From assembly GCF_000196515.1 (NCBI RefSeq), contig NC_014248.1, positions 4,034,001 through 4,098,000 of the forward strand: 64,000 bases of DNA. Reading direction: 5' to 3'. This document shows, piece after piece, positions 1 through 64,000 of the stretch. Every line of letters starts with the position of its first letter. Within the stretch, counting starts at the first letter, position 1. Below the pieces are notes generated by a model that was not told the origin of the DNA, searched no databases, and worked only from the letters and a program-made list of their open reading frames with translations. The translations under genes and the position numbers were made by a program. Source of the DNA: 'Nostoc azollae' 0708. Its GTDB lineage: Bacteria; Cyanobacteriota; Cyanobacteriia; Cyanobacteriales; Nostocaceae.

Positions 1-394
1 CCGCATACGAAATGATTTCTACATCTTCATGAGGTTTTGCTCGTAGACAACCAGAAACATTAGTATGAGCAAGTTCATCAATTAAAACAAATTGGGGCAA
101 TCGCTCAATCACTGCTTCCGTATTCATGTCCGGTAACATTACATCCCCATGAGTCCATAACTGTGGCGGTATCACCTCTAAACCCTCAGCTTTTTCAGCG
201 GTTTCCTTCCCTCCGTAAGTTTCCAACAATCCTATAACAATATCAATCCCTTCCTGTTGGAGTGCGTAGCCTTCTTCTAACATTTTGTAGGTCTTACCCA
301 CCCCAGAAGCCATACCAATCAATAAATATTTTGTGTTTTCCCCTTCTTTGTGAATACATATAGGATTCCTATTTAATTTGATTTGATAATAATC
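1..394 (-). CDS. kdpD: KdpD-type sensor, N-terminal domain (runs off window)
   Basis: This is the beginning of the KdpD osmosensor/K+-sensing protein, read towards the window edge. The frame carries a P-loop GMASGVGKT followed by KMLEEGYAL, LLETYGGKETAEK, a Walker B-like FVLIDELAHTN and KPHEDVEIIS. These are the hallmarks of the KdpD cytoplasmic domain; cyanobacterial KdpD proteins are often just this N-terminal part without a kinase. It is the last gene of the kdpABCD order. Oddity: reading upstream from the conserved KLNRNPICIHKEGE segment there is no ATG or GTG before an in-frame TGA at 395-397, so the native start seems lost or replaced by the repeat-like sequence at 400-430. It may be a pseudogene or may use a rare start. 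Family call is firm; functional status is uncertain. Confidence 0.8.
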
Positions 395-454
395 TCACTT
401 TTTCCCGTTGCTCCCGGAGCAGAGGGGAAAAATTTCATGCCCAATGCCCAATGA

Positions 455-1054
455 TTAATCTTGATTACGGTTAAACTCCTGCAAATCAAGAGCATAATTT
501 AACCGCAAAACATTGACACCTGGTTCACCAAAAATTCCTAAAAATCTGCCATCTGTATACTTATTAATGAGAGGAATTATTTCATCCTCTTTTATCCCTC
601 TTGCCTGTGTAACCCTTGCTAACTGCTGTCGTGTAGCTTTCAAAGAAATATGAGGATCTAAACCTGATCCAGAAGTGTAAATTAAATCAGGTGATGGCTG
701 AATACTTTCATCCTGAAATTCAGTAGCTTCCTCAATAATTCTAGTAGTTAGCTCTGGATTACTAGCAGCAAGATTACTTCCTCCAGATATACCTGTAGGC
801 TTGGCTTTTCTTCCCTGACTATATTTCACCACACTGGGACGACTATGAAAATATTTATCTGATGTAAAAATTTGACCAATCAAAGACGAACCTATTGGTT
901 GAGCTTCTATATTTAAAATAATGCTGCCATTTGCGGAAGTTGGGAAAGCAAACTGACCAAATGCCAGAATAGCCAGAGGATAGATTATTGCTGTTAATAA
1001 CCAAAGTAATAAAGTCACACGAATCGCTCGGATAGCTTCTGGAATAAACATCAT
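455..1054 (-). CDS. kdpC: K+-transporting ATPase subunit C
   Basis: KdpC is the small chaperone-like subunit that stabilises ATP binding by KdpB in the high-affinity Kdp potassium pump of the plasma membrane. The 199-residue protein has one N-terminal membrane helix (about residues 10-32), then the family blocks SLIGQIFTSDKYFHSRPS, SGGSNLAASNPEL, SGSGLDPHIS, ARGI and a C-terminal GVNVLRLNYALD. The length is normal for the family. It lies downstream of kdpA and kdpB and upstream of kdpD on the same strand, so they are probably co-transcribed. The gap to kdpB is unusually long (about 316 bp) and is mostly filled by a heptamer repeat. No disabling change is seen. Confidence 0.95.
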   Translation of the reverse strand: MMFIPEAIRAIRVTLLLWLLTAIIYPLAILAFGQFAFPTSANGSIILNIEAQPIGSSLIGQIFTSDKYFHSRPSVVKYSQGRKAKPTGISGGSNLAASNPELTTRIIEEATEFQDESIQPSPDLIYTSGSGLDPHISLKATRQQLARVTQARGIKEDEIIPLINKYTDGRFLGIFGEPGVNVLRLNYALDLQEFNRNQD

Positions 1055-1064
1055 AATTTAATTA

Positions 1065-1259
1065 TGGTAATTGGTAATTGGTAATTGGTAATTGGTAATT
1101 GGTAATTGGTAATTGGTAATTGGTAATTGGTAATTGGTAATTGGTAATTGGTAATTGGTAATTGGTAATTGGTAATTGGTAATTGGTAATTGGTAATTGG
1201 TAATTGGTAATTAGTAATTCGTGATTGGTGATTGGTGATTGGTGATTGGTGATTGGTAA
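1065..1259. repeat. Heptanucleotide tandem array (TAATTGG), about 28 units
   Basis: About 195 bp made of perfect 7-bp units TAATTGG, ending in several variant TGATTGG units. The array sits between kdpB and kdpC inside the operon. It belongs to the short tandemly repeated repetitive (STRR) class known from heterocystous cyanobacteria. The unit is not a multiple of three, and it has no spacer structure, so it is not a CRISPR. It is transcribed if the operon is continuous. The remainder of the kdpB-kdpC gap (1260-1370) holds no open frame. Confidence 0.95.
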
Positions 1260-1370
1260 TAAAATAGTTATTTTACTCCTGGAAAACCTTAAATTCTAGA
1301 CATACTGATATGGCTTGCGCCACCCTACGCTATCAGAAAATTTTCCCTGCTCCCTACACCCTATTCTTAA

Positions 1371-3500
1371 TTAAGCTAAACCTGCAAATGTAATCAACAT
1401 ATCTATGAATTTAATGGCAATAAATGGAACAATCACCCCACCCAAGCCATAAATAAGAATATTGCGTTGCAGAAGTTGATTAGCAGTCCAGGGTCGAAAT
1501 TTTACACCCTTCAAAGCTAAAGGGATTAAAGCTGGAATAATTAAAGCATTATAAATCAGTGCTGACAGTATCGCAGAGTTAACACTGGTTAATTTCATAA
1601 TATTTAAGCTGTTGAGATTAGCAGCAGCAAAAATCACCGGGATAATGGCAAAATACTTAGCTATATCATTGGCGATGGAGAATATGGTCAATGCTCCACG
1701 AGTAATGAGCAATTGTTTACCAATGCTGACAATATCAACTAGTTTTGTGGGATCAGAATCCAAATCCACCATATTAGCAGCTTCTTTAGCGGATTTAGTG
1801 CCTGTATTCATGGCTATTCCTACATCAGCCTGCGCTAAAGCGAGTGCATCATTAGTGCCGTCTCCGGTCATCGCCACCACTTTGCCTTCTGCTTGTTCCC
1901 GTTGAATAATGCTGACTTTATCTTCTGGTGTGGCTTTGGCTATGAATTCATCTACTCCAGCTTCTTTAGCAATGACAGAAGCCGTGATGCGATTGTCTCC
2001 AGTTAGCATCACTGTTCGGACTCCCATGCGTCGTAGTTGATCAAAACGTTCATGGATTCCAGGTTTAACAATATCTTTTAGATAAATGACACCATAGATT
2101 TCATTATCTAGGCAAACCAATAGGGGTGTACCGCCTTGGTGGGAAACTGCTTCATAAGCAGTGACTAGTTCTGGGGTTTCATTTCCATTGTGCGATGCTC
2201 CAGAAGAGCCCCTACGCGATCGCACAAAACCTTTAATTGCTCCGACTGCGCCTTTCCGTACTTCGTGTCCACCTGGCAAATTAGTGCCACTCATGCGAGT
2301 TGTCGCTGAAAATTCCACACCTTGGCATTTTTTGCGATCGATATCAAATTTTGCGCCACATTTTTCTGCTAGTCGGACAATAGATTTACCCTCTGGAGTA
2401 TCGTCAAATATACTAGCGCCTAAAGCAACGTTAGCAATTTCTGCCATTGAGTGAGCATTGATGGGAAGAAAGGCTTCTGCTAAACGGTTGCCCAGGGTAA
2501 TTGTACCTGTTTTATCTAAAACCAAAGTATTGATATCCCCACAGGCTTCCACCACCCTGCCAGAGGTGGCAATCAGGTTAAATTGGGCCACTCTATCCAT
2601 ACCTGCGATACCAATGGCACTGAGTAAGCCGCCGATGGTGGTGGGGATGAGGGCAACTAACAAGGCAATTAGTACAGGGATGCTGACAGGACTTTTAACA
2701 TAGTAGGCAAAGACTGGCAAGGTGGCGACGACAATGAAAAAGGCGGTGGTAAGAACTGCTAGTAATACTGTTAAAGCAATTTCATTAGGTGTTTTAGTAC
2801 ATTCTGCCCCTTCGACCAAATCAATCATCCGGTCAATGAATCCTTTACCAGGGTCAGCGGTAATACGAATAATTAATTCATCGGAGATGATACGTGTACC
2901 ACCTGTAACGGAACTGGAAACGTCTGAACCTGATTCTTTGAGGACTGGGGCTGATTCGCCGGTAATTGCTGATTCATCTACAGAGGCGATACCCAGAATT
3001 ACTTCGCCATCGGCGGGGATCATATCACCAGCAACAACGTAAACAGTATCACCTTGTTTGAGGGTAGTGGAAGAAATTTCTGTGATTGTGCCATCAACAA
3101 CAATTTTTTTGGCGATGGTTTCTGATCTGGTAGATCGTAATGCATCTGCTTGGGCTTTACCTCTTCCTTCTGCTAAGGCTTCGGCAAAATTGGCAAAAAT
3201 AACTGTCGAAAACAAAATTAGTGTTAATAAACCATTGAATAGTTGGGGGTTTTTCTGGGTGACTGGCCCAAATAATGGTGGGTAAATTGTAGCGGCTAGG
3301 GTGGTAGTTGTTGCTAACCAAACCAAAAACATGACGGGATTTTGAATAGCATATTTGGGGTATAGCTTGATAAAGGTATCTCTAATTACTCTGGTATAGA
3401 GTAGTTTGGTACTGACTCGGACTTTTTTGCGTTTTTGACGGCGATCACTAGGACGAGAACGGGGTGACTTTGGTCTAGGAGTAGTTGTAGCGGAATTCAT
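1371..3500 (-). CDS. kdpB: K+-transporting P-type ATPase subunit B
   Basis: KdpB is the catalytic P-type ATPase subunit of the Kdp pump. The phosphorylation motif DKTGT is present (Asp about residue 329), along with TGES in the actuator domain, the hinge segment MLTGDNR, GDGTNDALALAQADVGIAM, and the paired membrane helices expected of the family. The open frame extends 15 codons further upstream, to 3545. Those codons (MTNDQSSMTNHQSP) are translated dispersed-repeat sequence, so I take the ATG at 3498-3500 (MNSATTTP) as the start. No strong ribosome-binding site distinguishes the two. Intact; lies between kdpA and kdpC in a minus-strand operon. Confidence 0.95.
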   Translation of the reverse strand: MNSATTTPRPKSPRSRPSDRRQKRKKVRVSTKLLYTRVIRDTFIKLYPKYAIQNPVMFLVWLATTTTLAATIYPPLFGPVTQKNPQLFNGLLTLILFSTVIFANFAEALAEGRGKAQADALRSTRSETIAKKIVVDGTITEISSTTLKQGDTVYVVAGDMIPADGEVILGIASVDESAITGESAPVLKESGSDVSSSVTGGTRIISDELIIRITADPGKGFIDRMIDLVEGAECTKTPNEIALTVLLAVLTTAFFIVVATLPVFAYYVKSPVSIPVLIALLVALIPTTIGGLLSAIGIAGMDRVAQFNLIATSGRVVEACGDINTLVLDKTGTITLGNRLAEAFLPINAHSMAEIANVALGASIFDDTPEGKSIVRLAEKCGAKFDIDRKKCQGVEFSATTRMSGTNLPGGHEVRKGAVGAIKGFVRSRRGSSGASHNGNETPELVTAYEAVSHQGGTPLLVCLDNEIYGVIYLKDIVKPGIHERFDQLRRMGVRTVMLTGDNRITASVIAKEAGVDEFIAKATPEDKVSIIQREQAEGKVVAMTGDGTNDALALAQADVGIAMNTGTKSAKEAANMVDLDSDPTKLVDIVSIGKQLLITRGALTIFSIANDIAKYFAIIPVIFAAANLNSLNIMKLTSVNSAILSALIYNALIIPALIPLALKGVKFRPWTANQLLQRNILIYGLGGVIVPFIAIKFIDMLITFAGLA

Positions 3501-3624
3501 AAACGGGGATTGGTGATTGGTCATTGATGATTGGTCATTAGTCATTGGTCATTGGTCATTAGGAAAATTACTTCCCCGTCTTCCCTATCTTCCTCATCTC
3601 CCCCAGTCCCCAGTCACCAGTTAC

Positions 3625-5310
3625 CTAGCTTCCACCAGCTAGTTTAAAACCTTCGGCTATGGGTCCTAAAGCTAAAACGGGGAAGAAGGTGAGGAGTCCC
3701 AAAATAATAGTTACGCCAGCCGTGACGGTGGTAAACAGTAGGGAATCGGTTCTGAAAGTACCACGGGTTTCTGGTGGTTTTGGTTTATGGGACATACTAT
3801 CAGCTAAGAGGAGCATGGCCATAATGGGAATGTACCGCCCTGCTAAAATGCTGAAACTTGTGCTTAAGTTCCACCACAAAGTGTTATCTTTTAATCCTTC
3901 TAAGCCAGAACCGTTATTAGCTGAGGCTGAAGCATATTCATAAACTACTTGAGAAATGCCGTGAAAGCCTGGGTTGCTAATTCCTGATAGGGAAATAGGA
4001 TATGCTAGGGCGATCGCACTGGGAATCAAAACTACAATCGGGTGAATCAAAAAGACTATGCTGGCCAGGACAATTTCTGGTTGTTCAATTTTGCGCCCGA
4101 AAAATTCCGGGGTGCGTCCTACCATTAACCCGGTGATGAAAACAGTGAGAATTAGGTAAATAAATAGGTAGGCTGTTCCTGTTCCTTGTCCACCCCAAAT
4201 AATTTGGAGGAACATATTAAATAAAGTCGAAAATATGCCAGAAGGCATCAGGGAATCCTGCATTCCATTCACAGCACCACACATAGTAGCCGTAGTGGCA
4301 ACAGCCCATAATGCTGTTTCTGCCCAGCCAAGTCGTAGTTCTTTACCTTCTAAATTTGGTAATTGTACACCCAACGCATTATTAATCAGGGGATTTCCTT
4401 GTAGTTCACCTGCTGCTGTAATCCAAATTAAAACTACGAAGATGATAAATACCGTCCAAAACAGCAACCAAGTTTGTTTCAGATTATTGGCAAATACGCC
4501 GTAGGTATAAATTAAGGATGTCGGAATAGCTAACATGGCGATGATTTCTATCAAGTTAGCAGCACCATTAGGATTTTCAAAGGGATGGGCAGAGTTCGCA
4601 CCAAAAAAGCCGCCTCCGTTTTCACCTAACATTTTAATCATTTCAAAGGAGGCTACTGGCCCTCTAGCAATATATTGGGTTCCTCCTTCTAAGGTTTGAA
4701 CAACCAGAGTTTCGTTGAATGTTTGTGGTACACCAAGGGCTATAAGTGTGATCGCCCCAATTATCGAAAGGGGTAATAATATCCGGGTAATAGCACGGGT
4801 GATATCAAAATAAAAATTCCCTAACTTTCTTCCTGTCAACCCGCGAATAAAAGCTATACCTACGGATAAACCAGTCGCTGCTGATGTGAACATCAAAAAA
4901 CCTAAAGCTGCTGTTTGGCTAAAGTAGCTTAAAGTTGTTTCACCGGTGTAATGTTGCTGGTCAGTATTAGTTAAAAAAGATATCGTTGTGTGTAGCAATA
5001 TATCCCATGTAGGCGTACCAAATCTGTTAGGATTCCAAGGTAATAATCTCTGAAAAGAGATTAATGCATACACAGAAATACCCATGACTAAGTTACTATA
5101 TATTACTGCTCGAATATACTGCCAAACAGTCATTTCCTCTTTTTTACGGACTCCTGCTAGTATATAAAGAATCTTCTCTATCGGGTTCAGTATCAAGTCA
5201 AGTATTGTGTTTTCTCCCAAGAAGACACGGGCTATGTATCTACCTAATTGGGGAGTAATTAATACGACAATAGATAGCGTTAACGCAATTTGTAAAAAAC
5301 CTTGTCCCAT
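3625..5310 (-). CDS. kdpA: K+-transporting ATPase potassium-binding subunit A
   Basis: KdpA is the channel-like subunit that binds and translocates K+ in the KdpFABC complex. The 561-residue protein is fully hydrophobic with about ten membrane segments. It contains the family's selectivity-filter-like segments, including [40 protein letters not shown] and [13 protein letters not shown]. Length is typical. It is the first gene of the operon, with kdpB following after a 124-bp spacer that holds cyanobacterial repeat sequence. No separate kdpF was recognised upstream. Intact. Confidence 0.95.
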
Positions 5311-5541
5311 GTACTTTCTACTCGATTAAACTTAAATTTTATAAAACTACTGCAAAAGATATTAGTTCCTAGTCGGCACTATGGCTATAGCTTACGTGAC
5401 AACGTAGGAGTCATCAGCCAAGCTGTGCTATCAGAAGGAAAAAGGGTACATTATTTACCCCTGCAACGGGAGCAACTCTGCACCTCTGCAACCCTACACT
5501 TTTAAATGGGGTTGTAATGGCGATGACTCCTGTAATTATAC

Positions 5542-5584
5542 TTACTCTCACCTCAATGATTGAAAATGATTGAGGTGAGAGTAA
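5542..5584. repeat. Perfect 16-bp inverted repeat (hairpin)
   Basis: TTACTCTCACCTCAAT (5542-5557) is followed by an 11-nt loop and its exact reverse complement (5569-5584). A strong stem-loop would form on either strand. It is not followed directly by a T tract and no gene ends here, so it could be a small dispersed repeat rather than a terminator. Confidence 0.75.
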
Positions 5585-6120
5585 TTTTCTGATTAATCAG
5601 TTTTTTTTACCTACTTTCCGTAGTTTCAGTAAATTTAGATAAAATTTTATGCTACTTGATTTATTACCTCAACAGTTAGATATTTTGACACAAGATCTGC
5701 AATTAATTAAATTGCTCGTTAGATATAATTTTTTTTTGATTATTTCCCATACATATTATTAGTCTCAATCCATACATACGGCTGTAAATCGTATATTTGC
5801 GTATATAAATTATCGTAAAAGTATGATCATGGCATTGACACTCTCCCACTAACCTAGCGGTATAGCGGTAGTTAAGAGTGCGACATTTAAGATAGAGAAT
5901 ATAGCTGGATTTGTAATAGTTTACGTGACGTGGCTATACTTACTCCCTAAGAGACGCTACGCGAACGTAGAGGCTTTTAACAAGGAATAGGGAACAAGAA
6001 AATAATGTGTATAATTAATTAATGGAGAGAACAATCGCCACCCAAACAGGATTATTTATACCAGAGCTTATTGGTTAATTAAACTGGATTTAGACCCTAT
6101 TTATAAAATAAATATTAAGT

Positions 6121-6191
6121 AGGGTGTGTTACTTACGGCTATGTCAGGATTTAGGAATTTGAGAGAGTAAGAATTAGCCATAACACACCCT
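6121..6191. repeat. Short inverted repeat, AGGGTGTGTTA arms
   Basis: AGGGTGTGTTA at 6121-6131 is matched by TAACACACCCT at 6181-6191, with further partial pairing inside (GGCT/AGCC). A related ATGGTGTGTTA...TAACGCACCCT motif occurs near 28669-28697. This looks like a small dispersed cyanobacterial palindromic repeat. Confidence 0.6.
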
Positions 6192-6268
6192 AAAATTTTA
6201 GGAATTAGGGTTTTTGTTTATTTTAAATGGTTGGTCTCTTTACGCTGTACTGTACTAAATATCACTGA

Positions 6269-7207
6269 ATGATGCATCAAACTTCCGGTCGCTGGCGTTT
6301 AGGCCTAGGTTTATCCTTACTAACGGTTTTTTTATGGGGTATTCTACCAATTGCCCTCAAGGTAACGCTACAAGCACTAGATGTCTACACTGTCATTTGG
6401 TTTCGCTTTTTGATGTCGTTTGTATTGCTGATGATTTATTTATATGTGCAGAAAAAATTACCAACTTTAGAACAATTAGAGACTAATTCTCGCAAATTAT
6501 TAGCAATAGCAACAATATTTTTGGCAGCTAATTACTTTTTCTTCATGCAAGGTTTAGCGTTAGCAGGTGCTGTTAATGCTGAAGTGATAATTCAGTTAGC
6601 TGCTGTTTTATTAGGTTTTGGTGGTTTGGTAATTTTTAAAGAGCGTTATACATTACGGCAATGGTTTGGTGTTAGTGTCTTAACTTTAGGTTTTATGCTA
6701 TTTTTTAAAGCTCAATTAACGAATTTAATCACAGCACAGGGACAATATCTTTTAGGCAGTGGATTAATAGTCATAGGTGCAGTAGCATGGGCAATTTATG
6801 CCTTGATACAAAAGCAGCTATTACAATCTTTTTCATCCTCTAATATCATGCTCATAATTTATGGTGGATGTACTTTATTATTCACTCCTTTAGCGAAACT
6901 CAATACAATTTTTACCCTTGATATTCTTCATTTAGGAATGCTGCTGTTTTGTGGATTAAACACTCTCATTGCCTATGGTGCTTTTGCTGAATCATTAGAA
7001 CATTGGGAAGCTTCAAGAGTGAGTGCTATATTAGCTTTAGCTCCTCTTGTAACTTTAATATCAGTTTGGTTGGTTGCAAATATTTTCCCTACTTTAATTA
7101 CGCCAGAACATATAACATTAATAGGAATTGTTGGCGCATTGTTAGTTGTTTCTAGTTCGGTAACGATTGCGTTGGGTAAATCTGAAGAAAAGGGGACAGG
7201 GGGATGA
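6269..7207 (+). CDS. DMT-superfamily (EamA) transporter
   Basis: A 312-residue membrane protein with ten predicted helices in two EamA repeats, about residues 12-140 and 160-300. The first repeat has TVFLWGILPIALK and the pattern YTVIWFRFLMSF. The helix pair AGAVNAEVIIQLAAVLLG ends with the FKERYTLRQWFGV loop, which is typical of drug/metabolite transporter repeats. The substrate cannot be inferred. The start ATG GAT-CAT region has no obvious Shine-Dalgarno; a second ATG follows immediately. The gene stands alone on the plus strand, and is followed by a dispersed repeat also found after truB. Confidence 0.85.
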   Translation: MMHQTSGRWRLGLGLSLLTVFLWGILPIALKVTLQALDVYTVIWFRFLMSFVLLMIYLYVQKKLPTLEQLETNSRKLLAIATIFLAANYFFFMQGLALAGAVNAEVIIQLAAVLLGFGGLVIFKERYTLRQWFGVSVLTLGFMLFFKAQLTNLITAQGQYLLGSGLIVIGAVAWAIYALIQKQLLQSFSSSNIMLIIYGGCTLLFTPLAKLNTIFTLDILHLGMLLFCGLNTLIAYGAFAESLEHWEASRVSAILALAPLVTLISVWLVANIFPTLITPEHITLIGIVGALLVVSSSVTIALGKSEEKGTGG

Positions 7208-7229
7208 GGGTAATGAGGGGGATATTTTT

Positions 7230-7370
7230 GTAAGCATTCAGCTAATGCCTAACGTCATGCTACACGAACAGCCATCAGCAGTTAGCTTTTTCAGGCTAAC
7301 GGCAAAAATACCTATTTGATAATTAACCAATTTCTCAAACATTCTGACTCCTGACTCCTGACTCCTATAT
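7230..7370 (+). repeat. Dispersed repeat, copy 1 (after EamA gene)
   Basis: The stretch GCATTCAGC...CAGCAGTTAGCTTTTTCAGGCTAACGGCAAAAATACC...GATAATTAACCAATTTCTCAAA, followed by TGACTCC heptamers, reappears in similar form after truB (10382-10496). It contains an inverted pair GTTAGC/GCTAAC. The rest of the 7208-7627 gap shows no gene; it contains the likely promoter of the hydrolase downstream. Confidence 0.8.
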
Positions 7371-7627
7371 CGTCACATAAGCTATCGCAATAGTTCTGAA
7401 TTCCTACTATATGTCAAGTTATTTGATATCATCCAAAGCTACTAAATAAACACTGAGGTAAAGTATTTTTTAGTTTGTTAGGATCTTAAGGTGAGAAATC
7501 TCAAAAACATCCACAAATATCAGGGAATATATAGTATATAAATAATTAATCAATATAATCAACAGGGTGTCTGAATAACTACCAAATTTAACGCCTCGCT
7601 AAACAACGTCACTGAAACATTTGAGCG

Positions 7628-9433
7628 ATGAATAGTTTGTTTGGTAATTGGGCCAACACCCTGAGAAAAAATTCTCTATTGCTGGTACTTTTAATGCTGC
7701 TGCCAACATTGGGAATTAGTAATTCTGTCATGGCAGCCGAGAAAATCTATGCTTCTTATTCTATACTAGAAATTCCCATTCCCGTGATTAGTTTGGAAAC
7801 TTATGTAAAAACGGGAGTAATTGATGATGAGTTAGCAATTTCTAAACAGTATATTTCATTTAAAAAACTGCAAGAATTACGACAAATTTTACTAAGGTCT
7901 GTAAAAATTAGTCCGGCTATTGCTGCACGATTTCTCCACACCCAACAAGGAGAATTCCTACTGCGACGTCTAGCAGAAGTAATAAAAACTAAATCTTTGG
8001 TACCTGAATCAGAATTCAATGCTTTACGTGATGCGATCATTGCTGCTTCTGGTGAACCGGAAGGCTTGAGTTTATTGAATTTGTTACGGAACTATCCCAG
8101 CAGCACTGTTCATCTTAAGTTAGGTGATAGTTTAGAAATAGCTGGTAAACTAGAACAACTAATTAGTGAAACTGATAAAGCAATCGCAGCAATTCAACAA
8201 TTATCAAATATCGAAGCTGGTAAGATCCGAAATGTAAATCTATCGCCATTGCCAGATTTACAAACTGAAGGAAATTTTCAATCAAATAAGTACACGCTGG
8301 AATTTTTTGACTCTACCCGTAATCGCCGTTTGTTTACAGATGTTTATATTCCTAACGTTCCCCACCCCACACCAGTAATTGTGATTTCTCATGGCTTAGG
8401 TTTAGACAGCAGTAACTTTCGTTATTTAGCTCATCATTTGGCTTCCCGCGGATTAGCTGTTGTCGTTCCTAATCATCCAGTTAGTCAGGATCAACAGCCA
8501 CAAAAGCAATTTTTCATCAAGAGAAATACGCGTAAAGTTATAGAGGCTGGTGAATTTTTAGATCAACCTTTAGATATAAAATACATATTAGATCAACTCC
8601 AAAACTCTAACCAATATGATCCAATTTTTAAAGGTAAATTAAACTTGGAACAGGTGGGAGTATTTGGTCAATCTTTTGGTGGTTACACTGCTCTAGTTTT
8701 AGCAGGTGCAAAGATTAATTTCGAACAGCTAGAACAAGATTGTCAACCAGATGTGCTGCGAGATACCTGGAATATGTCTTTACTGCTGCAATGTCGCGCT
8801 TTAGAATTACAAACGAAGTCCAGACAAAAATATAATTTTAATTTACGGGATGAAAGAGTTAAAGCTGCAATTGCTGTTAATCCCATTACTAGCTCTATTT
8901 TCGGTCAAGTTGGCTTGAATCAAATTCAAACTCCTGTCATGTTTGTTAGTAGCAGTGAAGATACTGTTGCACCAGCTTTATATGAACAAATTTTACCGTT
9001 TTCCTGGTTAACGCATCCCCATAAATATCTGGTTATGCTTGTGGGTGGAACTCATTTTTCTAGTATTGGTAATAGTAATACTGGTAGTCAGCAAGTCCGA
9101 TTACCTACAGATATGATTGGTAATGCTTCCCAAGCGCGTAGTTATATAAATGCGTTTAGCTTGTCGTTTTTCCAAACGTATGTTTCTCAAAAGCCACAAT
9201 ATATTCCCTACCTGAATGCGGGTTACGCTAAAACTATTTCTAGTCAGTTTTTGGGGTTGAGTCTTGTGCAGTCTTTGAATAGTCAAGAATTCGCCTCAGT
9301 ATTAGGTAGTAATATTCAGGAAGTGATCCCCGGGAAAAAAACTTCCTACAACCATAATCAGGTTTGGATTTTGGATTTGAGATATTGGTGTATCCTTGCT
9401 TCATGTCATGATTTTTTTGTGATGTATTTTTAA
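7628..9433 (+). CDS. Alpha/beta hydrolase, secreted, DUF1400-type
   Basis: A predicted hydrolase with a signal peptide or anchor (residues 10-37, ending VMAAEKIY). It has a helical N-terminal DUF1400-like domain (about 38-190) found in cyanobacterial alpha/beta hydrolases. The hydrolase domain shows the oxyanion-region motif [14 protein letters not shown], the nucleophile elbow GQSFGGY (Ser about 349) and a late VGGTHFSS histidine. Known relatives are annotated as predicted dienelactone hydrolases or lipases; the substrate is unknown. Oddity: after about residue 565 the tail ([18 protein letters not shown]...) is unlike the rest and derives from repeat-like DNA, so the last ~35 residues probably come from a frameshift or replaced 3' end. 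Confidence 0.8.
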
Positions 9434-9497
9434 TCTATTCATCTTGCTCACTCCATCGAATATAATTAATTACGAATTACGAATTACCAATGATTTT

Positions 9498-10373
9498 GTG
9501 CAGGGCTTTCTGAATTTAAACAAACCTTATGGCTGGACTTCCCACGACTGCGTAGCGCGGGTACGTAAACTCTTGCGTCTAAAACGGGTGGGACACGCAG
9601 GAACTTTAGATCCAGCAGCTACTGGGATTTTACTGATCGCTTTGGGTAAAGCTACCAGGTTATTACAATATTTACCTGGTGAAAAAGCTTATCAAGCTAC
9701 TGTTCGCCTTGGTGTACGTACAACTACTGATGATTTAGAAGGGGAAGTGATTACTTCTCAACCTTGTGCTGGGTTAAGTTTGGCAGATATAAAAACAGCA
9801 CTTTCACAATTTATAGGTAAAATTGAGCAAATTCCTCCCAGTTATAGCGCCATTCAAGTTGATGGACAACGTTTGTATGATTTGGCACGAAAAGGCGAAA
9901 TGGTACTTGCACCAACGAGAACAGTAGAAGTTTTAAATATAGAAGTTTTAGACTGGCGTGATGGGGATTTTCCAGAATTGGATCTGGCGCTCGCTTGTAG
10001 TGCAGGAACCTATATTAGAGCGATCGCTCGTGATTTAGGTATAGTTCTAAATACGGGTGGCACTCTCGCCGCTTTGATAAGAACAGAAAGCAGCAGTTTT
10101 TGCTTACAAGACAGTGTCACCCTCACAGATTTAGAAACCCAACTTCAAACCGGTACATTTCAACCCATACCCGCAGATGCAGCTTTACAAACGTTACCAT
10201 CTGTAAATATATCGGGAACATTTGCCAAAAAATGGTGTCAAGGTCAGCAAGTTCCTCTAGATATTGATTTGCTGGGACTGGTAAGAGTCTATGAAGAAGC
10301 CCGCTTTTTAGGTATTGCCCAAATCCAAGACCATATCTTGATTCCCCAAATGGTTTTTGAACCTATTTCTTAG
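9498..10373 (+). CDS. truB: tRNA pseudouridine(55) synthase
   Basis: TruB converts U55 to pseudouridine in the T-loop of tRNAs. The protein starts [16 protein letters not shown] and contains the catalytic segment [14 protein letters not shown] (Asp of the GTLD motif), the [10 protein letters not shown] strand, [20 protein letters not shown] and a C-terminal PUA-like region. The open frame reaches a TTG at 9444, but the extra 18 residues ([10 protein letters not shown]) are translated TTACGAA-type repeat. GTG at 9498 aligns with the normal N-terminus ([10 protein letters not shown]), so I chose it. Intact, about 291 residues, a normal length. Confidence 0.92.
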
Positions 10374-10381
10374 TTTCAAGG

Positions 10382-10496
10382 TAAGCATTCAGCCATAAGC
10401 AGTCAGCTTTTTCAGGCTAACGCCAATAATACCTAATTGATAATTAACAAATTTCTCAAATATTCTAACTCCTGATTCCTGACTCCTGACTCCTGA
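10382..10496 (+). repeat. Dispersed repeat, copy 2 (after truB)
   Basis: About 115 bp closely matching 7230-7370: AAGCATTCAGCCATAAGC, CAGCTTTTTCAGGCTAACG, AATACCTAATTGATAATTAAC and a closing series of TGACTCC/TGATTCC heptamers. The following 10497-10767 shows no gene; it appears to be intergenic sequence up to the IS remnant. Confidence 0.8.
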
Positions 10497-10767
10497 ATTC
10501 TTACGTTTCAAGGAAAATACCATTTGCAGAAATCCGATTTGATTGATTAAATTACTTGTGGAGAGTGGAAATTCTGTATTTCCACCCTATCAGCAGCCAT
10601 ATTTTTATATAACTACGGAATTGGCTTTTGTAAATGTGGATTTTAAATAAAGTATTAAGGGCTATTTTAGTATGATGAATTTCTAAAGGTATATTAGTAC
10701 TGTTTTAAAAAATGTAGTCGGACTTTCTCCAGCCCTGATAATTTTATCAAGTTTTTGTTTACCAACA

Positions 10768-11590
10768 TTAGACCTATCAGGAAAATTAACTTGGTGTGGA
10801 AAAAATGGTAGAAGGGAATCTTGAGGGTGTAGGAAAAGGAAAAATCCACTAAATTAACTATATTCAAGAATATCCACATCGTAGAAAACAAATACTGGGA
10901 ATAACTAACCATAAGTTTCAAGACTTGTTAGCCCAATGTGGAATGTAGCATAAAAAACTTCAAGGTGACATAGAAAGTAAAAAGATAGGTATAAATCACA
11001 AAGGAGGAGGGGGGAAACGGAAACTAGAGATAAAAGAAAAAAGAAGAGGTATGTCTATGCTTATTCTATTGGAGGAAAATGCCAACATTTGAGGTTTTAG
11101 GTTTGCATTTCGGTATATGGAAAACGGAAGCAAAGGACACATTTCATTACTGGATAGAGATATTACGAAATGTTTTCCCTCCTAGTCTCCTTAAACAGGT
11201 AGAAAAAGATTATAGCGATTATGCCATGGTGACTCAGAACAAAAGGCAGGAAACAAAGAGTTTTCTACCAAGGGTATTTTTGTTAAACAGGTCATTAGAC
11301 TTGTAAAAATATCCCGGGTACCTAAACAAAGATTTCCCCTGGATTGCCCAATTTACTCACAAGTAATTCTTACTAACTATTTGTGGTTTAGTCACATTAG
11401 TAATTGGTTCATTAGCTTTGCCCATTTCATACATGTTATGGATATGAGGTCAGTTATGAATTAGTCATCAACATCTTCATGGATAGGAACTATTCGTAAC
11501 TATTACCAACCCTGATTCTTTCCTTGGCTCTTTCCTCATCTTAACACTATGGAAAGCCAGACACATAATCCTTTCTAAATTTTCAGCCCT
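10768..11590 (+). mobile_element. Internally deleted IS5-like element, copy A
   Basis: A transposon remnant that recurs at 27752-28570 (copy B, same strand) and 54690-55410 (copy C, opposite strand). It begins near GACCTATCAGGAAAATTAACTTGG. It encodes pieces of a DDE_Tnp_4 type transposase: YPHRRKQILGIT (frame broken), MPTFEVLGLHFGIWKTEAKDTF (11079-11306), then jumps over the catalytic core to a C-terminal remnant VIRLVKISRVPKQRFPL and ICGLVTL in other frames. The 75-codon frame at 11079-11306 is predicted to be identical to that in copy C. All three copies share the same internal deletion, so the ancestor was already non-autonomous. Assignment to IS5/IS1031-like is inference from the motifs. 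Confidence 0.85.
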
Positions 11591-11599
11591 CTCTATTAT

Positions 11600-12007
11600 C
11601 ACAGTCCACTTCAAGTCCTAAACCTCCTCAACAACCTGACCGAGATAGCCCTGGAACTAGAGGTACAGCAGGATCAATATTTGGTTTGCCATCTGCGTCT
11701 CATGGTGGCGAACTGACTAGAACAGGTGGAGGAGGAAGAAGAAGAAATTCTTGTGTGACAACTAAATAATGAAAAACTATCTCTCACTACTTTAATGCTA
11801 AGATGGAATCATGAAGGCCAAACGGTTTCTGAAAATCCAAATTTGTATGTATATGTTCCCCAAAATACCACAAAATCTGGATAACTTGTGTTAATAGATG
11901 ACCTGGGAAATGAAGTTTATCAAAGCGATTTGATCCCTCTTGAGCAGGGAATAGTCCAAGTTACGATTCCAGCTAGTGCTGCCCTCAAAATAGGCAAAAA
12001 ATATTAA
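11600..12007 (+). pseudogene. DUF928-family protein, 5' end lost
   Basis: Remnant of a cyanobacterial DUF928 secreted protein. One frame gives PPQQPDRDSPGTRGTAGSI and, after a stop and a frame change, LTTLMLRWNHEGQTVSENPN then LYVYVPQNTTKSG, VLIDDLGNEVYQSDL and LEQGIVQVTIP, ending at TAA 12005-12007. These are the family's usual DRG-TR-G, 'P-x-Y-VP' and acid-rich strand blocks. The N-terminal half is missing exactly where copy A of the IS5-like element ends, so the insertion probably destroyed it. Several stops and shifts exclude function. Confidence 0.7.
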
Positions 12008-12062
12008 TGGTACTTTACAATCATTTGTAATTCTGAAGACAGATCCTCCCTAATTTTTTTCC

Positions 12063-12359
12063 TTATTCCCAAGTTGCCACATCCCGTAAAACATGAGGAA
12101 TTTCCCCTTGTGATAGGGGAAACTCTAACACTGTTTCTCTATATACCAAATATCCCGATTCAGTAAAAGACATCAGCATCCGCCCTAGTGCTAACCACAC
12201 ATCAGATTCATATTCCCAATCACTATAACGTCTAGAACGACCAGCAATTGAACGTAGGGCCCAAAAATAAGAATTTCTCACCACAGAACCACCTTTTTTA
12301 AATTCAGGTAAATCTTCGTGGTGAAGAAATAAAACATTATTTTCAATTCTCGCGCGCAT
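12063..12359 (-). CDS. Conserved hypothetical protein, 98 aa
   Basis: A compact soluble protein with no signal peptide or membrane helix. It has aromatic- and charge-rich segments (VVRNSYFWALRSIAGRSRRYSDWEYESDVWL cut here: RSIAGRSRRYSDWEY; GYLVYRETVLEFPL) and reads as a complete domain with no interruption. I recognise no named family; the composition is typical of conserved cyanobacterial small proteins. It overlaps nothing. It lies 29 bp downstream of the broken response-regulator domain on the same strand. Confidence 0.6.
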   Translation of the reverse strand: MRARIENNVLFLHHEDLPEFKKGGSVVRNSYFWALRSIAGRSRRYSDWEYESDVWLALGRMLMSFTESGYLVYRETVLEFPLSQGEIPHVLRDVATWE

Positions 12360-12388
12360 AGCAATTTTAGATTTTAAAAACAGGTTGT

Positions 12389-12790
12389 CTAACCATAGGA
12401 CTGATATTGCACTCCTGTTGCGACGAGTTTCACAACAGCTGTAACTAATTTTTCTGCGTTGGCTTGGATAAATGAATTTGATACCCTACTTGTAGTGCTT
12501 GTTTCTGGTCATCATCTCTAGCATAGGCGGTTAAGGCGATCACCGGGATTTTTCCACCGGCTTCTGGAGTCAACATTCTCAGGTGACGGATGACCATATA
12601 GCCATCCATATCGGGCATACTAGTATCGCTGACCAAAACATAAGGCTTTGTCTGTATTAAGACTTGTAATACTTCAAAAGCCGAAGATACTGCGATCGCC
12701 TCAGCCCCCTCTCGCTCTAATACCAAAACCACAAAATCTCGCGAATCAGCATCATCTTCAACAATTCAAACCTTCACACCAGCTAGAGAT
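12389..12790 (-). pseudogene. Response-regulator receiver domain fragment
   Basis: The C-terminal receiver domain of a former hybrid histidine kinase or response regulator. It reads VKV-stop-IVEDDADSRDF (acidic pocket EDD), then LVSDTSMPDMDGY with the phosphoacceptor-type Asp, VIALTAYAR, and YQIHLSKP with the conserved Lys. There is an in-frame TGA in the first strand. A one-base frameshift follows LSKPTQ, where the proper continuation (EKLVTAVVKLVATGVQYQ) sits in another frame down to 12389. No kinase part remains upstream. An ATG at 12732 leaves a 95-codon open piece, but it lacks the first strand and the end of the fold. Confidence 0.8.
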
Positions 12791-12853
12791 AAGAATTTAG
12801 ATGACTGCTGATAGTTTGTTTAATGCTTAGATATTTAACATCAAATGTTAGGG

Positions 12854-13771
12854 TTATGCGATTTCTGATACTGATGATATTTCTTGTTGAACAATTTTAA
12901 GCAAGTCTAAAGTTTTCTGGGAAGCAAGTGTTTGTTCTTGTTTTGCAAAATATTTAGATGCTTGTTGTAAGTCAGCGATCGCTCTTTGATAATATTCTAA
13001 GTTATAGTTAGCTATTCCTCGGTTTAGATAAGCTAGAGCATTACTATGATTGAGTCTGATAACTTGGGAAAAATCATGCCTTGCTCCCAGATTATCACCT
13101 ATGCGTCCACAAATACAACCTCGGTTAAAATAAGCTCTATCATCATTAGGGTTTAATTCAATTGCTAGACCAAAGTCTTGCATAGCTGCTGATAAATTTT
13201 GCAAATCAAAATAAGCTAAACCTCTGTCATTATATATATCTGATAATAAGAGATTATTGTTTGGAGTAATATTACTTAAAGCCTGATTATAATCAATAAT
13301 TGCCTGGAAGTAATTCCCTTGTTCTGCAAAAGTGATACCCCGATTATAGTAAGCGCGGAAATCATCAGGTTTTATAGCCAGTGCTTGATTATAATCGGTA
13401 ATAGCATCTAGATAATTACCTTTTCTGTATTCTGCTAATCCCCTCCTGAGATAAGCTTCTGAGTCATCAGTTACTAAATTTAATGCTTGGGTACAATCTG
13501 CGATCGCTTGATGATAATCTTGTAGTTGCAGGTAAGCTAAACAGCGATTTTTGTATGCTGCTGTATACTGATGTTGCATTTTAATAGCCAAATTTAAATA
13601 TTCAATAGCAGCTTGGTAATTCTCTTGCTGCATTTGTTTTACACCCAATTTAAATAAATCAGTAGCTGTAATTTCGTTGTCAGTAACAGCTAATGAATGG
13701 GCACTGGGAGTGATAAATATCAAAGAAAAAGCTATAATGACACTGAAAATTAATCGCCAGAAATAAATCAT
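12854..13771 (-). CDS. TPR-repeat protein, exported
   Basis: A 305-residue protein with a signal peptide (about residues 1-28, ending AHSLA) and some seven tetratricopeptide repeats. The repeats carry the usual pattern, for example AYKNRCLAYLQLQDYHQAIADC and AYYNRGITFAEQGNYFQAI. TPR arrays are protein-binding scaffolds, so a periplasmic or lumenal role is likely; the partner is unknown. The start is decided by the ribosome-binding site: AAGGAG abuts the first ATG (13777) but lies six bases before the second (13771), so MIYFWR is the better start. Between this gene and petJ there are about 86 bp. Confidence 0.85.
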   Translation of the reverse strand: MIYFWRLIFSVIIAFSLIFITPSAHSLAVTDNEITATDLFKLGVKQMQQENYQAAIEYLNLAIKMQHQYTAAYKNRCLAYLQLQDYHQAIADCTQALNLVTDDSEAYLRRGLAEYRKGNYLDAITDYNQALAIKPDDFRAYYNRGITFAEQGNYFQAIIDYNQALSNITPNNNLLLSDIYNDRGLAYFDLQNLSAAMQDFGLAIELNPNDDRAYFNRGCICGRIGDNLGARHDFSQVIRLNHSNALAYLNRGIANYNLEYYQRAIADLQQASKYFAKQEQTLASQKTLDLLKIVQQEISSVSEIA

Positions 13772-13857
13772 AAACATCTCCTTTGATAATTTCAGTATGA
13801 CAAAATTAGCGGGACAAAAAGCCCCGCATATTGTAAATTAATCAAATGCTAATTAAC

Positions 13858-14193
13858 TTACTTCCATTCGTTACCTGCTTGTTCAAATACATAAGCAGCT
13901 ACATTTTCAATTTGGGCAGGTTGTAACTTACCTTGGAAGGCAGGCATAGCACCTTTACCTTTTGTAACTTGAGCAAGAATAGCTTCTTCGGAGTACATAT
14001 TGTACTTTTCTAAGTCTGCTTTTTTCAGACTTTTACCAGCATTAACTAGATTCTTCCCACCTGCATGACAAGAAGCACAGTTAGCTGTAAATACTGCTCT
14101 TCCAGCAGCAGCATCTGCCGCTAAAGCTGGACTACTGAAGGCAAAGGTGAAGATGGTGATGCCTAACAGTAATACTGAAATTATCTTTTTCAT
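13858..14193 (-). CDS. petJ: Cytochrome c6
   Basis: Soluble lumenal electron carrier between cytochrome b6f and photosystem I, replacing plastocyanin. The 111-residue precursor has a classic signal peptide ([10 protein letters not shown]... cleaved after ALA, about residue 25). It has the haem-attachment motif CASCH, the [12 protein letters not shown] loop, and the axial-methionine segment GKGAMPAF, and ends [13 protein letters not shown]. Every expected residue is present. It lies downstream of the GNAT gene but about 260 bp away, so it is probably its own transcription unit. In other cyanobacteria petJ is copper-repressed; no operator was identified here. Confidence 0.96.
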
Positions 14194-14456
14194 CTCGTGT
14201 TCTCTCTACAACAATTGCTGATTACGTGCAATATCCTTCCTTCATAATTCTCTTTTGATTAAGTTGTATTAGTCAAATGACAGGCTGTAAAACTTGGAGT
14301 TGATAATTGAGAAATTGAGATTGACTGATTGTGATATCAAGGGTTTAAGAGAGATGTAAATTTATGTAAAGTCAGATTGAGCAATGCCAAAGAATAAATC
14401 AAAAATTAAGGATTAAAGGCAATTATAATCAAGTTATCCTTTATCCTTGAAGATTT

Positions 14457-14948
14457 TTATTGATTTGCTAACTGTGTTAATCCTTCCTCAGTAACGCGAC
14501 AAATTCGCCAATTTTCTAAAATATCTGCTCCCATGTTGCGATAAAATGTTTGTGCGGAAATATTCCAATCTAAAACACTCCATTCTAAACGTCCACAATT
14601 GCATTCTATAGCTATCTTTGCCAATTTAGTCAAGAGTGCTTTACCAATACCTTGCCCTCGATATTCTGGTAAAACAAATATATCTTCGAGATAAATTCCT
14701 GGCTTGGTGAGAAAGGTTGAATAATTATGAAAAAATAAAGCAAAACCCACGGTTCGACCTGCAATTTCGGCTAAGATTGCCTCTATATATTTTGGTTCAC
14801 CAAATAGATGTTCTTTTAATGCTTGAGCGTTACCAGTAACAGCATCAGATAATTTTTCGTATTCTGCTAATCCTTGAATTAATTCAAACAGTACAGTGCA
14901 ATCACTGGGTTCGGCAAAACGGACAATTAAATCGCTATGGGATGTCAT
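14457..14948 (-). CDS. GNAT-family N-acetyltransferase
   Basis: A 163-residue acetyltransferase of the GNAT fold, resembling diamine (spermidine/spermine-type) acetyltransferases. It shows LIVRFAEPSDCTVLFELI at the N-terminus, LEDIFVLPEYRGQGIGKALL with the acetyl-CoA-binding RGQGIGK loop, and LEWSVLDWNISAQTFYRNMGA, which is motif B. The acceptor substrate is not predictable. The gene stands alone on the minus strand; its upstream region is made of short tandem repeats. Intact. Confidence 0.88.
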   Translation of the reverse strand: MTSHSDLIVRFAEPSDCTVLFELIQGLAEYEKLSDAVTGNAQALKEHLFGEPKYIEAILAEIAGRTVGFALFFHNYSTFLTKPGIYLEDIFVLPEYRGQGIGKALLTKLAKIAIECNCGRLEWSVLDWNISAQTFYRNMGADILENWRICRVTEEGLTQLANQ

Positions 14949-14950
14949 TA

Positions 14951-15080
14951 GTCTTTAGTCTATAGTCCACAGTCCATAGTTTATAGTTACAGCAGGTAAT
15001 AGGGAACAGGTGACCGTGAACAGTTAACAGTGAACAGTAGAAATACTGATAACTGATAACTGATAACTGATAACTGAACT
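14951..15080. repeat. Short tandem repeats (CTGATAA and AGTCTATAGTC types)
   Basis: The spacer between the GNAT gene and the sigma gene is built of repeats: AGTCTATAGTCCACAGTCC-like units, then GTGAACAGT units, then about four CTGATAA heptamers near 15044-15075. It belongs to the same STRR class as the kdp array. Confidence 0.85.
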
Positions 15081-15086
15081 AATGAC

Positions 15087-16220
15087 TCATATCAACCACC
15101 CTTTTAAACGTTTAGCTATGTGGGGACGGCGTAATTTTCGCATGGCTTTACTTTGAATTTGGCGTACTCGTTCACGGGAAAGGTTGAACATATTACCAAC
15201 TTCTTCTAGGGTGCAGGGTTCGCTGGTTGTTAGTCCATAGCGCAGAGAGATTACGTCTTTTTCTCGTGGGGTGAGGACATCTCCTAACACTTCCCAAATC
15301 TCCTGACGCATCATGTTTTCGTTCATTTTTGCTTCTGGAGATTGGTTATCTTCGTCTTCTAGTAAGTCCATTAATTCGGTGTCTTCTTCTTTACCGACAC
15401 GGTGGTTAAGGGAGAGTGCTTGACGACGCAGTTGTTGGAGTTGACGCAGTTGTTGGATGCTAATTTCTAAGGCTGTGGCCATTTCTGCTTCCGAGGGGTT
15501 ACGAGCTAGTTTTTGCTTTAGTTCGCGTTGAGCTTTTTTGAGTTTGTTAAGTTTTTCAACAATATGTATCGGTAAGCGAATGGTGCGGGCATCATTAGCG
15601 ATCGCTCTTGTAATTGCCTGTCTAATCCACCAATAAGCGTAGGTTGAGAATTTATATCCTTTATCGGGGTCAAACTTTTCTGTAGCGCGGTTTAAACCCA
15701 TTGCTCCTTCCTGAATCAAATCTAGAAAAGGAACTCCCCGGTTAAGATATCGTTTAGCAATAGATACTACTAGCCTTAAATTGGAGCGAATCATTTTTCG
15801 CTTGGCTACCCGTCCTTGATATAAGCGGCTTTCTAGTTGTTTTTCTGTCATCTCAAACTTAGCAGCTACTTCGCTTCTGCTTGGTTGCTGTCCTAGTTCT
15901 TCTTCTAAAGCCGCTTGTAAGTCTTTTACTTCTTCTAAAAACCTAACTCGTCGTGCTAATTCTACTTCTTCATCAGGTTTAAGGAGGGGATAACGCGCCA
16001 TTTCTTTGAAAAAAGCGCCTACAGCATCGTCATGTTCGGTTTTATTGTATCCGGAAGGACGAGCCGCGGCCATTTCATCGCCATCGCGTTCATCTAACTC
16101 CAAATTTTCTATGATTGAAGAGTCTTCAAATACTACTGCTTCTAAACTATCAAGTGATGGTTCTTCATGATCAGCAGCAGTCTCTAGTATTTCCATTGTT
16201 CCCAATTCAGCAAGATTCAT
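15087..16220 (-). CDS. sigC: Group 2 RNA polymerase sigma factor (SigC-like)
   Basis: A sigma-70 family factor. The N-terminal acidic tail is followed by region 1.2 (AVGAFFKEMARYPLLKPDEEVELARRV split: EMARYPLLKPDEEVEL), region 2 (NLRLVVSIAKRYLNRGVPF, DLIQEGAMGL, KGYKFSTYAYWWIRQAI), region 3 (RLPIHIVEKLNKLKKAQREL) and region 4 (LTPREKDVISLRYGL, LEEVGNMFNLSRERVRQI). The sequence resembles cyanobacterial SigC more than SigA, SigB or SigE, but the subgroup is my judgement. The frame reaches an ATG at 16256. The ATG at 16218-16220 is preceded by AAAGGA at good spacing, so I start there. The gene is not essential-type SigA. Confidence 0.85.
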   Translation of the reverse strand: MNLAELGTMEILETAADHEEPSLDSLEAVVFEDSSIIENLELDERDGDEMAAARPSGYNKTEHDDAVGAFFKEMARYPLLKPDEEVELARRVRFLEEVKDLQAALEEELGQQPSRSEVAAKFEMTEKQLESRLYQGRVAKRKMIRSNLRLVVSIAKRYLNRGVPFLDLIQEGAMGLNRATEKFDPDKGYKFSTYAYWWIRQAITRAIANDARTIRLPIHIVEKLNKLKKAQRELKQKLARNPSEAEMATALEISIQQLRQLQQLRRQALSLNHRVGKEEDTELMDLLEDEDNQSPEAKMNENMMRQEIWEVLGDVLTPREKDVISLRYGLTTSEPCTLEEVGNMFNLSRERVRQIQSKAMRKLRRPHIAKRLKGWLI

Positions 16221-16256
16221 AGTTTCCTTTCGGGATTGTTGCTTTGTTTGGTACAT

Positions 16257-16974
16257 AATTTAGTGATAGCTGCTCGTGTGAGGATTGGTAGTTTCCCTAA
16301 GAGACAAATACACCCATTTATTTGGCGAAATACAATCTTCTTGAAAATTCCTGAGTCGGAATAAAAATCTGTATCTGCCTATCATATTTTGCTTACTTTT
16401 AGATACAACTTATATGGTCTTTGCACCCAAAATACCATCTTTTTCCACTACCAGCAGACATATTCCTCTTTTTTTTGCTAATCACCAACTATGTCAAAAC
16501 CCCTCAAACATTCTCAATCTTAACAAATATAAAAATTCCATCTAAACTGTCTATATCTTAATCTCCCATATATTTTCCTAAATTTTCTTTGCTTTGGAGG
16601 ATAAATGAAGGCTCGAAGGAAATGCTTCCCAAACAATACAAATTACAAAAATGATAGCTTAAAATCCGGATAATCTTGATTGTATAAAAGCATCTCATAT
16701 TGAAAAACCATTGAATATCTATCAATAGGTGGAAAAACCATACTCCCTATTTAGTAGATAAAACAACGTTTTATTAACATCTAATATACTTGCATTTGTG
16801 TAGTTAGCATCAAATATTTATTGCACGTACTGTGGAAAATAATTTGTCTGGTAGATTACATAAATAAAAACTTATCAAGTATGGTTAGTAATAAAAGTAT
16901 TGCTAAATACAGTTTAGCTGTAGTAAAGTAGGAAATTAAAGTTAAGTAAGTTGGCGTGAGTCTTCTCCAGATAG
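16257..16974. other. Intergenic region between sigma gene and priA
   Basis: About 720 bp between divergent genes. It is AT-rich with no open frame of note, no tRNA-like fold and no clear repeat. It presumably contains the promoters of the sigma-factor gene and of priA. I see nothing else in it. Confidence 0.5.
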
Positions 16975-17007
16975 GTGAGCAAATATCTATTAAAAAAGCT
17001 AGGAATT

Positions 17008-19554
17008 ATGTATATTAAGGATGTAAGTTTATCTGCTGTGGCTGTAGGTGAACCTGTTGAGTTATACCAGTCGAAAACAACTTTTTATAGCTGGATTGAA
17101 GTGCTTGTAGATTGTCCGGGAAGCTCAGACCTATTTACATATAAATTACCAGAACAGTTAGAAATAAAACCAGGGGATATTTTGACTGTTCCTTTTGGGG
17201 CGCAACAGGTAGGTGCGATCGCTATTCGTTTTTTGTCTCAACCGCCGGCAGATTTAGCACCAGAAAAAATTCGGGAAGTAGAAGATGTAGTCAGTAGAGG
17301 ATTCTTTCCTAGCACCTATTGGGAATTGCTCAATCGCATCGCCGCTTATTACTATACGCCCTTAATTCAGGTAATTCGGGTAGCTTTACCACCGGGTTTA
17401 TTAGGGCGATCGCAACGTCGTTTACGTCTTAAGCCAGAAAACATTCCCAACGGCGCAGAGAACTTCTTGCGTTCAACAGCTGCACTCCAAATACTGAAAA
17501 TACTCCAATCTCAACAAGATGGAGACTACAGTTTTAAATATCTCAAACGTCAAGTTAAGGGTTTTGACTGGGGAAAAAAACAATTACTGGAACGGGGCTG
17601 GGCGGAGAACTATTTAGAATTACCTAGATACTCTAAACCACAAACGAAACTAGCAGTGATGCTAGTTAATAATGGGCTATATACAAAGCTAAATAAGCGT
17701 CAGCAAGAAATTTTGAAACTTCTGGGAGATCATGGTGGTGAGTTGTGGCTAACGGAGTGTGTAGAAATTTGTAAAACAACACCCCCAACCTTAAGAGGGT
17801 TAGAGCAAAAGGGTTGCATTCTTATTGAAGAACGGGAAATATTACGGAGAGAACAGAGTCCCTTGATAGCTGGGGATCAAGCGAAATCTTTAACAGATGC
17901 CCAAACTCACGCTTTAGAAAGAATAAGATCTTTAAATGGATTTGCTAAAGTTTTATTACATGGGGTGACAGGTTCAGGAAAAACAGAGGTTTACTTACAA
18001 GCGATTGCACCCTTACTTAAGGAAGGTAAATCCGCCCTTGTCTTAGTCCCCGAAATTGGACTCACACCCCAACTCACAGATAGATTTCGTGCCCGCTTTG
18101 GTAATAAAGTCCAAGTTTATCACAGCGCCCTCTCCGAGGGTGAACGCTACGACACCTGGCGACAAATTTTCATGGGAGAGGTGCAAGTAGTCATCGGTAC
18201 ACGCAGCGCCATTTTTACCCCTTTACCCAACGTGGATTTAATCATCCTAGATGAAGAGCACGACAGCAGCTTTAAACAAGATTCTCCCATTCCCACCTAC
18301 CACGCCCGTACAGTCGCCCAGTGGCGTGCAGAATTGGAAAATTGTCCCTTAATTTTAGGTTCAGCTACTCCCTGCTTAGAAAGCTGGGTGAGTGTGAAGG
18401 AGGAGGGAAGCAGGGGAGAAGGGGAGATAAATAACCTAATCACCAGTTACCAGTCAACAGTCCCCAGTCTCCAATATCTCTCTCTTCCTGAACGCATCAA
18501 TTCCCGGCCATTACCACCGGTAGAAATTGTGGATATGCGGCAAGAGTTGCAGGAGGGAAATCGTTCTATATTTAGTAGATCGCTGCAAGAAGCCCTAGAA
18601 CAGCTACAAGAGAGAAAACAACAGGGAATTTTATTTATTCATCGTCGCGGACACAGCACCTTTGTTTCTTGTCGCAGTTGTGGTTATGTGCTGGAATGTC
18701 CAAATTGTGATGTTTCTTTGGCTTATCACCATGTAGAAGAAGGCACACCACAGTTATTAAGATGTCATTATTGCAATTATGGGCGATCACATCCCCCCTA
18801 TTGTCCCAAATGCAGTTCCCCTTACCTCAAATTCTTTGGGAGTGGTACTCAACGAGTAGCGCAAGAACTCAACAAACAATTTCCTCACCTGCGTTTAATT
18901 CGCTTTGATAGGGACACCACCCGTAACAAAGGCGCACACCGTAACTTACTAACCCAATTTGCAAACGGTGAAGCAGATTTATTAGTAGGAACACAAATGC
19001 TAAGCAAAGGTTTAGACTTACCTCAAGTTACCCTTGTCGGTGTAGTTGCAGCTGATGGGTTACTGCATTTATCAGATTATCGCGCTAGTGAACGTGCATT
19101 TCAAACTTTAACTCAAGTTGCAGGAAGGGCGGGAAGGGGGGAAGATCCGGGAAGGGTAATTGTGCAAACCTATACCCCAGAGCATCCGGTTATTGAAGCA
19201 GTTAAAACTCATGATTATCAATCTTTCTGTGATGCAGAATTAGCACAACGTCAAGCATTGAATTATCCGCCTATGGGCAGGTTAATATTATTACGCTTGA
19301 GTAGTGTTGATCCGATTCAAGTCCAGAATACAGCCCAAATTATTGCCACAAATTTCAGTGATCAGGAAGGATTAGAAATATTAGGTCCAGCACCGGCTAG
19401 TATTTTACGAGTAGCTAATCGTTATCGTTGGCAAATATTATTGAAATTTGCTGCTGATGCCCTACCTACTTTATCCGATTGGCAAGAAATTCGGGTGCTT
19501 TGTCCTGCTACCGTCAGTTTAACAATTGATGTAGATCCTATCAATATTATGTAA
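17008..19554 (+). CDS. priA: Primosomal replication helicase N'
   Basis: PriA restarts stalled replication forks: a 3'-5' superfamily 2 helicase that binds forks and loads the primosome. Visible parts: the N-terminal DNA-binding domain (VLVDCPGSSDLFTYKLP), Walker A GVTGSGKT (about residues 319-326), ILDEEHDSS (DEEH box), GSATPCLES, the zinc-binding cysteine pairs CRSCGY, CPNCDVS, CHYCNYG and CPKCSS, QMLSKGLDLPQV and QVAGRAGRG. The frame begins at GTG 16975; I prefer ATG 17008, preceded by TAGGA. Oddity: about residues 460-490 (18388-18475) are encoded by AG-rich and CCAGTTACCAGTCAACAGTCC repeat sequence that inserts in frame between ATPCLESWV and YLSLPERI. Confidence 0.95.
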   Translation: MYIKDVSLSAVAVGEPVELYQSKTTFYSWIEVLVDCPGSSDLFTYKLPEQLEIKPGDILTVPFGAQQVGAIAIRFLSQPPADLAPEKIREVEDVVSRGFFPSTYWELLNRIAAYYYTPLIQVIRVALPPGLLGRSQRRLRLKPENIPNGAENFLRSTAALQILKILQSQQDGDYSFKYLKRQVKGFDWGKKQLLERGWAENYLELPRYSKPQTKLAVMLVNNGLYTKLNKRQQEILKLLGDHGGELWLTECVEICKTTPPTLRGLEQKGCILIEEREILRREQSPLIAGDQAKSLTDAQTHALERIRSLNGFAKVLLHGVTGSGKTEVYLQAIAPLLKEGKSALVLVPEIGLTPQLTDRFRARFGNKVQVYHSALSEGERYDTWRQIFMGEVQVVIGTRSAIFTPLPNVDLIILDEEHDSSFKQDSPIPTYHARTVAQWRAELENCPLILGSATPCLESWVSVKEEGSRGEGEINNLITSYQSTVPSLQYLSLPERINSRPLPPVEIVDMRQELQEGNRSIFSRSLQEALEQLQERKQQGILFIHRRGHSTFVSCRSCGYVLECPNCDVSLAYHHVEEGTPQLLRCHYCNYGRSHPPYCPKCSSPYLKFFGSGTQRVAQELNKQFPHLRLIRFDRDTTRNKGAHRNLLTQFANGEADLLVGTQMLSKGLDLPQVTLVGVVAADGLLHLSDYRASERAFQTLTQVAGRAGRGEDPGRVIVQTYTPEHPVIEAVKTHDYQSFCDAELAQRQALNYPPMGRLILLRLSSVDPIQVQNTAQIIATNFSDQEGLEILGPAPASILRVANRYRWQILLKFAADALPTLSDWQEIRVLCPATVSLTIDVDPINIM

Positions 19555-19736
19555 CGCCATATCTTTGGTCAGCTTTGTGATAGCACCACTAACTCCCTAT
19601 AGCAAAATATTGAACTGAGAAGTCAGCACTTGCTCTATCGCTCTTTGTGTTATGTTCAAGCTAGCAATTTTGAATATATAATGTATAACCATGTATTTTC
19701 TGGTAAAAACCAGTTTATGTAATGTAATTCAATGCT

Positions 19737-20001
19737 ATGCAAACAATAACTCTGAACTTTCACATTGGGCAAGAGGCAATATTACATTTAGATATTTCTG
19801 TAGATGTTACTAATGCTGATTTAACTGTTACTTTTTTTTTAAGCTATTAATGATTCAGAACAGCAAAATAAGCCTAAAGGAAAAGGTTGGCCTGCTAATT
19901 TTATTGCACTGTCTCATGATTTAATTTTAGTGACTCATAATACTAAGGATTCTGTCAGAGTTAAAGGGTTAAAAATAGAAGATTGGGAAATTGAAGGATA
20001 G
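19737..20001 (+). pseudogene. VapBC-type toxin-antitoxin remnant (fused pieces)
   Basis: The 5' part reads MQTITLNFHIGQEAILHLDI then SVDVTNADLTVT, which resembles the small antitoxin-like proteins that precede cyanobacterial VapC genes. After a frameshift in a T9 run it continues NDSEQQNKPKGKGWPANF, then passes directly into IALSHDLILVTHNTKDSVRVKGLKIEDWEI, the C-terminal end of a PIN-domain (VapC/FitB-like) ribonuclease with its TxN-D signature. The toxin's N-terminal part and the antitoxin's end are missing, as if one internal deletion had joined them. No function is expected. The 182 bp between priA and this remnant hold nothing else. Confidence 0.65.
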
Positions 20002-20144
20002 AAAGTTAAAAAAGATCAGTTTAATGGTATTGTTCTATTTGATAAAAATGATGATTTTCCTAAATTCATTAATCACTATTGGGAATATTTACACTATCTA
20101 ATAGGACAATATATTAATATATTATAGTTTTCAACTATAGTTGA

Positions 20145-20818
20145 AACTACCTAACAGAAGCAGTTAGTGGCTATCGAATTAATAGTGAATTAAGAAATCT
20201 AAATATAAAGGTAACAGTTATTCCAGCTTTTATGCTTTGGCAAGGTAACATCGAAAACCATCAAACTATACCATTATATCAACTGTCTTATGGCGACATA
20301 TTTCAAGTAATTCAACATATATTTCAAGGTATTAAAGATGAAAAATATTCACAAGCAATTGCTACTCTAGGGAAGGAGGAGAGCAAGAGAAGACAAAACA
20401 ATCTACTTCCTCATGCCCATAAACCAATAATTATACACAGAGGCGAAAAAGTTGTTACCATTGGTAATGGTGCTCATTATGAAGTATCAGGACAGGCTGG
20501 TGCTGTAGGACGTAATGCTAATACTTAAAACAACACTTTCATTCAGGTTAAACAAGAACTAGAATCAACAAGTTTAGATACTAAATCTTTGAGTAAATTA
20601 CAACAACTTGCTAACCGTTCACCCAATGAAAAAGCATCTGATGATGTTTCTAAATTGACAGCTTATGAAGCAGTAGGTAAGCTGTTAGCTATTAAGGAAG
20701 CTAGTGAAAATCAAGATCAAGAAGAACACGCTAAAGCTGTTACAAATTGGCGAAAATGGTTTAGCCGTATTAGTGAAAAAGCACGAAAATATTTAAGTAT
20801 CCCACCTTCCGCACCCTA
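20145..20818 (+). pseudogene. Unrecognised gene, 5' part, split by IS1634-type element
   Basis: A decayed gene that continues beyond the mobile element. The frame reads LTEAVSGYRINSELRNLNIK, PAFMLWQGNIENHQTIPLYQ, IIIHRGEKVVTIGNGAHYEV and SGQAGAVGRNANT. After a stop at 20526-20528 it goes on NTFIQVKQELESTSLDTKSL, VSKLTAYEAVGKLLAIKEAS and NWRKWFSRISEKARKYL until the left end of the IS at about 20811. The missing tail (ADAISLGVPLLKLLGLPIPF) lies on the other side at 23001-23083. The helical second half with a hydrophobic C-terminus suggests a membrane- or scaffold-associated protein; I cannot name the family. An upstream open stretch (20010-20126, DKNDDFPKFINHYWEYLHYL) may belong to it. Confidence 0.6.
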
Positions 20819-23000
20819 ACTGTCACAGATAGTAGTACACAGGAACTAAAGCTCCTGCAAGGAAGAAAAGGCTTAATAAGAATAGTATGATTAAAATGGC
20901 AATAGAGTGAGAAAATAAAGTTCTGTAAAGAAGATAAAAGAAAAGAAGATTTAATGATTTAAAAATTAAATTAGAACAGAAGAAGAAATGATTTAATCAC
21001 AACAGGAGTTGTGGATAGTTCTGTTGTGAAATCAAAGCTTCAAAAAATGGAAATTCAAAACTTAGACCATTTAGGCATAGTAGCAGGAATAATAGACCCC
21101 ATAGGAGTAGTAGAAATAATCCTTGAAATTCGAGAGAAAGTAAGTGCGGGTCATGTAGTAAAAGCCATGATAATAAACGGGTTAGGATTTGTATAAAAAC
21201 CCTTATATATGTTTCCCCAAGATTTTGAAACAATCCCCTGTGACCATCTAATAGGACCAGGAGTAAAACCAGAATATCTCAAGGACGATAAACTGGGGAG
21301 AGTCATGGATAAACTATTTATAAAAGGATTGGATAGAATATTTTTTATTGTCGCCTTAAAAGCAGCCCAAAAATTTGGAGTATCCCTATGAGCAGGGCAT
21401 CTAGACTCATCATAAATGGACGTATATGGGCAATATAATACCAGCTTACCAGAAGTGATATTTGAGAGTCAAAAACTAGGAAATAATCAAGAACTAGAAG
21501 AATTAGCAGTAAAATCACCAAAAGAAATAACCATTACCTACGGTTATTCTGGTGACCATAGACCGGAGTTAAAACAGTTCATCATAGAAATGATATGTTC
21601 AGGAGATGGAGACATACCAATATATATTTTTAATACTAGCATCGGGAAACCAAGCAGATTCATCATGCTTTGGTAAAATAGCAGTAGAGTACCAAAAACA
21701 ATTAAAAGTTAACAGTCTCATAGTAGCAGACTGGGCCTTATATACAGAATCAAATCTGAAAATGATGAATGATGTCAGATTTAAGCTGGTTATGTCCAGT
21801 GCCATTAAGCGTAGAATCAGCACAATCATTAATATCAACATTACCAGAACCAGAATTTATTGATAGTAACTTACCCGGATATAAACTAGCTTCAAAAACA
21901 GTAAATTATGCAGGAATAGGACAAAGATGGTTAGTAGTGCAAAGTCAAGAAATAAGAGAATTAGACCTGGGTAAACTCTCACAAAAAATTACCAAGGCAC
22001 AATCAAAAGCTGTGCAAGATTTCAAAAAGTTATCACCAGAAAAATTCGCTTTTGAAGCTGATGCTATCAAGGGGTTATCTAAACTATTCAAACAATTCAA
22101 ATATCACCAAATTAACCAGAGTAAAGTTACTCAAATCAAATCTAAAAAAAAAGATAGTTCAGGAGAGATATCCTCTGAAATATCAGCTACAGTCTCCCAG
22201 AATGAAAGTAAAATTAATACAGAATTTCTGAGGGCATGGCCTTTTATTATTGGTACAAACCTTTTGGATTCCAATGAACTTACCCATGACTCCATCTTGA
22301 GTGAATATAAAGCTCAACAGTCTTGCCAGAGAGGGTTTGCTTTTCTCAAAGACCCATTATTTTGTGCAGACAGTATTTTCCTAAAAAGTCCAGAGAGAAT
22401 AGAGTCCCTGGGAATGATTATGGGTTTATATCTGCTGGTTTATACTTGAGCGCAACGACAAATCAGAACAGCTGTGAGAGAGTCTAAATCAACAGTAAAA
22501 AATCAATTGGGCAAACCAACTGACCGCCCCACTTTACGCTGGATTTTTCCATGGTTTCAGTCTATTTATTTAGTTATACTTAACCAAGAAAAACACATCT
22601 GTTACTGGACTCAAGAGAGAGATTTCATTGTGAATCTTTTACCAGAGCATTGTTTTCCCTACTATCAATTAGTTACCTAATTTCTCTCTCTATTAATTTA
22701 ATTTCTATCAGAAAATAACCTCATGTCGTTGATTTATAGCTCTATTTTACTATGTCCATAATTTCTTTTTTTACTTCAATCTATTAGTCTAAGTTATGAT
22801 TTATCTCTTGAATATCTTCATTTATCTGTTGACTCCTCTGGGCGGTATTCTTTCTTATTGCTCCTTATTGAGAATAGCTTTTGATGGTATTTTTGGTGCT
22901 TTACTGTTTCTCCAATGCCTTTTTTCACTGCATATGTTTCTTTTTATGCTCCCTTGGATTTTTTCTCTCCGTAATTCCTCTCTGTGGCACTTTAGGGTGC
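20811..23000 (+). mobile_element. IS1634-family insertion sequence (degenerate)
   Basis: Boundaries come from imperfect terminal inverted repeats. The left end is GCACCCTAACTGTCACAGATAG (20811-20832). The right end, read as reverse complement, is GCACCCTAAAGTGCCACAGAGAG (up to about 23000). A clear target duplication was not found. The element carries one broken transposase gene on the plus strand and a 300-bp tail of AT-rich sequence. It interrupts an unrecognised gene whose two halves flank it. Confidence 0.8.
21047..22680 (+). pseudogene. IS1634-family transposase, multiply broken
   Basis: Piecing frames together gives MEIQNLDHLGIVAGIIDPIG, KVSAGHVVKAMIINGLGFV, LIGPGVKPEYLKDDKLGRVM, QYNTSLPEVIFESQ, KSPKEITITYGYSGDHRPEL, SGDGDIPIY, ILASGNQADSSCFGKIAVEY, IVADWALYTESNLKMM and, in the longest open piece (21769-22449), ISATVSQNESKINTEF and YKAQQSCQRGFAFLKDP. 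This is the typical order of a DUF4277/IS1634 transposase with a DDE core. It contains several stops and frameshifts (for example near 21196, 21390, 21630 and 22447). A ten-residue piece near the N-terminus is missing. Confidence 0.9.
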
Positions 23001-23083
23001 CGAATGTGAGTTGTATTACTGCTGATGCTATTTCTCTAGGTGTACCACTGTTAAAATTACTTGGTTTACCAATTCCGTTTTAA
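23001..23083 (+). pseudogene. Unrecognised gene, 3' part (right of the IS1634-type element)
   Basis: The frame PNVSCITADAISLGVPLLK then LLGLPIPF ends at a TAA. It starts exactly at the right inverted repeat of the element and reads naturally as the end of the gene whose 5' part stops at 20810. Confidence 0.6.
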
Positions 23084-23116
23084 GGATAAAAGTTAGCTTA
23101 TTTATTGATTAAGAAT

Positions 23117-23318
23117 TAAGGTGAGCCATCAAGACTCACCCTAACCTAGATTACACCAACAAAGCCTGCTCCTCCTTAGAAGTCACTCTTCCCTTATCCT
23201 CAAAATCGGCAATTTGATCAAAGTTCAAATACTAATGAAAATTATCAGCATAAGGATTGATTTTCTTCGCCATAATATCCAAAGATTCCTAGTAAGTGGG
23301 AATATTTTCTAACAACGA
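23117..23318 (-). pseudogene. Duplicated 3' end of acnB
   Basis: About 200 bp that match the last codons and the terminator region of acnB (23817-24030) in the same orientation. For example [15 protein letters not shown]-stop here corresponds to [15 protein letters not shown]-stop in acnB, and the flanking GGTGAG...CTCACC dyad is duplicated as well. The copy has stops (such as in the LNFDQ region) and drifts. Together with the true acnB tail it forms a direct repeat that encloses the toxin-antitoxin pair at 23335-23792. Confidence 0.88.
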
Positions 23319-23334
23319 ATCGCAGAGAAATAAA

Positions 23335-23523
23335 TCAATATATTAGCATTTTTTTTACATCAGATAAAGATACTGATTGATCTTCTTTCTTAGAATCTCT
23401 CAAATCTCTTAAATCTTCCAAATCCTCTAACAATTCCTTAATCTTTAAAAATTCCTCATAAGGTAAAACAGCAAATTGCTTTTGACCGTCTTTTCTTAGA
23501 AACTCAGCATGTAATTCAATCAT
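23335..23523 (-). CDS. Antitoxin of a type II toxin-antitoxin pair
   Basis: A 62-residue protein with an N-terminal strand-helix (MIELHAEFLRKDGQKQFAVL, PYEEFLKIKELL) and a charged helical tail (EDLRDLRDSKKEDQS). This is the layout of Phd/RelB-like antitoxins, where the N-terminus binds the operator and the tail wraps the toxin. It follows the RelE-type toxin by 20 bp on the same strand. The toxin has a nonsense codon, so this gene now lacks an active partner here. The antitoxin frame itself is intact. The family name is inference from size and context. Confidence 0.65.
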   Translation of the reverse strand: MIELHAEFLRKDGQKQFAVLPYEEFLKIKELLEDLEDLRDLRDSKKEDQSVSLSDVKKMLIY

Positions 23524-23543
23524 TCTTTCAAATCCTTATCAAT

Positions 23544-23792
23544 TTAATCATAAGCCTTACTGCGATACTTAACCCTATATATCATGACAGTTTGTTCTTC
23601 TAATTCAAATAAAACTTGATAATTACCAACTCTAAGACGATATTCCGGAGTTAACTTGGTTAAGCGTTTCACATCTCCCTATAAATCATCTTGCATTGCT
23701 TCAATTCTGCTAATAATAAGTTCTCGAATATCTACAGAAAACTGCTCTAAATCTTTAATGGCTTTGGGCTTAAATTCTATTTGGTACTGCAC
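23544..23792 (-). pseudogene. RelE/ParE-type toxin with a nonsense codon
   Basis: The frame starting at GTG 23792 reads VQYQIEFKPKAIKDLEQF, IRELIISRIEAMQDDL, an in-frame TAG, GDVKRLTKLTPEYRLRVGNY and QVLFELEEQTVMIYRV-KYRSKAYD. This is the complete RelE fold with the expected RLRVGNYRV-type strand and KYR end; only the single TAG near codon 40 breaks it. RelE toxins cleave mRNA on the ribosome. The order toxin-then-antitoxin on the minus strand is retained. Confidence 0.8.
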
Positions 23793-23819
23793 ATATTTTA
23801 ACCTCTTGAAATATATTTA

Positions 23820-23841
23820 GGTGAGTCTTGATGGACTCACC
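23820..23841 (-). terminator. Hairpin downstream of acnB
   Basis: GGTGAGTC (23820-23827) and GACTCACC (23834-23841) form an 8-bp stem with a six-base loop, just after the acnB stop codon. A strong T tract is lacking, so it may be a factor-independent terminator of modest strength or an mRNA 3'-end stabiliser. It is included in the duplicated segment at 23117-23318. Confidence 0.55.
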
Positions 23842-23851
23842 CTAACCTAGA

Positions 23852-26419
23852 TTATACCAACAAAGCCTGCTCCTCCTTAGAAATCACCCTGCCTTCATCC
23901 TCAAAACCAGCAATTTGATCAAAGTTCAAATACCGATACAAATTATCAGCAAAAGGATGAATTCTCTCTGCGACAATATCCATATATTCCTGCACATTAG
24001 GAATACGTCCCAACAACGCACAAACTGCTGCTAATTCTGCCGAGCCTAAATAAACTTGTGCGCCTTTACCCATGCGATTATTGAAGTTACGAGTAGAGGT
24101 AGAAAACACAGTTGTGTTATCATCAACTCGTGCCTGATTTCCCATACATAAACTACATCCTGGGGTCTCAGTTCTTGCATTTGCAGCTACGAAAACATTA
24201 TAAACACCTTCTGCCTTTAATTGATATTCATCCATGCGAGTTGGGGGCGCTATCCACAAACGAGCTTTTAGCTCACCTGCACCTTCTAAAACCTTCGCAG
24301 TTGCTCGATAATGTCCGATATTTGTCATACAAGAACCAACAAATACTTCTTGTACAGGATCATTAGCAACTTCCGATAATAACTTAACATTATCTGGGTC
24401 ATTGGGAGCAGCAATAATTGGTTCCTTAATTTCGTGTAAATCAATTTCAATTATTTCTGCATACTCGGCATCTGCATCAGCTGACATTAATACAGGATGT
24501 GCTAACCATTCTTCCATTTTCACTACTCGGCGCATAATGGTTCGCTCATCGTGATAACCCCGTGCTACCATGTTTCTCAAAAGGGTAATATTGGAACGGA
24601 GATATTCAGCAATTGTTTCTTCACTCAAGTTAATTGTGCAACCTGTGCAAGAACGTTCTGCGGAAGCGTCGGTTAATTCAAAAGCTTGTTCAACTTTCAA
24701 ATCTGGTAAACCTTCAATTTCCAAAATCTTACCTGAGAAGATGTTTTTTTTGTTCTGCTTCTCTACTGTTAACAAACCTTTCTTCATGGCGATATAAGGT
24801 ATGGCGTTAACAACATCCCTCAGCGTTATTCCTGGTTGCAATTCTCCTTTAAATCTTACCAAAACTGATTCTGGCATATCCAAAGGCATGACACCCAAAG
24901 CACCAGCAAAGGCTACTAACCCAGAACCTGCGGGGAAGGATATACCCAAGGGGAAGCGGGTGTGTGAGTCTCCTCCTGTTCCTACGGTGTCCGGTAACAG
25001 CATCCGGTTTAACCAAGAGTGGATGATACCATCACCAGGACGCAAGACTACACCACCACGTTGGGCGAAAAAGTCGGGTAGTTCTTGGTGGGTTTTGATG
25101 TCTACTGGTTTGGGATATGCGGCTGTGTGACAGAAGCTTTGCATTACTAAGTCTGCACTAAAACCGAGACAAGCGAGTTCTTTTAATTCGTCTCTGGTCA
25201 TTGGTCCTGTGGTGTCCTGAGAACCGACTGCAGTCATGATGGGTTCGCAAGATGCCCCCGGACGTACCCCTGGTAAACCGCAAGCTTTCCCAACCATTTT
25301 CTGCGCTAATGTGTAGCCCTTTCCGGTGTCGGCGGGTGCTTGGGGACGGATAAATAAATCGCTGGGTGCTAAACCTAATGCTTGACGGGTTTTGTCGGTG
25401 AGAGTACGTCCAATTAGTAGAGGAATGCGTCCACCGACGCGAACTTCGTCTAAGATGGTGTCAGGTTTGAGGCTGAAGGTGGAAATAACTTCTCCTGCTT
25501 GGTTGGTAATTTCGCCTTTGTAGGGATAGATGGTGATAACGTTGCCGGTTTTCATTTTGGTGACATCGCATTGTATGGGTAATGCACCGGCATCTTCGGC
25601 TGTGTTAAAAAAGATGGGAGCGATCACACTTCCTAATATATAACCCCCAGCCCGTTTGTTTGGTACAAAGGGAATATCCTTTCCCAAATGCCATAATACT
25701 GAATTAATTGCAGACTTACGAGAAGAACCTGTTCCGACTACATCACCGACGTAAGCAACAGGATGGCCTTTTTTCTTCAACTCGACAATTGTTTCTAAAC
25801 TTCCTGGTTGACGAGTTTCTAACATCGTTAAAGCGTGCAAAGGAATATCTGGGCGAGTTGTGGCATGGGTTGCTGGTGATAAGTCGTCGGTATTGGTTTC
25901 CCCAGGAACTTTAAAAACGGTGACAGTGATACTTTCGGCAACTGTCGGACGCACAGTAAACCATTCTGCTGCAGCCCAAGCTTCAACCACCTGTTTCGCG
26001 TAGTTGTTAGTTTTGGAACTATCCAAAACATCATGGAAAGCATCATAAACTAGGAGAGTGTTACTTAATGCTGCTGCGGCTTTTTCTGCTACGGGCGAAC
26101 TGAGTAAATCAATTAATGATTGTACGTTATAACCGCCTACCATTGTTCCCAGTAATTCTACTGCTTCGATGGGGGAAATCAAAGGACTGGTTATTTCACT
26201 TTTAGCAATAGCGGTAAGAAAACCTGCTTTTATGTATGCTGCTGCATCTACACCGGGGGGAATGCGATCACGCAATAAATGTAATAATACCTCTTCTTCT
26301 CCTTTAGGTGGATTTTTCAGTAATTCACATAATGCTGATGTTTGTTGTGCATCTAATGGTAAGGGGGGAATACCTAATTGGGCGCGTTGTTCAGTGTGTT
26401 GATAATGTTCTTTTAGCAT
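23852..26419 (-). CDS. acnB: Aconitate hydratase B
   Basis: AcnB interconverts citrate and isocitrate in the TCA cycle and can act on 2-methylisocitrate in other bacteria. The 855-residue protein has the AcnB layout: N-terminal HEAT-like helical domain (to about 160), the swivel domain ([31 protein letters not shown]), then the catalytic domains. These include [13 protein letters not shown], the iron-sulphur cysteines in [12 protein letters not shown] and [12 protein letters not shown], and [21 protein letters not shown]. No interruption is seen. Its 3' end has been partially duplicated downstream. In E. coli apo-AcnB binds mRNA; nothing in this sequence shows whether that holds here. Confidence 0.96.
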
Positions 26420-26631
26420 GGTTTAGCCTGTTCTCCTCTAATGTCTTGCTTTCTTTATTTTATTGTAAAGGGAATGTTATATTAATTACTAATCAACGGA
26501 TTTGTTAGAAATAACAACTTATAAAGTTATAGATTATAATATTGGGTGGACAGTTTTTTATAGGTAGATTACTCATAATATATCTTATTATTAGACGAGT
26601 ACTTACAATAAAATTCAGCACTTAATTATTT

Positions 26632-27748
26632 ATGGCACTTAAAATTCCTGCATTTAAAAAAATTCAAAACAAGATACTGATGCCTGTATTTATAATTACT
26701 GTTAAAATCATCTATGAACGTTTTGAGGTTTCCCGGATTATTGATAATAAAAAATTAGGATACCAAATATCATTTTCTCCACCCAGAATTAAAGAAATTA
26801 AAAATTATTTATTATAATAATCAAGGAGAGGGTATTATACCTAACTCTATTCTGGTAAATATTGATAAAGGTAAATTTAACTATCAAGAAAATGAGAAAT
26901 TACTCATCTTAGAAGATACAAAATCTCTCGGTCTAATTATAGATGGACAGCATCGATTTAATGGTTGGTATGATGCAAACCCTCATTTTCCATTAATGGT
27001 AATTGCTACTTTGGGATGAGCTGTAAAGGAGCAGGCAAAACTTTTTGTAACAATTAACAAAACTCAAATGCTAAAATTTTTTGCCTCAAGGAGTTCCTGC
27101 ATATCTCTATATTTACATTTAATGAATTTATTAGAAGGAGATGTTGAAGATTTTGATGGAGAAGGTGTGACAGCAGAAAGACGAGCAAGAAAAATAGCTC
27201 TTAGATTAAATAAAACAGATGAAAGTCCTTTTTATGAAAGAGTCAGAACAACTGGAGAAGCTAGTTTGGGGATATGTTTAAATGAATTTGTTACTCAAAT
27301 TAGAGATTATGTAGAACCAAAAACAGGAAAACTGTGTGATTTAGGTTTTGAACAACAATATGAGGTTTTTGAAATCTATTTCCGTTCCATTAAGGCAGTG
27401 TTTTTAGAACAATGGGATGCTCACAAATCATATATTTTAAAGATAGTGGGATTTGGTGGACTTATGAAGGCATTTTATTAAATTTTTAATTTAGTCATGC
27501 GGAAATATCAAATATTTAACACTGAGAATAGAATTAAACTTCTGCAATGAATTCAAGATTTTAAATTTGATAAGGATAATTTACCTAGTGGTGGTAGTTT
27601 TAAAGCACAAGAGAAACTTGGTGACATGATAGTAAGTAAGTTAAAAAATGCAGTTAAAAAAGATTTTGCAGTTGATGACTGGAGAGTAGCTAGCAGATTA
27701 ATTTGGAGATTTCAAAGGGTGTCATTAACACTTGAGGAAATTGCTATC
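26632..27748 (+). pseudogene. DGQHR-domain protein (DndB-like fold), degenerate
   Basis: Several frames together give MALKIPAFKKIQNKILMP, SILVNIDKGKFNYQENEKLL, SLGLIIDGQHRFNGWYDA (the signature DGQHR), LFVTINKTQ, LLEGDVEDFDGEGVTAERRA, LGICLNEFVTQIRDYVEPK and VGFGGLMKAFY, then LKNAVKKDFAVDDW. The DGQHR family includes DndB, the regulator of DNA phosphorothioation, but many members stand alone; no dnd genes are present here. Stops and shifts near 26817, 27019, 27060 and 27480 destroy it. Its 3' end runs into copy B of the IS5-like element. Confidence 0.8.
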
Positions 27749-27751
27749 GCT

Positions 27752-28570
27752 TTAGGCCTGTCAGGAAAATTCACTTGGTGTGAAAAAAATGGTAGAAGAG
27801 AATTTTGAGGGTGTACCAAAAAGAAAAATCCACTAAATTAACTATATTCAAGAATATCCACATCGTAGAAAACAAATACTGGGAATAACTAACCATCAGT
27901 TTCAAGACTTGTTAGCCCGAACTGAGATGTAGCATAAAAAACTTCAAGGTGACATAGAAAGTAAAAACATAGGTATAAATCAGAAAGGAGCAGGGGGGAA
28001 AGGGAAACTAGAGATAAAATAACAGGTATGTCTATGCTTGTTCTATTGGAGGAAAATGCCAACATTTTAGGTTTTAGGTTTGCATTTCGGTATATGGAAA
28101 ACGGAAGCAAAGGACACATTTCATTACTGGCTAGAGATATTACGAGATGTTTTCCCTCCTAGTCTCCTTGAATAGGTAGAAAAACATGATAGTGATTATG
28201 CCATGGCGACTCAGAACAAAAGGCAGGAAGCAAAGAGTTTTCCACCAAGGGTATTGTTGTTGAACAGGTCATTGGACTTGTAAAAATATTCCGGGTACCT
28301 CAACAAAGATTTCCCCTGAATTCCCCAATTTACTCACAAGTAATTCTTAGTAACTATTTGTGGTTTAGTCACATTAGGAATTGGTTCATTAGTTTTGCCC
28401 ATTTCGTAAATGTTATGGATATGAGGTCAGTTATGAATTTGTCATCGACATCTTCATGGATAGGAACTATTCGTAACTATTCCCAACCGTGATTTTTTCC
28501 TTGGCTCTTTCGTAATCTTAACACTATGGAAAGCCAGATACATACTGTTTTGTAAATTTTCGGACCTCTG
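27752..28570 (+). mobile_element. Internally deleted IS5-like element, copy B
   Basis: Second copy of the element described at 10768-11590, beginning TTAGGCCTGTCAGGAAAATTC. It matches copy A along its length to about AAAGCCAGATACATAC and the AAATTTTC beyond. It is more diverged than copies A and C: the MPTFEVLG start reads ATTTTAGG (stop), and CCTTGAATAGG replaces CTTAAACAGG. It carries the same internal deletion that joins the CAGGAAGCAAAGAG sequence to the transposase tail. No product. Confidence 0.85.
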
Positions 28571-28811
28571 TTTTTAGAAATTGTAATGGCGCTCCTAAAG
28601 CTTCTTTTAAACATTATTTAATTAGTTTAAATCCTTAAATCCTGGAAATCCTAATTATAACAACATTATGGTGTGTTACATTTCATTAACGCACCCTACA
28701 GAGAATTTTTTTGCAATATAGAAAAACTAAGCTGCTGATAAAAACTTACCTAAAGTTGGGGGGTCTGGAAGTGGTTCACTATCTTCTAAGCAAGATTCAA
28801 TTAACATTTCT

Positions 28812-30302
28812 GTAAGGATTCAGGTCTAAGGAAGAGGGATTAAAGAAGGTGTATGGAAACCAGAGTGAACCATGGCTTTCATAGGTTGGTCAAGAAACTC
28901 AATTAGAGAAAGTGCTTGAGGGCGACAAGTTTGTATAACCGTCAATAAATTGGCAGGATGTTGGAATAGCTCTAGAGAAAGAGAACCACCACAGACTTTT
29001 CGTTGTGTCAGTGCTAAACCTAACCTTGGTTCAGCTAAATTATGATCAAGGTCTATTGCCTAAGGAAGGTAAAAGTTTACCAGGTTCCCCTGGGGCTTGA
29101 TCAATGAATGAATGGAAGATTCAACTTTCGGTTGAAACTAGGATGGCCAAGTCAAGAATTTATGAAGGTTTTGGGTTTGTTGGAATAAAGGGTAGTCTTT
29201 AAAACCTTCATCTATGAGGTCCATGAATTTTGTGCCAATTTCTTGGTGATTGAAGCCAGGAATCTTGATTAGTGTCTTGAAGTAACGGGGTAGGGTAGAT
29301 GTGCCTGACATTTCTGTTGAGCTGTGACCGGATAACCGTTATAGGCAGTAAAGTCATCACAACTGAGTACATCAGAGTAACTTGAACCCACAATGGATTC
29401 TAATTCGCCAGGAAAACGAGTATCAGACCCATGAAATCAAGGGAAGTCACTGTAGGCAAAAATCCATAACCATTGTTTCACCCCTTTGACTACCCAGGGT
29501 GTTTCATCCCCAAGGATATGAGGCTGGGTTTGTTTGATCCACCGTTTGAGGCTATGAATACTTTGAGCCACTGGACCATCTATTCCTTCATTGGTACCTA
29601 CTAATGTTCCCACTCCAATTTCTATTTGACCCAGTTCCCACAACAACAAGTGTTGTTTTTCATAGGGTCAATGGCCCTAGTTATTGATCCATCCCAAAAA
29701 AGCTTGTCCTGTGATTCCTATATCTTGTCCCGGTACTATCTCTGCTGACCAGTGTGCCCTTTGTGTTTCCGCACACACACTGCAAATCCACTTCCATTGG
29801 CCTGTCCACCAACTCCCCTACTTGTTGTGTTTGGATTTTTATTGGTTCGCCAAACAATTGCCCCTCACCTCACCATCCATACACTTGCCGTCCTACTATC
29901 TCAAATCTATTCTATCTACTCCACCAAACCCCTTTCTACTTTTTCCCCTATGCCCTGGTTGTCCTCTTGGTTTCCGTTGGGGAAATTTGTGTCTGGTTTT
30001 CTTCTGGTTTCTCTTCTTGTTTGTTCTCGGTTTTTTTGAGGATGTCTCCCGACGGTGGTTTGGATAATGTTATGGTCTCTAAATCTCTAATGACTTTAAG
30101 TTTCTCTATTTCTTTTTCCAGTTCTACTACTCTATTTCTTAGGTTCTCTATACTTTTCCCCTGATCAATAATAATTTCTACCAGTTGCTCCGTTCCCAAC
30201 TGCTTCAATATCTCTCTGTCTAGTTTTGGTCCCAGCTTCTTTTCCATAACTGCTATATTCTGCCTCACCTACTTGTCAACACCCGACCACCTGAATCCTT
30301 AC
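28812..30302 (-). mobile_element. IS66-family insertion sequence with 8-bp target duplication
   Basis: A 1,491-bp element with perfect terminal inverted repeats GTAAGGATTCAGGT (left, from 28812) and ACCTGAATCCTTAC (right, ending 30302). It is flanked by the direct repeat ACATTTCT at 28804-28811 and 30303-30310. IS66 elements are known to begin GTAAG-like and to duplicate 8 bp, so boundaries and family agree. It holds one degenerate TnpC gene on the minus strand and lies inside hicB. Confidence 0.93.
28830..30268 (-). pseudogene. IS66 TnpC transposase, multiply broken
   Basis: The start is intact: KKLGPKLDREILKQLGTEQL, a leucine-rich coiled coil (IENLRNRVVELEKEIEKLK) and KPPSGDILKKTENKQEE. 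It then loses frame. Later pieces include WLWIFAYSDF, LNRNVRHIYPTP-like residues, APGEPGKLLPSL, SLWWFS and other remnants of the usual DDE core and the 'ERTLR...CGGSRS' C-terminal block. Many stops are present, so the element cannot transpose by itself. Antisense open frames at 29684-30164 are shadows. Confidence 0.85.
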
Positions 30303-30592
30303 ACATTTCTAAAACTTCCTGAGCATTTTCTAATGCTTCTTGATAAGTTTCCCCATGAGTATCACAAAACTCTCCCCATTCAGGAACACTGACAACAAGA
30401 CAATTATCTTCTTCAGACCATTGAATAATTATTTATTGTGTAATAATAATTATTCTTATTATTCCTCCTTGCATTTTTTTAATTTCTTCTATTTTTTTGA
30501 TATAATCCTTAGCGTATCGGCGGAATAAGTAGGGGTAAAAGAACAAAAGAAAAAGTTGAGGGTGGGACACAGGGCGTTATAAAATATGAGAC

Positions 30593-33164
30593 ATGAGGCC
30601 AAAAATTTTAGCAAAAGACTTATCACAAACAGAGTTGCTCCAAAGCATTGAGCGAAAAGGAATTGCAGAAGAACCCATGGGTCAGAAAGTAGAGATATGA
30701 CTGAATCTAATAGAGCAGTTACAATTAGAAGTAAAAGAATTACGGGCAGAAAATCAAGGGTTAAGAGATGAAAACAACCGATTGAAGGGAGAAAAGGGTC
30801 AGGCAAAGATAAAAGCCAAGAATCAAAAAGGCTTCACAAGCAATCACTCATCGGAGAAAGAGCGACAAACGCCAAAAAAGGAGAACAAAGGCAGTAAGAA
30901 GGCTGGGATTAAAATAGACAGAGAAGAAATACTAGAATATCCCCAAGAATTACTGCCAGCAGAGGCGCAGTTCAAAGGGTATGAAGAAGTAATCATCCAA
31001 GACATCATCCTGGCAACCGATAACGTACTATTCCGGAAAGAGAAATACTACTCACCATGAGAAGGAAAAACCTATTTGGCAGAACCTCCTTGGGGTTATG
31101 AGGGAGAATTCGGTCTAGGAATGAAAACCCTTATTATGAGCTTGTACTATGGGGGTAACATGACCCAAGGCAAGTTGTTAGAGTTCCTAGACAATATTGA
31201 CTTGCTGGAGCATTTTCAACTACCAACTAAATGGAAAAATGCTCTCCAAGTATTACCTCAAGAAACTGTGTTGAGTGAGGCAGAGTTTCATACCCTACTG
31301 GATACACATCTGCCTAAACTGGGTTCACAACAACGGACTCGGATTATGGAAGCAGCAGCTATTGCTTTCTATCATCAACAAACTGATTGGCCAGTGGTGC
31401 AAACTCTGGTCTGTAATGATGCTCCTCAATTGAAGTTACTGACTGGTAATATCGCTTTGTGTTGGGTAGATGAAGGAAGAAATTATAAGAAGTTAAGTGC
31501 GTTTATTGCTTGTCACGAAAAGGTTTTAGATAAATTCCTGGATGGTTTCTGGAATTATACCAATTCTCTATGAGGCTGCACAGAATAAAGCTTGGTGAAA
31601 AAGAGCTTCAAGGATGAAATCATAACTGGTCAAAGAGGAGATGACCTCAGAAGATAATTGAGCTAATTCATGTTGAACTCCTTGACGCAATTGGTCGAGA
31701 TGTGAGAAACTTTCACCTTTGAACTGACGTTTAATAAACTGCCATAATCGCTCCATGGGGTTAAGTTGAGGAGAGTGAGATGGTTGAAAAATGGGAATAA
31801 TATTTTTAGGGCAAGACAGTGCCAAAGCTTGGTGTGCAGAAGCTTGATCCATCTGCATTAATCCCATATCAGAACCTAATTCTTGAGATAGGACATCCAA
31901 GAATTTCTGAAAATTTTCACTGTTTAGATGAGGATATTCCTGACAAAAATGCCATCCAGAGGTGGGTTCAACAACTCCATAAAGCCAAAATGCTTTTCGT
32001 GGCCACTGCACCCTCACTACAGGTTTAACACCACGAGCCGTAATCACTCACTCGTCCAGTTTCGGTCTTCAAACCTAATCTGGTTTCGTCCTGGCACAGG
32101 TAACTCAGTCGTTTTCCCCCACCCAATAGTTTCTCTAAAGCTACCAAGGCAAGGGGGATGTTTTCTTAAAAAGGTTTATAGCTTGCTCATCTTGTGATGA
32201 GCTGATGGGTCGAGGTACTTTCAATTTTGCCCCTAGTTTGTAGGGCACTAAACTGTAAACTGTCTTGTATTTGACTCGGACGTGCCATTCTTGCTCTAGC
32301 CATTCCACAATTTGCCTATAACTGCTAAACCCTTGGGGGGATTCTAACTTTGATATTAGTTGTGATAGCATTTCACCTTGTATTAAAGGAGTTGCCCCAG
32401 GCGCAGTTTTTACCTCTCAAAGAGAAGATAGTCCTCCTTTTCCATACCTTTGTAACCATCCTGTTATTGTTGACCCATCTCTGCCCAATCTTCGGCTCAC
32501 TTCTTGATGCTGGGTTACTTGTTCTGTTTTTATCCACCACAGCATTTGTAAACGTTCTTTGTCTAATGCTGTCCGCGCATTTTTCAGGCTTTTTGACAAA
32601 TACTCAGCACTTTCTTGAACTTCTAGATTGAAAGGGCGTGCCATTGCTTCCTCATGACTCTTTATCTTCCATATTCTTTATTCTACAGTTCTATGTACAC
32701 TCATTTAGACTTGGTATTACTACCGAGACTTACTCCCTGATCAAGATTCTCCCAGTCAGCAAACGGCAGATAAACTCCGGTATAAGTTTTCGAAGTTGTT
32801 CCACACTGACAGTGGTTATCAACAATTGGATGAGCGAAAACCATTAACTCTAGTCAAAATTTCTGACTTGCTTTATGTTTTAGAGCATCCTGAATTACCT
32901 TTGCACAATAACCCGGCTGACTTAGGTGCTAGAACTATGGTGTAGCGAGGTAATATTAGTGATGCCACTCAGACTCTCGAAGGGAGTCAGGCTTGGGATA
33001 CTTTTATATCTCTTGTTGCTACTACTCGTAAGTTGGGAATTAGCTTTTTTGAATATATTCGTGACCGCATTTTTTCTAAGGTTGGGAATATTCGCTGTTT
33101 GGGGAGTATTTTTGACGAAAAATCTGCTCTCGATCCTTTTGGTTGCTCATGGATGCCTGAATAA
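30593..33164 (+). pseudogene. IS66-like transposase, interrupted
   Basis: The gene starts RPKILAKDLSQTELLQSI, has a coiled-coil segment (LEVKELRAENQGLRDENNRL), a Lys-rich linker, EEVIIQDIILATDNVLFRKE, a TGA, YEGEFGLGMKTLIMSLYYGG, then LPKLGSQQRTRIMEAAAI, NIALCWVDEGRNYKKLSAFI and ACHEKVLDKFLDGFWNY. It resumes beyond the nested IS at about 32720: YRDLLPDQDSPSQQTADKL, VLEHPELPLHNNPADLGART, a TAG, RGNISDATQTLEG and TRKLGISFFEYIRDRIF, ending at 33164. The HNNPAE-LGAR block is characteristic of this transposase type. Confidence 0.85.
31568..32695 (-). mobile_element. IS630-family element nested in the second IS66-type element
   Basis: Carries a broken transposase on the minus strand: HTH part (MARPFNLEVQESAEYLSK, RRLGRDGSTITGWLQRYGKG), linker (WLEQEWHVRVKYKTVYSLV), then the catalytic region in the open piece 31568-32047 (GVVEPTSGWHFCQEYPHL, LMQMDQASAHQ, SPQLNPMERLWQFIKRQF). 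The DDE residues of the latter part are visible, but at least two frame changes break the gene. The ends share imperfect inverted repeats (CAGAATAAAG left, CTTTATTCTACAG right). Confidence 0.82.
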
Positions 33165-33193
33165 CTTCTTCCCCCCAAGTATTCAGGGTATAC

Positions 33194-33367
33194 ATTATTA
33201 ACATCTTTCTCCTGATATTATTTAGCATCCTTTCCATCTTTACCTGATATAGTAACTCTTCCAGTAAGCAAGGGATGATATCAGTTAGTATGAGTACCTT
33301 TTCCAGAACGACAGGTAAACCCAGCTTGAAGTAATGAAGTTTTTAATTCTCTAATTTCCTTGGGCAT
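33194..33367 (-). pseudogene. hicA: HicA-type toxin, broken
   Basis: The frame from ATG 33367 reads MPKEIRELKTSLLQAGFTCR, SGKGTHT-N-stop-YHPLLTG, RVTISGKDGKDAK-stop-YQEKDVNN, and is then cut by the IS66-type element. This is HicA, a small double-stranded-RNA-binding-like mRNA interferase with its GSHT histidine region. Two nonsense codons and loss of the 3' end abolish it. Beyond the element (30513 downward) the sequence AKDYIKKIEEIKKMQGG may be its original C-terminus just ahead of hicB. Confidence 0.82.
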
Positions 33368-33526
33368 ATATCATACTAAAACATTTTTAATTCTAATTGC
33401 AAATAAACTTGTATAATTTTCCAGGTAAACTAGAATATAATTGGTGAAACTTTACTATTATACTACAATTAGTTATGTTTATATCAGGTTGATTGTTACG
33501 TCTGGGTTAGCAGTGTATCACTCCAG

Positions 33527-33568
33527 GTGCTCGCTCTTAATGATAGAGTAAATTTGGAGAGCGAGCAC
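33527..33568. repeat. 11-bp inverted repeat (GTGCTCGCTCT arms)
   Basis: GTGCTCGCTCT (33527-33537) and AGAGCGAGCAC (33558-33568) form a stem with a 20-base loop in the region 33368-33693 between hicA and the methyltransferase gene. The rest of that gap contains no gene. It could be a regulatory hairpin upstream of the methyltransferase, or a repeat. Confidence 0.6.
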
Positions 33569-33693
33569 TTAATATCTCATTATCAAAAGTACCTAAGTCC
33601 TGTAAATACTTAAATCTTGTCAATCCTGATTCAGACAATACCCAAATTAGATACAATATAAATAACAAAATTGCCTCTACACTTACCTTACCA

Positions 33694-34653
33694 ATGACTG
33701 CAAAAATTAAGCCAGACTGGGCTGGAGAAAGTTTGCTATCGCAGTTTGTTAACCTGCTAATAAATACTAAACCTATCTACAATTTGATGAAACAGCAGGC
33801 TAGACGAGTTATGATCAAAACTGCTGAAAAGAATGGTATTCCCTGGGGTAAAAGCTACAATAAATTAGAGACATCAGGGGTAAAACAAAAGCTGAAAGAA
33901 AATACAAATCCTAAAGTAGTTTATCCTGATTATTACAAAGTTCCTTTTCATGCTTATGCTGAAGGAAACCTGTGTTGGCAAGCTGCTTTTGAAGCGCCTA
34001 GTGCTACCTATGCTGTAGCATTACGGGTATGGCCAAAAGAGAATATCACTTGGGAAACGGCACACCGCAGATTAAGGTCAAGTTTCCACGAAGTTCTAGC
34101 TAAGTATGTCACTCAAGATGTACAAGATATCCTCGATATTGGCTGTTCTGTTGGTATTTCTACTTTAACTCTGCACCGCTACTACCAGCAAAAACAAAAT
34201 CATCCAGTGCATACAGTGGGTTTAGATTTATCTCCCTACATGCTGAGTGTAGCGAAAGAACTAGATACTTATAATGAGATATCCCAATGGCTACACACTC
34301 AAGCAGAAAATACAGAATTACCAGACCAGTCCTTTGATTTGGTAACTCTCCAGTTTATTACTCATGAACTTCCTGGTTTTGCTAGTAAAGCTATTTTCCA
34401 AGAAGCATTACGGTTGCTGCGTCCTGGTGGTTCCTTGGCTATAGTAGATAATAACCCAAAATCATCTGTAATTCAAAACTTACCTCCTATACTGTTCACA
34501 TTAATGAAGAGTACAGAACCTTGGAGTGATAATTACTATATGTTTGATATTGAAGAATGTTTGAAATCTGTAGGTTTTCAAGTTCTAACTACTGTTGCTA
34601 GTGATACAAGACACCGTACTATTGTAGCAGAAAAAAATAAATTAACGAGATAA
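33694..34653 (+). CDS. Class I SAM-dependent methyltransferase
   Basis: A 319-residue protein with an N-terminal helical region (about 1-130) and a C-terminal Rossmann methyltransferase domain. Motif I is VQDILDIGCSVGISTLTL, followed by VGLDLSPYMLSVAKE (motif II acidic residue), FDLVTLQFITHEL and LRLLRPGGSLAIVDNN. The Methyltransf_11 type is clear; the substrate is unknown (small-molecule or quinone-type enzymes share this layout). It is one of the few intact genes between 26.5 and 42 kb. Start ATG with no clear upstream ribosome-binding site. Confidence 0.85.
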   Translation: MTAKIKPDWAGESLLSQFVNLLINTKPIYNLMKQQARRVMIKTAEKNGIPWGKSYNKLETSGVKQKLKENTNPKVVYPDYYKVPFHAYAEGNLCWQAAFEAPSATYAVALRVWPKENITWETAHRRLRSSFHEVLAKYVTQDVQDILDIGCSVGISTLTLHRYYQQKQNHPVHTVGLDLSPYMLSVAKELDTYNEISQWLHTQAENTELPDQSFDLVTLQFITHELPGFASKAIFQEALRLLRPGGSLAIVDNNPKSSVIQNLPPILFTLMKSTEPWSDNYYMFDIEECLKSVGFQVLTTVASDTRHRTIVAEKNKLTR

Positions 34654-34868
34654 ATAGGGTGATGTTAGCAATAGTTTCACACCTCAATGATTTATTTTTC
34701 TAGAGAGTACTCGCTTGTCATATCAACTGTAAAAAGGCGATATTTTTTCTCTCTTGAACGTGCTGTGCGTAGCTTACTTCCCTCTAGGCATCGCACAATT
34801 TCTGATATTTTATTTCGCTCTTGGTGTATAGAGTAAATAAGATTAGATTTAAATGGTTTGTTCTGACC

Positions 34869-35595
34869 TTAATTTTGAAAACCTTTACTATTTCCGTAAG
34901 AAACAGTTTTAAATTCCACTGGATTGGTACCTGGGTTGTAGAGAGTATATGTTGCTTTAACTGCTGTACCTCCCACACTTCCTACACCAATTACTTGATG
35001 GGGGGTAACGGTAACAGTCTGTGGAGAAATTTGTTGATCAAGAGTCGTGATCTTACTGATAGTAGAACCAGTATGTAGCCGATACTGAAAAGTTAAACCA
35101 GAACGACCACAAAAAAAATAAGTTATTTGCTGACATTCTCGAAAGTCTATCTAGCATTTGAATAGGAGGAGTTTCCGGGGTAAGTTCTTCATTCATACCC
35201 AGTGTTGAACCATGAATTAACAAACAGTCTAATTCAAAAAAACCAAAATCTAAACTCCTCAACCATTGTACAGTTGCAGGAGAAATAGAGTCCCATAATC
35301 TTTTAACTGTATCACCCCCATATTTAGCAATTAATTCTGGTGTGTCCCCAGTTAGACCCAAACCATGCAAAATTAAACATCTTTATTCCCAACATCCCTT
35401 AGAAATCATAGGTTTTAATTAGTCTATACGCGGTAATTGAACCATTTTAATCAATTGTTCACATTCCTTTGTTGGTCCAACCAAATCACCCTGAATATAC
35501 AATTATTGCACATAATTTTTTTGATACTTAATATCAGCTATAACAGCTTCCTAAGCTAATAGATTTCCTACAGTTCCACTCAAAATAGCCCACAT
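34869..35595 (-). pseudogene. Metallophosphoesterase, copy 1, broken
   Basis: The gene begins MWAILSGTVGNLLA, stop, EAVIADIKYQK, then a stop and LYIQGDLVGPTKECEQLIKM, followed by HGLGLTGDTPELIAKYGGDT, WLRSLDFGFFELDCLLIHGS, TISKITTLDQQISPQTVTVT and VIGVGSVG. This is the calcineurin-like phosphoesterase layout of the YfcE/PrpE type, with GD and HG metal-ligand motifs partly altered. Stops occur near 35556, 35508 and 35425, with a frame change near 35115. A related broken gene lies immediately upstream (35730-36300). Confidence 0.75.
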
Positions 35596-35729
35596 AGTCA
35601 ATTTTAGATTTTAGATTTGATTCGTTATAGGAGTTGTCACTTGGATAAAAATATACAGTAATCATAAAGAAATGACAACGCTGTGCTATTAGATAGCAAA
35701 AGATTTTTAACTCCGTCACCTAAGATAAA

Positions 35730-36300
35730 TTATCTAGTACATACATAAGTAGGATTATCTGCTCGTTCTGCAAATTCCAACCCTTGAGATAAACGCCAAG
35801 CGAGGATTTTTGGTAATCGTTTTTCTATAATTGCTGCACAAGTTTTTTGATAGTCATATTCGACTTCTCTTAATACCACGTTTTGAGTATCAACATCATA
35901 ACTTACATAAGTTGCATTTGCTATACCATGTCGTGGTTCTCCTACCGAACCTACGTTAATAATTCGTTGTAAAGGGTCTGTTAAACAGATGTCTTGGGTG
36001 ACTTTTTCACGATTAACTCGCACCTGTAATTTACCCTCATCAAGGATGCGACTATAAGGAACATGAGTATGTCCGCAAAATAGCACATCTGCAACTGTAG
36101 AAAGCACCCTTTCTACGGTAACAAAGCTATTAATTTGCGGTAATAAATATTCATGGTTACTATGGGGACTACCATAAACAAAGGCTCAATTTCCTAATTT
36201 TAAGTTATAGGGTAATTAGGCTAAAAATTTACGATTTTCCGAATGAATTTCTTGGTTTGTCCATTGGTGGGCTTGGATACCAGGGGAAACGCACCTTATT
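35730..36300 (-). pseudogene. Metallophosphoesterase, copy 2, C-terminal remnant
   Basis: Reads HQWTNQEIHSENRKFLA, stop, LPYNLKLGN, stop, AFVYGSPHSNHEYLLPQ, then an open piece with VADVLFCGHTHVPYSRIL (the GHTH metal-binding motif), IINVGSVGEPRHGIANATYV and YDYQKTCAAIIEKRLP. This is the second half of a YfcE-like phosphoesterase whose N-terminal half is missing. The missing part would have lain towards the ISAs1-type element at 36.5-37.7 kb. The 36301-36550 gap is AT-rich and shows no gene. Confidence 0.8.
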
Positions 36301-36550
36301 TCCTAATAAAAACTAATGAAAATTTTAAAATCACCTATATAAGTGCAAAGCTTAATGGATATATAAACAAAATCAATCACTTTTTTATTAAGCCATGGAT
36401 TAGCTTATCTCCAATTGAATAACTCTTAGCTAAGGATAAATGAGCTAACTATTCATCCATAAATAAGTAAACTTATCTGTAAAAATAAGTAGAAGAAAAT
36501 ATTAAGTAAATTGTTGACAAGTTAGTTGAGGCTAAAGCTAAAACTCTTTC

Positions 36551-37660
36551 TCAAGAGTTATTATCCACTGCTGCCAAAAACTGTTTATTTTTTATCCCCC
36601 GCTTCACGGGGTTCTCTTTACCCAAAAGATCGACTGCTATCTGCCGCATTACTGCAAAGTTTTGTGGAGCATTATCTTTCCTAATCTGGCAGTCATCTTG
36701 TTTTAAAGCTACATCTAATACCCAATGCAATGAATTTTCTATTGCCCAATGGCTGCGGACAGAATTAGCCAATTGTTCTCCATTTGAGTCAAGACTACTA
36801 ATAAAATAACGAGTCTCTACTGTTGTTTTATCATCCACTTGTCCGATAGATTCTACCATCCCAACACTTTTTAGATTTGACCAAACCGAATCAGGGTCAA
36901 GCTGAAACCCAATTCCAGGTAACATCACATAATTGCGGATCTCATGACGACTATGCCATATTGCTTCGGGTTTATATGTGCTATGTTGAAGCTCTTAAAA
37001 ACCTGTACTTATCCCTGACTTAAATAGCTGTTCTACTGACTCATACAGATTACCTTGGTTCTTTTTTAAAGTGATTACATAATCTGCATTTTCTTGCGTA
37101 ATTAACTTTACTATGTCTTTGTGACACCCGATGGCATCAATCCTGACAATACATCCAGCTAATTCTAAAACCTTTAATAATTCGGGAATTGCTGTAATTT
37201 CATGTGACTTCTCATGCACCTTCACCTGTCCCAACACTAATCTATTTGTAGTTGCCCATACACTTACCATTTGGATTGCACTCTAGTCACTATTTTTACC
37301 ATGAGAACTACATAAAGTTTTCCCGTCAATTGCCACAACTTCACCATCCCTTATCTTATGTACTGATTTGATCCAGTTCAAGAAACAATTTTGAAATTTT
37401 TGCGGATTCAATTGTGCAAATACCCTTCCAAATGTGTCCTGGGACCGGAGCCCATTTCCTAGTTCTAAAAAGGTTTTTAACCACTTATATTTTGTGCAGC
37501 CATACAGTTCAATTGCCACCCAACTATCTGCTTCACAAATTACTGCACAAATTCCAATGGTAAGAATGTCAATTAACTTGTGTCGTTTCCTCCCCTCTAC
37601 TCTTGGATCTTCCATCTGTGCAAGGTGGTCATTAATCGTGATTTTGGGCTTGAGCTTCAC
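36551..37660 (-). pseudogene. ISAs1-family transposase with two nonsense codons
   Basis: A near-complete transposase: DHLAQMEDPRVEGRKRHKLI, GICAVICEADSWVAIELYG, LRSQDTFGRVFAQLNP, GEVVAIDGKTLCSSHGKNSD, then TAG (37283-37285), SAIQMVSVWATTNRLVLGQV, VRIDAIGCHKDIVKLI, YVITLKKNQGNLYESV, a TAA (about 36995), RYFISSLDSNGEQLANSVRS and HWAIENSLHWVLDVALKQDD. The reading frame is unchanged across both stops, so only two point mutations separate it from an open gene. It lies at the truncated end of the squalene-hopene cyclase pseudogene and probably caused that truncation. Confidence 0.9.
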
Positions 37661-38861
37661 ACTTTTTGGGACTTTCTTCTTCTACTTTTACAATGACTTT
37701 ACCATCAGAGCCTCATTGGTCAACCTCCATATCATCAGCCCTCCCTACCTTTCTGATTTCTTAGTATATATGTACTATATCTACATGCGTTCGCCCTGAA
37801 GTGGTGGGGTATTTTTGTGGATTGATTAAAGCTGAAGCTGATAAAACACCGCTAGTTCCATAGATGTAATTTACACGGCAACGTCCAAACCAATAACCTT
37901 CTATTTCTTGTTCATTAAGAAGATAATCAAGGGATTTTTCTAAGTTATCTGGTTGAATTGATAAGTTACAAGCCCCCAACATTCCTAATACTCTAGCGGT
38001 GACATCAGCTGTGTTAGGATCAATCATGGCTTTTAAATCACCATAGGGTACAGAATTGAGCCAATCTTGATTATTATCAACATCAAAAGCTGCCCACCCT
38101 CCTGGTTGACATTGCATTGATGCAATCCAGTTGAGGGCCAGATTCATTACTTGTTTTTTTAGTGTTTGATTGGGTCATTGTACGTGATCTAAAGCCATGA
38201 CAACTACGGCAGAATCATCAACGTCGGGATAAAAGCAGTTGTCAAATTCAAACGCCTAAGCGCCGGGTTTTCCCTGGTGATTTTTTACAGACCAATCCCC
38301 ATAATCGAGGATTTGTTTGTCTATTAAGCATTCTCCAGCTTTGACTATTTTGAGATGATCTGGTGCTAAACCTGAATCAATTAAGGAGCGAATTGCCCAA
38401 GTTGTATCCCACACGGGAGAAACACAAGGTTGGACACAGTAACTCTTTTCTGTTTCAATCGTAACATTATCAACTGCTTTTAAAGCACCATATATAATTG
38501 GGTCGTTAGCATCGTAATCTAAACACTTTAAGGATAATAGAGAATTTAACATGGCGGCAATAATTCCCTCCCAGTTACCGGTGGCTTCTTGCCGTTCTAA
38601 AATCCACTTTTCTCCGGCTTTAATTCCTTCGTTTCTAAAAGGTATGAAGTTTAACACCTCTGCTATTTTAAACCCATTATCAAAGATGTTGAATATATAT
38701 GACAAATCACCATTTTTTGGTAATTCCCATTTGACGTTATTCACACCTTCTAGATATAGTTCATCTAAATTTATGGGTTGTTGAATTTCAAAGATTGGTT
38801 TACGATCAAAGACGATTAATAATGGAACTGTGCTAGAACGCGCCCAGCTATAGGACTAGTA

Positions 38862-39979
38862 TTTGATTTATGAAAATGCTCCGTACATCTGGAGAGATGG
38901 AAAATCAAAGGTAGTGTTTTGAATGAACCACTCAAACATCCACTTAAGATGAGAAAATGTTGGGATTAAAGCACAAAAACGTCGCAGCCAAGTTTTCCCT
39001 TGCAACCAAACATCTTCTATGGGGTTTTGAGAGGGACAGTTAGAAGCAAAGCGGACGCAATAAATTTTCCATTGCTCTAAAGGTAAACCTTGGTTAATAG
39101 ATGCTAAAGGATTTTGAATTTCTTTTGAACGATGATAACTAGCTCCATCCCAAAAAATAAGCAATTGTTGGTTAGGTGACTCTTCTAGTAAATAGCTGAG
39201 ATAATCAATAGTATTTTTTGAGTTAGCTGTATCATAGGTTTTCAGCAATAAATTTTTACCTAAATAGTCAACTGCTCCATAATAAGTTTGTTTATCTCGT
39301 TCGTTACTAATACTAATTGGAATGCTTATTTCTTGGTCAGTTCTACCCCAAACATATCCAATACTATCTCCCCAAAGTAAATGACACTCATCTAATAGCA
39401 AAACTCTCAATAGCCCAGCTTCTATATCTTCTCGGCAGGTCGCCAACAATGATGAAATCTCTTTTTTTTGCGGCAACTGCTTCTTCATTAGCTTTTGGAT
39501 TTCCTGAAGATGTTTTCTTCTAACTAATTCCTGCCGCATCAAACAAGTCATAATAACTACGTTTTGATTCATAAAGTACATCATATTCAAAAGCCAATTT
39601 ATACTCAATTTCGCCAAGCTTCCAACATTCCTTCGTTTGTAACCAAGCCAGTACTTCTTCTCTTTGTTGAGTATTCAAGTGGCTTTTTCTCCCTTTGTGT
39701 TTCAGGCGCAGTCCTAAAATTCTATCTTTCTCATAGGCTTGTTTCCATGTTGTTATTGAACCAACTGAAACATCTAAAATTGTTTGAATTTCCTCATACT
39801 TGTAGCTTTGATAAACCAGCTTCACTGCCAATGCTTTTCTTACTTCCCTTGCATCTGGACGCTCATCTATAAATTCTTGTAGTTCTGCAATTTTAGATTG
39901 TAGCTCCTGGTTGATGATTGTTAGCTATTAGACAAGACACTTTCTCGGTATTATCTCTTAGTCTTTTTCAAAAATCAAA
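38862..39979 (-). mobile_element. IS630-family element in shc, flanked by TA
   Basis: The ends TTTGATTTATGAAAA (38862 onward) and, reverse complemented, TTTGATTTTTGAAAA (39979 backward) are inverted repeats. A TA dinucleotide flanks each side (38860-38861 and 39980-39981), which is the known IS630 target duplication. The element is 1,118 bp and divides the squalene-hopene cyclase gene. Confidence 0.88.
38868..39831 (-). pseudogene. IS630 transposase, ORF A/ORF B, with one nonsense codon
   Basis: Upstream frame (39831-39520): helix-turn-helix domain YKYEEIQTILDVSVGSITTW, KGRKSHLNTQQREEVLAW, YYDLFDAAGIS and a TAG. Beyond the TAG the same frame continues KKTSSGNPKANEEAVAA to a run of eight A. 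There, a shift enters the second frame, KKEISSLLATCREDIEAGLL then LLLDECHLLWGDSIGYVWGR (first Asp), LLIFWDGASYHRSKEIQ and SQNPIEDVWLQGKTWLRRF (final Glu). The DDE triad is intact. If the A-run allows programmed frameshifting, as in some IS630 elements, a single TAG is the only lesion. Confidence 0.85.
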
Positions 39980-40614
39980 TATGATTTCTATAGCAAGTTC
40001 ATAAATATTGAAGGGGAAACTATTGGGTAGTAGTAGCATTACCTAAGGTGGTAATGATGGTAAACCGCGCCAATGGTAGCAACCAATTAAGGCCAGATGT
40101 AATTTGGTGAAAATGCGTGTTTTGCTAATTCCACCTTTTTCAAGTATCAAAGTTTTAGCGCGAATTAGGGGGGGATCTGTGGTGGGTACACCTAATAACC
40201 GCAGGCCATTTAGGCTTCTACAGTTATTAGGTGTACCCAGCATCTCCGTAGAATAGTTCCCAGGCCACATGTTCTCGTTGTTGCGATGGCAGATAGGTTT
40301 CAACTTTATGCAAAGGTCGAGTTTTATCTGTTCCCCAAGTTTTATGTAGCAGTACAGCTTCGGACGTGATGGTGACATTAGATTCTAATTCTCCCCACCA
40401 GTAACCATCTGGTTTTTGAATTGACAACAGATGTTGTTGACTAACTGCAATCGCTTCTGTAATTTGCTTGACTTTGCCCCTATCTTATGTTTTCATAAAT
40501 TATTTACCTCAGCACCAAATAATAATTAAGAACATAACCGTGGGTAGAGGATATTCTTCCCCAAAATTAACACACAATGTCTTTTGTCTGAGTTAGTGAG
40601 AATTTGCAAGCGTT

Positions 40615-41797
40615 ATGGTAGGAACTTTGTTGGGGTTGATAGTTTTATCTTTAGCAATATGGTTATTTTTACTCTTGTTTTGGGGGCAGTTTTGGCGGGT
40701 AGATCAGCAGTTAGGAACCAATAAAGACGTTGTATACAAACCCTCTACAAAACAATCACTACCTACTGTGTGTGTGGTAGTTCCAGCGCGGAATGAAGTT
40801 GAGTCATCCCCATTACTTTACTTTGTGATCGCTTCTTCTCCAAGAGTATCCTGGTAATTTCCAAGTCTTTTTGGTGGATGATCAAAGTACAGATGGTACA
40901 GCAAATTTTCCCGAGGGAGTACCTTACGCAGTAGACAAACTGCCACAATTACATATAGTCTCTAGTGTAGATTTGCCTGCTACTTGGACTGGTAAACTTT
41001 GGGCAATGGAACAAGGTGTACAAAAAGCCAGTCAATTACAACCCGATTATTTTTTACTTACCGATACAGATATAGAACATGATATTAGTAATCTGCGCCG
41101 ATTAATTGGCAAAGCTGAAAAAGAGAATTTAGATTTAGTATCTATCATCGTCCGACTGCGTTGTCAAAGTTTTTAGTAACAATTATTGATGCCTACTTTT
41201 GTCTTTTTCTTCCAAAAACTCTACCCTTTTCACTGGGTAAATAACTCCAAAAAAGCCACTGCCGCAGCCGCTGGTGGTTGTATTTTAATTCGGCGCGAAA
41301 CTCTCAACAATATTGGTGGACTGCAAGTTATTCGCCAAGCTTTAATTGATGATTGTTCTTTAGCAAAAGCCGTTAAATCTAATCAAGGAAAAATTTGGTT
41401 AGGATTAAGTGCGTTAACTTATAGTTTGCGTCCTTACAATTCCTTAGATTCTATCTGCAATATGGTAGCCCATAGTACCTACATACAACTCAATTATTCA
41501 CCCTTGTTATTAACAGGTAGCGTGTTAAAAATGACCTTAGTTTATATAATACCAGTCATGGGAATTATCTTGGGTTTAGTATTAGGAAATTTGCTAATGA
41601 CTCTCACGTGTTTATTAACCTAGCTATTAATGACATTTGCATATTTTTCCATCATCCGTTTTTACAAATGCAGCCCTTGGTTAGCATTTCATTTACGCAT
41701 CATTGCCTTTCTCTATACCTTGATGACTTTAGACTCTGCTAACCGTCATTGGCAAGGAAGGGGAGGACCTTGCAAGGGTAGAGTTTATCAAAACTAG
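40615..41797 (+). pseudogene. hpnB: Hopene-associated glycosyltransferase HpnB-type, broken
   Basis: A family 2 glycosyltransferase with an N-terminal membrane helix (MVGTLLGLIVLSLAIWLFLL), VCVVVPARNEV, then a frame change, YPGNFQVFLVDDQSTDGTAN, TWTGKLWAMEQGVQKASQL, YFLLTDTDIEHD (DxD motif), a second shift, AGGCILIRRETLNNIGGLQV, and DDCSLAKAVKSN. The C-terminal helices follow, with SANRHWQGRGGP and a TAG at 41795-41797. The start region, 118 bp from divergent shc, and the sequence type match HpnB of hopanoid loci. At least three frame disruptions (near 40830, 41150 and 41623). Confidence 0.85.
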
Positions 41798-42071
41798 GAT
41801 TATTGAAATTCAAAGTAGTTCTTTCTTATGGACTTCATAATACCAAATATTAAATCGAAAGTCAACATCTAATACCATGTTGGATTTTAGAAAATGTTTG
41901 TAAAATCTAGTGTTGTATCGATATCCCCCCAACCCCTCTGAAAAGAATAACCTGATCAAAGTCCTCGTTTTTAAGGAGGATCTAGGAGGAGCTAAACGAC
42001 TATGAGAGAAATAACAAAGATGTGGTTTATTTACTTGAAAATCGCTGTAAATCATTGGGGGATTAGAGCTA
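41798..42071. other. Intergenic region between hpnB and lipoprotein gene
   Basis: About 270 bp. It contains an AT-rich part and a C-run followed by AAGGAGGATCTAGGAGGAG (41970-41990). A 72-codon plus-strand open frame follows (42002-42220), but it is largely antisense to the lipoprotein gene and is probably a shadow. No other element seen. Confidence 0.4.
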
Positions 42072-42476
42072 CTAAAGAATCAGATAACTATGCCAAATCG
42101 AAGGGGTCCTATCATTTTTTTCCGGTAGTAGCAAACGCCAACTTTTACCTTCTCGTTGAATTTGCAGATAAATGTCAAAGGGTTTTTGTAGCTGAGAGAT
42201 TTCTTGGTTTGGTAATTTAAAAATTAAATCATAAGTCCCTTGGACATGATAAGCAGGTAAATTGCCAATATTCAAAGGCTGTTGTTGAGTAATTGACACT
42301 CCCTTAATATCAAACTTTTGAAAATCTAAATCCACTTTTTGCTGAAGTCCCTGTTGGGTTTGTTCCAGTTGTATCATAATTCCTTTCTCCACTAAGTCAT
42401 AAGTCGGTAGCAATGCTAAACTAGTACAAGCTGTCATTAATAACAGCAAAATTCCTGTTAAAACAAACCGGATCAT
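42072..42476 (-). CDS. Putative lipoprotein, 134 aa
   Basis: The N-terminus MIRFVLTGILLLLMTACTS is a lipoprotein signal with the lipobox LMTAC (Cys about residue 17). The mature part has alternating strands (YDLVEKGIMIQLEQTQQGLQ, LDFQKFDIKGVSI, YHVQGTYDLIFKLP, WRLLLPE) resembling an LEA-like or DUF-type small beta domain. No family name can be given. It is intact. It lies between two pseudogenes, downstream of the hpnB pseudogene but on the opposite strand. Confidence 0.75.
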   Translation of the reverse strand: MIRFVLTGILLLLMTACTSLALLPTYDLVEKGIMIQLEQTQQGLQQKVDLDFQKFDIKGVSITQQQPLNIGNLPAYHVQGTYDLIFKLPNQEISQLQKPFDIYLQIQREGKSWRLLLPEKNDRTPSIWHSYLIL

Positions 42477-42629
42477 ATTTTTTTTATATTCATCTTCAGA
42501 GATAATTTTACGAGTTTTTTATAAAAAGTATCAACTTGTCTCAAGATTTTTTCACAAATGCGTTAGGATAGTACAGATATATTATATTCATTCGTGTAGC
42601 CTAGCAACAGCAAAATAAGGATAAATGAT

Positions 42630-44320
42630 GAGTATAGAGTTAGTTTTTGCAGATAGATAATGATAATAACAGCCTGAATAAAAAACCTTACAGTGAAGTA
42701 CTACACATAATTGGTTTAACCGAAGTTCAGGAAAGTGGTGAAGAAATAATTAGGCCTAAAAAACAAGGAGAACGTTATTCAGCTTCATTGATTGAGAATA
42801 CCACTACTCAGCCAGAATTTTTAGAAAAAATTACCAGATTAGAAAACCTTCACAAATTTGGTAACACCTAGTAACAGCAAATTTCTCAAATTGCTTTAGA
42901 ATTAGTAATTACTTGCGTCACTCCGATTATTTTTTTGAATCTCTTGAATTTGAACTTTTAAAATTCCACAAAAACGATACAGCCTTTAAGATTTTACAGT
43001 TGTGAAAAATACCGAGCTTTAACGAACTGAACCACCTTTTTTTCAGGACTTTTAATTATCTATCTAGTGAACGGGACCAAAGTTCGAAAAATATTTTTGG
43101 TCATGTTGCTTACTTAAACGTTTCATTTTTTGAAGGAACACATATTCAAGAATTAACTATTACAATAAGCAGCTGAAGCTTTGATAAAAAGCTGTCTATT
43201 TTCCCCGTAACTATTATTAAGGATAATTATGGTAATAAACGCACTAGAGTATTTTTTTTTAATTCTGTTCTCAATGGTTATGATTTTAGTAATCAAGGTG
43301 CAGAAGAAATACAAACACAACATCAAACATTAATTAATGCTTCTGTTCTGGGATTAATTTTTGAAAGACTCAATAATTATAAAGATGCTTCTTTCTTTAC
43401 TCCTAGTTTTATTAGCATGTATATCTGTCGTGAAACTATTCGCAGATCAGTTATACATAAATTTAATTTAATTAAATTAAAGGTTGGAATTGCCAAGATA
43501 TTCAACTTTCATATGAGAAAGTTGATTCTCGAAAAGAAGCCAATTACATTATTAATAGTTTAGAAATTTGTAGCTCAGCCGTAGTAACAGGAAATTTTTC
43601 AGTTTCGGCTTTGAATGAAATTCTTGTTATCAAAAGCGAGCTTCAAATTTTATTTGACACGAAAGATAAGACATTAAGTATTTATCAGATATAAATAATA
43701 TAAATAAAGAATGATGAATTAATTATTTTTGATCATGATGGGCAGCCATTTGAATATCAACCCAAAAATCCAGAAATTCAACGTATACAGAAAGTGCTTT
43801 TTCATGAAAAGCGGACAATTCTTGAAAATTATTTATTTGGTGTAGATATAAATTTAAAATTTGTAAATATTTATCGGTTGCGGTTATTGATATTTTAAAA
43901 AATGCCTACTATACAGAACAAACTAATTCTACCCAATTACAAACATTACATAATATTTATATTAATATCAGGTGCAGAAACTCGTTAATAAATCGCGTTC
44001 CTTTAAATTGGGATTTTCCTCCAACTTGGGAAAAAAATCAATGGAATATTGAAAGCTACAGAAATGCTGTAAAAAGATACGGCTGTGGTGAAACTAAATA
44101 ATAAAAACACAAAATAGCGAAGTTAATAAATGATATTAAATAGAATATTTCCTCAGAGATTAGTAATTTTGCAGCTACACACATTAAGCTCAATCAGAAA
44201 AAGAGAGAAATTGAAGATTTAGATAATTAAATACCACTCTTTGCAGAAAGTGATGCAGAAAAAAAACTTGTCAAAAAAAGTGGAAAGGGTTAGAAAAAGA
44301 AATTCATCAACTTTCCACAA
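42630..44320 (+). pseudogene. Type IIG restriction-modification methylase (Eco57I-like), broken
   Basis: Frames together give KPYSEVLHIIGLTEVQESGE, GERYSASLIENTTTQPEFLE, IALELVITCV, SSKNIFGHVAYLNVSFFEGT, YDFSNQGAEEIQTQHQTLI-like pieces, INASVLGLIFERLNNYKDAS, FFTPSFISMYICRETIRRSV, YIINSLEICSSAV, KVLFHEKRTILENYLFGVDI, AYYTEQTNSTQLQTL and NWDFPPTWEKNQWNIESYRN. This is the order of Eco57I/DUF7149-type methylase-restriction enzymes, around and after the FTP motif region. It has more than ten stops and shifts and no intact SAM-binding or NPPY motif, so it is long dead. Confidence 0.8.
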
Positions 44321-44423
44321 TCGCACTACCATCACCACAAGCGATACCTTCGGTTAGCCTCGCTATCGCATCTCTCACAGCAAGCGATCGCACTGTAAAG
44401 TTTTTGAATCGCTATTTCAATCG

Positions 44424-44921
44424 CTATTTCTGCAGTTTTTGTAATTCCGTCTTCAATTTATTTCTTCTCTTTTCAAAAAAATCTTCAAAACCTTTAAGTT
44501 CAACACTTTGATTTATATCAATATAGTTATCTGTCAAACATTTATCTTTATCTGGTTGACCTGAAAGCCAATCTTTAAAATGAGTATCGTTTTTTGTAAT
44601 ATTTTCTAAACCTTCCATAAGTTGGAAGTTGAGTAATTTATCTCTCAGATATTAAAACAGTCTATATTTATCGAAATCAATATTATTTGTATTTAGTTTA
44701 GCATCGGTAAATTGTGACGCTGGGTATATGTGGCCTTGATGAAACTTTAAGTGACCATATTTTAGATTTGGATCTAAAAAAGATAAAATAATAAACGTAT
44801 AATTACCTTTCCTATAATCAAGAAAACCATCTATATCGTCATCAGTCACTTTTAATGTTCTATGTGCTGGCAGCTTTATTTCTGAAATTTCTGCCAATGA
44901 AAACTCATTACTTGTCAACAT
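44424..44921 (-). pseudogene. DUF262/HNH-like protein, C-terminal remnant
   Basis: Reads FLDYRKGNYTFIILSFLDPN, LKFHQGHIYPASQFTDAKLN, DFDKYRLF, stop, YLRDKLLNFQLMEGLENITK, DTHFKDWLSGQ, ENYIDI-like residues and FEDFFEKRRNKLKTELQKL. The 'H-x-HIxP..F' segment followed by LNFQLMEG...FKDWL is the C-terminal DUF1524/HNH half of DUF262 proteins, which include GmrSD-type restriction enzymes and phage-defence nucleases. The N-terminal half is missing, and one TAA interrupts the remnant. It lies next to the type IIG remnant, suggesting a former defence locus. Confidence 0.65.
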
Positions 44922-45246
44922 ATAATCATTTGTTAATTCATGTTTTTATGCTAATGAATTTCTAGAACTTGTCAATAGTTCTAATTCAGAGGGTGGGTTG
45001 CGAAAAGGATCAAATAAATATTGAGTTGTCGCCATTTTTTCTAATAAACCCAAAGGGAAATTATTCTGATTCTCACAAGGAAATAGTTCAATCCAAACAT
45101 GAATTTATTGAACTTCAGTTTTAACTTTTTTGCTATTTTTAATTGTTCCTAGAGGTGTTAATTTTTCCTCTAAATGTTCTCAAATTTGTCATGAGATTGA
45201 CGATTTATTAAAGTAAGAAAATATTTTCATATGATTTTATATTTCA
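44922..45246. other. Degenerate region between DUF262 remnant and thiC
   Basis: On the minus strand a broken frame reads ELFPCENQNNFPLGLLEK, MATTQYLFDPFRNPPSELEL and LTSSRNSLA with stops around it. It looks like a small decayed gene that I cannot name. No other structure was recognised apart from the thiC terminator at its right edge. Confidence 0.4.
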
Positions 45247-45277
45247 AATCCCCGATTTCTTTAAGAAATCGGGGATT
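45247..45277 (-). terminator. Terminator-like hairpin after thiC
   Basis: AATCCCCGATTTCTT (45247-45261) is followed after one base by its perfect complement AAGAAATCGGGGATT (45263-45277). It lies 14 bp past the thiC stop codon and is a strong palindrome. On the thiC strand it is followed by TTGAAATATAAA rather than a pure T run. Confidence 0.75.
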
Positions 45278-45291
45278 ATGTTGTTCGGTGT

Positions 45292-46760
<1,469 letters not shown>

Positions 46761-46949
46761 CATGGTGTAGATTGTAGCATTTTGGTTTTGAATAGGGCGA
46801 GAGGGGTTATAAATTGTGAGGATGTGGGGGTAAAAAGAGTTTGTAGTTGGTTACACAACCCGTCTTGGGTTAAAGACTCGATCGCATCTATTCTGGTTAA
46901 ATATTATGGTACTGCTGGGCGATCACCATTTTGGAATTACCACCGATTA

Positions 46950-47537
46950 ATGACTAATGACTTTAAGTATATTATTTTTCATAAACCCTATGGAGTTCTG
47001 AGTCAATTTACTCAAGAATCTCCCAAACACATTACCCTGAAAGACTATATTGATGTTCCTGAAATCTATCCTGTGGGACGTTTAGACTGGGATAGTGAAG
47101 GGTTAATGTTATTAACAAACGATGGACAATTACAGCACCGTCTCGCTAACCCCCGATTTGGTCATAAACGCACCTACTGGGTACAGTTAGAACACATTCC
47201 TGATGGTGAAGCTATCAATAAGCTATGCACAGGGGTAGAAATTCAAAATTACCAGACTCGTCCTGCTCAAGTTAAGCTATTTTTAGAAGAACCTACGGTC
47301 AGTGAACGCAATCCCCCGATTAGATTTAGAAAAAATATTCCTACAGCTTGGCTGGAAATGACTCTCACAGAAGGAAAAAACCGTCAGGTGCGGCGCATGA
47401 CTGCTGCAGTAGGGTTTCCGACTTTGCGATTGATTCGGGTCAGTATTACCAACCTACAATTAAATGGTCTGCAACCAGGTGAATGGCGCTACCTCACAGC
47501 CCCAGAAATCCAAATTTTGCACAAGTCTCGGATTTAA
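46950..47537 (+). CDS. rluE: rRNA large-subunit pseudouridine synthase (RluE type)
   Basis: A RsuA/RluB/E/F-family pseudouridine synthase. The sequence begins [15 protein letters not shown] and includes [20 protein letters not shown] (catalytic Asp), [29 protein letters not shown] and [11 protein letters not shown], about 195 residues in all. The short single-domain form without an S4 domain matches RluE, which modifies U2457 of 23S rRNA in E. coli. The frame extends upstream to GTG 46782. That extension shows no homology, and MTNDFKYI at 46950 fits the family start. Divergent from thiC. Confidence 0.88.
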
Positions 47538-47965
47538 GTTGCCTAGCTACTATGAGTAAATCACAAACTTATATAGGAGTCCTATATATCTCTTAAGGCT
47601 GGTTGTAGATTATGGGGAAAACCCAGGATTGGTGAATGAATTATTGAGTTATTTAGAGCTAGAAAAGTGAAGAATATACCACCTTGTAGATGGTATTTAT
47701 CTAAAAATGCTTTGAAAATACTCATAAATACCAAAACATCTTCCCCATGAGTTATCTCCACCGACAACTTTTTGATCCACGGACTATGGCTATTCTTAAT
47801 GATTCATAAGAATTTCTATTGGCAATTACAATTAATACTGTCACCGATCTTCCGTGGTGAATCCATATTCTCCTGTATATCCACTGTAATCAGGGTTAGC
47901 TAATTGTGGCACTTTGAATCTAGTGGCTATAAGCATCTTAGAAGGAAAATCAAGGAATTTCTACT
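47538..47965. other. Intergenic region upstream of the phosphatase gene
   Basis: About 430 bp with no convincing gene. A minus-strand frame at 47582-47767 lacks coding character. AAGGAAAATCAAGGAATT precedes the downstream start. I see no known repeat or RNA here. Confidence 0.5.
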
Positions 47966-49894
47966 ATGCTGATTTGCCCTCACTGTCAATTTGAAAACCC
48001 CAATGACAACAAGTTTTGTCAAAATTGTGGCACGTCTTTAACTCATAGGGCTTGTTATAAATGTGGATATGAAGTTTCTGTAGATACACAAAACTGTCAA
48101 AACTGTGGTGCAGAATGCGGCACAATTTGGTGGGCAATTATTACCCAAGAAACACCTGTTATAGTTTCAGAATTTGGGCATGCACTAACACAAATGCAGG
48201 GAAATATAAACTCTCAGCCACAATCTGCGGTAGGCTCATTTTTAGATCGAGAACAACGCTATCAGTTACTGGCACCATTACCCAGTCGAGAGGTTATGGC
48301 GACTAATACTGAACTTAAAGTTAGGGTTTTAGATTGCCAACCCTATCAAATATCACCTATTGAGGCGATGCTAGGAAATCAACCAGATGGATTGATTGTG
48401 CCATCCCTCAGTGTGATTGGAATTCCTAATTTAGCGAAAGCTTATGTGGTATTACAACCAGAAACTCCATCCGTAATACCACTAATCCACGATGCATGGC
48501 AGCAAGATAATATACAGGTGATTTTGATTGAAGACCGTTCTCATTGGCAGTTGTTATTGGATGCGTGGCAAGATCAGACAACCCATCCTTTACAAATTCT
48601 GCACTGGTGTTATCAGATGATTCATCTTTGGGGAGTGCTGGAACGGGTGAATTGTCGCCAAAGTTTGTTGGAATTATCTAATTTGCGACTGGATGAAGAT
48701 CAAACATTGGGATTACAACGGTTGCATCTGGAAATACCTGGGAGTAATTTATCAGAACATGCGGAGCAACCCTTAACCATCAAGGCGTTGGGACGAGTTT
48801 GGCAGACTTTATGTAAACAGTCCCAACGCACTCAAATTGGTTCGGTTGTAAAGATGTTGGAGGATTTAGAAATTGGTAAGATTGAAAATTTGGAAGAATT
48901 GCGATCGCGATTGGAAGAAATAGCCACGGAACTAGAACCACCTGCCAATCATGATTTTAGTTCTACAGAGGCAAAATATCCTTCGGCATCCACCATATTG
49001 CAAGATGATGATGATGGTGAAGAAATCGATAAAAACGAAGATGCACCAACAATTATATTGTCAATGCAGTTAAGGAGTGTGGAAAATACAGGACGCACCG
49101 ACGTTGGTCGTCAAAGAAATCACAATGAAGACTATTTTGGCATTAACAGCAAGCAGCAAAAACTGGAATTGCCCAGAAGTCGGAATTTGCAAGCACGAGG
49201 TTTGTATATTTTGTGTGATGGTATGGGAGGACACGCTGCTGGTGAAGTAGCCAGTGAGTTAGCTGTAAGTACTCTGCAACAATACTTTCAAGAAAACTGG
49301 GTGACAGCAGAACTCCCAACCGCAGAAAGTATCCAAAAAGCAGTTTTTTTGGCTAATGAGACGATCTACAATCTCAATCAACAAGGACTGCGTTCTGGTG
49401 TGGGGCGCATGGGTACTACCTTGGTGATGTTATTAATGCATAATACCAGAGCCGCAGTTGCTCATGTTGGTGATAGTCGTCTTTATCGTTGCACAGGCCA
49501 ACGGGGACTAGAACAAATAACTGTAGATCACGAAGTTGGCCAGCGGGAAATAGCCAAAGGTGTAGAATCTGCTATTGCTTATGCTCGTCCAGATGCCTAC
49601 CAACTCACCCAAGCTATTGGACCACGAGATGCAAATTTCGTCCATCCAGAGGTAGATTTTTTTGAAATTAGTGAAGATACTTTGCTGCTGTTAGCTTCGG
49701 ACGGTTTATCAGATAATGATTTAGTAGAAAATAATTGGCAGACTCATCTAGAACCTCTGCTTAGTTCTGGCGCTAATCTAGAATCAGGTCTTAACAACTT
49801 AATTGATTTAGCGAACGAATATAATGGCCACGACAACATTACAGGTATACTGATACGGGTAAAGGTTTCTCCAAATCAGCAAAGTTGGCATTAA
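47966..49894 (+). CDS. Zinc-ribbon PP2C-type protein phosphatase
   Basis: A 642-residue protein. Residues 1-50 form a double zinc ribbon (CPHC...CQNC, CYKC...CQNC). Residues about 85-330 form a helical region that reads like a degenerate kinase-like domain (LLAPLPSREV, IPNLAKAYVVLQPE, IPLIHDAWQQDNIQVILIED, LQILHWCYQMIHLWGVLERV, CRQSLLELSNLRLD) without catalytic residues. An acidic linker follows, then the PP2C catalytic domain: RTDVGRQRNHNEDYF, LCDGMGGHAAGEVAS, RMGTTLVML, VAHVGDSRLYR, LLLASDGLSDND and GHDNITGILI. All metal-binding Asp/Glu positions are present. It is 32 bp upstream of an FHA kinase gene and is probably co-transcribed; the pair likely sets a phosphorylation balance. Confidence 0.9.
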   Translation: MLICPHCQFENPNDNKFCQNCGTSLTHRACYKCGYEVSVDTQNCQNCGAECGTIWWAIITQETPVIVSEFGHALTQMQGNINSQPQSAVGSFLDREQRYQLLAPLPSREVMATNTELKVRVLDCQPYQISPIEAMLGNQPDGLIVPSLSVIGIPNLAKAYVVLQPETPSVIPLIHDAWQQDNIQVILIEDRSHWQLLLDAWQDQTTHPLQILHWCYQMIHLWGVLERVNCRQSLLELSNLRLDEDQTLGLQRLHLEIPGSNLSEHAEQPLTIKALGRVWQTLCKQSQRTQIGSVVKMLEDLEIGKIENLEELRSRLEEIATELEPPANHDFSSTEAKYPSASTILQDDDDGEEIDKNEDAPTIILSMQLRSVENTGRTDVGRQRNHNEDYFGINSKQQKLELPRSRNLQARGLYILCDGMGGHAAGEVASELAVSTLQQYFQENWVTAELPTAESIQKAVFLANETIYNLNQQGLRSGVGRMGTTLVMLLMHNTRAAVAHVGDSRLYRCTGQRGLEQITVDHEVGQREIAKGVESAIAYARPDAYQLTQAIGPRDANFVHPEVDFFEISEDTLLLLASDGLSDNDLVENNWQTHLEPLLSSGANLESGLNNLIDLANEYNGHDNITGILIRVKVSPNQQSWH

Positions 49895-49926
49895 CAATTT
49901 CCATCTCTTAACTCTTAGGCTTTCTT

Positions 49927-51171
49927 GTGGTTACTCTGACCCTGTTAGACATGCAACATAAAACACCCCTTAACCAGTGGCGCTTTGAGGGTTATACCAT
50001 AATTCGTATTGGTAGAGCAGTGGATAATCACGTTGTTTTAAATGATAGTTTAGTTTCTCGCTATCATCTCGAACTTAAACAATTCGGTACTGGTAAGAAG
50101 GGTGATGCTTGGCAGGTCATTAGTCAAGGGACAAATGGTACTTTTCTCAATGGTGTTCTGGTTACCAAAAGTACATTACCAGATAATTCCCTGCTGCAAT
50201 TAGCACAGGGCGGTCCCATACTCAAATTCCAACTTCAGGATATACCAGAACCGACAGTTGCTCCTTGGCAGCCCATACACCAGGAAACGGAAAATCTCTC
50301 TATTTCTCGTTGTACTCACGAAGGAAACTCGCCAAACAATATATTTTGTGTTCATTGTGGTCAACCGCTGACTGTTCTCCAGCGAATTCGTCATTATCAG
50401 ATTTTGAGAATTCTGGGACAAGGAGGGATGGGTACTACTTACCTAGCTTGGGATGATACGGGCTTGAGTACGGGAGTACCGCAGTTGTTGGTGTTAAAGC
50501 AGATGAACGCGGATATGGCTAAAATAGCCAAAGCACAAGAGTTATTTGAACGAGAAGCGAATGCTCTGAAATGTCTTAATTATCCGGGAATTCCTAAGTA
50601 TTATGACTTTTTTGTCGAAGGTGGTAAAAAATATTTGGGAATGGAATTAATTCATGGACAGGATTTAGAAAAACGGATATATAACACTGGACCTGTTACA
50701 CCTAATCAAGCGATCGCTTGGATGATTCAAACCTGTGATATTTTAGAATATCTCCATGGACAAGAACCACCACTGATTCACCGTGATATTAAACCTGCTA
50801 ATTTGATGGTGAGGAGTGCTAATAATCGTATCGTGGTATTGGATTTTGGGGCTGTCAAGGAAACAGGAACCGCACCGGGTACAAGAATCGGCGCAGAAGG
50901 TTATTGCGCTCCAGAACAGGAACGAGGACAACCTTTGATACAATCGGATTTATATGCGATCGGTCCAACTTTGATTTTTTTACTCACAGGGGAAAATCCT
51001 TTGAAGTTTTTCCGGCAAAGGGGACGAGGTTTTTCATTTGATCTTAAAACTGTGCCCAATATTACACATCAACTCCGAGAAGTTATTGAGTGTATAACTG
51101 AACCTCTACCACGGGATCGCTATCAAACTGCTCAAGATTTAGCCAAAGCGTTAATGTCAGTGACCAGCTAG
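49927..51171 (+). CDS. FHA-domain serine/threonine protein kinase
   Basis: A 414-residue protein starting at GTG. An FHA phosphothreonine-binding domain (about 25-90: IRIGRAVDNHVVLNDSLVSR, YHLEL, NGTFLNGV) is followed by a zinc-ribbon-like CTHEG...FCVHCGQPL. Then comes a Hanks-type kinase: ILGQGGMGTTYLAWD (Gly loop), VLKQM (Lys), LIHRDIKPANLM (catalytic loop), VLDFGAVKE (DFG), GYCAPEQ and DLYAIGPTL. It ends with the kinase domain and has no transmembrane segment, so it is probably cytosolic. The preceding gene, 32 bp upstream, encodes a PP2C phosphatase. Substrates are unknown. Its last 15 bp overlap the antisense Uma2 pseudogene. Confidence 0.92.
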   Translation: MVTLTLLDMQHKTPLNQWRFEGYTIIRIGRAVDNHVVLNDSLVSRYHLELKQFGTGKKGDAWQVISQGTNGTFLNGVLVTKSTLPDNSLLQLAQGGPILKFQLQDIPEPTVAPWQPIHQETENLSISRCTHEGNSPNNIFCVHCGQPLTVLQRIRHYQILRILGQGGMGTTYLAWDDTGLSTGVPQLLVLKQMNADMAKIAKAQELFEREANALKCLNYPGIPKYYDFFVEGGKKYLGMELIHGQDLEKRIYNTGPVTPNQAIAWMIQTCDILEYLHGQEPPLIHRDIKPANLMVRSANNRIVVLDFGAVKETGTAPGTRIGAEGYCAPEQERGQPLIQSDLYAIGPTLIFLLTGENPLKFFRQRGRGFSFDLKTVPNITHQLREVIECITEPLPRDRYQTAQDLAKALMSVTS

Positions 51172-51967
51172 AAGAATCTGATTAGCTGTTAAACCCAACT
51201 CTGGGAAGGTAGATGAAATTACCCGTTCATCACCTCTGAATTGGTTGATTTGATACTCATATTTAACCAGACAACAAACGAAAATAGTAGGCTGTTTAGG
51301 GTCGCTAACCAATTTATTAGCACCAAAAGGCTGATAATCTACAATCCAGTATTCTTTAATTCCCATCTCCTCATAATCACTAGACCTATTGCAGAATTAA
51401 TTTTATGTTATCATGAGAGGTTATCTTTGTTTTATGCAGAGGTTATCTTTGTTTTATGCAAAAGTTAGAGTTACACGGTTATGTTTGAATTAGCGATCAC
51501 AAAGAACACCAAAAATACATAAAATCTAAAACTCTCTATCATACTACAGAAACAATTTTGCAAGAGGTCTACTATATTTCTTATAGTAATCAACTCGCCA
51601 ATTTGTACTCACAACTTCAATGAGTAACCGTACTGAATCAGCTTGGATAACTGTTGACTCCTTTTCCCACCGTGGTTCATTAACTAGGTTGGTGGGGTCT
51701 ATCAACAAAGAAAACATCTCGAGAATAGGCCGATTCCCTGGTTGAGGGTTTAACTAATGCTTGTTCGGGGATGAAATAGGGAAGATTTAAGCGCCGAGAC
51801 TCTATAGCTAAGTCTATAGTTAAAAACCCAGTTCTTCTTTCGTGTTTTCCCACTGGCGGATTCATTTCAACGATTTCCCCATCATGGAGTTCATAAAATC
51901 CCTTATCTGGCTTCCACTGAATAAACTCATCAAAGGTGACTAGCTGAGGTTTAGTTAAGGTTTGCAT
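51157..51967 (-). pseudogene. Uma2-family (DUF820) endonuclease, interrupted by a MITE
   Basis: From ATG 51967: QTLTKPQLVTFDEFIQWKPD, GFYELHDGEIVEMNPPVGKH, a frameshift after DVFFVD, NLVNEPRWEKESTVIQADSV, LLIEVVSTNWRVDYYKK. Then there is a 189-bp insertion, and DYEEMGIKEYWIVDYQPFGA with LGLTANQILLAGH at the end. Uma2 proteins are PD-(D/E)xK-fold nuclease-like proteins, very common in cyanobacteria and of unknown role. The E-V...D-Y...Y-W-I-VDY pattern is typical. It is dead because of the shift and the insertion. Confidence 0.85.
51382..51570. mobile_element. 189-bp MITE with terminal inverted repeats and 3-bp target duplication
   Basis: Ends AGACCTATTGCAGAATT (left) and AATTTTGCAAGAGGTCT (right) are inverted repeats with two mismatches. 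The flanks repeat ACT (51379-51381 and 51571-51573). It holds no open frame but includes a 22-bp tandem duplication, AGAGGTTATCTTTGTTTTATGC twice (51416-51459). It lies within the Uma2 pseudogene. AGACCTCTTGCA-type ends are known on cyanobacterial ISs, so it is likely a non-autonomous derivative; the family is not assigned. Confidence 0.8.
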
Positions 51968-51997
51968 GATAATTTACCAATTTTGGGATTGTTGACT

Positions 51998-52650
51998 CTC
52001 CCCTAGCCTAAAGGCTAGGGGATTCTAAAAGGATGCTACGCAAAAGGCTAAAGCCATATTGCTTGCTAGGCGTTTTCCTTTGCAATTTAAGAAGATTAAT
52101 CCTTCTTGGGGCGGTCAAAGACCCTCTCGACACTTGGTGAAAACCTTCGTGCTTACTTTTTCGTCCAATATTTAGTGAACCATTCAGATCCGCATTCACA
52201 AGATGTGCACTTTTTGTCCTGTAAAATCCACGCTGAATTCGCTTACCAGAGAACTGATATTCTTTTGGATTCTCGGCGTTGTAAACAGGTATCTCATCAC
52301 CATCAAGCGCACTGGCTTTGGAGGTGTAAGATTCGTCTTGCTCCTGATAGTTCAATCCATATCTTTCACACATTGCCTTATAAGCTGAAGACAATGTGTG
52401 AAAAGGAATTTGGACGAAGTTTTGGTTATTGCATCCACCAATATTGATTTCTTGTTTGATAGCAGGATTGTAGCCAAGAATTAAATTAGCGATACTATTT
52501 TGGATGCAGTGATTCACCATAAATCGTGCTGTCTTATTCAGGTAATCTCTGACTTGATTATTGTGTTTTGCTGTAAGTTTCACTTGTTGATTAGTGATAC
52601 CCTTAATTAAGAGCGTATCCTTGATATATTGCAGTTGAGTATTACGGTTG
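51998..52650 (-). mobile_element. IS200/IS605-type remnant
   Basis: The 3' half of an IS605-type unit. At its right end (minus-strand sense) lies a perfect hairpin CCCCTAGCC-TAAA-GGCTAGGGG (52000-52021) that overlaps the tnpB stop. Such subterminal hairpins mark the RE of IS200/605 elements and the 3' part of the TnpB guide RNA. No TnpA is present. The flanking sequence beyond the hairpin leads directly into the Uma2 start at 51967. Possible left-end hairpins (GTGGGCTTTAGCCCAC, 52734-52749) are further upstream. Confidence 0.65.
52008..52583 (-). pseudogene. tnpB: TnpB (IS605 OrfB), C-terminal fragment
   Basis: A 191-codon open frame that covers only the last part of TnpB. It includes VNHCIQNSIANLILGYNPAI, FVQIPFHTLSSAYKAMCERY, YGLNYQEQDESYTSKASALD, an altered zinc finger, and SAHLVNADLNGSLNIGRKS with the final catalytic Asp segment (ADLNGS, normally DxNAA/GxxN). 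The N-terminal RuvC part is missing, and upstream (52584-52650) traces NTQLQYIKDTLLIKGITNQQ are in the same reading direction. TnpB is an RNA-guided nuclease; this fragment lacks the first catalytic residues. Confidence 0.85.
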
Positions 52651-53183
52651 TTGAACCACTGGCTTAATAGATTTGATTAGTTGACCATCCACAAGAAGGG
52701 ATGCCCATATTAGGGATACAGATGGATACAGTGGGCTTTAGCCCACCCTCTCCTTTTTCCTCCCAGGGCTAAAAGCCACTGGGTTTCCAAACTCCCCTCA
52801 GGTTTTTTATAATCTGGTATGGGAAATAGTGGTTTTGAGTCTTTAGACTTCTATCAAGTTAGCCAATTACTGCTAAAAGTGACCTATAGACTAGGATAAA
52901 GTTTATCAGATTGCTAGCACTAAAATTTAAGCGACCAACTCAGAAAAGCTGCTTAGACTGAAGGCACAAGAGTCTTTATCATCGCTCATATTTTAAACGA
53001 CTGCAAGGCAGAAAAATTCAAATACAACAGAGCTTTGAAAGACCGGATAGAAAAAGGTCTTAATGGCTACTGTCCCTTTATTTATTCACAAAAACAAGGA
53101 TAAAGAAGAATATGGTAATTAACTGGGTGATTGGTAATTGGTCAAAATCTTTTCCCAGTCCCCAGTTAGCAAACCCAGAACCG
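52651..53183. other. Intergenic region with hairpins
   Basis: About 530 bp without a gene. It holds GTGGGCTTTAGCCCAC (52734-52749) and CCCAGGGCTAAAAGCCACTGGG (52766-52787), both stem-loops typical of transposon ends or of dispersed repeats. Near 53115-53150 are TGATTGGTAATTGG repeat units. I see nothing else. Confidence 0.5.
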
Positions 53184-53402
53184 TTAATTTTCGTCCCAAT
53201 TTTCCACGGCTAGTAGGTCAGCAATTGGGTCTTGCATACTAAAACCAAAGTCTTGCAGTTCCTGTTTCCAGTGCTGCCAGTCATTGCCATAGAGTAAGGC
53301 AATTTTCCAGATGCTATCAGTGGGCTTGATAATATTGGATTCTACGAGTGATTGCACGTTACGCTGCAATTTCACCATAGGGTGAATTACTTGCTGAGTC
53401 AT
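53184..53402 (-). CDS. DUF4327-type conserved protein, 72 aa
   Basis: A small cytosolic protein, MTQQVIHPMVKLQRNVQSLV then ESNIIKPTDSIWKIALLYG, DWQHWKQELQDFGFSMQDPI and ADLLAVENWDEN. It matches what I recall of the cyanobacteria-specific DUF4327 family of about 70 residues, whose function is unknown. The frame is intact and carries no signal. It stands alone on the minus strand. Confidence 0.75.
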   Translation of the reverse strand: MTQQVIHPMVKLQRNVQSLVESNIIKPTDSIWKIALLYGNDWQHWKQELQDFGFSMQDPIADLLAVENWDEN

Positions 53403-53875
53403 AACCTCGATGTATTTCAGATTTTATTTGGGTAAATGCTTGATTAAAACTGCTTTCCGGTTAAGAATTTTGAATGGTGGGTAGGGCGCTATAGTTTTGT
53501 AAAGCTAGTCTTAACTTTTCCAGTATACCATAACTCTTTTTGGTCTTTTACTAAAAATTGGTTTTTGTACGGTAATCACGACCACAAACTTATAAATTAT
53601 GAATGATAGACCAAATTTGGCTAAATGTCAGCAAATCTTTATATATTTATCAGCTAATACCAATTTGAAAAATGATTGTGACCGATTGTTCCGCTCCAAC
53701 CCGGACACAGAAAGGTATTTATTCTCAATTCAAAACCCGAAATAGTATAACTCAACTCGTCGTGATGATTGGGCGTAATATGATAGTTTCTGGTATTTTG
53801 TGGGTAATATCAGTAAATAGGATAGGAGAGAAAGATTGTTGTTATCTAGGTGTTTACCGCACTAGATTTTAACTA
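53403..53875. other. Intergenic region
   Basis: About 470 bp without a convincing gene. A plus-strand 66-codon frame (53672-53872) shows no family features and a composition unlike neighbouring genes. No RNA or repeat recognised. Confidence 0.4.
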
Positions 53876-54289
53876 TGGCAAGTGCAGAAAGTGATTACCT
53901 AGAGAAACGTGGTCAGCAAATTGCAAGAAAGCAAAAAATGGTTACATATAATATTTCCTTATTCGGCTTCGCTGGTTCAATACTAACTATTCGGGGGGTT
54001 TAATACTGTCAAACAGGCTTGGGAAAAACCTAAAGAACTAGTGGTAGTTCAATCGGCTGAGGCTGAGCAAAAATAGCCTCAGGGTTATAAATTTGTTTTA
54101 CAAAGAGAACCGAATAACCAGTTGGCTTTGGAGAAACTGTCTATAATTCGGTTAAACTCAGGGGATGATAAGGGTGCGAGCGCACTAATGGAAAAGTTGG
54201 TTAAGCTGCATCCTGATAGGCAGGATTATAATACTGTGTTGAGGGATGTGAAGAAGAGGGTGGCAGAAGTTAATCAAGCTGGTAAGTAA
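53876..54289 (+). pseudogene. Membrane-anchored TPR-like protein, broken
   Basis: Begins MASAESDYLEKRGQQIARKQ, KMVTYNISLFGFAGSILTI (one membrane helix), then a frameshift, FNTVKQAWEKPKELVVVQSA, a TAG, PQGYKFVLQREPNNQLALEK, LSIIRLNSGDDKGASALMEK, LVKLHPDRQDYNTVLRDVKK and RVAEVNQAGK with a TAA at 54287-54289. The second half is a TPR-like repeat. The shift near 53998 and the stop near 54074 make it inactive, although the rest is well preserved, so the damage looks recent. Confidence 0.75.
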
Positions 54290-54689
54290 GCTCGAACGGA
54301 TGTTATCCAGTGGAGGCAATTATGTCTTCCAATAAATATAACAGTATTGCTGATATTTTGCAGGAATTTCCACCCACTTATTTTTCAGGATAGCAATTAT
54401 TATCTAATTATTATTCTAAATAATAGTGACAAATATGTGGGAATAGGTTAGGAGATAGCCCGGTTTTTTTCCCAACTAAGTTTAGAGAAAGTTGATGAAT
54501 TCCTTGTAAATCTACAGTTAGCTGATTTTTTAAAGTCGTACTTAAATTCATCGTTTAAATCATATCTAAAAGCAATGATTTCTCCCTCCCAATAGAAACA
54601 ATCACGAGCATATTACTGATGCCAATATTCTAGCAATAAAATATAGATAATAATCTGTCTTAATAGACTTGTATCAATGATAGATAGGA
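54290..54689. other. Intergenic region before IS copy C
   Basis: About 400 bp, AT-rich. A short start MSSNKYNSIADILQEFPPT (54321 onward, plus strand) ends in a stop after about 24 codons, and may be a decayed gene. No other feature seen. Confidence 0.4.
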
Positions 54690-55410
54690 ACTATCCATGA
54701 AGATATTGATGACAAATTAATAAGTGACCTCATATCCATAACATGTATGAAATGGGCAAAACTAATGAACCAATTCCTAATGTGACTAAACCACAAATAG
54801 TTAGTAAGAATTACTTGTGAGTAAATTGGGCAATCCAGGGGAAATCTTTGTTTAGGTACCCGGGATATTTTTACAAGTCTAATGACCTGTTTAACAAAAA
54901 TACCCTTGGTAGAAAACTCTTTGTTTCCTGCCTTTTGTTCTGAGTCACCATGGCATAATCGCTATAATCTTTTTCTACCTGTTTAAGGAGACTAGGAGGG
55001 AAAACATTTCGTAATATCTCTATCCAGTAATGAAATGTGTCCTTTGCTTCCGTTTTCCATATACCGAAATGCAAACCTAAAACCTCAAATGTTGGCATTT
55101 TCCTCCAATAGAATAAGCATAGACATACCTCTTCTTTTTTCTTTTATCTCTAGTTTCCGTTTCCCCCCTCCTCCTTTCTGATTTATACCTATCTTTTTAC
55201 TTTCTATGTCACCTTGAAGTTTTTTATGCTACATTCCACATTGGGCTAACAAGTCTTGAAACTTATGGTTAGTTATTCCCAGTATTTGTTTTCTACGATG
55301 TGGATATTATTGAATATAGTTAATTTAGTAGATTTTTCCTTTTGCTACACCCTCAAAATTCCCTTCCACCATTTTTTTGACTCCAAGTTAATTTTCCTGA
55401 CAGGTCTAGT
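54690..55410 (-). mobile_element. Internally deleted IS5-like element, copy C
   Basis: Third copy of the element at 10768-11590, in opposite orientation. Its left end GACCTGTCAGGAAAATTAAC (55407 downward), the middle portion and the 75-codon frame 54871-55098 match copy A; the peptide in that frame is identical. Homology ends at about 54690 with GGATAG, where copies A and B continue for some 110 bp more. Copy C is therefore shorter at its right end. It is inactive. Confidence 0.88.
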
Positions 55411-55529
55411 ATATTCGCTGTGTAGAAAAGTGCAAACCAACAGGATAATATGAAAGAGAAACTTCCATGTTAGCGTCCGGGTATTCCTTCAAAAAGAGTA
55501 ATTTTCTAGATATGACAGGATCTGAGGAT

Positions 55530-56160
55530 TGGTACAGCAGCAACCATCACACAAGAACTTAGCACAACAACTAGCAGAGGTTTGGTCATCAGCTAAAGAT
55601 ACAACATCACACACCTCCACCCTCCAGTTATGTGATGCTGATTTAACAGTAAGCAGTAGCATTACATCCTTAGCCTGCGGTCAATTTAGATGTAACCTGT
55701 GTGTTATGAAAGCTCACAGGCTCCCAACTAACTTTGATGGATCAACCTCAGCTAGCCTACTATCTATGCTGCTGTTTCTACAGCTCAGAGAATAGTCAAT
55801 TCTAAACAAGCTCAACTTTATGGCTTAAAAAGGGTGGCTAAAACAAGACCAATCAAAGAGATACCAAAAACAGAAGCCATCTTTAAAAGAAGTTAATCGC
55901 ATCAATCAACAAGCGGATGATGAATCAACAACATTAAGAACTTCTATAGATGCTAAGGTGGGAATCAAAATCGGAGAGTTCGATAGAGGTGGAAAAACCC
56001 GTGCCGAAACCGTATTACGATTCGCTTCTACCCTAACTTTCAAGGGCGAAAATCCTGTGGTTAATTTGGTTGAGACAATTTATCATACAGGAGTTAAACT
56101 GACACAACAAGCAATGGCGGACATCGAAGAGCTGATTCACCGCTTACCAACTTTGAAAAA
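55530..56160 (+). pseudogene. Transposase remnant, ISAzo13-like
   Basis: Pieces in several frames: NLAQQLAEVWSSAKDTTSHT, IVNSKQAQLYGLKRVAKTRP, IKEIPKTEAIF, EVNRINQQADDESTTLRTSI, DAKVGIKIGEFDRGGKTR and, after a change of character, GENPVVNLVETIYHTGVKLT and LPTLKKWFVEI. The segment around INQQAD...LRTSIDAKVGIKIGEFDRGGK matches the start of the DDE core in ISAzo13-type transposases (first Asp). The remainder of the catalytic core is missing. The family name is inference. A following frame (56166-56408, DHFFSWNTLRELNRKF) cannot be placed. Confidence 0.55.
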
Positions 56161-56440
56161 ATGGTTTGTTGAAATCTTTTGTCGAAGTGACTGACGTTTT
56201 GGATCATTTTTTTAGTTGGAACACTCTTAGAGAACTAAATAGAAAATTTACTGACTCTGATAATAGCCTTTTTATAAGACAAAAATTGAGCCAAGGTCAA
56301 GTTATTGCTTCTTTACAAAATGAGTTAGTGAGTGAACATGATCGCTCAACAGGAAATACAATCACTGTCTATCATATTTTCCTTGATTGCTCTGAAATTT
56401 CCATCTAAGAAAATAGGGTTAGCGATGGCATCTTCCCCGC

Positions 56441-57556
56441 TTACCTCTGCAAACTTTGGGGATCTAGGGCATCACGCAACCCATCACCCAGTAAGTTGAA
56501 AGCTAAAACAGTGAGAATAATTAATATTGCAGGTGGCAAAATCAGCCAAGGTTGTAATACTAAAATTGAAGCATTACTTGCTAAGGAAAGCATATTTCCC
56601 CAAGAGGGATCTGGTTGTTGAATGCCTAAACCAATCAGACTCAAAACTGCTTCTGCACCAATAAAACTAGGAATTGTTAGAGTAGCAGAAATAATTGCAT
56701 AACTAGCCGTTTGGGGCAGAACATGACGGCGAATAATATAAATCGGCTTACCACCCATGGCTAGTGATGCTTGTACAAATTCCCGTTCTTTAATTGATAG
56801 GACTTGACCACGAATCACTCTGGCTAAACCTGCCCAACTAATTACAGATGTAATAACAACAATTAATAAAAATCTTTGTGTACTGGTTAATTGTGGACTT
56901 AACACTCCTGATAATGCTGCTAACAGATAAATGCTGGGAAAGGTCATCAACACTTCTGCTAAACGCATGATTACACTATCAATTACACCGCCGAAATAAC
57001 CAGATATACCACCTATCAGCAAGCCCAATGGATAGGTGATGATGATGCCAAAAATACCAATAAATAAACTAATCCGACCACCATAAAGCAGACGACTAAA
57101 CTGATCTCTTCCTTGTTCATCAGTACCCAAAATATTCCATTTTGCTTCGCCAGTTGAACCAAATAAATGCCAATTTAGGGGTATACCAGGAATAATGGTG
57201 ACTTCATCCCATTTAGGAGGTAGGGGTAAACTTAATTGAAATAATTTATATTCAGTCCCGGAAACAAAGAAACCTAACGGTGTTGGTTTTTTAAGGTCTA
57301 TAATTAATTTCCGTTCCCCTGTTTCTAGACTTATGTCTCCTTGAGTTGTGGGATAAATATGGGGCCCAATAGATTCACCTTCTGGGGAAACCCAATGAAT
57401 ACGGGTTGGTGGCAATAGTGAACCATTTGGCTGTGAATCGTAAGGATTATAGGGGGCGATAAAATCAGCCCCAATTACTCCTACATAGAACACTAATAGT
57501 AGAGTTGCCCCAAATTGCGCTAAAGAATTTTTCTTGAGTCTCTGCCACCAATTCAT
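56441..57556 (-). CDS. ABC transporter permease (DppC/OppC type)
   Basis: Inner-membrane permease of a peptide/nickel-type ABC importer, 371 residues. It has an N-terminal helix (about 14-35), the OppC-N segment ADFIAPYNPYDSQPNGSL, a periplasmic insertion (about 60-165), then five membrane helices with LGTDEQGRDQFSRLLYGGRI, the EAA loop EREFVQASLAMGGKPIYIIR-RHVLP that contacts the ATPase, and a C-terminal NLLGDGLRDALDP. The long periplasmic insertion is typical of the cyanobacterial form. No other transporter subunit is in the window, so its partners lie elsewhere. Intact. Confidence 0.92.
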   Translation of the reverse strand: MNWWQRLKKNSLAQFGATLLLVFYVGVIGADFIAPYNPYDSQPNGSLLPPTRIHWVSPEGESIGPHIYPTTQGDISLETGERKLIIDLKKPTPLGFFVSGTEYKLFQLSLPLPPKWDEVTIIPGIPLNWHLFGSTGEAKWNILGTDEQGRDQFSRLLYGGRISLFIGIFGIIITYPLGLLIGGISGYFGGVIDSVIMRLAEVLMTFPSIYLLAALSGVLSPQLTSTQRFLLIVVITSVISWAGLARVIRGQVLSIKEREFVQASLAMGGKPIYIIRRHVLPQTASYAIISATLTIPSFIGAEAVLSLIGLGIQQPDPSWGNMLSLASNASILVLQPWLILPPAILIILTVLAFNLLGDGLRDALDPQSLQR

Positions 57557-57711
57557 AATTTTGATTTACAAGTCTAACAATTTTAGATTTTAAGTTTTGG
57601 ATTTTACATCCTTTGACTGAATAAATTCGGGCTATTGCAGCTTTTTAAAGTTTTGAATTTTCAATCCAAAATCCGAAATTGAAAATCCAAAATTTGATCA
57701 ACGTTAATTAC
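57557..57711. repeat. Short repeats (AAATCCAAAATC type)
   Basis: The spacer between the ABC permease and the HD gene contains GAATTTTCAATCCAAAATCCGAAATTG, here described by its unit AAATCCAAAAT and variants, in several copies at 57655-57695, with an AT-rich remainder. It is another short dispersed repeat. Confidence 0.6.
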
Positions 57712-58587
57712 TTAACCATTTAACTGTTCTGCTAAATACCGCATTTCTTCATTTTTTTTCTCATGTTCAACAACAAATACATTGGAATAAAGGTTAGCTA
57801 AAACTTGTTTTCCTTGTTGTGTGAGACCTAGATAACGTAGTCCTTCTTTGATATAAGGATAGACACCATTCCAGTAAAATTTGGAGTAATTTTTGCGTAA
57901 GTCTCCAGGATTATTATAGCCTAAAGCTTTGTTGATTGCTGTTTCTTCGAATTCGTAAAATAAACTTGTAATTTTTTTCAAGTAACGGGGATCACTTAAT
58001 TGTCCAATTAAATCAGCAGCACGTACTAATCCGGCAAAGTGACTGGTATCTTGATGATCATCTGCGCTAGGAACTGGAAAGCGAGTTAATTCAATATTAA
58101 CTTTAATTGCATCGGAATCTATTAAAGGATGTCCACCAAATCTCTCATCAATAAATAGTTTTGCCCGATCTACATGATAGGGTGTTAGACTAGCATCAGA
58201 AGCACCATCAGGAAGAGAAACCATGTTCCCATTTTGCCCTGTAGCATATAGGCTTTCTGATTCTTGGTCTTCTCGGCAAACTCCTTTTACATAGCCAATA
58301 TCGTGACACAATAAGGAAATGATGACGTGCAACCAATCTTCGCTGGAAACTCCTCCTTCGCGGATGTGTTTACCACGTAAGATTTCTTGTCCTACCAGGG
58401 TAACAAGAACGGAGTGTTCAACATTGTGATATAAAGCATCACTGTTGGCAATGTTTTCCAATGCCATGTTACCAGCCCAAGCGATAATGTCTTGATAATC
58501 AGTTTTTAATCCACCGTAGGTACGTTGGTATCCTGATCGGAGTTGATTTACAAAAGCATTAATGATAATTTCAGTGGTGTTGAACAT
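57712..58587 (-). CDS. HD-domain metal-dependent phosphohydrolase
   Basis: A 291-residue cyanobacterial HD-domain protein. It has NAFVNQLRSGYQRTYGGLKT, a metal-binding HNVEHSVLVTLVGQEI, VIISLLCHDIGYVKGVCRED (the HD pair), ESLYATGQNGNMVSLPDGAS, LTPYHVDRAKLFIDERFGGH and HFAGLVRAADLIGQLSDPRY. This arrangement is that of a conserved cyanobacterial family of HD metalloproteins of unknown substrate; phosphodiesterase or phosphatase action is expected. Intact and monocistronic by spacing. The upstream 58588-59008 region shows no gene. Confidence 0.88.
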   Translation of the reverse strand: MFNTTEIIINAFVNQLRSGYQRTYGGLKTDYQDIIAWAGNMALENIANSDALYHNVEHSVLVTLVGQEILRGKHIREGGVSSEDWLHVIISLLCHDIGYVKGVCREDQESESLYATGQNGNMVSLPDGASDASLTPYHVDRAKLFIDERFGGHPLIDSDAIKVNIELTRFPVPSADDHQDTSHFAGLVRAADLIGQLSDPRYLKKITSLFYEFEETAINKALGYNNPGDLRKNYSKFYWNGVYPYIKEGLRYLGLTQQGKQVLANLYSNVFVVEHEKKNEEMRYLAEQLNG

Positions 58588-59008
58588 ACTGGAGGCTCAA
58601 GGTATATATTTTGTTTGTATAGTCGCATTTACCAGTTGTAATTACGGTCGGTTTACATTCGGCTTTTTTGATGTTGGTAAAGGTTCTGCGGCCAGTAATC
58701 CCGCTGTTTTACTTACAGAAGGGGCGAGCTAGCATGATCGAAAAGCTAAAGCAAAGCTTTTCAGGCAAATGAAGGGCGTATCCTAAATTAGGAAGTTAGT
58801 ATAGCCAGAGACTTTAGTGCTTTTAACTCCCATTGCATTAAGTGTACATGATCCTTCTAAATTTATCTTAGTTGATGACTTAAGTTGATGCAGTTCATTA
58901 TGCTTTCTATTCAGCAGCCCAACACAGAAAAAATACAGTTCTTCAATTTTTCCTGAATTATGATACAATGATATTGATATTTAGACTAAATTTCCATCAT
59001 TGCTATTT

Positions 59009-59080
59009 GCGGGTGTAATTCAGTGGTAGAGTGTCTGCTTCCCATGCAGAATGTCGTGGGTTCGAGTCCCATCGCCCGCT
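59009..59080 (+). tRNA. tRNA-Gly (CCC anticodon)
   Basis: A 72-nt cloverleaf: acceptor stem GCGGGTG pairing with CGCCCGC, D-loop TTCAGTGGTAGA, anticodon stem TCTGC/GCAGA around TTCCCAT (anticodon CCC, glycine), and T-loop GTGGGTTCGAGTCCCAT with TTCGAGT. The 3' base is T, and CCA is not encoded. All stems pair well. A GNNGCT pattern upstream was not identified. Confidence 0.95.
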
Positions 59081-59164
59081 TTTAAGATTTATTTCTACAT
59101 TTTCCCCACTTTCCAAAAGGTAATAATTGATATATCACCTTGCGGGTCTTATTTTCTTTTTTCA

Positions 59165-61138
59165 TTAATCAAATTGCCAAATCTTGATTGTATTATCAGC
59201 ACTACCACTGATGATTTTATTCCCGTCAACACTGAAAGCCACACTATTAATGCTTGAGGAATGTTCTGAAAAAGTATTTATCAATTCTTTTGACTCCAGA
59301 TTCCAAAGCTTAATTGTGTTGTCACTACTGCCACTTACTAAAGTTTTACCATCAGGACTAAAAGCAACGCTGGTGACAGAATTTATATGTCCATTAAATG
59401 AGTGCAGGAGTTCTGCTGTTGCCAAATACCAAAGTTTAATTGTCTTGTCATGACTACCAGTTGCAAAAATTTTGCCATCAGGGCTAATAGCTATAGTATT
59501 GACTGCATCTGTATGTCCAGTAATGCTAACAATTTCTAGTCCTTGTTTAACACTCCATATTTTGATAGTTTTATCAGAGTCGCAGCTAATTAATTTTTGT
59601 CCATCCAATGTAAAAATTACACAGTTAATATAATTTGCATGGTCAGTTAAAGTATATATTAACCTTTCAGTGTTTAAATCCCATATTTTAATGGTTTTAT
59701 CTAAGCTGGCTGTAGCCAAGGTATTACCATCATAATTAAAGGCAACTGAAGTTACACAATCTGAATGTTCAATGAAAGTTTTGCTTTTTAAGCAATTCCA
59801 TAACTTAAATGTTTTGTCATAGCTACTACTAGCAATTTTTTGTCCATCAGCAGAAAAAGCCACTGAGCAAACATAGTTGGAATGTCCAGTTAAAGTGTGA
59901 ATAAGTTCACCTGTTTGGATATCCCAGATTTTAATGTTTTTATCTGCACTGCCACTAACAAATGTTTCTCCGTGAGGATTGACAGCAATTGAAAAAACAT
60001 AATTTGAATGACCATACAGAGTATCAACACAATGCCAAACCTTTGGTTTTTTTATTTCAAGATTTGCTAATGTTTTTAACTCATAGTTATAAGCTGCTCT
60101 ATATCTTTGTAGGATAATTCTTAGTTTCTGCAACATTTCTTTAGTCCAGACTGAAGGAAAATCTGCACTTAATTTAAATAGCTGAGGTTCATAATTTGGG
60201 TTGATGTTTAGGTAATACCAATCTGCTAAAAATGCTGCTAACAGCTTGTGCAGAATGACAATAGTTTGTCTAATTGCTCGCAAACTCTTAGTCTGATCGC
60301 TGCCAACTTCTTCAAGTTGTCCTTTTACTTCTTCCCAGTTCCAAGGCTCAAAAGATAAAGATACTGGTTCTTGCAAACCCCAAAATTTGACATTTAAATA
60401 AACTTCGTGGTCTGTAATGTCAGTGTAAATAATTGCGGTTGGTATAGCGGATAAGATTGTTTCTAATTGCTTAACTTCGGCATCAAAAATTGAACGCTCA
60501 AAATATTTACCATAAAATTCAACTGGGCAGTAATCACCATGAAGAGGATAATATTTTTCTAAAAATAGTTTTAATTGGTTGCGAATTTCTTTTTTGAGGC
60601 TATCACGGAATGAAATCGGAAAGTCTTCGCTAATATCTGGAGGTGGTACTAACATCAATAAGCGTGGTTTCTTGTGTTCATCTATGAAAATTCTCTGTGC
60701 TTCATCACGACTCAAAATACCAGGCCATTTTTGCTGATCGAAAATTCTCTGAAGTTCTTTTTGTTTAAATTCAATTTCTTTAGCAGTTGTCTCTCGACTT
60801 AAATCTAAATACAATGCACTTAATTTGCTCCTATCTTCGATTTCTTCCCGCTTGATTTTAAGTAATTTCTTTTGCCTATCAGGTAATAATATTACCTCTG
60901 TATCTGTATTAACGGGGGTCTCCTGAATTTGCATAAATTCTTTTTTTCTGGCTTCTCTACGCTGATAGTAATCCATCTCTGCTTGAATTACGCGCTGATC
61001 TTGTCTGACTTTTTGAACTGTGGCAGGTAGATTAATTTGATTTTCTTTAATAAGTGTTTGGCTGGTAAATGCTGAAATAATTCGATTAGTGGTAAGAGTA
61101 ACAAAATCGACGGCAGCACCAACAATATCAAATGACAT
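59165..61138 (-). CDS. WD40-repeat protein with coiled-coil N-terminus
   Basis: A 657-residue protein. Residues 1-30 (SFDIVGAAVDFVTLTTNRII) are hydrophobic to amphipathic. About 40-140 is a charged coiled coil (YYQRREARKKEFMQIQE, LKIKREEIEDRSKLSAL). The middle (about 150-370) is a globular helical domain with RLLMLVPPPDISEDFPIS and YFERSIFDAEVKQLETILSA. The C-terminus has seven WD40 repeats, each with GH and WD-type ends, for example GHSNYVFSIAVNP and DKNIKIWDIQ, forming a single propeller. I cannot name the middle domain. Related cyanobacterial proteins combine such an N-terminus with WD40 as scaffolds or conflict-system effectors. Intact; it lies 84 bp from a tRNA gene. Confidence 0.8.
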   Translation of the reverse strand: MSFDIVGAAVDFVTLTTNRIISAFTSQTLIKENQINLPATVQKVRQDQRVIQAEMDYYQRREARKKEFMQIQETPVNTDTEVILLPDRQKKLLKIKREEIEDRSKLSALYLDLSRETTAKEIEFKQKELQRIFDQQKWPGILSRDEAQRIFIDEHKKPRLLMLVPPPDISEDFPISFRDSLKKEIRNQLKLFLEKYYPLHGDYCPVEFYGKYFERSIFDAEVKQLETILSAIPTAIIYTDITDHEVYLNVKFWGLQEPVSLSFEPWNWEEVKGQLEEVGSDQTKSLRAIRQTIVILHKLLAAFLADWYYLNINPNYEPQLFKLSADFPSVWTKEMLQKLRIILQRYRAAYNYELKTLANLEIKKPKVWHCVDTLYGHSNYVFSIAVNPHGETFVSGSADKNIKIWDIQTGELIHTLTGHSNYVCSVAFSADGQKIASSSYDKTFKLWNCLKSKTFIEHSDCVTSVAFNYDGNTLATASLDKTIKIWDLNTERLIYTLTDHANYINCVIFTLDGQKLISCDSDKTIKIWSVKQGLEIVSITGHTDAVNTIAISPDGKIFATGSHDKTIKLWYLATAELLHSFNGHINSVTSVAFSPDGKTLVSGSSDNTIKLWNLESKELINTFSEHSSSINSVAFSVDGNKIISGSADNTIKIWQFD

Positions 61139-61339
61139 ATATATTTATTATATATAAGTTACAAGGTTGAAAGAACACAGGCTTAGTCAATTTTAACCAT
61201 TAAAGTCCTTAATGTATCCGTGTAACTACTAATTTAATCAGTATCCAGTTTCTCGAACAGCAAGCAAACCTACCCAATAAATCTAGCAAATATAAGGAGT
61301 TTAACCCTCTGTTGGCGTAGGTTTCGGGATAAGTTGCTT

Positions 61340-62356
61340 CTATATAGAATAGTAAAGTGGGAAAGATTTCGCGTCTTTGGGCTTGACGTAGACGCGCTCT
61401 TGGGCTTCTAACTTTAACTCATCAAAGCGATCACGTGTTAAGTGGGCGGTAACAGTTTGTCCATCATCTAACTTTACCTCTACCTGAATTTCCCACCCCA
61501 AATGAATCACACGACTCACTATAGCTGGTGCTGTGGTGCCGTTGGCGATTCTTTCTACAATTACATCTTGGGGACGCAAGAATACTTCGGGATTAACTGA
61601 ATCGAAGCCGCTGGTCTGGAAAATTTTGGAGTTACTGGGTAACACATTCACCGGACCAATAAAGCTCATAACGAATGCTGAAGCGGGATGGTCATAGATT
61701 TCTGCTGGTGTTCCTACTTGTTCCACTTTTCCTTTATTCATAACTACGATCTCATCCGAGACTTCCATTGCTTCTTCTTGGTCATGAGTAACGAAAACGG
61801 TGGTAACGTGGACTTCATCATGGAGACGACGTAACCAAGCACGTAAATCTTTACGTACTTTGGCATCTAATGCGCCAAATGGCTCATCTAGTAATAATAC
61901 GTTAGGTTCTACAGCCAATGCTCTAGCTAATGCTACCCGTTGCCTTTGTCCACCAGAAAGTTGGGAAGGATAGCGATCGCCTAACCCATTCAATTGTACT
62001 AATTCTAATAACTGTTCTACTTTCCCCTCTATTTTCTTTTTCGGAGCTTTACGAATTTCTAAGCCAAAAGCAATATTTTGTCTGACTGTTAAATGCTTAA
62101 ATAAGGCATAATGCTGAAATACAAATCCAATATTACGTTCTTGCACACTTTGATATGTAGCATCCTTGCCTGTCAGTATAATTTTGCCACTATCGGGCAT
62201 TTCTAAACCGGATATTAATCGCAACAGGGTAGATTTACCAGAACCTGAAGGTCCTAGTAATGCAACTAGTGAACCGCTATTTATTTCTAGACTCACTTGA
62301 TCAACAGCTTGGAAACTGCCAAATTGCTTAGAGACGTTTTCAACTACAATGCCCAC
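61340..62356 (-). CDS. cysA: Sulfate ABC transporter ATP-binding protein
   Basis: CysA powers import of sulfate/thiosulfate. The 338-residue protein begins [20 protein letters not shown]. It has Walker [10 protein letters not shown] (about 35-43), Q-loop [13 protein letters not shown], signature [16 protein letters not shown], Walker [18 protein letters not shown]-loop [13 protein letters not shown], and a C-terminal TOBE/CysA domain (INVLPS-like, [18 protein letters not shown]). The '[13 protein letters not shown]' segment is typical of CysA. No cysT, cysW or sbpA is adjacent, so the gene is separate from the permease genes, as in several cyanobacteria. Intact. Confidence 0.92.
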
Positions 62357-62450
62357 TGCTTTTATACCTCTGCAACTAATCTACGGCTTTTAGGTAGGAT
62401 TACTGTATTTTTATATATATCATATCCAGAATAGATTGGATTAGAGAAAA

Positions 62451-62935
62451 TTACCAACTACAATCAGCACCGCTGCAATCGAGGGAACTACAAGCACCGC
62501 TACAATCAGTAGTACCACAGTGTAATGAACCACAATCTGGACTCATATTCAGTAGTTCTGGACAACTGCAACTAGCATCAGCACAATTTATTCCTAAATC
62601 CACAACATCAAAACTATCTTGACAAGAGGATTTAGGTGCGGGCACTTGAGGTTTTTTGTCTGATCATCCTCATTTATATCCGTTGGTGGTTCTAGTTCCT
62701 CCCTTTGAGATTTAAGAATAATATTTGCCTGTTTACAAGCTTGGAATCTGATTCTAGATTTGATGAAAGAAAGGGACTTCTCACCCTTCCTCAGCAATGA
62801 CCCGTTTAATGTATTGAGAGCAAGATTCGCTGCCATACAAGACTCGATGAGCGCATTGAAAGCCTTTGTGGGGAGAAATGTGTATTTGATAGCCTGCAAT
62901 CGCCGTTACACTGATTTTTCAGGATAGACTAGTCA
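62451..62935 (-). pseudogene. YidD-like protein with Cys-rich tail, frameshifted
   Basis: The first frame reads SVTAIAGYQIHISPHKGFQC and AHRVLYGSESCSQYIKRVIA-EEG, which is the YidD-type 'SP...CR...SCSQY' pattern (membrane protein insertion efficiency factor family; the cyanobacterial form has KGF-CAHRVL). A shift to another frame gives FQACKQANIILKSQREE and DINEDDQTK. A third frame continues VPAPKSSCQDSFDVVDLGIN and CADASCSCPELLN...CGTTDCSGACSSLDCSGADCSW, a tail with 12 or more cysteines. Two frameshifts and the lack of a start codon (a TGA precedes) make it a pseudogene. Independent open pieces at 62594-62899 and 62451-62645 are parts of it. Confidence 0.65.
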
Positions 62936-63265
62936 AATACACCAGTTTGCATCTTGTATGATATAAAAGCACCCTAGTAGGTAGGGGGTAGGGGGTAAAA
63001 GTTCTTTAAATTTTGAATTTTGTTGGCGCAGCCTACTGTAAGTACTATAAGCACTATTTTGAATTTTGAATTTCCCTATCCCTTTATTTTTTACCATTGA
63101 CCTTTATCTATTGAGCATGAAGAAATTTATATTGGTAATGACGATAAATATGTAGAAATGTTAAGGTATATTGCAATTCTGTCAAAACCCTACGCTTGAG
63201 GGCCAAATCAGCCGAAAGTCCATGATACGATGCTTTCGGTAAATGTGAAGATTGGGAGAAAACCT

Positions 63266-64000
63266 TTGACACTACGGGTTGCTGTTGTTGGTTCAGGCCC
63301 AGCTGGTTCATCTGCTGCTGAGACATTAGCAAAAGCTGGGATTGAAACTTATTTAATTGAGCGCAAGCTGGATAACGCTAAGCCTTGCGGGGGTGCTATT
63401 CCCCTATGTATGGTGAGTGAGTTTGACCTACCTCCAGAGATTATCGACCGTCGAGTGCGGAAGATGAAAATGATTTCTCCTTCTAATCGTGAGGTAGATA
63501 TCAATCTGGTAAATGAAGAAGAATATATAGGAATGTGCCGCCGTGAAGTATTGGATGGATTCCTACGCGAACGGGCGGCAAAACTAGGTGCTAATTTAAT
63601 TAACGCCACTGTTCATAAACTTGATATACCCACAAACAACACTGACCCCTATACAATCCATTACGTTGACCATACAGAAGGTGGGGCACAAGGGATTACG
63701 AAAACACTGAAGGTAGATTTAGTGATTGGTGCTGATGGGGCAAATTCCCGCATTGCTAAAGAAATGGATGCTGGGGATTACAATTATGCGATCGCATTCC
63801 AAGAACGCATTCGTCTACCCCAAGACAAAATGGCCTACTACAACGACATGGCCGAAATGTATGTGGGTAATGACGTTTCTACCGACTTCTATGCTTGGGT
63901 ATTTCCCAAATATGATCACGTAGCTGTTGGTACAGGAACAATGCAGGTTAATAAAGCCAACATCAAACAGTTACAAGCGGGTATTCGCGCCCGTGCTTCT
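63266..64000 (+). CDS. chlP: Geranylgeranyl diphosphate reductase (partial at window end)
   Basis: ChlP reduces geranylgeranyl groups to phytyl for chlorophyll and tocopherol. The visible 245 residues start LTLRVAVVGSGPAGSSAAET (FAD-binding GxGxxG), YLIERKLDNAKPCGGAIPLC, MVSEFDLPPEIIDRRVRKMK, MISPSNREVDINL, CRREVLDGFLRERAAKLGA and VDLVIGADGANSRIAKEM (GADG), and FQERIRLPQDKMAYYN. I chose TTG 63266 because it aligns with the normal N-terminus and has GGGAG upstream. In-frame ATG 63230 and GTG 63245 would add up to 12 residues. It runs off the window. No damage seen. Confidence 0.93.
   Translation, partial: MTLRVAVVGSGPAGSSAAETLAKAGIETYLIERKLDNAKPCGGAIPLCMVSEFDLPPEIIDRRVRKMKMISPSNREVDINLVNEEEYIGMCRREVLDGFLRERAAKLGANLINATVHKLDIPTNNTDPYTIHYVDHTEGGAQGITKTLKVDLVIGADGANSRIAKEMDAGDYNYAIAFQERIRLPQDKMAYYNDMAEMYVGNDVSTDFYAWVFPKYDHVAVGTGTMQVNKANIKQLQAGIRARAS

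What the first reader, a model, noticed from the sequence alone, without database searches (positions are those of the whole stretch)
37765..41797. Hopanoid locus dismantled: shc and hpnB both dead
Divergent squalene-hopene cyclase and HpnB-type glycosyltransferase genes have independent lesions (IS630 insertion, 3' truncation next to ISAs1, stops, frameshifts). Unless other copies exist, the organism cannot make hopanoids. That is notable because hopanoids are widespread in Nostocales and linked to membrane stress tolerance; loss fits a protected symbiotic life.
Basis: partly seen in the sequence, partly recalled or inferred. Interest (0 to 1): 0.7.

Follow-up and report, generated by a model that had tools for sequence, protein, structure and literature searches.

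The report
Hopanoid pathway lost in fern symbiont
The cyanobacterium that lives inside the water fern Azolla has broken or lost the genes for making hopanoids, the sterol-like lipids of many bacterial membranes, so a nitrogen-fixing plant partner seems to manage without a lipid thought important in such partnerships.

Summary
The only shc found is this broken one: stops, frameshifts, an IS630 with doubled TA, and a lost 3' end beside a decayed ISAs1. hpnB is dead too. Elsewhere squalene synthase is absent, hpnH is truncated, and hpnA and an hpnG-like gene carry stops. A second Trichormus genome (G213) is defective at the same genes and shares the hpnH break, the sqs loss and stops in shc, hpnA and the hpnG-like gene. 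Between the two, five remnants evolve neutrally (dN/dS 1.12; six intact ORFs 0.23), so the pathway was dead by their common ancestor. Inability to make hopanoids is well supported. The link to symbiosis is only plausible: 32 of 217 Nostocaceae genomes have no shc match, nor a second squalene/phytoene synthase, nor hpnH, and some are as large as 9.5 Mb. The Azolla nuclear genome carries its own shc, nested among cyanobacterial ones (PMC6786969, passages), so host compensation is testable but unproven.

The parts
39991..40496 (-). shc pseudogene, 5' part (codons 1 to about 175 of the intact homologue)
   Evidence: tblastn and MAFFT against A. catenula shc; stops Q4, Y103, W159 and two -1 frameshifts
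38851..39990 (-). IS630-family insertion in shc, transposase itself split (ORFs 38868-39617 and 39520-39831)
   Evidence: NF033545 and PF13358 hits on 38868-39617; inverted arms 38847-38876 and 39965-39994; TA doubled relative to the empty site in G213
37810..38850 (-). shc pseudogene, middle part (about codons 175-522); stops W373, L400; 3' end missing
   Evidence: TIGR01507 172-516 of 640; no 516-640 match in the genome at E<=1; DNA match ends at 37810; alignment
36281..37798 (-). decayed ISAs1-family element beside the truncated shc
   Evidence: NF033564 fragments; end beginning CAGGG at 37798; far boundary from repeated matches starting at 36281
40615..41797 (+). hpnB pseudogene (hopene-associated glycosyltransferase)
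   Evidence: TIGR03469 fragments; two frameshifts and four stops

Best explanation
This is the wreck of the hopanoid biosynthesis pathway in the Azolla cyanobiont. The pathway lost its selective value in, or shortly before, the last common ancestor of the two sampled symbiont-type genomes. Shown: squalene synthase is gone and hpnH is truncated at one shared junction in both; nonsense codons in shc, hpnA and the hpnG-like gene are shared; five remnants have since evolved at the neutral rate; each lineage added its own lesions (in this genome an IS630 insertion, shc 3' loss beside an ISAs1, and hpnB stops). Inferred: the cell makes no squalene, hopene or extended hopanoids, and its vegetative cells, heterocysts and akinetes work with other membrane lipids. 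Also inferred: the cause is relaxed selection in a small, clonally transmitted population, not an active advantage of loss.
For: At E<=1, a lax threshold at which 6 of 14 control genomes also ring, the only shc matches in the genome are the three pieces of this locus. A single PF00494 member, crtB; no sqs by DNA and, by protein at E<=10, only weak matches inside crtB in both genomes, against 1.8e-194 in A. lutea. HpnH positions 1-131 of 318 only, cut at the same point with the same downstream DNA in G213; this copy reads CNLDYTGC where the intact protein reads CNLACTGC. Shared stops: shc Q4 and Y103, hpnA Q157, hpnG-like H104. G000-G213 dN/dS: shc 0.94, hpnB 0.90, hpnA 1.94, hpnG-like 1.17, hpnH 1.11; pooled 1.12 over 1389 codons, against 0.23 for six intact ORFs (2218 codons) at similar dS (0.059 and 0.062); Fisher p 8e-13 on rounded counts. 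Against A. catenula the remnants show dN/dS 0.12-0.23, so selection was lost late. In 217 Nostocaceae genomes all 182 with two or more PF00494 members have an shc match; of the 35 with one, 32 have none and three (G000, G213, G210) have weaker, partial-strength ones (compared by hand).
Against: No lipid data. hpnB shares no stop with G213, so its first lesion could postdate the split (its dN/dS is still 0.90). The hpnH fragment here is an open frame of 157 aa. shc Q4 lies so close to the start that a downstream start could bypass it, and Y103 lies beyond a private frameshift here. The hpnG-like gene is only 60% identical to A. catenula's, so strict orthology is unsure, and its one intact pair gave dN/dS 0.64. 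The G213 host is stated in no record I saw. Six control ORFs and two for the deeper comparison are small sets.
Confidence: 0.93

Rival explanations
1. The pathway was lost for reasons unrelated to symbiosis. Hopanoid loss is recurrent in Nostocaceae, and the cyanobiont lineage is one more instance that happens to be caught mid-decay.
For: 32 of 217 family genomes have no shc match, plus three with weak remnants and one PF00494 member; 9 of 56 genera have no match at all; genera g18, g40 and g54 contain both states. Genomes without shc reach 9.5 Mb with 100% completeness.
Against: The remnants were under selection until close to the split of the two genomes, and the closest named cultured relatives found keep it: A. 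catenula has sqs, hpnH, hpnA, hpnG-like, hpnB and shc, and A. lutea has sqs, hpnG-like, hpnB and shc. This places the loss near the symbiotic transition.
Confidence: 0.35
2. Host substitution: the fern's own SHC product (hopene or diplopterol) reaches the cyanobiont membrane and made the bacterial pathway redundant.
For: The Azolla nuclear genome carries an SHC nested among cyanobacterial sequences, shared with other ferns; SHC triterpenes were found in Salvinia (PMC6786969, passages read). The cyanobiont pathway is dead.
Against: No evidence of lipid transfer. Triterpenes were reported for Salvinia, not Azolla, in the passages I read. Other Nostocaceae lack the pathway too; I do not know their lifestyles.
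Confidence: 0.12
3. Residual or alternative hopanoid synthesis: a truncated SHC, readthrough, or another cyclase keeps a little hopene production.
For: Some sub-ORFs are long (162 aa shc, 157 aa hpnH).
Against: No squalene synthase, so no substrate; dN/dS of about 1 or more for each of the five remnants; no other cyclase match at E<=1.
Confidence: 0.03
4. Sequencing or assembly artefact.
For: None found; IS elements can cause misassembly.
Against: A separate assembly (G213) shows shared lesions plus its own further decay; the window lies in a 3-contig assembly of 99.99% completeness.
Confidence: 0.01

Closest known systems
Genome erosion of 'Nostoc azollae' 0708 (Ran et al. 2010, PMC2900214; passages read)
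   Same: Same genome size; 31.2% pseudogenes and about 600 insertion-sequence sites
   Different: 'squalene', 'hopan' and 'terpen' have 0 occurrences in its main text, so the pathway-wide loss is not described there under those words; supplements not seen
Intact Nostocaceae hopanoid genes (Anabaena catenula FACHB-362, A. lutea FACHB-196)
   Same: Divergent shc and hpnB, with an hpnG-like gene beyond hpnB; hpnA and hpnH nearby and sqs on the same contig in A. catenula
   Different: There the genes are open; in the cyanobiont they are dead or absent and scattered over the chromosome
Pathway absence in other Nostocaceae (32 of 217 genomes)
   Same: shc, second PF00494 member and hpnH all without a match
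   Different: In those 32 no shc match remains at E<=1e-5; in N. azollae and G213 the decay is caught in progress
Hopanoid requirement in Bradyrhizobium-legume symbiosis (PMC11005386, passages read)
   Same: Nitrogen-fixing plant symbiont
   Different: There loss of hopanoids inhibits or abolishes symbiosis; here an obligate symbiont has lost the genes

Membership tests
Functional squalene-hopene cyclase (TIGR01507) | Full-length open reading frame, about 640 aa | tested here: not met
   Pieces cover 14-516 of 640; stops, frameshifts, IS630; no 3' end found in the genome
Functional squalene-hopene cyclase (TIGR01507) | Catalytic DXDD motif (recalled) | tested here: inconclusive
   DNA for DVDD survives just downstream of the W373 stop in this genome; that stretch is missing in G213
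Functional squalene-hopene cyclase (TIGR01507) | Purifying selection | tested here: not met
   dN/dS 0.94 between the two genomes, against 0.07 and 0.09 in two pairs of intact homologues
Hopene-associated glycosyltransferase HpnB (TIGR03469) | Intact frame over the 379-bit cut-off | tested here: not met
   Four fragments, two frameshifts, four stops
Complete hopanoid pathway | Squalene synthase (PF00494 member other than crtB; PF00494 also covers HpnC and HpnD, recalled) | tested here: not met
   Only crtB found
Complete hopanoid pathway | Adenosyl-hopene transferase HpnH | tested here: not met
   131 of 318 positions, shared truncation
Complete hopanoid pathway | Hopanoids in the lipid extract | not testable with these tools
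   Needs GC-MS or LC-MS
IS630 family | DDE_3 transposase, terminal inverted repeats, TA target duplication (the last recalled as a family mark) | tested here: met
   the NF033545 score of the larger fragment, 87.2, is under its cut-off of 100 because the frame is broken

The most novel reading that the evidence does not exclude
The fern took over the job. Azolla carries a cyanobacteria-derived squalene-hopene cyclase in its nucleus, and its obligate cyanobacterial partner has lost the whole pathway; fern-made hopene or diplopterol could now serve the symbiont's membranes, a lipid dependence of an extracellular nitrogen-fixing symbiont on a host enzyme that itself came from cyanobacteria.
Probability: 0.1. 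Interest if true: 0.85.

Novelty: new member of a known kind. Interest (0 to 1): 0.5.

Why it matters
Hopanoids are linked to nitrogenase-bearing vesicles of Frankia, to Nostoc akinetes (both recalled, with titles seen in a reference list) and to Bradyrhizobium symbiosis. N. azollae fixes nitrogen in heterocysts, forms akinetes and is inherited through the host's spores (partly recalled), yet every pathway gene tested here is dead or absent. If lipid analysis agrees, hopanoids are dispensable for all three, and hopanes in Azolla-bearing sediments could not be assigned to the cyanobiont. The close co-loss of sqs, shc and hpnH across 217 Nostocaceae genomes also offers a natural experiment on what hopanoids are for.

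Tried and rejected
A second shc elsewhere in the genome: not found. A moved or degraded squalene synthase: in both genomes DNA similarity to the A. lutea sqs locus stops about 60 bases from the 3' end of sqs, and no match covers the gene. Function of the open hpnH fragment: rejected on dN/dS 1.11 and the shared truncation. hpnA looked intact at DNA level (87% identity) but has two stops here and three in G213. A second weak HpnH match in the genome (E 0.0027) is noise: all 14 control genomes ring at that threshold.

I first read the ISAs1 junctions in G000 and G213 as independent insertions. The G213 shc 3' end (from nt 1584) survives on contig C452 joined to ISAs1 interior, only about 20 nt from where G000 is cut, so a shared ancestral insertion with later deletions is possible. 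Contig breaks leave this open, and I count the ISAs1 as neither shared nor independent.

The host of G213 (MAG ERR2144891) could not be confirmed. Literature searches used; none of the listings or passages I saw describes hopanoid gene loss in N. azollae. The library lacks most subscription papers, and supplements were not read. No structure prediction was run.

Full report
What was checked. The window is bases 4034001-4098000 of a 5,354,700-base contig in a genome of 5,486,145 bases, the size published for 'Nostoc azollae' 0708 (PMC2900214, passages read). The reported shc and hpnB remnants are there. Minus-strand pieces match squalene-hopene cyclase (TIGR01507 and both Pfam SQHop domains) and plus-strand pieces match HpnB (TIGR03469).

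Anatomy of the damage. Intact homologues came from Anabaena catenula FACHB-362, A. lutea FACHB-196 and Cylindrospermum sp. FACHB-282. In the frame of A. catenula the shc remnant has five stops (Q4, Y103, W159, W373, L400), two single-base deletions, an IS630 element near codon 175, and nothing after about codon 522. The IS630 has 30-nt inverted arms that include the flanking TA; the TA is single in the second genome, G213, which lacks the element. The shc DNA match ends at 37810, 11 bases before the CAGGG end of a decayed ISAs1 element. hpnB has two frameshifts and four stops.

The rest of the pathway. The whole-genome search finds no other cyclase at E<=1, a threshold at which 6 of 14 control genomes also ring. 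Only one member of the squalene/phytoene synthase family is present, crtB; A. lutea, A. catenula and Cylindrospermum have two each. DNA from the A. lutea sqs locus finds the sqs neighbours in N. azollae and G213 but no sqs; similarity stops about 60 bases from its 3' end in both. The A. lutea SQS protein finds only weak matches inside crtB in both genomes (E 0.85 and up), against 1.8e-194 in its own genome. HpnH is reduced to its first 130 residues. In A. catenula the neighbours of shc and hpnB include an HpnA (TIGR03466, over its cut-off), an HpnG-like phosphorylase (TIGR03468, 91.8 bits, below its cut-off of 187.1) and an RND transporter. In N. azollae hpnA has stops at K144 and Q157, and the hpnG-like gene has stops at H104, L111 and S221. 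At 60% protein identity the hpnG-like gene may not be a strict orthologue. The RND gene is in pieces too; I do not claim it belongs to the pathway.

A second genome. G213 is of the same genus by the tool's grouping. Its contig C74 has the length and match of a MAG contig titled uncultured Trichormus sp. ERR2144891_bin.1. Its hopanoid genes are defective as well. Shared with N. azollae: the hpnH break and the DNA downstream of it, the absence of sqs, and stops at shc Q4, shc Y103 (TAA in one, TAG in the other), hpnA Q157 and hpnG-like H104. Private to G213: shc Q27, R77 and L280; hpnA W58 and Q130; hpnB L11, Q70, Q105 and Q242; hpnH E33, Q49 and E91. Private to N. azollae: the IS630 and other stops. 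hpnB shares no stop, only in-frame indels. I could not confirm the host of G213.

Neutral decay. Between the two genomes dN/dS is 0.94 (shc), 0.90 (hpnB), 1.94 (hpnA), 1.17 (hpnG-like) and 1.11 (hpnH); pooled 1.12 over 1389 codons, with gapped codons and stop codons dropped. Six intact ORFs found by rule in three paired regions give 0.23 over 2218 codons, at similar dS (0.059 and 0.062). Fisher's test on rounded substitution counts gives p 8e-13. Compared with A. catenula the remnants have dN/dS 0.12-0.23. Intact comparisons for scale: shc 0.07 and 0.09, hpnB 0.12, two control ORFs against this genome 0.10 and 0.17; one outlier, hpnG-like between A. catenula and A. lutea, 0.64 at very low dS. 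So selection was lost late. By inference the pathway died near, and probably slightly before, the split of the two genomes.

Family survey. In 217 Nostocaceae genomes, 185 have an shc match at E<=1e-5 and 181 are over the cut-off (G213 is by arithmetic among the 181). All 182 genomes with two or more PF00494 members have an shc match. Of the 35 with one, 32 have none, and three (G000, G213, G210) have matches far weaker than intact copies. I compared the tables by hand; 12 of the 32 are not listed and were identified as the handles missing from its rows. Fisher p is 3e-35, with relatedness of genomes ignored. None of the 32 has an HpnH match at E<=1e-20 (again by absence from the rows). Against a perfect picture, seven genomes with an shc match lack HpnH: G210; G030 and G191, whose shc matches are weak; G081, 54% complete; G148, 85%; G180, 94%; and G178, 99%. 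Of the 206 genomes at least 90% complete and at most 5% contaminated, 26 have no match; with G000, G213 and G210 that makes 29 without a full shc in this sense. So pathway loss is recurrent and not confined to small genomes.

Interpretation. The organism almost certainly makes no hopanoids. That fits a sheltered symbiont but does not prove symbiosis as the cause. It contrasts with Bradyrhizobium, where hopanoid loss inhibits or abolishes legume symbiosis (PMC11005386, passages read). A striking coincidence is that the Azolla nuclear genome carries an SHC nested among cyanobacterial sequences and shared with other ferns, while the authors report no evidence of Nostoc-to-Azolla transfer (PMC6786969, passages read). 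Those passages do not mention the cyanobiont's own shc. Host substitution is therefore possible and testable, but without direct evidence.

Print status. Under the searches, and term searches in the main texts of PMC2900214, PMC12376041 and PMC12362246 ('squalene', 'hopan', 'terpen': 0 occurrences each), I found no report of hopanoid pathway loss in N. azollae. General pseudogenization in this symbiont is well described in the first two. PMC4390852 states that some but not all cyanobacteria possess sqs (passages read). Supplementary tables were not seen.

Noticed in passing
G213 contig C452 (L130) 8723-9061: The 3' end of shc survives in G213 fused to the interior of an ISAs1 transposase, about 20 nt from where shc is cut in N. 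azollae; possibly one ancestral insertion with nested deletions.
   Followed up: partly
G030 and G191 (family survey): Two Nostocaceae genomes have a weak shc match (E 4.8e-85 and 1.1e-88) and three and two PF00494 members but no HpnH; perhaps a different triterpene cyclase.
   Followed up: no
G178 (3.8 Mb, 99% complete): Full-strength shc match and two PF00494 members but no HpnH match; might make hopene but no extended hopanoids.
   Followed up: no
G210 (g54): Weak shc match (6.7e-49), one PF00494 member and no HpnH in a 7.2 Mb genome: perhaps another loss caught in progress.
   Followed up: no
window 35730-36107, minus strand: A short ORF just beyond the ISAs1 with a weak calcineurin-like phosphoesterase match, below the Pfam cut-off; perhaps another broken gene.
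   Followed up: no
G000:C1:4349255-4351595 (L117): The RND transporter that lies near the hpnG-like gene in A. catenula is also a multi-lesion pseudogene in both genomes.
   Followed up: partly
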